A stretch of DNA of 31,851 bases from a virus. Shown one piece after another: positions 1 to 31,851 of this stretch. Location: positions 1 to 31,851 of the IMG/VR virus record IMGVR_UViG_3300037237_000167. One strand, written 5' to 3'. Made by a program: the position numbers and the translations under genes. Each line of letters begins with the position of its first letter. Position 1 is the stretch's first letter. The notes under the pieces are model-generated. The model was not told where the DNA came from and did not search any database. It saw only the letters and a list, made by a program, of their open reading frames with translations.

Positions 1-34
1 CCTAGAATTTTATTCTAGGCCGCAACTTCGTTGC
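1..34. repeat. Two small hairpins at the left edge
   Basis: Positions 1-8 (CCTAGAAT) and 12-19 (ATTCTAGG) form a perfect 8-bp stem with a 3-nt loop. It is followed at once by GCAAC (22-26) and GTTGC (30-34), a 5-bp stem with a 3-nt loop. They lie just upstream of the 8-bp repeat array. There is no T-tract, so a terminator is unlikely. The left part may be cut by the window edge. Confidence 0.5.
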
Positions 35-36
35 TG

Positions 37-84
37 TATTGTTAAATTGTCGAATTGTCGTATTGTCGACCAGTCGTATTGTCG
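37..84. repeat. Tandem 8-bp repeat array (ATTGTCG units)
   Basis: Six 8-nt units follow one another in phase: TATTGTTA (37-44), AATTGTCG (45-52), AATTGTCG (53-60), TATTGTCG (61-68), ACCAGTCG (69-76) and TATTGTCG (77-84). The first and fifth are diverged. The array abuts the likely -35 element at 86, so it could be an operator or activator array for the secreted-protein gene. An iteron-like replication role is also possible. The function is inferred; the repeat is seen directly. Confidence 0.7.
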
Positions 85-85
85 A

Positions 86-114
86 TTAACTTCTACACAT
101 GGAAGGAATTTAAT
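86..114 (+). promoter_or_regulatory. Probable sigma70-type promoter
   Basis: A TTAACT -35 (86-91) and a TTTAAT -10 (109-114) are separated by exactly 17 nt. They match the consensus at 4/6 and 5/6 positions. A start near 121 would give a leader of about 23 nt before the ATG at 144. The 8-bp repeat array ends 2 nt upstream of the -35. Confidence 0.5.
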
Positions 115-143
115 CTCGGCTGGAATTGTCTGAGGTGACGTTA

Positions 144-503
144 ATGTTTAAAACTTGTGTTCTCTTAGGAGCCGTCCTCTTGCTAACAGCAGCCGCTGCC
201 TCAGCTGACATCCCCGCTGTAGTCAATATCCGGGTAAACGGGCAGAACTACGAGCTGACCGAGCTTATAGAGCATAAGAAGCCTCTCTTTAATCGCCAGC
301 CAGAATATTGGAAGTACGAATGCTTAGATTCAAACTATCCGCTTGTCATACATCGAAAAGAATATAAAGTTAATGAGCAGCTGTTAAGGTATGTTCCTGA
401 CAAGAGAGATTTCTACACACGCCATCCTTGGGTGCAGAAATTTATGGTTCTAACTAATGCTGCTTCTATTGCTTTAGAGATTATCGAGCTTGTCAGGATT
501 TAA
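144..503 (+). CDS. Small secreted protein of unknown function
   Basis: This 119-residue protein begins with a Sec-type signal peptide: MFK, a hydrophobic core at residues 5-16, then an alanine-rich stretch ending ASA before Asp22, the likely cleavage site. The mature part of about 98 residues is polar and rich in Tyr, Lys and Arg, with a single Cys near residue 50. I do not recognise a family. I chose the ATG at 144 over an in-frame TTG at 126 because GAGGTG lies 6 nt upstream of it and because the signal peptide then starts correctly. It is the only plus-strand gene in this corner, has its own promoter and repeat array, and is closed by a terminator. It would act in the periplasm, at the envelope or outside the cell. 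A host-surface or superinfection role is a guess. Confidence 0.7.
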   Translation: MFKTCVLLGAVLLLTAAAASADIPAVVNIRVNGQNYELTELIEHKKPLFNRQPEYWKYECLDSNYPLVIHRKEYKVNEQLLRYVPDKRDFYTRHPWVQKFMVLTNAASIALEIIELVRI

Positions 504-509
504 AGAAAG

Positions 510-535
510 ACCGGGGCAGTGTGTGCCACCCCGGT
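510..535. terminator. Bidirectional terminator between converging genes
   Basis: ACCGGGG (510-516) pairs with CCCCGGT (529-535), a 7-bp GC-rich stem with a 12-nt loop. TTAGTTTTC follows on the plus strand and TCTTTCTTT on the minus strand. It sits in the 38-bp gap between the plus-strand secreted-protein gene and the end of the minus-strand cluster, so it can stop both transcripts. Confidence 0.75.
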
Positions 536-541
536 TAGTTT

Positions 542-790
542 TCATCTTGTCTCCAACTCCTTAATATGGTGTTGTAGGATCTCAGCAATGTTATTCATTC
601 GCCTGATGACTTCAGTGAGATATGTATCTTCTCTGGGCAGTGTCTGTGCGTGCCCTTCAAGGAAGACACTATCTGTAACGTAGCGGTGAAGCATGATTTT
701 AAGACGAGCAAGAAGATCCTCTTTGTTTAGAGTCGGCTTCTTCTTGTTTCGTTCTTTCAGTGCTTTGTTGCCTCTGTGAGTGTGCCCCAT
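542..790 (-). CDS. Small basic helical protein, unknown
   Basis: This 82-residue protein has a strongly basic N-terminus (HRGNK, then KERNKKK) and then predicted helix from about residue 22 to the end, with heptad-like hydrophobics in the last 30 residues. It is the last gene of the minus-strand cluster, 15 bp after its neighbour, with AAAGGG about 5 nt upstream of the ATG. It has no Cys and no membrane segment. The charge pattern would fit nucleic-acid or protein binding, but no family is recognised. Confidence 0.55.
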   Translation of the reverse strand: MGHTHRGNKALKERNKKKPTLNKEDLLARLKIMLHRYVTDSVFLEGHAQTLPREDTYLTEVIRRMNNIAEILQHHIKELETR

Positions 791-805
791 TGAACCCTTT
801 CAAAG

Positions 806-988
806 TTAGAGACTCTGTTCTTTTGAACTAGCGGATTCCTCCTGTTTTTTGCTGACTTTCTTCAGGCGGTGTAAGTAGGCTGCAAGTAGTGTTGGATCAA
901 TTTGCAAAATGTCTGCTAATTGATGCAATTGCTTGAGCTTGTACAGATACCGATTGCGAGCGTCACGAATTCCTTGTGAAGGAAACAT
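806..988 (-). CDS. Small HTH-like protein, unknown
   Basis: The protein is 60 residues long, basic and helical. Residues about 20-44 (LHQLADILQIDPTLLAAYL) have the helix-turn-helix rhythm of small DNA-binding proteins: helix, short turn with Asp-Pro, helix. AAGGAG lies 7 nt before the ATG. It is the first gene after the only sizeable gap in this cluster (989-1075), which holds a good -10 box, so it may start a transcript together with the 82-residue gene downstream. The HTH reading is an inference from pattern only. Confidence 0.55.
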   Translation of the reverse strand: MFPSQGIRDARNRYLYKLKQLHQLADILQIDPTLLAAYLHRLKKVSKKQEESASSKEQSL

Positions 989-1037
989 GATTTGGCTCCT
1001 TAGAAGAGGTCGGCAGTAGTGTTTAAGCGAAGATATT

Positions 1038-1068
1038 ATTATATTGCTTTTAGTCGCGCTTTTGTTTA
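1038..1068 (-). promoter_or_regulatory. Candidate promoter for the two distal small genes
   Basis: On the minus strand there is a perfect TATAAT (1043 down to 1038), preceded by TAAACA (1068 down to 1063) with a long 19-nt spacer. The predicted start lies about 40 nt upstream of the ATG at 988. The -10 is convincing, the -35 weak. Confidence 0.4.
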
Positions 1069-1075
1069 CTCAGCT

Positions 1076-1309
1076 TCATTTCTGCTCCTTCGCCGCTTCT
1101 TTTAACCAGCGCTCTGAAGTTTGAAAAAAGTAAATGGCTTTTTCTCTAGTTTGATCTCCCAAGAAAACAACTGGCGATATCTCAGCAGCAGCCAATTTAA
1201 GCGCTCGTTTATAAACTTGCAGCAATTCGCTATCGGCTTCGAGTTGTTTTACCCGCTCTATATCTTTTCGTTGACTTCTCATCTGTTCTAACAATTCCGC
1301 GTCATTCAT
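1076..1309 (-). CDS. Small helical protein, unknown
   Basis: This 77-residue protein is charged and largely helical: residues 1-42 are a coiled-coil-like run rich in Glu, Lys, Arg and Leu, and residues 60-77 are a second basic helix. Its ATG overlaps the TGA of the upstream membrane microprotein by 4 bp (ATGA), and GAGG lies 9 nt upstream, so the two are probably translated together. No family is recognised. A soluble partner of the microprotein is the simplest reading of the overlap. Confidence 0.6.
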   Translation of the reverse strand: MNDAELLEQMRSQRKDIERVKQLEADSELLQVYKRALKLAAAEISPVVFLGDQTREKAIYFFQTSERWLKEAAKEQK

Positions 1310-1440
1310 TTCTGCTTTCCTCTTTTAGTCTCTTCATACAGGAACTTGGCTATAGCAGCGATAAATACGGTACCGCCCATGATCATCAATAAGAGCATGG
1401 TGGCAATTGCATCTACTAGAACGTGTTCATAGAGTTCCAT
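1306..1440 (-). CDS. Single-span membrane microprotein (44 aa)
   Basis: A short gene of 44 codons. A hydrophobic span at residues about 8-33 (AIATMLLLMIMGGTVFIAAI) is followed by a charged tail, ETKRGKQK. By the positive-inside rule the C-terminus would be cytoplasmic. GAGG lies 7 nt before the ATG. The start is inside the upstream gene (14-bp overlap) and the stop overlaps the next ATG by 4 bp. Aligned without gaps it resembles the 38-residue protein at 1636-1752: His-Val at 6-7, acidic residues at 5 and 10, Ala13, Leu18, Gly22, Phe26 and Ile-Ala at 30-31. The function is unknown; membrane-acting exclusion or lysis-control proteins have this size. Confidence 0.65.
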   Translation of the reverse strand: MELYEHVLVDAIATMLLLMIMGGTVFIAAIAKFLYEETKRGKQK

Positions 1441-1639
1441 CAGTTTGCCTCATATATGGCTTAGCGTGTCGATAAATCATATTACCTGCTGAATCGTAGA
1501 CAGCGACTCGGTCTTTAGTGAGTAAGTAATTACGAGCGGTATCAATGGCGGTGGCGCGTCCTTTGACATAAGTATGCTCAGCACCATTGACGGTGATAGT
1601 ATAAACATCCAGCTTCTTATCTATAAATGTGTGGATCAT
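1427..1639 (-). CDS. Small protein of unknown function (70 aa)
   Basis: This 70-residue soluble protein alternates beta-strand-like segments (VYTITVNG, RVAVYDSAGNMIYR) with a helix at about residues 29-40, suggesting a compact alpha/beta fold. It has no Cys. It overlaps a membrane microprotein at both ends: 4 bp with the 38-aa gene upstream and 14 bp with the 44-aa gene downstream. This tight nesting implies one transcript and coupled translation. A GGAAAGAG stretch lies about 11 nt upstream of the ATG. No family is recognised. Confidence 0.6.
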   Translation of the reverse strand: MIHTFIDKKLDVYTITVNGAEHTYVKGRATAIDTARNYLLTKDRVAVYDSAGNMIYRHAKPYMRQTDGTL

Positions 1640-1752
1640 CTATTGATTATCTCTTTCCACGCAATAACGAATGCAAATAGTAACGACCCCACAAAAAATA
1701 AAGTAACAGCAACTGCACAAATTTCAAAACATACATGATCTAAATAAGTCAT
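1636..1752 (-). CDS. Single-span membrane microprotein (38 aa)
   Basis: A 38-codon gene. A polar N-terminus (MTYLDHV) is followed by a long hydrophobic span at residues about 10-32 containing two Cys (8 and 12), and it ends WKEIINR. AGGA lies 5 nt before the ATG, and a stronger AAGGAGGT is a further 10 nt away. The stop overlaps the next ATG by 4 bp. It is a likely paralogue of the microprotein at 1306-1440 (nine identities over 31 ungapped positions, counted by eye). Its start lies in one of two copies of a 28-bp repeat. The function is unknown. Confidence 0.65.
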   Translation of the reverse strand: MTYLDHVCFEICAVAVTLFFVGSLLFAFVIAWKEIINR

Positions 1753-1776
1753 AAATATCCTGGTCTTACCTCCTTA
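1749..1776. repeat. 28-bp direct repeat, copy A
   Basis: This 28-bp segment differs from 2004-2031 at three positions as I aligned them. On the minus strand it contains an SD-like AAGGAGG and ends in TTTATGA, which supplies the ATG of the microprotein at 1752. In one reading frame both copies encode DKEVRPGYL followed by a stop. In copy A that frame is not the one used by the upstream gene. Confidence 0.75.
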
Positions 1777-1996
1777 TCATTGTTCTGCAACCACAAGAAT
1801 ATTTATGCAAATACCAATCTTTACGCCACCATTTGGGTATTTTAAATGTCTCTTTGCACTTAGGGCATTCTGCCTCTATTGCGCGTCCCCATAACTCAGT
1901 TGCAAGCGGCTCCGCTATATAAAAAGCGTCTCTAAGGCGCCTACTCCAATAAGTAAGAGCTTTCCCGTCAGTGATATGGCCTTCAATCTTGATCAT
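1766..1996 (-). CDS. Small zinc-ribbon-like protein
   Basis: This 76-residue protein has a Cys pair (CPKC, residues about 44-47) and a second pair (CGC, about 68-70) separated by a Trp- and Lys-rich loop. The pattern is consistent with a four-Cys zinc site. The last codons (AGG AGG TAA) form an SD-like sequence that precedes the next gene. I see no good SD of its own; the upstream stop is only 7 nt away, so coupling is likely. The C-terminal frame is odd: the out-of-frame DNA just past the end repeats the tail of the upstream gene. A DNA- or RNA-binding or adaptor role is possible but unproven. Confidence 0.55.
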   Translation of the reverse strand: MIKIEGHITDGKALTYWSRRLRDAFYIAEPLATELWGRAIEAECPKCKETFKIPKWWRKDWYLHKYSCGCRTMIRR

Positions 1997-2003
1997 CTGC
2001 GTT

Positions 2004-2031
2004 TCATAAATACCCCGGTCTTACTTCCTTA
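2004..2031. repeat. 28-bp direct repeat, copy B
   Basis: This is the partner of 1749-1776. Here it is the in-frame 3' end of the gene at 2004-2255, encoding DKEVRPGYL and the TGA. The TTTATGA also creates an ATG that opens a five-codon frame (ATG AAA CGC AGA TGA), possibly a remnant of a duplicated gene start. Confidence 0.75.
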
Positions 2032-2255
2032 TCTCTATGTTTCTTATCTTCCCAACGCGGATCACTCACCACTCTTTTGCTGATACCGCATTTAGTGCAG
2101 ATTGCTTTGCGCACCAATCCATTAAAAGACAATTCCATACGAAATATGTGAGGCACATCATCGACACATGCTTTCATTTTCTCGTTTAGTTCTTTTCTCT
2201 TAGCAATACTACGGCGTTGATTGATTATATGAATCGCTACCCAGTCTTTGCTCAT
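2004..2255 (-). CDS. Small Cys/His protein, unknown
   Basis: The protein is 83 residues long and basic. A single CTKCG knuckle at residues about 53-57, with Cys30 and His36 upstream, could complete a metal site. A clear AGGA lies 7 nt before the ATG. The last nine residues (DKEVRPGYL) are repeated in the DNA past the next gene, which suggests this gene and its neighbour arose by partial duplication. No family is recognised; small zinc-binding proteins are common among early phage genes. Confidence 0.6.
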   Translation of the reverse strand: MSKDWVAIHIINQRRSIAKRKELNEKMKACVDDVPHIFRMELSFNGLVRKAICTKCGISKRVVSDPRWEDKKHRDKEVRPGYL

Positions 2256-2264
2256 TGTTTGTTC

Positions 2265-3005
2265 CTAAATTACACCACGTGCAAGTATATTTGTCAACCA
2301 GTTAGCTTGCCAGATTCCGCCAAAGCCATCTCTTTGAGTGCTATTTGGACCGTCCAGTGTCGAACGCCTGCCAGCTTTCTCAGCTGATTGATGCTCGGCT
2401 GCTTGCCGTACATCGCCATAAGCCTCTGATAGGTATCCTTGACCTTCCGTGTGGCTTCTTTCTGTCTCTCCGCCTGCCCCGCTCTTGTCGGTTGATAACG
2501 CCTTGTGACCACGATTATCCCTCCCTAAGACTCTTTGCAGCCTCTCCCATTGTGTTTCTGTACTTGGCTTCTGGGATTCCTCGATTTGTTTTCTTAATTC
2601 CTCAGTAGTTGGTTGCCGCTTGGCAGGTGTTGAAGGCGGTATAGATCTAAACGCGCGATCAGAAGTACTAATAGCTTCGGACTGTTCTGAGTTATATATA
2701 TTACCGCCTTCAACACTAGTAAAGAGGCGGCGAATATTCTCAAAACGCGGCTCTGCCAAGGCTTTTCGGATTGTGGCATAAGCGGAGCCCGTAGCTCTCA
2801 TCAATTCCCTAATGAAAGGCTCCCTGTCAAGCTGTTCATAAAGTCGTTTCCAAGCCAAAACGATATTGTTAAAGGCTACGCTCGCCCTCTTCTTGTTAGC
2901 GTAATAGGTGATCTTCCAATATTCAGGAGACCCCGATTTGTATAACTTTCTTAAAACTTTGCTGTTTACTATTGCGATATTTTGTCGGTGTGTTATTGTT
3001 TGCAT
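2265..3005 (-). CDS. HTH DNA-binding protein, frame-overlapping 3' half
   Basis: The frame encodes 246 residues from ATG 3005. That start is preceded by a perfect AAAGGAGGT SD, 9 nt away, in the nearest of three tandem repeats; an upstream GTG at 3182 has no SD. Residues about 45-90 (LYEQLDREPFIRELMRATG, then YATIRKALAE) look like an HTH domain of the KfrA-N or replication-protein kind. From about residue 165 on, the sequence turns into Gly-, Ser-, Glu- and Arg-rich text with no folded look. In the same DNA the +1 frame encodes a second HTH (2294-2512). Either the gene ends in a disordered tail over a nested gene, or a frameshift joins the two HTHs. It is the first gene of the minus-strand cluster, beside a divergent control region, so it is a repressor or replication-initiator candidate. 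Confidence 0.6.
   Translation of the reverse strand: MQTITHRQNIAIVNSKVLRKLYKSGSPEYWKITYYANKKRASVAFNNIVLAWKRLYEQLDREPFIRELMRATGSAYATIRKALAEPRFENIRRLFTSVEGGNIYNSEQSEAISTSDRAFRSIPPSTPAKRQPTTEELRKQIEESQKPSTETQWERLQRVLGRDNRGHKALSTDKSGAGGETERSHTEGQGYLSEAYGDVRQAAEHQSAEKAGRRSTLDGPNSTQRDGFGGIWQANWLTNILARGVI
2294..2512 (-). CDS. HTH protein in overlapping frame
   Basis: A 72-residue frame starts at GTG 2512 with GGGAGG 7 nt upstream. It lies wholly inside the preceding gene in the +1 frame. Residues about 24-64 (YQRLMAMYGKQPSINQLRKL, then TVQIALKEMA) align with the HTH of the host frame: R-L, then P, a two-residue variable pair, L, A or G, T and a closing A-L-K/A-E. A TAG sits in this frame just upstream of the SD, so it is made either from its own GTG or by a +1 shift at the AGG-rich SD-like site. 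A separate overlapping gene and a two-HTH fusion product are both possible. Confidence 0.55.
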   Translation of the reverse strand: MVTRRYQPTRAGQAERQKEATRKVKDTYQRLMAMYGKQPSINQLRKLAGVRHWTVQIALKEMALAESGKLTG

Positions 3006-3066
3006 TGATACTGACCTCCTTTGGATTGATACTGACCTCCTTTGGATTGATACTGACCTTCTTCGG
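3004..3066 (-). repeat. Three 21-bp tandem repeats carrying SD sequences
   Basis: Units lie at 3004-3024, 3025-3045 (identical) and 3046-3066 (two mismatches). Read on the minus strand, units 1 and 2 contain AAAGGAGGTCAGTATCAAT, with a perfect SD core; unit 3 has the degraded GAAGAAGGT. Only the copy next to 3005 is followed by ATG; the others read ATC. The 21-bp period is two helical turns, also the usual spacing of protein-binding iterons. The array may be a ribosome standby or loading site, or binding sites for the HTH protein encoded just downstream. Confidence 0.8.
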
Positions 3067-3115
3067 GTTGTTTGTATTGATGATTCCCTTGGAGTGGACT
3101 CCTCCCCTCTAAAGT

Positions 3116-3158
3116 AAGCTAAAAAAGCCTTCAATTGTTTGGGGGGCTTTTTTAGTTT
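3116..3158. terminator. Long hairpin in the divergent region (terminator or attenuator)
   Basis: CTAAAAAAGCC (3119-3129) pairs with GGCTTTTTTAG (3145-3155) over 11 bp, and the stem extends three more pairs outward with one G-T. The loop is 15 nt and starts TTCAATTGTT. Both strands carry a run of six Ts in the stem arm. It lies in the 5' leader of the minus-strand operon, after the candidate -10 at 3195, so an attenuator is more likely than a simple end-of-gene terminator. It could also block plus-strand read-through toward 3244. Confidence 0.6.
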
Positions 3159-3168
3159 ATTGGCTCTT

Positions 3169-3219
3169 TTTAAAAACAGCACAACTAAAATTATAAAAGG
3201 TTATTAACCATTACCTTTT
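3169..3219. promoter_or_regulatory. Divergent promoter region with inverted-repeat operator
   Basis: On the minus strand there is a perfect TATAAT (3195 down to 3190). On the plus strand there is TATAAA (3192-3197), with TTTAAA 17 nt upstream (3169-3174). AAAAGGT (3195-3201) and ACCTTTT (3213-3219) form an exact 7-bp inverted repeat spanning 25 bp, and GGTTA/TAACC (3199-3209) is nested inside. The arrangement fits an operator for a dimeric repressor, such as the adjacent HTH protein, controlling both directions. The -35 boxes are weak on both strands. Confidence 0.4.
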
Positions 3220-3243
3220 GCTTGCATGTGGTGTAATTTGGGC

Positions 3244-3756
3244 ATGAAGATTATCGGCATTGATTGTGGTATCACCGGCGCTGTTGCATTGATAACTGAT
3301 CACGGAGCTGACGTTTTTGATTGTCCGATCTTTGAAAAGATGAAGGGCAAAGAGCGAACAACATATGATCCCAATGCGATGTTTGATTTATTGCAAGATA
3401 TTTGTACGGATTCTAGTTTAAGCACGATACCTTGGGTCGAAGCCATAGTAATTGAGCAATTGCACGCTACGAACCTAGGCACAATAGCAAATTTTTCTAA
3501 AGGCTTAGGTTTTGGCTATTGGCATATGGCAGCCGTGGTACTGCAAATACCTTTGATATTGATTGGCCCAACTAAATGGAAGAAAGCCATGGGGCTGACT
3601 AAAAGCAAAGACGACTCTAGGCAAAGAGCAATTGAGCTATTTCCTCAGTTAGCGCCTCGGTTGAAGTTAAAGAAGAATCACGGCAGGGCCGAGGCTATAT
3701 TATTGGCTGAATACGGCAGGAGGATATATGACAAAAGTAACAACTCAAACAAATGA
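3244..3756 (+). CDS. RuvC-like Holliday junction resolvase
   Basis: This 170-residue protein belongs to the RuvC/RNase H-fold resolvases that cleave four-way DNA junctions; in phages they resolve branched DNA before packaging. It begins MKIIGIDCGITGA, with the first catalytic Asp at 7. It has VIEQLH with Glu71, PTKWKKAMGLTKSKDDSRQR at 109-128, and ends with KKNHGRAEAILLAEYG, where His146 and Glu150 take the place of the usual last acidic residue; H-G-R-A-E is frequent in phage members. I chose the ATG at 3244 over 3226 because RuvC proteins start right at this strand, though its SD is weak. It is the first gene of the long plus-strand operon and overlaps the next by 29 bp. Confidence 0.85.
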   Translation: MKIIGIDCGITGAVALITDHGADVFDCPIFEKMKGKERTTYDPNAMFDLLQDICTDSSLSTIPWVEAIVIEQLHATNLGTIANFSKGLGFGYWHMAAVVLQIPLILIGPTKWKKAMGLTKSKDDSRQRAIELFPQLAPRLKLKKNHGRAEAILLAEYGRRIYDKSNNSNK

Positions 3757-4021
3757 AGCTCTAAGTGCTGAGATGCTAAGAGAACTTGCAGCCGAGCTGA
3801 AGTCTGAGAATTTTGACGAGATCACGCGCTGGGCTAAGACCGGTAAATTACTAGAAGAAAAACTTCAAGATGGTCCAGTGGCGATAATGGGAACCACTTC
3901 CATGACAGCTATGAGATTTAAAGTGGTGAAGGTTGCCGTTGTTGATTGGATAAGATTAGGCGGTACTATTAGTGTTGACTACGCCACACCGCTTGAGGCT
4001 TTAGAGAATGACGGAAAATAA
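3728..4021 (+). CDS. Unknown protein (97 aa)
   Basis: A strong AGGAGG sits about 4 nt upstream of the ATG at 3728, so the start inside the resolvase gene is well supported. The N-terminal 45 residues are acidic and helical (EMLRELAAELKSENFDEI); the C-terminal half has beta-like segments (VAIMGTT, FKVVKVAVVDWIRLGG). It has no Cys and no membrane span. It lies between the resolvase and the terminase genes and overlaps the next gene by 14 bp. No family is recognised. Confidence 0.7.
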   Translation: MTKVTTQTNEALSAEMLRELAAELKSENFDEITRWAKTGKLLEEKLQDGPVAIMGTTSMTAMRFKVVKVAVVDWIRLGGTISVDYATPLEALENDGK

Positions 4022-4841
4022 ATTTCTCAATGAAACAAAAGAAGAATATCTTGAAGACACCAAGAAGTACTTCGGCAACATCGAAGGCGCTAAGAGTGTA
4101 TCTGATAATAGCGCCGCCTCAAGGCAAGCCGTTGCTCGTCACTTACCGGGGGCCAAGCAAGAATATAAAATGGCTGAGCGTTATGGCAAAGGCTTTGGCA
4201 AAGCCTCACGCTCGGGTGCTTTCAGCAAAACAGGTACAGGCCATGCTTTCTTTCCTAATGGACTTAAGTTTGCCTCTGACTTCATAGACGAGCATACCCC
4301 CGGCAAATACAAGCCCCAACCAAAACCATTTGAAGAAACAGAAAATCTCCCCGGCAGATACTTCGAAGGACCAAAGCCCGCTTGCATAATCCAAGAGCTC
4401 TGCATGGATTGCTATGAACCAATAGACTATAACGCCACTACTTGCACCATTGACGGCAAAGAGTGCCAAGGCATTGACCTTGTGGTAAATATGGGCATGG
4501 TAAAAGAGACTGATACTCAAAAGCTCTATCGTATGGGCCTTAGATTCGGTGACTTCTATATGTCAACTTTCCACGCTTCGTGTCTTGAAAAAATAAAAGA
4601 GTACAGGAAACAAACGCAACCCCTAGTCTTAGGAGGCAGCTTGTTGGCAGATAAAGACCGTAATCTTTTGCTCAAGTACAAACAAGAATTGCACATACAC
4701 GACGGCAGAGAGATCAGTGTCGGTCAATGGCTGTCAATTAAACGCTTAGATAAAACGGAGTACAATACCCAAAGATATATTATCGAGCAGCGCTCCAAAG
4801 GAAATTTATCTATATTCCGTGAAGATAGAAAAGAGCTATAG
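4008..4841 (+). CDS. Unknown Cys-containing protein (277 aa)
   Basis: The N-terminal 110 residues are basic and rich in Gly, Ser and Lys, probably partly disordered. A Cys-rich centre follows (residues about 125-155: CII, LCMDCYEPI, TTCTIDGKEC), then His-Ala-Ser-Cys near 195, enough for one or two metal sites. The C-terminus is helical and charged. A GAGG lies 9 nt before the ATG. It overlaps both neighbours (14 and 23 bp) and directly precedes the terminase pair, so a role in DNA metabolism or packaging is plausible, but no family is recognised. Confidence 0.7.
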   Translation: MTENKFLNETKEEYLEDTKKYFGNIEGAKSVSDNSAASRQAVARHLPGAKQEYKMAERYGKGFGKASRSGAFSKTGTGHAFFPNGLKFASDFIDEHTPGKYKPQPKPFEETENLPGRYFEGPKPACIIQELCMDCYEPIDYNATTCTIDGKECQGIDLVVNMGMVKETDTQKLYRMGLRFGDFYMSTFHASCLEKIKEYRKQTQPLVLGGSLLADKDRNLLLKYKQELHIHDGREISVGQWLSIKRLDKTEYNTQRYIIEQRSKGNLSIFREDRKEL

Positions 4842-5298
4842 TCTTGAAGTTCTCGATCAAGCTAATATTGTGCGATTGCACGTCGAACAAAGCGAACTTA
4901 ATACCATCGTTGAATGTCTTGAGCATTGCGGTGGAGATTTGGACGCTTTCGCTAAGTTTATTAGCAACGATTCTGCTTACACTGACTTCTATATCCAGAA
5001 GCGCCTACTAGAACATCCAGATAGTGGGCTAAAAGAGCGCTGGGATAAAGCTATTGAAATATATAATCAATGTGTTATGCGGCGGCTACAGCGTAAAGCA
5101 CTGCATGACTTAGAAAATATGGACGATAGTGATGAAAAGTCCGCCCGTATTGTTCTGGCAGCCGCCAAGATTATCCTAGGCGACATGCTGGCAGCAACAA
5201 CGGTTATTGCAAAGCAAAAAGCTACAGCTAAAATTGAACGCTCATCAGTACTGGATGCTATCAAGATTGAAATGGAAGGCGAAGAGGACGAAGAATAA
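4819..5298 (+). CDS. Probable terminase small subunit
   Basis: The protein is 159 residues long. Residues about 15-60 are helical and end in a run (LDAFAKFISNDSAYTDFYIQ) of the kind seen in the small terminase DNA-binding domain. Residues 95-150 form the long helix pair typical of the oligomerisation core, and the tail is acidic (EMEGEEDEE). The small subunit recognises phage DNA and regulates the large subunit. The call rests mainly on size, architecture and position directly upstream of the large terminase, with a 1-bp overlap. The start is uncertain: GTG 4819 has an AAAGGA about 16 nt away, too far, so translation may be coupled to the upstream stop at 4841. Confidence 0.6.
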   Translation: MKIEKSYSLEVLDQANIVRLHVEQSELNTIVECLEHCGGDLDAFAKFISNDSAYTDFYIQKRLLEHPDSGLKERWDKAIEIYNQCVMRRLQRKALHDLENMDDSDEKSARIVLAAAKIILGDMLAATTVIAKQKATAKIERSSVLDAIKIEMEGEEDEE

Positions 5299-7163
5299 TG
5301 CCTAGTCTTCTTGGCCGCCAGCGCATAATTAGCCCCACTCTACAAGAAATCAGACGCTATGCTTACGAAAAGCCGCGCCGATTCATCGAAAAGAACATCA
5401 AAATAGCCGATTTAACCGGCAATGTGGTGCCTTTTAAGCTTAATTGGGCTCAACGGACGGTAAACGAACTCTTAGAGGAAGAAAAACGGCTCCAAAACCC
5501 GGTTAGGTATTGGTTCCTTAAGTGGAGACGCGCCGGTATAACTTCTTTCATCTCAGCTAAAGGCTTTGTCCGTATCTGGTCAAAAGACAACGCTAGGGTC
5601 GGCATAATCGCTCACCAAGAAGATAGAGCAGCTGAAATATTGCAGAATTACAAGTTTTACTACGGCTCGCTTGACCCTGAACTACAGCTTCAACTCTCAA
5701 GAGACAACATTTATGGCGTGAAGTTCGAGCAAACCGGCGCACAAGCACTAATTGGTACTTGCGAGAACCCCGTTAAGGTCAGAGGCGACGGTATGCACGA
5801 CCTGCAAGGCTCAGAAGCTGCCCACTGGGGTAGACAGTTTGGTATCACTGCCCGTGAAGTCGCTCCGGTAGTGCCGGATAAGCCCGATACGTCAATCATT
5901 TACGAATCTACAGGCTCTATTCGCGGCTGCCAGGCCCACATACATGCCACAGAAGCTAAAGAGGGCAGAAATGAGTTTAAGTATAAGTTCTTGTGTTGGC
6001 TAAATGACCCGGAGTGTTCCATTCCTTTTGAAAATGACCGACATCAATCAACGATCATGGAGGAAATGCACGCCATTGAGCCGCGTATGACTGAATTGAT
6101 TAGATATTATCAACTCACACCCGGTCAAGCTCACCAAGCATGGCGGTTTTTTCACTACAAGTCAGATAACAACTTTGATTATTTCTGCCGTGAATTTCCG
6201 ATTAGAGAAGAATTCGCCTGGTCTGCCGGCGGCGCTTCCTTCTTTGGCCAGCTGGAAATCAATAAAGCCACTTCTCAAAGACCTATGCGCATAGTGAAGT
6301 TCGACGGCCAATATATCAATCAAGTCTTTACCGACTTCAACACTTTGCCTAAAGTAGATTCAATAGAAGACTACTCGCCTTTTCCTAACATAAAGTTCTG
6401 GGCGATGCCTTCGCCTAGTGGCAGATATGCCATAGGGGCAGACTCAGCACTAGGAGAAGAATACGGGGATTATAGTTACGGCTCAGTCAGAAACATCGCC
6501 ACCAGAGAACTCATGGCCACTTTCCACGGAAGGCTACAGCCAGCAGAAACCGCTCATCTAATGGTTTCACTCGCCCGCATGTACAACAACGCCACCTTGG
6601 GGCCTGAGTGCAACCAGGGCGGCGGCGGACTTACCATCTTGCAAGACATTCAGCGTATCGGCTATCACCGTATCTACCGCTGGCGCAAGCGCGACAGTTT
6701 CGAAGGGCTAAAACTCAGCAACTCATTAGGTTGGTGGACAACTGCCAGAAGTCGCCCGATGATGCTTGGCGAGATGCGTAAAATATTTATCGATTGCATA
6801 CACGGCAGGTTGCCGGCTGAGAATATTTTTAGAGACGCGGCACTAATAAATGAGATGCGAACCTTCGTGCCTGATCTAAATAGCAATATTCCCAAAGCAC
6901 TAAAGGGCTGTTATGATGACCGCGTGCTAGGAGATGCCATCACTCATCAAATATGCGCGGACGAAGCATTCTGTACAGATAAAGACTTGATGCACTCTTA
7001 CCACAAGTTCGAGCGCTCCAAAGGAGTTAGCCAAGAGAAATTAGTACAGAAAATCAAGCCAAGCAATGTGCTGAAAATGATGGTCTCTCAAGGCAGTCCA
7101 TTCAATAGTAAAGGGTTCGAGATGAATGATGAGGGCAAGATAACAGGATGGCCAGAACAATAG
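5298..7163 (+). CDS. Terminase large subunit
   Basis: The 621-residue ATPase/nuclease pumps DNA into the prohead and cuts it. The ATPase domain has a Walker A-like KWRRAGITSF (residues 75-84), a Walker B/catalytic segment LQGSEAAHW (169-177, Glu173) and a coupling motif IIYESTGS (200-207). The RNase H-like nuclease has YAIGADSALG (Asp382), LGPECNQGGG (Glu437) and YDDRVLGDAI (Asp541 and Asp546) as metal ligands. The length is usual for the family. The start overlaps the upstream stop by 1 bp and the 3' end overlaps the next gene by 16 bp. This is the firmest functional call in the window. Confidence 0.95.
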   Translation: MPSLLGRQRIISPTLQEIRRYAYEKPRRFIEKNIKIADLTGNVVPFKLNWAQRTVNELLEEEKRLQNPVRYWFLKWRRAGITSFISAKGFVRIWSKDNARVGIIAHQEDRAAEILQNYKFYYGSLDPELQLQLSRDNIYGVKFEQTGAQALIGTCENPVKVRGDGMHDLQGSEAAHWGRQFGITAREVAPVVPDKPDTSIIYESTGSIRGCQAHIHATEAKEGRNEFKYKFLCWLNDPECSIPFENDRHQSTIMEEMHAIEPRMTELIRYYQLTPGQAHQAWRFFHYKSDNNFDYFCREFPIREEFAWSAGGASFFGQLEINKATSQRPMRIVKFDGQYINQVFTDFNTLPKVDSIEDYSPFPNIKFWAMPSPSGRYAIGADSALGEEYGDYSYGSVRNIATRELMATFHGRLQPAETAHLMVSLARMYNNATLGPECNQGGGGLTILQDIQRIGYHRIYRWRKRDSFEGLKLSNSLGWWTTARSRPMMLGEMRKIFIDCIHGRLPAENIFRDAALINEMRTFVPDLNSNIPKALKGCYDDRVLGDAITHQICADEAFCTDKDLMHSYHKFERSKGVSQEKLVQKIKPSNVLKMMVSQGSPFNSKGFEMNDEGKITGWPEQ

Positions 7164-7924
7164 ATGTAACCAAAGTAGCCAATCTAGCTAAAGCAGTTAG
7201 AGAAGTGGCCGGCGACATTAACGTAAGCGAGGAATTGCCCTATGTCTCACGTATGAAGGTAATAGAGTCTGACGTTCTTGACCCTAAGCCTTACGAAGGT
7301 GCATATGCCGCCAAAGCAGCGCTATCTCAACATCTAAATCTAGCAACTAGCCAGATGCGCAATGATCCCACTTTGCAAATCAGACAAGAGCTCGAGCCTT
7401 TTGTGGAGATGCTAAAAAATATCCGCCTACCGGATACTAGAGTGAACTTAGGTACACAGAAAATCGACATGCCTTGGGACATCACTGACTATGCTAATAA
7501 AATCTCTCAGCCAAACGCTGTCAGCCTTCTTTATACTTTACTGGGTAAAGAATCAAGCCAAGCGATTTATAAATATAGTCGACTAGCCGGCCAAGAGTAT
7601 AAGCCGACACTGTGGCTGGTGCACAAGCTGTATGTGGAAAGTAAGCAAAAGTATGTGCATACGATACGCCATTCAGATGAACTAAAGAGCCTTGTTAGCG
7701 AAGTAGACCTCACAAAATTAGAACTAATGAGCGAAGCCGTAAAGGAAATACTTGGCGGAGTTATGTACTCAGAATTAGACACCATCGCCAGAGGGAACGA
7801 CATGAGCCCTTTTGTTATTTTTGTCATTCTCTTGCATAATATCTTGCAGGCAGAAGAAAAGAAGCGAGTACCGATGAAGATAACCAGCACTTGGGACTCA
7901 CTGGCTGAGGAATTAGAACTATGA
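7148..7924 (+). CDS. Unknown helical protein between terminase and portal
   Basis: The 258-residue protein is mostly helical, with no Cys. It has a moderately hydrophobic stretch at residues 218-235 (MSPFVIFVILLHNILQAEEK) that could be a short membrane-touching helix or a buried core helix. The ATG at 7148 lies within the end of the terminase gene (16-bp overlap) with only AGG close by, so translational coupling is likely. The 3' end overlaps the next gene by 4 bp (ATGA). No family is recognised. Its place inside the packaging module suggests a head- or packaging-related job. Confidence 0.65.
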   Translation: MARTIDVTKVANLAKAVREVAGDINVSEELPYVSRMKVIESDVLDPKPYEGAYAAKAALSQHLNLATSQMRNDPTLQIRQELEPFVEMLKNIRLPDTRVNLGTQKIDMPWDITDYANKISQPNAVSLLYTLLGKESSQAIYKYSRLAGQEYKPTLWLVHKLYVESKQKYVHTIRHSDELKSLVSEVDLTKLELMSEAVKEILGGVMYSELDTIARGNDMSPFVIFVILLHNILQAEEKKRVPMKITSTWDSLAEELEL

Positions 7925-8211
7925 TCACACTATGCCTTGTGATGCTAACTATAACGCTAATCTATATAGCTATAAGCTTAAATCGATTGCAAGAGAATAT
8001 AAGCAATGACTTTCGCTTGATGCATAAGCATATATCTCAACTCGAATCTACTGTCAAGAGAAAAAAGATCACTGTCTTAAGTTCACAAAAGGAACCCCCG
8101 ATACAACATACCTCCGGCTACTTACAGCCAGTGCCGCCAAATGGAGCTACCGCCGCTCCAGATAACGAAAAGCTCCAGGCGATAATGGAAAGAATGAACA
8201 GTGAGTACTAA
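7921..8211 (+). CDS. Small membrane protein with coiled coil
   Basis: This 96-residue protein has an N-terminal hydrophobic span at residues 2-19 (ITLCLVMLTITLIYIAIS), a charged helical stretch at about 20-50 that could form a coiled coil, a Pro-, Gln- and Ala-rich linker, and a short terminal helix. This resembles an inner-membrane spanin or a membrane anchor, but spanins usually sit next to the endolysin, which is 20 kb away here. The start overlaps the upstream stop (ATGA), and the 3' end overlaps the portal start by 11 bp. Confidence 0.6.
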   Translation: MITLCLVMLTITLIYIAISLNRLQENISNDFRLMHKHISQLESTVKRKKITVLSSQKEPPIQHTSGYLQPVPPNGATAAPDNEKLQAIMERMNSEY

Positions 8212-10150
8212 GGCCTACAATAAAGCAACAGCGTTCTCAAATGACATCGTCGACTGGGAATTAGTAGATAGATTTACTCCAGAGGAATATGAACTCTATA
8301 TAAATGCCCCTAAGTGGGAGATAGATTCCAATCAATTCAATAGTGAAGATGACTATAATCAATACTGGTTCAACACAACCAAAAGCTTCATCCAAGCAAG
8401 CAAAGCGAAAATCGGCAAGTGGCAAAAAGCTGCCAGATCTGCAATTGATACTATCGAAAAACTTGTAGAGGGAACCGCTGGTGTATTCGATGCAGCTTCC
8501 GCTCTTGCCGCTCAACCAATCCCATTCGCTTCTGCCCAAATAGATGAACGAGTAGCGCTTCTATCTATAAATCCGGCTATGCCTCAGATTGTCTCTATGC
8601 AAGAGTCGCAGCTGCCCTATGTGAACGCTCTAAATACCATCATGACAATGGAGTTAGAAGCTAATAACTATGAGACTATCGTCTATGGTTGCTTCTATGA
8701 CAATGAGTTTTATAACTGCTCAATAATCAAGACCACCGTTAATCAATTCGAGCGCGGCCCTTATGGTCAAATGGGCAGAGTCTGTATAGAGCAAATTGAG
8801 CCCGATACTGTCTTCTGGGATCCGTTAGCTAAAAAGCTCCATTGGAACAGCATGGATTATGTTATCCAACTTCATGAAATGGAGATAGGTGAAATCAGGA
8901 AGCAATGGCCTCTTACTAGCCGTGGCATTAATCCTGAAATGAACGATTTGCTTACCGGCAGCGTCGTCGATATGCATAGCGAAGACTATTTAGAAAGCCC
9001 AGTGCCTAAGCTTGGACGTGAACAAGCAATGCATAGACAGAAAATACAAGTGGCTGAGCTATGGCTAAAAGACTCACGCCTTAAGTTTGAACCTATGAAG
9101 AATCCAAAGGCTTATATAGATTATATGGACCGCTTCTTAGTGGATAAAAATGGCAATGTGCGCGGTAATTTTGTTCCTCGCTATCCCAATGGCCGACTGA
9201 TAGTTACAGCCGGCGGCAAGGTACTGCAAGATGTGCCAAATCCTTTTGCTCACGGCCAAGCACCTTTTGTTTTTATCCCGTCCGCTCCTAGAAGAACACC
9301 GGCAACTCTAGGTAATGCCAATAAAATCATGGTAGTTACTAGAAAACTGAATAACATCATGAGACATATTCACGCTTATGCTCAATCTGAAATCGAGCGC
9401 CCTATGCACATGGATGAAGGAGCGCTTTCTAACCCTGAACTCTCCGATCACATCCCCAATCGCTCAACTTATGCAATTTCACTCGCCCCCGGCAAAAAAT
9501 TAGACAGGCGCCCCGCTCAAGATTTGCCCGGCTTTACTTTTACATATCTATCAACGCTCCAGAATGCTCTTGATTTAATAGCCGGAAGTAGCGCAGTCAT
9601 GCGCGGCAATATATCTGATGGTGCGCAACTATCAGCTGAGGCTTTGAGTGCTTTGCAGCAATATGCCTCTAGCAGGCTGGCGCTATCGGCTAAATTCTTC
9701 AATGTGGGCATAAAACAGCTAGGCTATCAGCTAATGTGGCTCATTAGACAAACCTACGATCAGAAAATTACAGTTGCTGTATCAATGGCGGATGGTAGTT
9801 CATCAACTTTCGATTGGCAAAGCGATAGAAAGGTTTTTGAAAAAGGCGATCCCACTGAAATCGATCTATTAAGAGCCACAGAAGACTATCAAGTGACAAT
9901 CAAAGCAGGCACTGGACAACCGGGCGGTCAAAAACAACAAGGCCCGATGCTTGAATTGTTCAGAGAAAATGCTATAGATAGAGAAGCGCTTTTAGATTCC
10001 ATGGAATATCCAGGCCGACAAGTTATTACTAAGAGAATGCGCGCTAAAGAACTGGAAGATATTAAAGCAAAAGCCGAAGGGCATGAATTAGGCATTAATA
10101 TCGGTGAGGAAATTAGACAGAATAGAGCAGGTAGGAGGCCAAAAGACTAA
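8201..10150 (+). CDS. Portal protein
   Basis: The protein is 649 residues long. Twelve copies of a portal form the head vertex through which DNA enters and leaves. The segment CIEQIEPDTVFWDPLAKK, then a Trp/Asp-Tyr segment and EMEIGEIRKQWP (residues about 188-235), is the characteristic portal core. Later parts have the helical crown region (ALDLIAGSSAVMRGN, residues ~455-470) and a charged C-terminus. The position after the terminase agrees. The GTG start at 8201 has GGAA about 10 nt upstream and overlaps the previous gene by 11 bp. The family assignment is podovirus-like (T7/P22-type size), inferred. Confidence 0.88.
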   Translation: MSTKAYNKATAFSNDIVDWELVDRFTPEEYELYINAPKWEIDSNQFNSEDDYNQYWFNTTKSFIQASKAKIGKWQKAARSAIDTIEKLVEGTAGVFDAASALAAQPIPFASAQIDERVALLSINPAMPQIVSMQESQLPYVNALNTIMTMELEANNYETIVYGCFYDNEFYNCSIIKTTVNQFERGPYGQMGRVCIEQIEPDTVFWDPLAKKLHWNSMDYVIQLHEMEIGEIRKQWPLTSRGINPEMNDLLTGSVVDMHSEDYLESPVPKLGREQAMHRQKIQVAELWLKDSRLKFEPMKNPKAYIDYMDRFLVDKNGNVRGNFVPRYPNGRLIVTAGGKVLQDVPNPFAHGQAPFVFIPSAPRRTPATLGNANKIMVVTRKLNNIMRHIHAYAQSEIERPMHMDEGALSNPELSDHIPNRSTYAISLAPGKKLDRRPAQDLPGFTFTYLSTLQNALDLIAGSSAVMRGNISDGAQLSAEALSALQQYASSRLALSAKFFNVGIKQLGYQLMWLIRQTYDQKITVAVSMADGSSSTFDWQSDRKVFEKGDPTEIDLLRATEDYQVTIKAGTGQPGGQKQQGPMLELFRENAIDREALLDSMEYPGRQVITKRMRAKELEDIKAKAEGHELGINIGEEIRQNRAGRRPKD

Positions 10151-10323
10151 TGCCAGCCGTAAGTAAATCTCAACAGCACTTCATGGGTATGCAAATAGGT
10201 CTAGCCCGCGCCGGCAAGCCGCATAAAGTATCTGAGAAAGTAGCCAAAGAATTCGCCGGTACTAAAACCAAAGACTTGCCGGAGCATAAAATGCAAGGCA
10301 AAGCAATGACAGGAGCAAAATAA
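10150..10323 (+). CDS. DUF3008-like small protein
   Basis: A 57-residue protein that starts MPAVSKSQQHFMGMQIGLAR and continues through a basic stretch to VAKEFAGTKTKDLPEH. This is the pattern of the DUF3008 family of small phage and bacterial proteins (MPA-S-K-x-Q-Q-x-F-M-G-M, then T-K-x-K-x-L-P-E-H); its function is not known. The start overlaps the portal stop codon by 1 bp, and TAGGAGG lies 11 nt upstream. It sits between portal and head proteins, as such genes often do. Confidence 0.85.
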   Translation: MPAVSKSQQHFMGMQIGLARAGKPHKVSEKVAKEFAGTKTKDLPEHKMQGKAMTGAK

Positions 10324-10325
10324 CA

Positions 10326-10862
10326 ATGCCACCAAGCACTAATCCACTAGCCACAGCTCACCCCGGCGCCGGCACATCTTACTCGGTTCATGGCACAAAT
10401 GAAATCGTGCCTAATTCAATCACTGAGGCTTCTGTGGGAGTGAATGCCCTAGGCTCAGCTGCCACAAAGCTTGGCCTTATACAGGTAGCGAGCATACCTT
10501 TGACAATTGCTCAACTCAAGACCATGTACACGACTGCCATAACACTTTTAGCGGCACCAGGGGCCGGACTGTCATATAGCATTTTTAAAGTCAACTTCAG
10601 ACTGATTGCAACCTCAACGGCAATAACCGGCGGCGGCGCTATAGTCATTCAATATCATAATAGTGCTGTAGCTGCTACTAATACACTCGCCGCAACTGTC
10701 CTAACAGGTGCCTCAGCCGGCACAAGCGATAATATAATCACACCAATTAATGCTAGCCCGGCTATTCAAAATGATGTGATTGAAATCACTAACGCCACTG
10801 GCGTCTTTGCCGGCGGCACACTTGCTAGCGCGATAGTGCAAATTTGGTACTCGATTCTTTAG
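10326..10862 (+). CDS. Probable head-decoration or fibre-type beta protein
   Basis: This 178-residue protein is rich in Ala, Thr, Ile and Gly, with few charges. The segment TAITLLAAPGAGLSYSIF (residues about 69-87) matches the recurring pattern T-x-I-T-L-L-x-A-P-G-A-G seen in small beta-sandwich proteins of many phage structural modules. No signal peptide is evident. AGGAG lies about 10 nt upstream. It is followed by another protein of similar composition, so the pair may be minor capsid or fibre proteins. The role is inferred from position and composition. Confidence 0.6.
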   Translation: MPPSTNPLATAHPGAGTSYSVHGTNEIVPNSITEASVGVNALGSAATKLGLIQVASIPLTIAQLKTMYTTAITLLAAPGAGLSYSIFKVNFRLIATSTAITGGGAIVIQYHNSAVAATNTLAATVLTGASAGTSDNIITPINASPAIQNDVIEITNATGVFAGGTLASAIVQIWYSIL

Positions 10863-10877
10863 AAGGAAGTAAATTTA

Positions 10878-11306
10878 ATGACCGGTTTAGGCACCACTGT
10901 TATCGCTCAGCCAGCATTTATTTACCTAACCGCATATCTTGGACCAGGCGACGCTAGTAAGCAACTCGCTATACAGTATCAATCACCAAGCAGCCTAACT
11001 GGTGGTGTGCTGACTACCATACCGCAACAGGTAGCAGCAGGGGCAACACTGGTGGCATTCAATCTTGCAACGCTATTTGATGCACCACCTGTTAATCCTC
11101 TGTTTATAGCCATAGCAGATATAACTAATCCTGGTGTGGGCTTTAATATCTCTACAGTCTCAGGCTCAGGTAAAATTAGCATTGGTGCTAATGGTGTCTA
11201 TACAATAATCAATCCTAGTTCAGTATTAGCATTGCCGACTGTATATATAGATAACGCCAGTTCTGTAAGTGTGCTGAATCTTGCATTTAGTTTAATTGGA
11301 AATTAA
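10878..11306 (+). CDS. Structural beta-rich protein, unknown
   Basis: This 142-residue protein is almost free of Lys, Arg and Glu, and rich in Ala, Ser, Ile and Asn, a composition typical of virion beta-sandwich or decoration proteins. It has AAGGAAG about 9 nt upstream of the ATG. It lies between the APGAG-type protein and a small helical protein. No family is recognised; it may be a partner of its upstream neighbour. Confidence 0.65.
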   Translation: MTGLGTTVIAQPAFIYLTAYLGPGDASKQLAIQYQSPSSLTGGVLTTIPQQVAAGATLVAFNLATLFDAPPVNPLFIAIADITNPGVGFNISTVSGSGKISIGANGVYTIINPSSVLALPTVYIDNASSVSVLNLAFSLIGN

Positions 11307-11320
11307 AGGAGCGCTTTATT

Positions 11321-11614
11321 ATGGCTATGGACCCACAGATGATGGCGATGATGCAAGGCACGCAAAGCGGCGCGCAGCAAGCACAAAGCATCATGCCGAA
11401 TGCTGCTCAACCGCAAGGCGCACCAAATCAAAAGGTAGCAATTCTATGTGGTTCGCTCAAGTTGGTAGTTGACAGATTGAACGAACTTGGTAGTCTGTTA
11501 AATAGCCAAGGTAAAACTGAATTGGCCAACGATCTCTACAAAGCATCATTTACCACCAATACGGTTGTTGAAAAATTAGAAAAGGAAGCATCAGGCGATG
11601 GCTCAAGCGAGTGA
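11321..11614 (+). CDS. Small Met/Gln-rich helical protein
   Basis: The protein is 97 residues long. The first 35 are Met-, Gln- and Ala-rich (MAMDPQMMAMMQGTQSGAQQ) and probably disordered; residues 38-90 form two helices (KLVVDRLNELGSLLNSQGK). AAGGAG is about 9 nt upstream. The 3' end overlaps the scaffold-like gene by 17 bp. Its position before the scaffold suggests a head-assembly accessory role; no family is recognised. Confidence 0.65.
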   Translation: MAMDPQMMAMMQGTQSGAQQAQSIMPNAAQPQGAPNQKVAILCGSLKLVVDRLNELGSLLNSQGKTELANDLYKASFTTNTVVEKLEKEASGDGSSE

Positions 11615-12425
11615 ATTAGATAATAACGTCTCAGGAATTGCTGAACGCCTTGCTGGTCTTGATTCTGAATTTAACACTAATAAAAACTTTGGCTTTATGG
11701 GGATGGTCGATGGCGAAGAAAAAAAAGCGCCAGAAGAAAAAGAAATTCCCAGTCCAGCAAGCAAAGAAGACAAGTCTAATCCTCCTGAATGGTTCGGTCC
11801 GATCAATACATCGTTGCAGACAGTGCGCGGTGAGTTTCAACAAGGACTAGGGAACCTGGCAAATGAGATCCAGCAGCTGAAAGTGGCCCGACAAGATACG
11901 CGCGAAATGGCAAGCGATGTACCACCTGAAATGCAGCCGGTTGTACAGAAGTTTAACGCCATTGACCGTAATGTTAATACCTTGGCCTTAAGGCAAGAGT
12001 ATCAAAGGGCCAAGGATGCTCTGCGCGATGCTCGCGGCAAATACAAAGACTTTACTTATTCAGATGATGAGTTAAATACCGTATGGCAAAGCCACGTAAG
12101 AAATAATCCCGATACTGCCGCCTCCACAAACTGGGATTCTTATTTCAAGACTCAAAACATTGACAGAGCCTATCCCAAAATTACCTCCGAGAATGAAAAA
12201 CTGAGAAGCGAGCTTGAGCGTCTGAAGTCTAACCGCAACAGCGTACAAGATTTATATGCCGTGCCTCGATCTAACAGACAAAGCACACCGACCCGTTCGA
12301 CAAGTGACGATGACTTTGACGAAGACTTATATCAACGCGCTAAAAGAAAAATCCAAAAAGGCAGCTTTAGGGGCTTCAATCGCGCTTTGGTAAATGAACA
12401 ACGCCGTATGCAACTGACCGCCTAA
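11598..12425 (+). CDS. Probable capsid scaffolding protein
   Basis: The 275-residue protein is highly charged and helical. It has an acidic Lys/Glu-rich N-terminal region (residues 36-65), coiled-coil segments at about 75-110 and 195-215 (ENEKLRSELERLKSNRN), an acidic patch (DDDFDEDLY) and a strongly basic C-terminus (RAKRKIQKGSFRGFNRALVN). A basic C-terminal helix that binds the capsid is the hallmark of scaffold proteins. The gene is directly upstream of the major capsid gene. The function is inferred from architecture and synteny. Confidence 0.75.
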   Translation: MAQASELDNNVSGIAERLAGLDSEFNTNKNFGFMGMVDGEEKKAPEEKEIPSPASKEDKSNPPEWFGPINTSLQTVRGEFQQGLGNLANEIQQLKVARQDTREMASDVPPEMQPVVQKFNAIDRNVNTLALRQEYQRAKDALRDARGKYKDFTYSDDELNTVWQSHVRNNPDTAASTNWDSYFKTQNIDRAYPKITSENEKLRSELERLKSNRNSVQDLYAVPRSNRQSTPTRSTSDDDFDEDLYQRAKRKIQKGSFRGFNRALVNEQRRMQLTA

Positions 12426-12445
12426 GAAACAGGATGTATATCTAA

Positions 12446-13483
12446 ATGGTAACGATATTATCTCCAGACACTATAACTGCTAGTACACTCTCGTACTACA
12501 ATCGTAAGCTCAGAGATGAGTACTTCACATCTACACCGTTTACTGAATTCTTGCTGAATGTAGGCATCAAGCCTGTTGAAGGTGGCTTAAGTTATACGCA
12601 ACCGATCATGTACACGCTGTCCTCTCAGGCAGATGTATGGGGCGGTGGCGTGCAGCAACTCTCCGCTAACTTTGTTCCTAATACTACAAATGCTGTTTGG
12701 AACCCTGTTTATTACTACGGCTCCGTGGCAATTCCTGATACAACAGCGATTTTGAATCAAGGGCAAGCGCAAATTATCGACATTGTAGAGGCTCAATACG
12801 AGCAGATGCTTATGTCCTTAATAGAACGCTTCTCTATCGATTGTTATTCTGACGGCACACCTAGAAATGGCTTCTTGGTGCCTCAAGGATTAAGGGCAAT
12901 CTGTACAAGTGATGCCGACCCAGGCGGCGGCGCCTACGGGGGAATAACCCGGGTGGGTAGCTCCGGTTATTGGGGCGCACCAGTTGGAGCAGCACCGTGG
13001 TGGAATGCCAATATTTTACCAATAAATAACGGCCCCACTGTCGTTTGGTCCAAAGCTTCTGTGAATCCTGGTACTTCTACCACGATGTCTTACAATGCCT
13101 TATTCGCTTTGACCATCGCAGCTACTGTAGGCATGTATCGCCCGCTTGCTATTTTTGGAGATGCTATTGCCTACCAAGCAGTTGGTAATTTGTTTGTAGC
13201 TATCGCTCGCGAAAGTGCTCTTGAATCAGTCTTTAAACAAGGCGCACGCGGTTTTGCTTTTGGCGATATCCCGATATTCCAAGACGACAAAGCACCATCC
13301 GGCTCTTTGTTCACAGTAAATGATTTGCTTGAACTTCGCGTATGGCGTAATGCGCTATTCGCTGAAACCCCGTGGCGGCAGCCCTCGAACGCGATGGTCA
13401 ATATAAAATATCTACTCTTGATCTGCGCTCTTGTTCATTCACGCCCCAACACCATGGCTTATATGTCTGGCATAACTGGTTAG
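12446..13483 (+). CDS. Major capsid protein (HK97-like fold)
   Basis: This 345-residue protein forms the icosahedral shell. The segment CYSDGTPRNGFLVPQGLRAI (residues 133-152), then GGAYGGITR (161-169) and a Trp-rich stretch (WWNAN), matches a widespread phage capsid family in which a Gly-Leu-x-x-I-x patch is followed by G-G-I-x-R. The C-terminal half has the mixed alpha/beta look of the HK97 A and P domains. AGGA lies about 11 nt upstream of the ATG. It is not cleaved from a visible prodomain, and a separate scaffold precedes it. Confidence 0.85.
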   Translation: MVTILSPDTITASTLSYYNRKLRDEYFTSTPFTEFLLNVGIKPVEGGLSYTQPIMYTLSSQADVWGGGVQQLSANFVPNTTNAVWNPVYYYGSVAIPDTTAILNQGQAQIIDIVEAQYEQMLMSLIERFSIDCYSDGTPRNGFLVPQGLRAICTSDADPGGGAYGGITRVGSSGYWGAPVGAAPWWNANILPINNGPTVVWSKASVNPGTSTTMSYNALFALTIAATVGMYRPLAIFGDAIAYQAVGNLFVAIARESALESVFKQGARGFAFGDIPIFQDDKAPSGSLFTVNDLLELRVWRNALFAETPWRQPSNAMVNIKYLLLICALVHSRPNTMAYMSGITG

Positions 13484-13503
13484 TCACAAAGGAGTTTTTA
13501 TCA

Positions 13504-14013
13504 ATGCCTTCACCAACAAGTTCATGGGGACAATCAAACTGGTCTGATGTTTACGCACCAGTGGGCTCAACGCCAACAGTGCCGGTAGGCTCAGGGCTGC
13601 AAGCTGGACAATGCGAGACGCTTTTTGATGGCTCAGTTGTGCAGTTCTTAGACTTTGTGGCTTCAACAGTAGCCGGTGCTGCCTGTATACCGGCCACACC
13701 GTTTACTGGCTATACGGTTACTCCAGCCACAGCGGCCCTTCAGATTGTTACTGCTATCAACGATAGAGCCGGCGGCGGCCTTGGCACAAGCAATGTGACT
13801 ATAGCAGCCAATAGTTATGCTTGGGGTACCATTGCTGGTTTTTGTTATCCGCTATGCGTGAACGCGCTAGCAGCCGGTAAATATGCTGTAGCTAGTGCAA
13901 TATCGGCTCAATTAAAATTGCAAGTAGTAGGCACTGATCCTCAGTCCAATATACTGAACTTAGTTGTAGTGGGCTCATCTCCTGCTCAAAGCCTCTGTCA
14001 AATTACATACTAG
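13504..14013 (+). CDS. Structural protein after the capsid, unknown
   Basis: This 169-residue protein is rich in Ala, Gly, Ser, Thr and Val, with very few charged residues and a beta-rich look (NLVVVGSSPAQ near the end). I took the ATG at 13504, with AAAGGAG about 9 nt upstream. A longer in-frame opening at 13372 overlaps the capsid gene and has no SD. Its location after the capsid gene and before the adaptor suggests a decoration, fibre or head-completion protein. Confidence 0.65.
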   Translation: MPSPTSSWGQSNWSDVYAPVGSTPTVPVGSGLQAGQCETLFDGSVVQFLDFVASTVAGAACIPATPFTGYTVTPATAALQIVTAINDRAGGGLGTSNVTIAANSYAWGTIAGFCYPLCVNALAAGKYAVASAISAQLKLQVVGTDPQSNILNLVVVGSSPAQSLCQITY

Positions 14014-14031
14014 TCAATGGAGGGCTGATAA

Positions 14032-14799
14032 ATGGCCCTCACTTTAAGAGACGGGCACTACTTCACTCGTTCGATGGTTGGCGAATTAGAACAATTCCGC
14101 TGGTCAGATGCGTTCATAAACTTTTCGCTTAATAACAGGGCGCAAGACTTCTGTTTGCCTGCCGGGCTGTCCACTTGGTTTTATAACGTGCCCTTAGCAG
14201 CAGGCTCACAAGAAGGACCTCTACCGATTGACTTAGATCAAGTGCGAGCAGTGAAATTCTTCGCCGGGCAGCTCTTCCCTTTGCAATATAAGGATTGGGA
14301 TGAGTTACAAACTGGTGCTTTTACCGGCTCTATCCCGTTATGGTTCTATATAAAGACCGACACTACTCAGCTCACTCCTCAGCAAATAGGTTCAGACATT
14401 GCCGTTATCGATCTTCTTCCTGCCAACCCGCAAGGCGGTGATTATCGTCAGGTAATAGGAGTTTGGCCTATTTTAGAAGCTACCGGTAATATACACGTTT
14501 GGTATACCGCCTATCACCCTTTGATGACTGAGCCTCAAAGTAAATGCATGATCCCGCGCCCATTTCTTGATGGCTGGGCAGCTGGTGCTATAGCTGACTG
14601 CCTAAGAATTGAAAAAGCATACTCGGAGGCTGATATATGGGAGGCACGCTTTGCTATGCGCAAGGAAGCCTATCGCGTATACGCTCAGACTCATAAGCAA
14701 GTATCGCAAGAGATGCGCTACGGATATGATGAGGCGCCATGGCGAGACAGCGCGTCATCTTCTGTGATTCTTATTGATCAGTTCCCCACTGGTCCATAG
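14032..14799 (+). CDS. Probable head-tail adaptor protein
   Basis: This 255-residue protein starts with a helical segment and FRWSDAFINFSLNNRAQDFC, followed by beta segments, the phrase NIHVWYTAYHPLM (residues about 158-170) and IPRPFLDGWAAGAIADCLRI, as in adaptor proteins of short-tailed phages that bind the portal ring. GGAGG lies 8 nt upstream of the ATG. It sits between the capsid proteins and the nozzle-like gene, the usual adaptor position. The assignment is by pattern and synteny, not by catalytic motif. Confidence 0.65.
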   Translation: MALTLRDGHYFTRSMVGELEQFRWSDAFINFSLNNRAQDFCLPAGLSTWFYNVPLAAGSQEGPLPIDLDQVRAVKFFAGQLFPLQYKDWDELQTGAFTGSIPLWFYIKTDTTQLTPQQIGSDIAVIDLLPANPQGGDYRQVIGVWPILEATGNIHVWYTAYHPLMTEPQSKCMIPRPFLDGWAAGAIADCLRIEKAYSEADIWEARFAMRKEAYRVYAQTHKQVSQEMRYGYDEAPWRDSASSSVILIDQFPTGP

Positions 14800-14811
14800 G
14801 AGGGCTAATAA

Positions 14812-16572
14812 ATGGTCGCTCCTATTAAATCAGCTCTTGATGATGGCTTATTTCAACTGCAAGTCATGGACATGTCCGGCGGCTTGAACACTAACACCGG
14901 TGCCACATCTTTGGCACCTAATCAAACGCCTGATTGTCTAAATGTGATTGGCTTTCCAGGCAGATTGCAATATCGTGGTGGCTTTACTTTATTTTGCAGC
15001 TTGCCGGCATTAGCTGATCGCGAATATAGATTTTTTGATATTTCAGGCACTCAGCATTTGATGGTTTGGGCAGGCGGCGATCTCTATGACTGCAAAACCG
15101 GTACCGCTGTTTTAATTACAGCCACCGTCTATACAGCCGGGCAGCAAATCGCCGTTGTCGCCTCTAATTACATCATGTACTGGGCAACGCCAACAGTACC
15201 TTTAAGACAATATGACGGCACAACAGAAGCCGCAGTAGTCGACAGTATGGCAGTGGGCTCAGTGGCGCCACCAGCCGGCAGCTATCTGACTGTTTACAAC
15301 GGGCAATTAGTCATGCTGCAGCCGGTGATATCGAGTGTTACTTACAGCTCTTCTTTTATGTGGAGCGATGTGAATGATGCCACCACTTGGATCGGTGCCA
15401 ACATACAAGGAGTAGGCTCAGCTGATGGCGGAACGTGTCAATGGGCGCTAACTTTGGGTATACCGGCTATTGTAGTCGGCAAGTCTCAAGGGGCAAGTAA
15501 CCTCAATCTATTTATTTATACCGGCGCCTTAGCGCCCGGCAGTTTGACCCAAACGCCAATAAGCTGCCCGGTGGCTGCCTTAGATTCATATAGCGCGTGT
15601 GTGGTGCCATCTCGTCAAGGCTTGTCAACATGCATATTTATCGGCAGTGACGCTCATTTTTGGATGACTAACGGGGTAGAGGCTTGGATGGCTAGTGAGG
15701 ATATTCTTGCTCTAACAGAGGATTACATCAGAGATGCTATACAAGCACTACCCACTCAAAAGTTCTTCTCATCCTACTATACGAGGTGGCAGTACTATAT
15801 CTGTAGTATAGGCACTCAGACGCACTTTGTTTACAGGCCTGGGCAAAGACCAGAAGACACGCCTAGTTGGTGGCTGTTTGAAGGATGGCCATCTGGAGAC
15901 TTTGCCGACTTTATAGGCGCTGGTACAGGCGGCCTACAGGGTTTATTCACAGCGGCTAATACCGGCGCTGTACCAGGCGTCTTTCAAGTGGCAATGGATC
16001 AGACTTTGGATAATGGTGTTGACCCTACGCCACCGCCCTATTATACGACGCCATATCTACATGGCGGCAAGATAGAGCGCGAGAAGCAATATCAAAACTT
16101 CGCCTTAGAGACATATGATGTAGGCGTGCAATACAACATATCAGGGCTGTCTATTCCCCGTGCAGACGGCTATGTATACAACATAGATACGATAAATTTC
16201 GAAGATCCCGCAGCCTCGGCAGCTGAAATTGGTACATCAGGCACTTGGGATGTATCGACATGGGGCGCCTTTCTATGGGGTGGTGGTGCGGCCACTCTAG
16301 CGCAGCCCTATCAGCCTTGTATTAGTCATGCGCCAATTAGAGTGACGACTCTAGGCACTATCTGGGTGCCGCCTGGCGAGAAGCAGCCTCTAAAAACCTC
16401 AGCCGCTCAATTCAAAATATCTTGGGCAGGCGGCTTGCCTGACTTTCAAGTGCTTGCTTATAACGTGCGCTATATGGAACGTTCATTCGGCTTTGCCGGT
16501 AACGCCCCATATCAAACAGCCGGCGGCATAATCTCCACAACAGATCCTTATACAACCACAGGGGCTGAATAA
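14812..16572 (+). CDS. Probable tail nozzle / tail-tubular protein
   Basis: The 586-residue protein opens with MDMSGGLNTNTGATSLAPNQ (residues about 19-38), then PDCLNVIGFPG and a YRGG turn. This is the common start of T7 gp12 or P22 gp10-like nozzle proteins, in which a Gly-Gly-Leu-N-T patch precedes a beta-propeller. The rest is beta-rich with many Trp, Tyr and Gly residues. AGGAGGGCTAATAAATGG gives an SD, nearly identical to that of the previous gene. A nozzle directly after an adaptor, and no tape measure, argues for a short tail. Confidence 0.7.
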   Translation: MVAPIKSALDDGLFQLQVMDMSGGLNTNTGATSLAPNQTPDCLNVIGFPGRLQYRGGFTLFCSLPALADREYRFFDISGTQHLMVWAGGDLYDCKTGTAVLITATVYTAGQQIAVVASNYIMYWATPTVPLRQYDGTTEAAVVDSMAVGSVAPPAGSYLTVYNGQLVMLQPVISSVTYSSSFMWSDVNDATTWIGANIQGVGSADGGTCQWALTLGIPAIVVGKSQGASNLNLFIYTGALAPGSLTQTPISCPVAALDSYSACVVPSRQGLSTCIFIGSDAHFWMTNGVEAWMASEDILALTEDYIRDAIQALPTQKFFSSYYTRWQYYICSIGTQTHFVYRPGQRPEDTPSWWLFEGWPSGDFADFIGAGTGGLQGLFTAANTGAVPGVFQVAMDQTLDNGVDPTPPPYYTTPYLHGGKIEREKQYQNFALETYDVGVQYNISGLSIPRADGYVYNIDTINFEDPAASAAEIGTSGTWDVSTWGAFLWGGGAATLAQPYQPCISHAPIRVTTLGTIWVPPGEKQPLKTSAAQFKISWAGGLPDFQVLAYNVRYMERSFGFAGNAPYQTAGGIISTTDPYTTTGAE

Positions 16573-17741
16573 TGACATTCACTCCTGCTGTTCTTTTCCA
16601 GCCACCTTTTCCTATGACGCCTAACGCCGGGGTTATACCGTCTCAATACAATGCAAACTTACTGTATTTACTGACATTTATAAATACAGGACAAATAACA
16701 GCCGGCACTACTCTTTCAGCTATTGAATTGCAAGCGCCATCTCCTACTGTATTTGATGTGCAATTGGCTCGCGAATCTGCTGGAGTTTTGCAGCTATCTA
16801 ATGGCTCAGGCGGCGCGGCAAATCTTGATTTAACAGGCGGAAATTTAATTAATACCGACAGCCTTAGTATATTCGGCGGCGGTAGTAACATAAGGCCATT
16901 ACCTACAACTGGAACAATTTCTGGAGAGTACTGGCAGAGCGGGGCTTGGGTTCAAAGCGGGCCTATAACATCTAACCGTGCTCGCATTCACTTAACCAGC
17001 ACGATGACGATAAATACTACTTGGACAATTGCTACAGAGATATCCGGCGGTAGACCAGCAATTGCCGGCGGTTCATCAGCCAATACAGGACCCGGAGCAC
17101 CAGGCGGTGGGCTAGGTGGTGGTATGGGTGGCCAGGCAAGCGCCACTTCTGCTATAGGTGGAGCTGGTGGCGGACATGGTGGATTAGGCGGTGGCGGCGG
17201 CATAGCTGCCTCTGGCGGTGTCAGCGGTAATGGAGGCTGCACTTATCCGCTTGAATCTCTTTTAACTGGCTCAGGCGGCGGCGCTGGAGCATCGAATTTA
17301 GGTACATTAGGAGGGGCTGGCGGCGCTGGTGGTGGAAGTTTATATATAGAGTGTACCGGCGCAATTACTTTTAGCAGCACCGCTGCCATGATTGGAGCTG
17401 GAGGCGCTGGCGCTTCTGCTGCCGGCACTGGAGCTGGAGCCGGTGGCGGCGGCTCAGGCGCCGGCATTCAAATTAGATGCTTAAGTACTATATCCATTGC
17501 CGCAGGAGCTAGCATCACAGCCCCCGGCGGCAATGGTGCTGTTGCTCCAACTTCAGGAGCGGCAGGCGGCGCAGGCGGCGGCGGCATTATAGATATTAGT
17601 GGTTCTGCTGTAACCAATAGCGGCACAGTAACAGCATCAGGCGGCACAGGCGGCACAGGCGGAGCCGTAGTAGGACAATCTGGCGGCGCTGGTATTGTTA
17701 ACTTAAATAGCTTTGTACAACTCGTCAGGAGTTCTAATTAA
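16572..17741 (+). CDS. Glycine-rich tail fibre / receptor-binding tip protein
   Basis: The protein is 389 residues long. Residues 1-110 resemble a fibre N-terminus; residues about 160-375 are dominated by Gly-Gly and Ala-Gly-Gly runs of the kind that form polyglycine-II sandwiches in phage adhesins such as the T-even gp38 tips. Between the runs are conserved beta pieces (RARIHLTSTMTINTTWTI, YPLESLLTGSGGG, GGSLYIECTGAITFSSTAAM, GGAGIVNLNSF). It has no signal peptide. Residues 105-389 are colinear with the end of the exported minus-strand protein (28776-30833). The start overlaps the nozzle stop by 1 bp. It probably contacts the host receptor. Confidence 0.75.
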   Translation: MTFTPAVLFQPPFPMTPNAGVIPSQYNANLLYLLTFINTGQITAGTTLSAIELQAPSPTVFDVQLARESAGVLQLSNGSGGAANLDLTGGNLINTDSLSIFGGGSNIRPLPTTGTISGEYWQSGAWVQSGPITSNRARIHLTSTMTINTTWTIATEISGGRPAIAGGSSANTGPGAPGGGLGGGMGGQASATSAIGGAGGGHGGLGGGGGIAASGGVSGNGGCTYPLESLLTGSGGGAGASNLGTLGGAGGAGGGSLYIECTGAITFSSTAAMIGAGGAGASAAGTGAGAGGGGSGAGIQIRCLSTISIAAGASITAPGGNGAVAPTSGAAGGAGGGGIIDISGSAVTNSGTVTASGGTGGTGGAVVGQSGGAGIVNLNSFVQLVRSSN

Positions 17742-18361
17742 TGAGTGCCCTTGTAGTACCTAATGACTTTACTAACGGCGAACTAGCATTCTCTGCTCAA
17801 ATGAATGTGAATTTTACCGCTTGTGCTGCTGTGATCAATGGAGAGCTCGATACAACGAATTTCACAGCACTTGCCGCTATAACAGGCAGCCAGCTAGCAG
17901 CGAGCGCCGGTATAACCAATGCACAATTAGTAAATGGCAATAGCTTGTTTCCTTATGGTTCTGTTGTTGCTTGGTGGGCAGTAGATTCTACAATTCCCAC
18001 CGGCTGGGCTTTGTGTAATGGGCAGACGGCCACATGGCTAACTGGTCCTCATGCTACTGATAGCATCGTCTTGCCTAATCTTATCGGCATGTTCATAGAA
18101 GGCTCAGACATTACAAGTGGAGTAAGTCCGGGGAACGCTAGCGGCTATGGTAGTCAAGCAAATCAGTCTATATTTGGGGCGACTGCTCACACTCATACCT
18201 ATGCAGACACTACCGCCCTTAATGCTGCCGATCAATTATGCTTGGGGGCGGTCGGAGTGCAGGCAGCTAGGAATTTCCACACTCATACTCAAAGCGACAC
18301 AACCTCATCGGTAGATTTAGAGCCGCCTTGTTATGCCATGGTTTATATAATGAAGCTCTAG
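17741..18361 (+). CDS. Short tail fibre with collar domain, copy 1
   Basis: This 206-residue protein has an N-terminal attachment part (residues 1-65) and a phage Tail Collar domain: SLFPYGSVVAWWAVDSTIPT, GWALCNGQTA, LPNLIGMFIEGSDIT. It then has AHTHTYAD and a second HTHTQ, His-x-His motifs that bind metal in T4-type fibres, and ends YAMVYIMKL. Such proteins form trimeric short fibres touching the host surface. It overlaps the preceding fibre by 1 bp. The stop codon TAG is part of a TCTAGGAG cassette that provides the SD of the next gene. It is a tandem duplicate of the following gene. Confidence 0.88.
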   Translation: MSALVVPNDFTNGELAFSAQMNVNFTACAAVINGELDTTNFTALAAITGSQLAASAGITNAQLVNGNSLFPYGSVVAWWAVDSTIPTGWALCNGQTATWLTGPHATDSIVLPNLIGMFIEGSDITSGVSPGNASGYGSQANQSIFGATAHTHTYADTTALNAADQLCLGAVGVQAARNFHTHTQSDTTSSVDLEPPCYAMVYIMKL

Positions 18362-18627
18362 GAGTAAATAACAATGACAGCTTTAACCATACCTAATAGT
18401 TTTTCACCCGATACTGATGCGAATGCTCCGCCGGTAAACGCTAACTTTATAGCTATTGCTAGTGTAGTTAACGGTAATCTCGACACCACGAATTTATCAG
18501 CCGCCGCCGCTATACCGGGGAGCCAGCTGTCTGCTTCAGCCGGTATAACCAATGCACAATTAGTAAATGGCGCTAGCTTAGCTCCTTACGGCTCTGTTGT
18601 TGCTTGGTGGGCAGTAGATTCTACAAT
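17906..18627. repeat. Tandem gene duplication, exact blocks 633 bp apart
   Basis: The two collar-fibre genes share long exact DNA blocks at constant spacing: 33 bp at 17906-17938 and 18539-18571, and 35 bp at 17960-17994 and 18593-18627. The coding copies are equal in length (206 residues). This indicates a recent or still recombining duplication; the His-rich loops differ between copies. Confidence 0.9.
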
Positions 18628-18994
18628 CCCCACCGGCTGGGCTTTATGTAATGGACAAACAACCTTATGGTTGACAGGGCCTCATGCCGGAGCAAGCATA
18701 ACTCTGCCGAATCTAATTGGCATGATGATCCAAGGAGCTGATATAACAGGCGGCTCAAGTTCAGCTAATGCTGATGGCTTCGGTAGTCAAACCAATCAGT
18801 CTATATTTGGTACTACTACTCACACACATACTTATTCAGGCACTACAAGTACAGAAAGCGCAGATTCAGATACTACAACTGGCGGCACATTAACTGTAGC
18901 TGCTAAAAATCACACTCACACATATTCAGGCACAACGGCGGCAACAAGTCTTCAGCCCCCAGTCTATGCCATGGTTTATATAATGAAGCTCTAG
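18374..18994 (+). CDS. Short tail fibre with collar domain, copy 2
   Basis: The 206-residue paralogue of the preceding fibre has the same start region, the same collar block (PYGSVVAWWAVDSTIPTGWA) and the same ending (YAMVYIMKL). The variable middle differs: two HTHTYSGTT motifs flank a Ser/Thr/Asp-rich stretch instead of the first copy's loop. TAGGAG, which includes the previous stop codon, lies about 10 nt upstream of the ATG. The two copies could form mixed trimers or give two receptor specificities. The stop again overlaps an SD (CTAGGAGGG). Confidence 0.88.
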   Translation: MTALTIPNSFSPDTDANAPPVNANFIAIASVVNGNLDTTNLSAAAAIPGSQLSASAGITNAQLVNGASLAPYGSVVAWWAVDSTIPTGWALCNGQTTLWLTGPHAGASITLPNLIGMMIQGADITGGSSSANADGFGSQTNQSIFGTTTHTHTYSGTTSTESADSDTTTGGTLTVAAKNHTHTYSGTTAATSLQPPVYAMVYIMKL

Positions 18995-19010
18995 GAGGGA
19001 TTACAATAAG

Positions 19011-19229
19011 ATGGGACTTTTGACAAAGGAGATTAATGAAGCTATGGACGTTACCGACATTATCACCGTGGTGGAAGAGGCTTACTCATTGATTCAAGCA
19101 GCTAAAGCCGACGGCACATTTACAGAATTGCAAAGTGCAAAGGCCGCAGTTGAGGCAGAGCTAGCTAAACCTGCTGTACAAACAACCGTTGCCGCCCTTG
19201 TAGCTAAGTTAAAAACACTGAAGCTCTAG
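19011..19229 (+). CDS. Small helical protein, unknown
   Basis: This 72-residue protein is helical throughout and acidic in the first half (EINEAMDVTDIITVVEEAYS), with Ala- and Lys-rich helices after residue 30. It has no Cys, no signal peptide and no membrane span, so it is not an obvious holin. It ends LKTLKL; its final DNA, GAAGCTCTAGGAGG, repeats that of the two collar-fibre genes, although the protein itself is unrelated. AGGAGG lies 11 nt before the ATG. A fibre chaperone or virion protein is possible. Confidence 0.65.
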   Translation: MGLLTKEINEAMDVTDIITVVEEAYSLIQAAKADGTFTELQSAKAAVEAELAKPAVQTTVAALVAKLKTLKL

Positions 19230-19237
19230 GAGGACCA

Positions 19238-19879
19238 ATGTCTACAGTAGATCCCTCATTAGTACCGCCAACACCGGTAGCACCTCCGGCAGCCGCCGCC
19301 GGTAGTCCCACGAGTACGACTTTTACCTCCGGCACTAATGCTCAAACCGGCAATACACAACAGACCGGCACAACTACTCAAGCCGGTCAACAAGTTGGCC
19401 AACAAGCCAATACTTACACGGCTGGTCAGCAAGGATTACAAGCCGGGCTAATCGGTGCCGCCGGACAAGCTCTAACTACAGGAGCACCGCCAGGCTCGGC
19501 AAACTTCATACCGCAGCAAGAGGCGGCATATGCGCAGAATTTTAATGAGTTCACAGCCCCAACTTTAGCCGCTCAAGGCGGCGCCGGCAGCCCCGCTATG
19601 CAAAGCAACTTAGCTATGGGACTGTCAAATCTACAAGGGAACTTAGCTCAGACTCAATATACAACTGACGCCGGGGTATTTAATAATGCTTTGAATACTT
19701 CTGCCGGGGCGGCTTTCAATCCAACCGGTAGCACATCGGCTGCCAGTACAACAGGCACGGCTAACACTAATACCAATACTAATAATTCATCGGCAGGCAG
19801 CTGGCAGACTAATAATGATGAGACTCTAGGCGGCTTGACTGCTATAAGTAATATGTTTGGCGGCGCCTTAGGGCCTTAG
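19238..19879 (+). CDS. Low-complexity Thr/Gln/Ala/Gly virion-type protein
   Basis: This 213-residue protein is made of Thr-, Gln-, Ala- and Gly-rich segments with very few charges and a Thr-Asn run (TANTNTNTNN). A short helical segment at about 95-135 (EAAYAQNFNEFTAPTLAAQG) is the only ordered-looking part. AGGAGG is 4 nt upstream of the ATG, right behind the previous stop. It is the first of four successive large proteins of this composition that grow in size, which by position are internal or ejected virion proteins. The function is inferred only from context. Confidence 0.65.
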   Translation: MSTVDPSLVPPTPVAPPAAAAGSPTSTTFTSGTNAQTGNTQQTGTTTQAGQQVGQQANTYTAGQQGLQAGLIGAAGQALTTGAPPGSANFIPQQEAAYAQNFNEFTAPTLAAQGGAGSPAMQSNLAMGLSNLQGNLAQTQYTTDAGVFNNALNTSAGAAFNPTGSTSAASTTGTANTNTNTNNSSAGSWQTNNDETLGGLTAISNMFGGALGP

Positions 19880-19888
19880 GGTGATTAG

Positions 19889-21355
19889 ATGGCAGGAAGT
19901 AAGACAACCTCAACGAAATACAATGGCAAGTACGACAGCTCTGAGTACTATGATACATACGGCCCCAATTTTCCTGGACCTAGCGAGCTAGATCCAAGCG
20001 CCCCCGATCCTCTGAGCCAGACGCTGATGGGCTTAACGAATAATCCTGTTGGCATTGCTGCTGGCAACATGGCTCAAGGCGCTATGGATGCCACCGGCGC
20101 AGCTGCACACGGCATAGGGCAAGGATTTAACAATATGGGGAATGCTCTACAACAAGCATTTAATCCATATTCATCGGCTCAACAAGCTTTAACTCAAGCC
20201 TACAATACGGGTGCTACGCCAACTAATGCTCAAATGCAAGCCGTCTATCCAGGTCAAGGAGCTGTAGTTAATTTGCAAGGGCCGGCCACTCCGGCTGGTA
20301 TAAGCGGGCCAACGGTTGCCGGAGGTCGGTATAAGCCGATATCTGATGATGGAAGTGCTTCTTATGATTCTATGACTGGTGCGCCTGTTATCGATCCGCT
20401 GCAATCAGCAACTCCATTAGCTGGCTTCAATGTTCCTAGCGATCCAGGCTTACCGGGAGGCAATAATGGACCATTTTCCGGTAGCGGACCAAATAGTGAT
20501 CAATATCCAGGCACATTTTTTGATCCAAACGTGGCAGGCATGTATAGCCCTAATGCCGTTGGCGTGCCGCCTTTGCCTGCTTTAGAACAGAACCCTTATA
20601 ATTATAATGTAGATACCTCAGGCGGTGCTACAGGATATTATCCAGATGCCCCTCTAATATATGTAAATAATCCTGATGGTTCTTCTGGTTGGACTAAAGG
20701 ATCTCTTCCTGGCAATCCCTTTACCGATCCAGCCGCTATCGCTTCTCAGCAAGATCAAGGATGGCCATCTGTTGGACAGGCGGCTCAGCCGGCTCTTAGC
20801 TTGAATGATCCAGCTACTACAATAAGCCCAGATTCTACAGTACCGGATAATGGTGAGATAGCCTCAGCGGCTGGCGGTAATGGTTCGCCGTCCTGGCCGT
20901 CAGTCGATCCATCTTTAATATCTTCAGCAGCTCAAAACGACACTAATTATCTCAATCAAAATAATGTCCAAGTCTATGGACCTCTTGCCTATAATCCATT
21001 ATCCTCAGATGCAAGTATTGGTTACCCGGCAGGCTATCAAGGCAATCAATTAGGAGGGGCTGCCGGAACACCGATAAGTCAGCTACCATCTTCAGGTATT
21101 AATTATGGAAATACTGCTAGCCTACCGTGGCAGAATGGCTACAATTGGGGAAGCGATAATAGTGGTTCAAGTGGGCTATGGGGCACAAATGCAAATTATG
21201 GAAATGCGCCAGGCGGCGGATGGGGCACGCCGGCAACTGATATAGCCTCTAGTTCATCCGGCACAACGCCATTCGGTGGAGCAGCCGACTCCTCAGGCGG
21301 CGGAGCTTCTAGTAGCTCAGATAATTCAGGTGGTTTTGGAGGGTTATTTAGCTAA
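19889..21355 (+). CDS. Large low-complexity virion-type protein
   Basis: This 488-residue protein is dominated by Gly, Ser, Pro, Asn, Ala and Tyr, with almost no Lys, Arg or Cys. It has repeated Pro-Gly and Ser-Gly-Gly patches and a Gly/Ser-rich tail ending GGFGGLFS. Little folded structure is evident. An AGGGTG patch lies before the ATG. Its TAA is followed immediately by the ATG of the next gene. Together with its neighbours it may be an internal virion or DNA-ejection protein; no family is recognised. Confidence 0.65.
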   Translation: MAGSKTTSTKYNGKYDSSEYYDTYGPNFPGPSELDPSAPDPLSQTLMGLTNNPVGIAAGNMAQGAMDATGAAAHGIGQGFNNMGNALQQAFNPYSSAQQALTQAYNTGATPTNAQMQAVYPGQGAVVNLQGPATPAGISGPTVAGGRYKPISDDGSASYDSMTGAPVIDPLQSATPLAGFNVPSDPGLPGGNNGPFSGSGPNSDQYPGTFFDPNVAGMYSPNAVGVPPLPALEQNPYNYNVDTSGGATGYYPDAPLIYVNNPDGSSGWTKGSLPGNPFTDPAAIASQQDQGWPSVGQAAQPALSLNDPATTISPDSTVPDNGEIASAAGGNGSPSWPSVDPSLISSAAQNDTNYLNQNNVQVYGPLAYNPLSSDASIGYPAGYQGNQLGGAAGTPISQLPSSGINYGNTASLPWQNGYNWGSDNSGSSGLWGTNANYGNAPGGGWGTPATDIASSSSGTTPFGGAADSSGGGASSSSDNSGGFGGLFS

Positions 21356-23467
21356 ATGGGCAGCAATTCAATATTCGCCACTCAGCCATATTATGCAAAT
21401 ACTACTTTGTTGCCTCCTACCATTGGCAGCACTACCGGCACCCTACAAGGCGGCGTGCAGTTTAATACACCAGGGGCAGCTGCTCAATATGCTAGTAGCA
21501 ATGGTGGCCAAGTCGGACAAATCACCTATAACGATGGTAATTATGGTGTCACTCCAGTACCAGGCGGCGGAGCTTCCTTAGGCGGCTTTGTTGATTCTAC
21601 GCCAGGGCCGTCAATGCCTAATGCGTTGCTTGGCACTAGAGTGAATGTGCCCGGTGATCCAAATTCAATAAATGAACAGCCGGGCATGGCATATAACTCT
21701 ACGCCAGGACCTACTAGTGGCGGCGTACAACAACAAACTTACAATCCCTACTTGAGTAGTTTATTGAGTGGCTTAGCTGCTCCAAGCAATACATTGCCGC
21801 CAAGTTCAACACCTTTTGCAGCAGCAGCACCAGCGCCGACAATTAGCCCAATGGCTAGCCCTATGGGTATGAGAGCAGCCCCTAGTATTGCCGCTGCACC
21901 TAATATGGTAAGCGGGGCGAATGCTAATACTATGCCTAGTGGCATGGGCAACCCTGGGGCGCGTCCTTTTATGCCCATGTCAGGACCAACAGCAGGTGGT
22001 GGTGGAATGCCTGGGCAAATGCCAACTTCACCTAATGGAATGCCTATTGGACCAGGCACTGTTATGCCACAAGCCATGGGTGGCGGAGCCATGTTTAGTC
22101 CGGCGCAGTCTCAAAGTGGTGGCGCTCAAGCTGCTTTCAAACCATTACAAACAGCCTTACAAGGCGGAGTAAGCATGAATGCCCCCGGTGGCGGCGCTCC
22201 TTCCGGTGGTGGTGGAGGACAGCCAGGCGCAGGCGGTGCTATGGGTGGTACTGCTGTGGCGCAAGGTGGTGGTATGTCAGCCGGTCCAATGCAATCGCTG
22301 GCTAATGCTGCCGGGAACGTAATGAAGCCGATGGTGAATGCTTTGGGGCAAGTATTGACTCCACAAGCAGCTAGTGCGGCAACACCAGGCGGAAAACAAA
22401 TACCGGCGCATGATCCGCAAGTGCCGGATCAGATATTAGCGGCAACGCTTGCCGCTCAGAAAGCGGCAGATACAGCAATTGCTGCGGCTAAAGCGCACCC
22501 GTTTGATATTAATAAGTCGAACGCTGTCATGCAGCAATCTATGGACGCTATTGCTAAGGCGGTGAAAGAAACATATACCACCATACTTACTCCTATCAAC
22601 GATAGAGAGACGCGCTTTGCCGCGGAAGTTGAGCAATCAAAAGATTTAAACTCACAGATGCGTGAGAATTTAGAGAATATGGCAAAACTTACATCTTATG
22701 GTGAGGCTCAAAGGCGCGCGCAAGCAGCGGTAGACGCTGGCTGGAATTTATTAACACCTAAAGAACAAAGAGATCGCGCTCGCGTGGATCCTATTCAGAT
22801 GCTTTCTCATGGAGCATATCAACGCGAAATTCACAATGTTGCATTACAGAAAGCAGCAGCGGTAAATGATCTTGCCCCTAAAATATATGCTCAGATGACA
22901 GCAGAACGGAAGGGACTAGAAGAACAGATGACTATGGAGGAAACCTTCAGGAAAAATCTTAATGATGAGCGCCGGCAAAATTCACAAGATTTTACGAATG
23001 CTACTCATAGTATGTACGGAGATATAGCAGCGGCTCAAGATAAATTTATTAGCAGCTATTCGGCGCAACTCGTAGCTAATACAGCAGCTAATAAGGACTT
23101 GCAACAAAGTGCTCAAGATCTGATCTTAGAAGCTCGTAACCAAGTAATGGAAAATAGAAATGACAATCTTGCCCGGTTGGCTGATCAAAGAGAAGCTGAT
23201 AAGCGAGTAATGGATATGGCGAAGATGCAACACATGGTTGATGATACTATCAACAAGCAAAAAACCGAGCAAATAGCTGAAGCCAATGCCAAAACAAAGG
23301 CTGGTGCTGATATGGGACACCTATTGATCCAGCTAGAGAATGCACAAACTGCCAAGAAAAAGGCTAACCAATCCACTTCTGCTATTGATAATATGATCGA
23401 TGAGCTTAAAAAGCAGATGCTTGCTGACGCTGAATTAAAGAATCAAGAGAAGGCGATGGCTAAATAA
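21356..23467 (+). CDS. Large two-part virion-type protein with helical C-terminus
   Basis: The protein is 703 residues long. The first ~350 are Gly-, Pro-, Met- and Ser-rich and low in charge (GGGAPSGGGGGQPGAGGAM). From about residue 360 it becomes highly charged and helical with long coiled-coil-like stretches up to the end. Such an ordered C-terminus with a flexible head is consistent with an ejected inner-core protein. GGAGG is 12 nt upstream of the ATG, which directly abuts the previous stop. No family is recognised. The next gene, 1 bp after the stop, is the giant protein. Confidence 0.7.
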   Translation: MGSNSIFATQPYYANTTLLPPTIGSTTGTLQGGVQFNTPGAAAQYASSNGGQVGQITYNDGNYGVTPVPGGGASLGGFVDSTPGPSMPNALLGTRVNVPGDPNSINEQPGMAYNSTPGPTSGGVQQQTYNPYLSSLLSGLAAPSNTLPPSSTPFAAAAPAPTISPMASPMGMRAAPSIAAAPNMVSGANANTMPSGMGNPGARPFMPMSGPTAGGGGMPGQMPTSPNGMPIGPGTVMPQAMGGGAMFSPAQSQSGGAQAAFKPLQTALQGGVSMNAPGGGAPSGGGGGQPGAGGAMGGTAVAQGGGMSAGPMQSLANAAGNVMKPMVNALGQVLTPQAASAATPGGKQIPAHDPQVPDQILAATLAAQKAADTAIAAAKAHPFDINKSNAVMQQSMDAIAKAVKETYTTILTPINDRETRFAAEVEQSKDLNSQMRENLENMAKLTSYGEAQRRAQAAVDAGWNLLTPKEQRDRARVDPIQMLSHGAYQREIHNVALQKAAAVNDLAPKIYAQMTAERKGLEEQMTMEETFRKNLNDERRQNSQDFTNATHSMYGDIAAAQDKFISSYSAQLVANTAANKDLQQSAQDLILEARNQVMENRNDNLARLADQREADKRVMDMAKMQHMVDDTINKQKTEQIAEANAKTKAGADMGHLLIQLENAQTAKKKANQSTSAIDNMIDELKKQMLADAELKNQEKAMAK

Positions 23468-23468
23468 T

Positions 23469-26400
23469 ATGGCAGATACACGCACAGCCGAGACGCCAAC
23501 ATTGGACGGACCAACACCGGATGTTCTGCCGGTGACAGATGATATCGCCTTGCAAAACAAGATGGCGCAATTAGCTAGTGCACCGCCTGAGGCAGCAGCG
23601 CCTGCTGATGAAACAACGCCATTTGATATGAGTCAAAAGGCTGCCGCTAATCCTTATCAATTGCAAGGGCAGCAAGCTGGTGCTCCACCGGCTCTGCCGG
23701 CTAAAGCCGAAGATTCACCTTTAGGTGCACCTACTTATCCGGCTTTTCCAACATCAACAGCGCCGGCGATACCGCCAATTGCTACAACTCCTGATCAAGA
23801 GCAAGCGGCATATTTAGCTAACAAAGGCGCGCATCCTATGCAGAATGACACGCAAGCGCCGGCGCCTACGCCAGCCCCTCAAGCGCCACAAGCGGGCTCC
23901 GCCTCATTCGATATGGGAGCAATACTAGCAGCCGGTAACAAGCCTCAGCCTGCCGCCTCATCTAGCTGGTGGGATAATTTTACTGGAGTGCATGGGTCTA
24001 ATTTATATGGTGCCGCCGCTGGTGCTCTAGGCGGAGTTGCCAAAGTGGCTTCCGGCGTTGACGCGGCTATGTATGCAGCTGGTCGAGCCAATCCGGTAAG
24101 CCAAGCAATAGGCAACGCCCTGGGCTTATCTAATCAGCCGTATCAAAGCCCTGAAAATATGTATGAGAAAGCAATAGGACAACCGGTCACATCATCTCAG
24201 CCCTATCAAATAGCTAAGGCAGCCGGCGAGATGGGTACGTATATGGCAACTCCAGGCATGGAGGGGGCAGGGCTGACTCCAATTGTAGCTCGTATGGCGG
24301 AGGGCTTAGGCGTTGGCGGCTTTGATTCAGCCGGTAGACAAATGCAAGCCAAAGGCAAAATAGATGCTAGTCAATTAGTTGGTGACTCTTTAATATCTGG
24401 CGGTCTTGGGATTGCCGGCGGCGTTGCTGCTAAGTATGGCGGCAAAGCAGTAAAGAATATTATCGGCAGGCTTCCTAAGAAAGGCGAAGGTGAATTACCA
24501 CCGAGCTTGGCGCCATCAGTTGAAGGCGCAGGCGGCGATAGTAAAATGCTGCAGGGCTCAGTCAGCAAAGAAGAAAAGCCCGGCATATTCAGGCGCACAA
24601 TAGGCTCAGCTTTCAAGGGCTTTAATAGCATTGAAGGGGCAAAGAGTATAGCTGATATAGCACCGGCGTTAACAGCTAAGTTGGAAGATGAATTACGCGA
24701 AGCACATACAAAAGTGATGAATGCTCTGAGTAAGATGAAGCACGCCAAAAATGTGCTTGAAGCCACAGCAACGAACGCTCTTAGGCTCGCTAACACAGAG
24801 GAAGAAAAGGCGCGCATATTAATCAAAGAAGAGCTCATAGCAACGAGTGCGGCGGCAGAAAGAATCGCTAAGCATAGAACTGAGATGTATGAGGCTGGTA
24901 TAGCGGAAGAGAAGGAGCGGCTAGCTAAGCGTATAGAAGAATTGAAAGCCGCATTAGGTAAAGCCGTGCTGTCTACTCAACGAACCTTTAAACAAGAATT
25001 GGCAATACTAGAGGAGGCTCAAAGAAAGTTACAGTTTCCGCATGAGCTTTTTGGCTTAGAGAAAGGCAAGCATCTTCATGGCGTATTAGATGAGACGCTA
25101 TTGCAAGATGAAGCAGAAATGAGCAAGACTTTAGCTAAAGATTATGATGGTGCCATTGATCAGGCGGAAGAGGCGACTAAGACATATAAGGCGACGATCA
25201 ACCAATATGATGCGCTGAGGCATTATTACAAGTCAGTCTATGAAGAGGCTGAGGAAGCCGTGCAGAAATTCTTCGGTCACGAAGAACGTCTTAATTTAAA
25301 AGGCACTGTGCGTGAAGGCAATAAGACCGCCGAGGGCTCTATGGGTGTGAACTTCAAGGGCGCGACACTGCCTTTGATGGAAGCCTTCAAAATCAAGCAT
25401 GATGCGTTTCTAAAAGCTCTCCAGGCTGAGGAAGGTGCCTATCACAAAGATATTATACTTGCCACCAAAGCCAAGTTGGGTAAAGGCAAAACAATAGAGC
25501 AGTTGCAGAAGGGGCGTAATTTAATACCGCCGGTAGACAAGCTTATTATGGCCGCTTCTTTGGGTCCAAGCGCTTTAGACATGCCGGCTCAGGCGGCGTC
25601 AGGCGAGGATGATGAGGAAACACCAGAGCACAAGATAGTAAATTTTGGCAATTTATGCATAGCTGCCGGTGTGTCATATATGTTTGTGCGTAACGGGCCG
25701 CGCTATTTAAAGCAGATGCTTCATGATCGGAATTGGTTTTATAAAATACTTTATGCCAATACATTGGACTTTGCCAAATTTGCAGATCATGCATTACAAG
25801 GCGCAGCATATAAAGCAGGTATAGCATTCGATAATAAGATGATGAGTCTGAATTATCGGATTCTTTCAACAGAAGCCGATATGCTCAAAGCTCAAATGTT
25901 TTCGCCCGATAAGCCTGAGAAAATGGTGGCGGTATTGTTTGGACATGCTGATATTAATACGCTTTCAACTCATGGGCAGGTATTGGGCCAAGTGGCGCTG
26001 GACTCGATAAAAGAGCTGAAAAAATTTGTCGTAGCTTACTCTAAGGCATTCGACGATTGGTATAAAGAGTTGCCAGAGAAGCAGAAAGCCTCTTGGGACT
26101 CTACTAGACAAGTGGTGCACTGGGTAAAGAACGGCTTAACAACTCATGAGGAGCTGGCTCCTATGGACAGAATGTTGTTTGGCTTATTTGCCAATGCTGC
26201 CAAAGGATATTTTACTTTTAGCACTAAAAATTCCATCGCTCAATTAGTGGACTTCCCTACTTTCGCTCCTCTACAAGTAGGTTGGAAACAAGCTTTTAAA
26301 GGAACACTGCTTTATGCACGCTCAGCCTACTTTAGAAAATTAGCCGGGCATGTTCACTTAGGCGGGGTACGTTCGCAAGCGATAGAAGAAGCAACAAAAA

Positions 26401-27572
26401 ACACGCCTAATTTATTATTTGTTGAGCATCAAACAGCCACTGCTATGGAAATAACATCATTGTCACATTTTAAAGCCATGGTGGATGAGTCAGTTAAAGC
26501 AAATCCAAACATGAAAATCTTTAATCAAGCTAGTACTGGTCCGATGACCCTAGCATCACTCATTGACTTCAACCACAAGAATCCACGAATGATGCAAAGC
26601 ATTGCTAATATGCATGACATACAATTTGTCGAGCATTTTCTAACCGGTAAATTGTCGGAGGATGTAGAGCACGCTGCTTTTATGAAGATGGTGCAAGATG
26701 TGGGGGAGACGTTTGGTTATGATCAACTGCGATTGATTAAAGACCCATTGAGCCGCTCGAAATATGCCGGTAAATATCTTCAATTTTATGGACAGTTAGC
26801 TAGATATGCACGAGATATGGTTTTTGCTATATCTGTTGGCAATATCGGCGGAGTAATAGCCAGTCAGTTTATGTTGCAACAAATTGGCGGCGCTGCTGTA
26901 CTTCCGGCTATGTTCAGACAAATACTTTGGATAAATAACCCGGCATTAGCCTCACAAGCAACGAATTTCTTTAATGCCTATAGCCTAGGGCAAAATCTCT
27001 TTGGCGATCTCATGAGTAAGACTGACTATGATTTACTCTTCTGGCCATTTATGACTTCGCAAGCTCCAGGTTTAGAGAATGCCTTTACTTTGATAGGAAA
27101 TCTAGGGAACACTTACACAGAAATGCAAACAGCATTCGGTGGCATTATTGCCAATCCTCATAGTTTGATAGATGATCCTGATGATAAGAATGCCCGTAAG
27201 ATCCAAAAAGCTTTGAAACGCACACTTGATGATATCTCTTTATTTAAACCGGCTTTAGCCGGGGTACCTTTACAGGCCTTCTCAGCCTTCATGGTCAATT
27301 TACCGGGCTTCTTAAACGATGACTTTGCTGCTAGTATTCCGTCACCGGGCATGGGAGGTTCTAGGTATCCCTTAGTACCGGAAAAGGTCTATCATTTTCC
27401 AGGCGCTAGAATGGAGTCAGGTAGAGCTATGGTTAGAGCGCCGCATAGTGCTCAATGGAGTCAATTTGAGAAAGCTATCCAAGGGCTGCAATATCGCAAG
27501 CCCAACTTGACAGATGACCAAGTGGATGCGTTAAATAAAGCAGCGATAGCATCTGGAGTAAGGGAGCAATAA
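23469..27572 (+). CDS. Giant internal virion / DNA-ejection protein candidate
   Basis: This 1367-residue protein has about the length of T7 gp16 (1318). A Pro/Ala-rich head (residues 1-150) is followed by a Gly/Ala-rich hydrophobic region near 305-325, a long coiled-coil block at about 392-525 and a hydrophobic span near 726-739. The large C-terminal half is ordered and mostly helical, with hydrophobic stretches at about 1115-1150 (SVGNIGGVIASQFMLQQIGG). No transglycosylase motif was seen. It is the last and largest of four consecutive proteins. Membrane-inserting ejection proteins have this plan, but the identification is by position and size only. Confidence 0.7.
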   Translation: MADTRTAETPTLDGPTPDVLPVTDDIALQNKMAQLASAPPEAAAPADETTPFDMSQKAAANPYQLQGQQAGAPPALPAKAEDSPLGAPTYPAFPTSTAPAIPPIATTPDQEQAAYLANKGAHPMQNDTQAPAPTPAPQAPQAGSASFDMGAILAAGNKPQPAASSSWWDNFTGVHGSNLYGAAAGALGGVAKVASGVDAAMYAAGRANPVSQAIGNALGLSNQPYQSPENMYEKAIGQPVTSSQPYQIAKAAGEMGTYMATPGMEGAGLTPIVARMAEGLGVGGFDSAGRQMQAKGKIDASQLVGDSLISGGLGIAGGVAAKYGGKAVKNIIGRLPKKGEGELPPSLAPSVEGAGGDSKMLQGSVSKEEKPGIFRRTIGSAFKGFNSIEGAKSIADIAPALTAKLEDELREAHTKVMNALSKMKHAKNVLEATATNALRLANTEEEKARILIKEELIATSAAAERIAKHRTEMYEAGIAEEKERLAKRIEELKAALGKAVLSTQRTFKQELAILEEAQRKLQFPHELFGLEKGKHLHGVLDETLLQDEAEMSKTLAKDYDGAIDQAEEATKTYKATINQYDALRHYYKSVYEEAEEAVQKFFGHEERLNLKGTVREGNKTAEGSMGVNFKGATLPLMEAFKIKHDAFLKALQAEEGAYHKDIILATKAKLGKGKTIEQLQKGRNLIPPVDKLIMAASLGPSALDMPAQAASGEDDEETPEHKIVNFGNLCIAAGVSYMFVRNGPRYLKQMLHDRNWFYKILYANTLDFAKFADHALQGAAYKAGIAFDNKMMSLNYRILSTEADMLKAQMFSPDKPEKMVAVLFGHADINTLSTHGQVLGQVALDSIKELKKFVVAYSKAFDDWYKELPEKQKASWDSTRQVVHWVKNGLTTHEELAPMDRMLFGLFANAAKGYFTFSTKNSIAQLVDFPTFAPLQVGWKQAFKGTLLYARSAYFRKLAGHVHLGGVRSQAIEEATKNTPNLLFVEHQTATAMEITSLSHFKAMVDESVKANPNMKIFNQASTGPMTLASLIDFNHKNPRMMQSIANMHDIQFVEHFLTGKLSEDVEHAAFMKMVQDVGETFGYDQLRLIKDPLSRSKYAGKYLQFYGQLARYARDMVFAISVGNIGGVIASQFMLQQIGGAAVLPAMFRQILWINNPALASQATNFFNAYSLGQNLFGDLMSKTDYDLLFWPFMTSQAPGLENAFTLIGNLGNTYTEMQTAFGGIIANPHSLIDDPDDKNARKIQKALKRTLDDISLFKPALAGVPLQAFSAFMVNLPGFLNDDFAASIPSPGMGGSRYPLVPEKVYHFPGARMESGRAMVRAPHSAQWSQFEKAIQGLQYRKPNLTDDQVDALNKAAIASGVREQ

Positions 27573-27574
27573 TC

Positions 27575-27706
27575 ATGGCAGAAAACGAGAAGGAAGAGAA
27601 AGAAGAAAAGGCGGACGGCTCTGAGAAGAAAGAGACCAAGAAAGAGATCCGCAAAGAAGATACCAAGAAGAAAGAAGACGGCAAGAAGATGCATAGTGCC
27701 AAGTAA
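27575..27706 (+). CDS. Tiny Lys/Glu-rich protein (43 aa)
   Basis: A short gene of 43 codons, almost all Lys, Glu and Asp (AENEKEEKEEKADGSEKKET), ending KKMHSAK. AGGGAG lies 8 nt before the ATG. It directly follows the giant protein and precedes the 84-residue gene. It is too charged to fold; a nucleic-acid or partner-binding tether is possible. The SD and the tight spacing (2 bp after the previous stop) are the main reasons to believe it. Confidence 0.6.
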   Translation: MAENEKEEKEEKADGSEKKETKKEIRKEDTKKKEDGKKMHSAK

Positions 27707-27748
27707 TCAAGTAATATAGGTTTGTGAGTTAGTAAGGAGCGAATAAAT

Positions 27749-28003
27749 ATGGCTGAAGAATTTGGCGAATACTCAGAATTTTCTGAGCTGAATGCTTTGG
27801 GGAATCCTTCTAAAGTTATGTATGCAAAGGCAGCCGATGGTGGACACGCTGGTGTCGGACCAATTGGCAATACACGTCCTACAGGAATTGTAGCTGAAGG
27901 CATCAGCATTGATGTCGGTAAGAAGGATGAATACACAGCTATCCGTGAAGGCATGTCCACTGGAAAGAACAAAGATGCTAAGAGCATGTCATCCAGGAAA
28001 TGA
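27749..28003 (+). CDS. Unknown small protein before the endolysin
   Basis: This 84-residue protein has an acidic start (MAEEFGEYSEFSEL) and a Gly-rich middle with GPIGNTRPTGIVAEGIS. The basic tail ends KSMSSRK. AAGGAG lies 9 nt before the ATG, and the 3' end overlaps the endolysin start by 4 bp (ATGA). It has no membrane span, so it is not a holin. A tail-end structural or lysin-associated role is possible; no family is recognised. Confidence 0.65.
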   Translation: MAEEFGEYSEFSELNALGNPSKVMYAKAADGGHAGVGPIGNTRPTGIVAEGISIDVGKKDEYTAIREGMSTGKNKDAKSMSSRK

Positions 28004-28533
28004 GTACGGGACTTTTTCCGGCTGATATTATTATCTCGGCGCGAGAAGCCCAACAAAAGACGGGATGTTCGGCTTCAATAACGCTTGCTCAGTGGGCGTT
28101 AGAGTCAGACTATGGTCGTTATGACTTAGGCGGTAACAATCCTTTTGGCATGAAGGCACGCCCGCAGGACATAGCTGACGGTAACTTTGTGGTACAGCGA
28201 ACTTTAGAATGGGTAAGCAGCAACTTGCGCACTGATTGGGGCGGCTATCTTAAGTGTGAGGCTAAGTTCAGGAAATTCCCAACTATCTTAGATGCTTTCA
28301 TAGCGCACGGGGAATTATTGATGAATCCGCGCGGCCCTTATGCCTCAGCGCTGCCATTTTTAAAAGACACCAAACCGACAGTTAAATATATTACAGCCAT
28401 GGCTAAGACATATGCCACAGACCCTGATTATGCTAATAAGTTGATAGCGCTAGTTGATGAAAACAAATTAGGGCAATATGATCTTATGCCGGGGCAGGTC
28501 CGGCTGTCTGTGCTGGCGGCTGTACCGCAGTAG
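28000..28533 (+). CDS. Endolysin: glucosaminidase (GH73/FlgJ-type)
   Basis: The 177-residue protein matches the glucosaminidase fold that cuts the glycan strands of peptidoglycan. Visible motifs are SITLAQWALESDYGR (residues 26-40, likely catalytic Glu35), LGGNNPFGMK (43-52) and KFRKFPTILDAFIAHGELL (near 90-108), followed by a Tyr-x-x-A motif and a helical end. No signal peptide is present, so a holin or other exit route is needed. It is coupled to the upstream gene (ATGA overlap). Its last 50 bp overlap, tail to tail, a minus-strand gene. No nearby holin is evident. Confidence 0.88.
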   Translation: MSTGLFPADIIISAREAQQKTGCSASITLAQWALESDYGRYDLGGNNPFGMKARPQDIADGNFVVQRTLEWVSSNLRTDWGGYLKCEAKFRKFPTILDAFIAHGELLMNPRGPYASALPFLKDTKPTVKYITAMAKTYATDPDYANKLIALVDENKLGQYDLMPGQVRLSVLAAVPQ

Positions 28534-28771
28534 CACTAACAGCAGCAGTCATGTCGGCAAGCAAGGCGCTCACATTAGCCATAGTAGTTTTGCTGGCTGC
28601 TAATTGAGCTTGAGTATCAGCTAATAGCCCGGTCATAGTCATAGGTGTCAGCGCCAAGCCGGTATAAGGGTCAAACTGTTGAAAAGTAGCGGTTATGATG
28701 CTCACTCCGTCGTAGGATAAAGTGACAGTATTGGTGGCTTTAGCGTAAGCGTAGATATTCCAATCGATCAT
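28484..28771 (-). CDS. Small protein downstream of the exported fibre, unknown
   Basis: This 95-residue protein starts MIDWNIYAYAKATNTVTLSY and has beta-like segments up to residue 45. It continues with an Ala-, Thr- and Gln-rich helix (GLLADTQAQLAASKTTMANV) and a Pro/Ala tail. It begins 4 bp after the stop of the fibre-like gene, with no clear SD, so translation is probably coupled. Its 3' end runs antisense to the last 50 bp of the endolysin. The location suggests a fibre chaperone or accessory protein, but no family is recognised. It has no signal peptide. Confidence 0.6.
   Translation of the reverse strand: MIDWNIYAYAKATNTVTLSYDGVSIITATFQQFDPYTGLALTPMTMTGLLADTQAQLAASKTTMANVSALLADMTAAVSATAVQPPAQTAGPAPA
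28510..28536. repeat. Hairpin at the tail-to-tail gene junction
   Basis: GTGCTG (28510-28515) pairs with TAGCAC (28531-28536) with one G-T, and GCGG (28516-28519) pairs with CCGC (28525-28528) around a CTGTA loop, with a 2-nt bulge. It spans the endolysin stop codon, inside the region shared by both converging genes. No T-tract follows, so this is a structural element, perhaps an RNA-protecting or weak terminator fold. Confidence 0.4.
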
Positions 28772-28775
28772 TTTA

Positions 28776-30833
28776 TTAGCCGGGACAACGAGTATTAACA
28801 GTATAAGAATGGATATTCACAATACCAGCACCACCGGCAACACCATTAGCGTTAGTGTAATAAGCAACACCGGCAGCGCCGCCGGCTGCTGTCACAATAC
28901 CACCGCTAGTAATAGTAACTGTCGGTGCTGTTAAATCTATAATACCGCCGCCGCCGCCGCCGCCGCCGGTTGGCGCAGTAGTACCGGTACTGCCGCCGCC
29001 GGCCCCGCCAGGTGCTATTATGCTGCCGCTGGCATCAACAATGATTGATGTTTGACTTCTAATTTGTATACCCCCGCCTGAGCCGCCGCCGGCCCCATTT
29101 CCATAATTAGCAGTGAAGCTAGTACCTGCGCCGCCGGCTGCAACCATTGCAGCTGTGCTTGTAAAATGAACCTCGCCTGTACAATCTATTGCAAGAGAAC
29201 CTCCACCAGCACCACCAATAGGATATTGGCTGTTAGACTGAGAGCCGGCCCCACCACCGGAGCCGGTTAATAAGGAACTAATTGGATATGTTTGGCCACC
29301 GGGCACTGCTCCGATTAAAGAGGTGCTTATAAAGCCGCCGGCCCCGCCGGCACCGCCATGACCCCCGCCTGAGCCGCCTTGTCCATATCCAATATATCCA
29401 GGAGCAGCAGGCCCGCCGCCTAAACCAGCACCAGGACCCCCATAACCGACATTTGTTGCAGTTCCAACCTGTGCTATACCGCCGGCACATTCAGTATTTA
29501 TGGTCCATGCTCCGTTAATAGTCATGGTGCCGCTATTATGGATTCTAGCTTCAGTGCTGGTTATTGCTGTAGGCTGCACCCAGTTGGTATTGTTGTAATA
29601 CTCTCCGAGTAGTAAAGTAGTAGTTGGTGCTGCTGTAGTAGCGGCAAGCCCAGTATCATCAAAAGGGGAAGTGGTGCTATTGCCGATTAAGCCGGTGGTT
29701 GAGGGGCTAGCGCCGCCGCCCACGAAGGTGCGATAGATGTTATAGGAAGCAGCACCAGCCACAGGAGTCCAAGCAATTATGTTGTAATTAGTGCCATTTA
29801 GGTCTAATTCCCCTGTTGTTGTCGTTGTTGCAGCAGGTGGAGCAGTGATTGTCACCCCGTCAGCCATGACGCTGGCCACTGTATAACTCCAGTGAACAGA
29901 AGAGGCAGTGCCGCCTTGGGTAATAGTAGGGGCAGAGGGGCTAGCAACAGGTAACGGTCTTACCCCGGAGCTACCGCCGAAGGTCAAGGAATTATCATAA
30001 GTATTAAATGCAGGGGCAGCTGAGGAGGCGCCTGATAGATTTGGTCCGCCAAAGACGGTTAAAGCAGCTTGAGAAGCTCCGGAGCCTGTGCCGCCTTGAG
30101 TTGTTGCAGCAGTACCGGAAATATCGGTAAAAGCGGGCTGGCTGGCTACAGGCACCCCTAAAGTAGAAATTGAATTTATCCAATTGCTGGTAACTGCCGC
30201 TAGAGACTCCACCCCGCCGATAGTAGTAGCTGAAGGAGCGGCTAATGTAAGAGTACCGGTAGTTGTAATAGTGCCGCCGGATAAACCCACGCCGGTAGCA
30301 ATCGAGGTCACAGTGCCTGAGCCGCCTGGAGCTGCGAAGGTGCCATCAGCTCTTAGAAAGTTAGAAGTACCGCCTCCTGAGGCCGGCACCATGCCTTGAA
30401 GGGCGCTAGTAAATACATTAGGAATAGTAGTGGCTTGAGTGGCTGTAAGAGCTGATGGTACTGTTGAGCCGCCTGAGACATTACCTAAGATTGTTAGATT
30501 AGCTATTGAAGGGAATTGAGCGAGAGTGAAGTTGCCTGAGACATCGGAAAATGCCGGTTGAGTAGCTGAAGGGACGCCGGCTGTTGAAATTGTATTGATC
30601 CATTTATGAGTAACTGCTGCTAGAGATTCTACCCCGCCGATAGTAGTAGCTGAAGGAGCGGCTAATGTGACAGTGCCGGTAGTTGTAATAGGACCGCCGG
30701 TTAAGCCCACGCCGGTATCAACTTCAGTAACGCCGCCGCCGCCGCCGCCGCCTGAACCCCCGATTTGATAAACATCGGCACAAGCAGGGGAAGTTAACAG
30801 CAGGCAAAGGAAAAGAGTAAGTAATCGTTTCAT
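28776..30833 (-). CDS. Exported fibre-like adhesin with virion-type receptor domain
   Basis: The protein is 685 residues long. It has a signal peptide MKRLLTLFLCLLLTSPACA (cleavage before Asp20), a Gly8 linker, two shaft repeats (36-100 and 176-240, GVGL[ST]GG with TTTGT), and NFLRADGTFAAPG between them, a tail-fibre phrase. An FN3-like domain (~296-405, AWTPVAGAASYNIYR) and a Gly-rich adhesin part (410-685) follow. The last part is colinear with the phage's fibre at 16572-17741, with the FN3-like domain inserted between the shared RPLP and GEY motifs. I took ATG 30833 over a longer opening at 30917 because it gives the signal peptide and overlaps the previous stop by 1 bp. It would leave the cytoplasm through Sec. 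The decoy role is inferred. Confidence 0.8.
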   Translation of the reverse strand: MKRLLTLFLCLLLTSPACADVYQIGGSGGGGGGGVTEVDTGVGLTGGPITTTGTVTLAAPSATTIGGVESLAAVTHKWINTISTAGVPSATQPAFSDVSGNFTLAQFPSIANLTILGNVSGGSTVPSALTATQATTIPNVFTSALQGMVPASGGGTSNFLRADGTFAAPGGSGTVTSIATGVGLSGGTITTTGTLTLAAPSATTIGGVESLAAVTSNWINSISTLGVPVASQPAFTDISGTAATTQGGTGSGASQAALTVFGGPNLSGASSAAPAFNTYDNSLTFGGSSGVRPLPVASPSAPTITQGGTASSVHWSYTVASVMADGVTITAPPAATTTTTGELDLNGTNYNIIAWTPVAGAASYNIYRTFVGGGASPSTTGLIGNSTTSPFDDTGLAATTAAPTTTLLLGEYYNNTNWVQPTAITSTEARIHNSGTMTINGAWTINTECAGGIAQVGTATNVGYGGPGAGLGGGPAAPGYIGYGQGGSGGGHGGAGGAGGFISTSLIGAVPGGQTYPISSLLTGSGGGAGSQSNSQYPIGGAGGGSLAIDCTGEVHFTSTAAMVAAGGAGTSFTANYGNGAGGGSGGGIQIRSQTSIIVDASGSIIAPGGAGGGSTGTTAPTGGGGGGGGIIDLTAPTVTITSGGIVTAAGGAAGVAYYTNANGVAGGAGIVNIHSYTVNTRCPG
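30114..30308. repeat. Shaft repeat, second copy (offset 420 bp)
   Basis: This segment of the exported fibre-like gene repeats 30534-30728 at a spacing of exactly 420 bp (140 codons). A 38-bp block is identical at 30211-30248 and 30631-30668, and the rest is strongly similar. It encodes the shaft repeat of residues 176-240. Homologous recombination between copies would delete 140 residues without shifting the frame. Confidence 0.85.
30534..30728. repeat. Shaft repeat, first copy (offset 420 bp)
   Basis: Partner of 30114-30308; it encodes residues 36-100 of the exported fibre-like protein. Both copies contain SATTIGGVESLAAVT, followed by a W-I-N, a G-V-P and an S-D/T-D-x-S-G end. Confidence 0.85.
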
Positions 30834-31183
30834 CAGTGGGCATCGACTCCGATTGTGACGCTGCCGGAAGCAGAGATTAGGTAGAAAGTAGTCAAAGGCA
30901 CGCCTTGATAGGTCCAAGAGCTGGAAGGATAAATTGGGAAGGAGCCGGCTCCAGTAGTAGCAGCAGCGGTTAGAGGGCTAAAGAATACATTAGTGGCGCT
31001 ATCGTTAACTAAAGTGATATTGCCTGAGGCGGCGGTCAAAGTGATGAGAGTAGAGGTATCGGCGGCGGTAACTTGAGTAGCGGTGTGCCCGGTGGGTCCC
31101 TGTCCGCCGTAGGTAATTTGATCGGCATAGGCGGGCCATCCTAACAAGAGAAGACACCCAACTAGGACGCTAATTAATTTCAT
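30833..31183 (-). CDS. Small exported structural-type protein
   Basis: This 116-residue protein has the signal peptide MKLISVLVGCLLLLGWPAYA (cleavage before Asp21). The mature part is Thr-, Ala- and Ser-rich and beta-like, with TLITLTAASGNITLVNDSAT (residues ~45-64), followed by FSPLTAAATTGAGSFPIYPS. This is the look of small capsid-fibre or decoration domains in phage structural modules. Its stop overlaps the start of the large exported protein by 1 bp, so the two are coupled. The ATG has AGAGG 6 nt upstream, but that SD is buried in a hairpin (31187-31209). The role is inferred: a partner or anchor of the large protein. Confidence 0.7.
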   Translation of the reverse strand: MKLISVLVGCLLLLGWPAYADQITYGGQGPTGHTATQVTAADTSTLITLTAASGNITLVNDSATNVFFSPLTAAATTGAGSFPIYPSSSWTYQGVPLTTFYLISASGSVTIGVDAH

Positions 31184-31186
31184 AAA

Positions 31187-31209
31187 TTACCTCTATCTGT
31201 TAGAGGTAA
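31187..31209 (-). promoter_or_regulatory. SD-sequestering hairpin
   Basis: TTACCTCT (31187-31194) and AGAGGTAA (31202-31209) form a perfect 8-bp stem around a 7-nt loop. On the minus-strand RNA the 3' arm (AGAGGTAA) contains the SD of the exported gene, 6 nt from its ATG at 31183, so the SD is paired. Opening the stem by ribosome movement, a protein or temperature would be required for efficient initiation. It could also be a weak end for the ERF transcript, but there is no T-run. Confidence 0.65.
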
Positions 31210-31220
31210 AGATTAGAAGC

Positions 31221-31784
31221 TTAGGCGATGCCTGTCAATTGCTCATGTTTTTTACCACAGCCGCCATGTTTAGGATTGCAATAGAAGCCTGAGCCAAATT
31301 TATTAGGCATACAAGCAACCACGCCGCAAGCAGTACAGCTAACGAGGACAACTTCGTGCTTACCATTAGGCTCAGGATTGTCATACTCCGAATCGCTGCT
31401 ATCGGCTGTTGGAATGCAGAAGACTTGCACTAAGCAATTTTTAAGAGCGCTTGTCATAGCTTTATTAGCTGATTTATCCCATTGATCCATACCTTCGCCG
31501 GTAGTGAGGGCCACGACGCTAGAGCCGTCCGGGGCAAAGAATCTAAACTCTACTTCTACTAGAGTAGTGGTGTTGTTGTCTCGTTGTTCGCGGGTAACTT
31601 TCTGTACAAAGGGGATGAAGAAAACGCCATTATTAGCCAATACGCTTTGTAAAGCGGCGTAGATATCGTCAATAGCTCTAAATTTATATTTCAGTCCACC
31701 ACCGGCGATCGCAGTTTTAGCTACTGGGCCAACTTCGCTCATGATTTTTGACATGAGAGTATAAATATCTTTCTTGTCTTGCAT
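31221..31784 (-). CDS. ERF-family single-strand annealing recombinase with zinc ribbon
   Basis: The 187-residue protein matches the Erf/ssDNA-annealing recombinases (like P22 Erf). YKFRAIDDIYAAL (residues 33-45), VLANNGVFFIP (48-58) and VEFRFFAPDGSSVVALTTGE (78-97) are seen, then MDQWDKSANKAMTSALKN (99-116) and LVQVFCIPTAD (118-128), all typical family blocks. After a short linker a Cys cluster (150, 153, 158, 169, 176) with CTACG and CGKKH makes a zinc ribbon. AAAGGA is about 9 nt before the ATG. It anneals single strands during phage recombination or circularisation. It leads the minus-strand transcript that reaches the exported genes. Confidence 0.9.
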   Translation of the reverse strand: MQDKKDIYTLMSKIMSEVGPVAKTAIAGGGLKYKFRAIDDIYAALQSVLANNGVFFIPFVQKVTREQRDNNTTTLVEVEFRFFAPDGSSVVALTTGEGMDQWDKSANKAMTSALKNCLVQVFCIPTADSSDSEYDNPEPNGKHEVVLVSCTACGVVACMPNKFGSGFYCNPKHGGCGKKHEQLTGIA

Positions 31785-31842
31785 CAGCTATTTATCCTTT
31801 ATAAACTTAGGGTGTATTTACTATTCAATAGGAGTTAAATAT
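31785..31842. promoter_or_regulatory. Divergent intergenic region (promoters not resolved)
   Basis: 58 bp separate the start of the ERF gene (minus) from the next plus-strand gene. The stretch is AT-rich, with TTTATAAA in the ERF-proximal half and TAGGAG before the plus-strand ATG. A minus-strand TTGAAT (31824 down to 31819) followed 17 nt later by TTTATA would place transcription start on the SD, so I do not call it firmly. Divergent promoters are expected here because both neighbours point outward. Confidence 0.3.
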
Positions 31843-31851
31843 ATGGCTAGG
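31843..31851 (+). CDS. Start of a truncated plus-strand gene
   Basis: The ATG at 31843 is preceded by AGGAG with 8 nt of spacing and opens ATG GCT AGG before the window ends. Only three codons are visible, so the product cannot be named. Confidence 0.45.

Follow-up and report, generated by a model that had tools for sequence, protein, structure and literature searches.

The window (the whole stretch of viral DNA analysed here, 31,851 nucleotides) encodes a 685-aa minus-strand protein that we read as a Sec-exported, non-virion chimeric binding fibre, built from tail-fibre parts and acting at the envelope. Judging from sequence, we put the probability of this reading at about 45%, and we favour it over, in this order, a virion fibre, a decoy for the phage's own receptor, a host adhesin carried as cargo and a spare gene whose product is not exported. 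The reading draws on two predicted signal peptides, the coupling of the genes that carry them, the shaft and tip homologies, a missing anchor and an accessory position in the genome. The parts of the gene and its neighbours were as follows:

28776..30833, minus strand: predicted exported chimeric fibre, 685 aa, with signal peptide, Gly hinge, two shaft repeats, FN3-like segment and Gly-rich tip
30777..30833, minus strand: predicted Sec signal peptide MKRLLTLFLCLLLTSPACA with ACA cleavage site and without lipobox, by an in-house rule
29952..30734, minus strand: two tandem shaft repeats (GLTGGPITTTGT ... HKWINTISTAGVPSATQPAFSDVSG), from matches to the fibre of another phage (L003) and to a Bdellovibrionales MAT-like protein
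29634..29942, minus strand: putative FN3-like segment between shaft and tip, read by eye from NIIAWTPVAGAASYNIYRTF
28779..29618, minus strand: Gly-rich tip, homologous to a virion fibre tip; beta-solenoid with Gly-rich loops in the model
30833..31183, minus strand: predicted exported small beta-sandwich protein, 116 aa, translationally coupled to the fibre; from signal score, homologues and model
28484..28771, minus strand: signal-less protein of 95 aa, encoded 4 nt after the fibre gene
31221..31784, minus strand: Erf single-strand annealing protein (phrog_155, Pfam ERF), first gene of the same-strand run
28000..28533, plus strand: endolysin (phrog_3513), converging on the cluster

Signal peptides were scored by an in-house rule that combines n-region charge, h-region and AXA site. 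The N-terminus of the 685-aa fibre (MKRLLTLFLCLLLTSPACA followed by DVY) is built like a Sec signal and scored 3.92 with an AXA site, and the virion fibre with the related tip had no signal, as the sequence-only reading had stated of this pair. The 116-aa protein scored 4.01, and the stop of its gene overlaps the ATG of the 685-aa gene as TGATG. This coupling, together with the strong signal on the upstream gene, rules out a mis-called start. Scores of at least 3.8 were seen in 0 of the 142 ORFs of four relative phages, against which two coupled signal-bearing genes argue for action at the envelope.

By eye, the signal directly precedes the Gly hinge and then the shaft. The shaft repeats were 69-71% identical to the L003 phage fibre, a 404-aa protein without signal, with which the 685-aa fibre is colinear apart from its N-terminus and FN3-like segment. 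The latter segment is not present in the L003 fibre; since it was read by eye and had no Pfam match, its FN3-type identity is tentative. In our phages collection, only two partial matches to the shaft were found as sequence-close relatives. The shaft was also 58-62% identical to a MAT-like protein from a Bdellovibrionales MAG (L209). MAT (mosaic adhesive trimer) fibres of Bdellovibrio bacteriovorus are exported phage-like fibres that serve as adhesins, and all 21 described MATs have a beta-rich domain of ~130 aa directly after the signal peptide (Caulton et al. 2024, PMC10769870). The shaft identity, with the precedents of MAT and of the prophage adhesin PblB (PMC10769870, PMC4508584), argues for the envelope reading. 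No lipobox ([LVI][ASTVI][GAS]C) was found within the first 30 residues of the 685-aa fibre, no outer-membrane anchor was found in it, and the MAT N-domain gave no match with a profile from 21 cellular relatives, which is a crude model. These three results count against the envelope reading, as they give the fibre no evident route to the surface.

The virion fibres of the phage are encoded far from this cluster, on the other strand:

16572..17741, plus strand: virion fibre, 389 aa, with related tip and the anchor of the phage group; from tblastn and anchor profile
17741..18994, plus strand: two tandem collar-type fibres, 206 aa each, sharing the N-terminal anchor of the 389-aa fibre; from anchor profile

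A tblastn search of the record aligned residues 371-679 of the 685-aa fibre with 16806-17720 (plus strand) at 51% identity (E 4e-51). The local alignment score of the two fibres was 637, compared with 225 +/- 17 (maximum 282) for block shuffles that preserved regional Gly content; this margin indicates homology and rules out an artefact of Gly-rich composition. The colinearity of the C-terminal ~275 residues with the virion fibre, proposed in the sequence-only reading, was thus confirmed at an identity well above the shuffles, and every shared motif that it quoted is present. Its description of the protein as a paralogue of the phage's own tip held for homology and failed for recent self-duplication. 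The virion tip was 69% identical to the L003 tip and 49-51% identical to the exported tip, and the exported tip was about equally distant from all four other tips compared (45-51% identity). A five-tip tree (5 rows) gave no resolved branching, and a clade test did not reject a grouping of the exported and virion tips (p-AU 0.34); a fresh self-duplication is not supported. With tips only ~50% identical and no such duplication, the receptors of the two tips need not match.

AlphaFold modelled the tip as a beta-solenoid with Gly-rich loops (mean pLDDT 69). Its best structural matches were bactofilin (6ria, Z 11.2, 89 residues aligned, rmsd 2.0 A), tapirin and haemagglutinin-type solenoids, and no solved relative was found among PDB sequences. 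The analogy with the polyglycine tips of T-even phages found no support in the solenoid model or the PDB sequence search, although gp38 could have been missed. Sequence-close relatives of the tip were absent from the phages collection, and a pattern scan of bacterial genomes returned none. A tip profile matched Gly-rich proteins in 4 of 141 Bdellovibrionales genomes, a result to be read with their Gly-rich content in mind; one of them, L288, is a 717-aa protein with a signal peptide that consists almost wholly of Gly-rich repeats matching the phage tip profile. These matches, and that signal-bearing protein in particular, argue for the envelope reading.

Tail fibres are expected to assemble in the cytoplasm. 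The phage is related by capsid, terminase, portal and other genes to G003, G005, G006 and G007, in which the gene after a ~580-750-aa tail gene encodes a fibre that carries the N-terminal anchor of the group, MTxxxxPxxFxxxTxxxAxxVNxNF. Over the window, the anchor profile detected the 389-aa and both 206-aa fibres (E 1e-26 to 1e-33) and did not match the 685-aa fibre, which argues for a role outside the virion. The capsid protein had no sequence-close relatives in the phages collection. A search of 141 Bdellovibrionales genomes with the phage terminase gave no match, a result that says nothing on the host.

The fibre and 116-aa genes lie in a run with Erf, between it and the endolysin and outside the structural operon. 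In the relative G006, endolysin (plus strand) and Erf (minus strand) face each other 157 nt apart with nothing between them, so the cluster of the window occupies an accessory position, again in favour of the envelope reading; the two endolysins are not homologous to each other. In its mature part, the 116-aa protein shows homology to signal-less proteins of two relatives, one of 99 aa in G005 (score 122 vs 37 +/- 7 for shuffles) and one of 121 aa in G003. The G005 homologue sits after the endolysin and before a 222-aa protein that we read as fibre-like. The window thus has predicted exported versions of two proteins, the fibre and the 116-aa protein, whose relatives are cytoplasmic. In its AlphaFold model the 116-aa protein is a small beta-sandwich, as is frequent among small phage proteins, and the phages collection contained no sequence-close relatives of it. 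The 95-aa protein was considered as a possible fibre chaperone; a search for its relatives found none. A third predicted exported protein of 119 aa (MFKTCVLLGAVLLLTAAAASADIP...) is encoded near the left end of the window (144-503, plus strand), and no family was found for it.

With the same signal rule, IMG/VR contigs (ORFs with complete N-termini) and GTDB genomes were surveyed for the shaft motif GLTGGPITTTGT. The rule was passed by 14 of 113 shaft-motif ORFs in IMG/VR; one, L091, looks false, leaving 13 of 113, nine of which start with ATG and some of which are near-duplicates. In GTDB, 78 of 90 shaft-motif ORFs had a Sec signal, largely in Bacteroidota and Bdellovibrionota. Among phage proteins with this shaft, roughly one in nine therefore bears a signal, whereas most of those in cells do, and this difference favours the envelope reading. 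It points to a pool of exported and virion fibres that is common to phages and to bacterial adhesins like MAT, with movement between them. Exported phage-style fibres in bacteria are mostly cell-surface adhesins, so the 685-aa fibre probably acts at the envelope of the infected cell. Apart from one partial match, the N-termini of the other signal-bearing fibres had no sequence-close relatives in the phages collection.

Eighteen contigs (the window, the 14 IMG/VR survey contigs, G002, W01 and G004) were compared for pairs of fibres with and without signal that share a C-terminal part. Such a pair was found in the window only. The recurrence of the pair in metagenomes that the sequence-only reading had suggested looking for was seen in 0 of the 17 other contigs, ~13 of which had a long signal-bearing ORF; since several are fragments, this absence is weak evidence. 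In the Bacteroidota-type phages, two adjacent fibres have a common N-terminal domain instead. Because one phage, that of the window, holds both the exported and the virion form with related tips, the effect of exported fibres on adsorption is directly testable.

Further signal-bearing proteins were seen in several phages. In L159 (contig G010, 5358-10147) and L157 (contig G008, 9079-16223), the tail-fibre position holds two fibre-like genes, each with a Sec signal, and the two have a common post-signal domain. The circular phage genome L145 (MW202444, 36356-40476) encodes a 1253-aa signal-bearing fibre followed by a short signal-bearing protein. Another phage with the tip described here encodes a 133-aa signal-bearing protein with a tail-fibre domain among its structural genes (L010:4080-4481, plus strand). 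By eye, L003 has a signal peptide before an apparent proteasome-subunit-like fold (15056-15535, minus strand) and a 456-aa protein resembling a sedolisin-type protease (13342-14712, minus strand).

That the 685-aa protein is a virion fibre, either exported and attached to particles at lysis or retained despite its hydrophobic N-terminus, is the strongest of the alternatives, although somewhat unlikely. At the tail-fibre position, G002, G008, G010, G012 and W01 have signal-bearing fibres, and in Bacteroidota-type phages these are the only fibre-like genes seen there, which would fit virion fibres and counts against the envelope reading. The 116-aa family adjoins lysis or structural genes in G005 and G003, where it has no signal, and the colinear shaft and tip protein of L003 also lacks one. 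Against this, the 685-aa fibre lacks the anchor that the phage's three virion fibres share with those of its relatives, and its gene lies on the opposite strand, with Erf. We know of no description of virion assembly after passage through the periplasm.

Under the envelope reading, Sec would deliver the 685-aa fibre and the 116-aa protein to the periplasm, from which both might get outside at lysis or by some other route. The tip may then bind envelope glycans or proteins, as the MAT or PblB adhesin does. For an apparently lytic phage, a change in how particles adsorb to infected or lysed cells would be the most plausible benefit, and masking of the phage's own receptor would be one version of it. 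No integrase was recognised in the phage, whose contig may be incomplete, and this makes effects on adsorption the more likely benefit.

The sequence-only reading had proposed a decoy: the exported copy could occupy or mimic the receptor site on the infected cell and so block superinfection or the re-adsorption of progeny. For the phage's own receptor, with re-adsorption to cells and debris included, we consider this unlikely, and we are just as doubtful of a version of superinfection exclusion in which a second fibre, related to the virion tip and exported along with a partner dedicated to it, would mask the receptor on infected cells and debris. The same phage does have a cytoplasmic fibre whose tip is homologous, and the lack of a recognised integrase fits such a role. 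However, the two tips are only ~50% identical and no nearer each other than the tips of other phages, display on the outside would call for an anchor or lipobox that was not found, as Sec alone reaches the periplasm only, and the other contigs with signal-bearing fibres, several of them partial, had no such pair. The sequence-only reading knew of no described decoy of this kind; a signal-bearing tail-fibre decoy was likewise not found among openly licensed papers, but exported phage-like fibres are already known (MAT, PMC10769870; PblB, PMC4508584).

Less probable still is an adhesin carried as cargo for the benefit of the host, like the MAT proteins or PblB. Relatives of the shaft and tip occur in signal-bearing cellular proteins, of Bdellovibrionota in particular, and adhesins of both kinds have been described (PMC10769870, PMC4508584), but the ~130-aa MAT N-domain was not matched by the crude model, and with no integrase recognised the host is unlikely to gain any lasting benefit. 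We give very little weight to a failure of N-terminal export in the real host, with the gene as a decaying or spare fibre copy. A simple rule served to judge the signal, but the ORF is long and intact, both coupled genes have strong signals, and a good Shine-Dalgarno sequence precedes the first of them, the 116-aa gene.

Llp of T5 and Cor are phage-encoded superinfection-exclusion proteins at the envelope, small exported lipoproteins that act at the receptor. Like them, the 685-aa fibre is a phage protein with predicted export; unlike them, it is fibre-related, not a small lipoprotein, and has no lipobox. The virion fibre of L003 (404 aa, IMG/VR phage) matches it colinearly in shaft (69-71%) and tip (51% identity), and differs in lacking the signal peptide and the FN3-like segment and in lying in a structural operon. 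PblB of Streptococcus prophages is a tail-fibre homologue with an adhesive role and, in S. pneumoniae, a putative signal peptide; its gene belongs to a tail operon, that of a temperate Gram-positive phage, and the protein is important for tail morphogenesis in phage SM1 (PMC4508584). The 685-aa protein resembles PblB as a phage tail-fibre homologue with a signal peptide, PblB's being putative, whereas PblB lies in the tail operon and has no second tip copy described. Unlike the MATs, the 685-aa fibre is phage-encoded and has a Gly-rich solenoid tip, with no S74 domain seen. The 58-62% identity to the Bdellovibrionales shaft marks the shaft as of the phage type seen in MATs, which would be trimeric. 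Like the MATs, the fibre combines a signal peptide, a phage-type fibre shaft and an adhesive-type C-terminal tip, the part that is variable in MATs.
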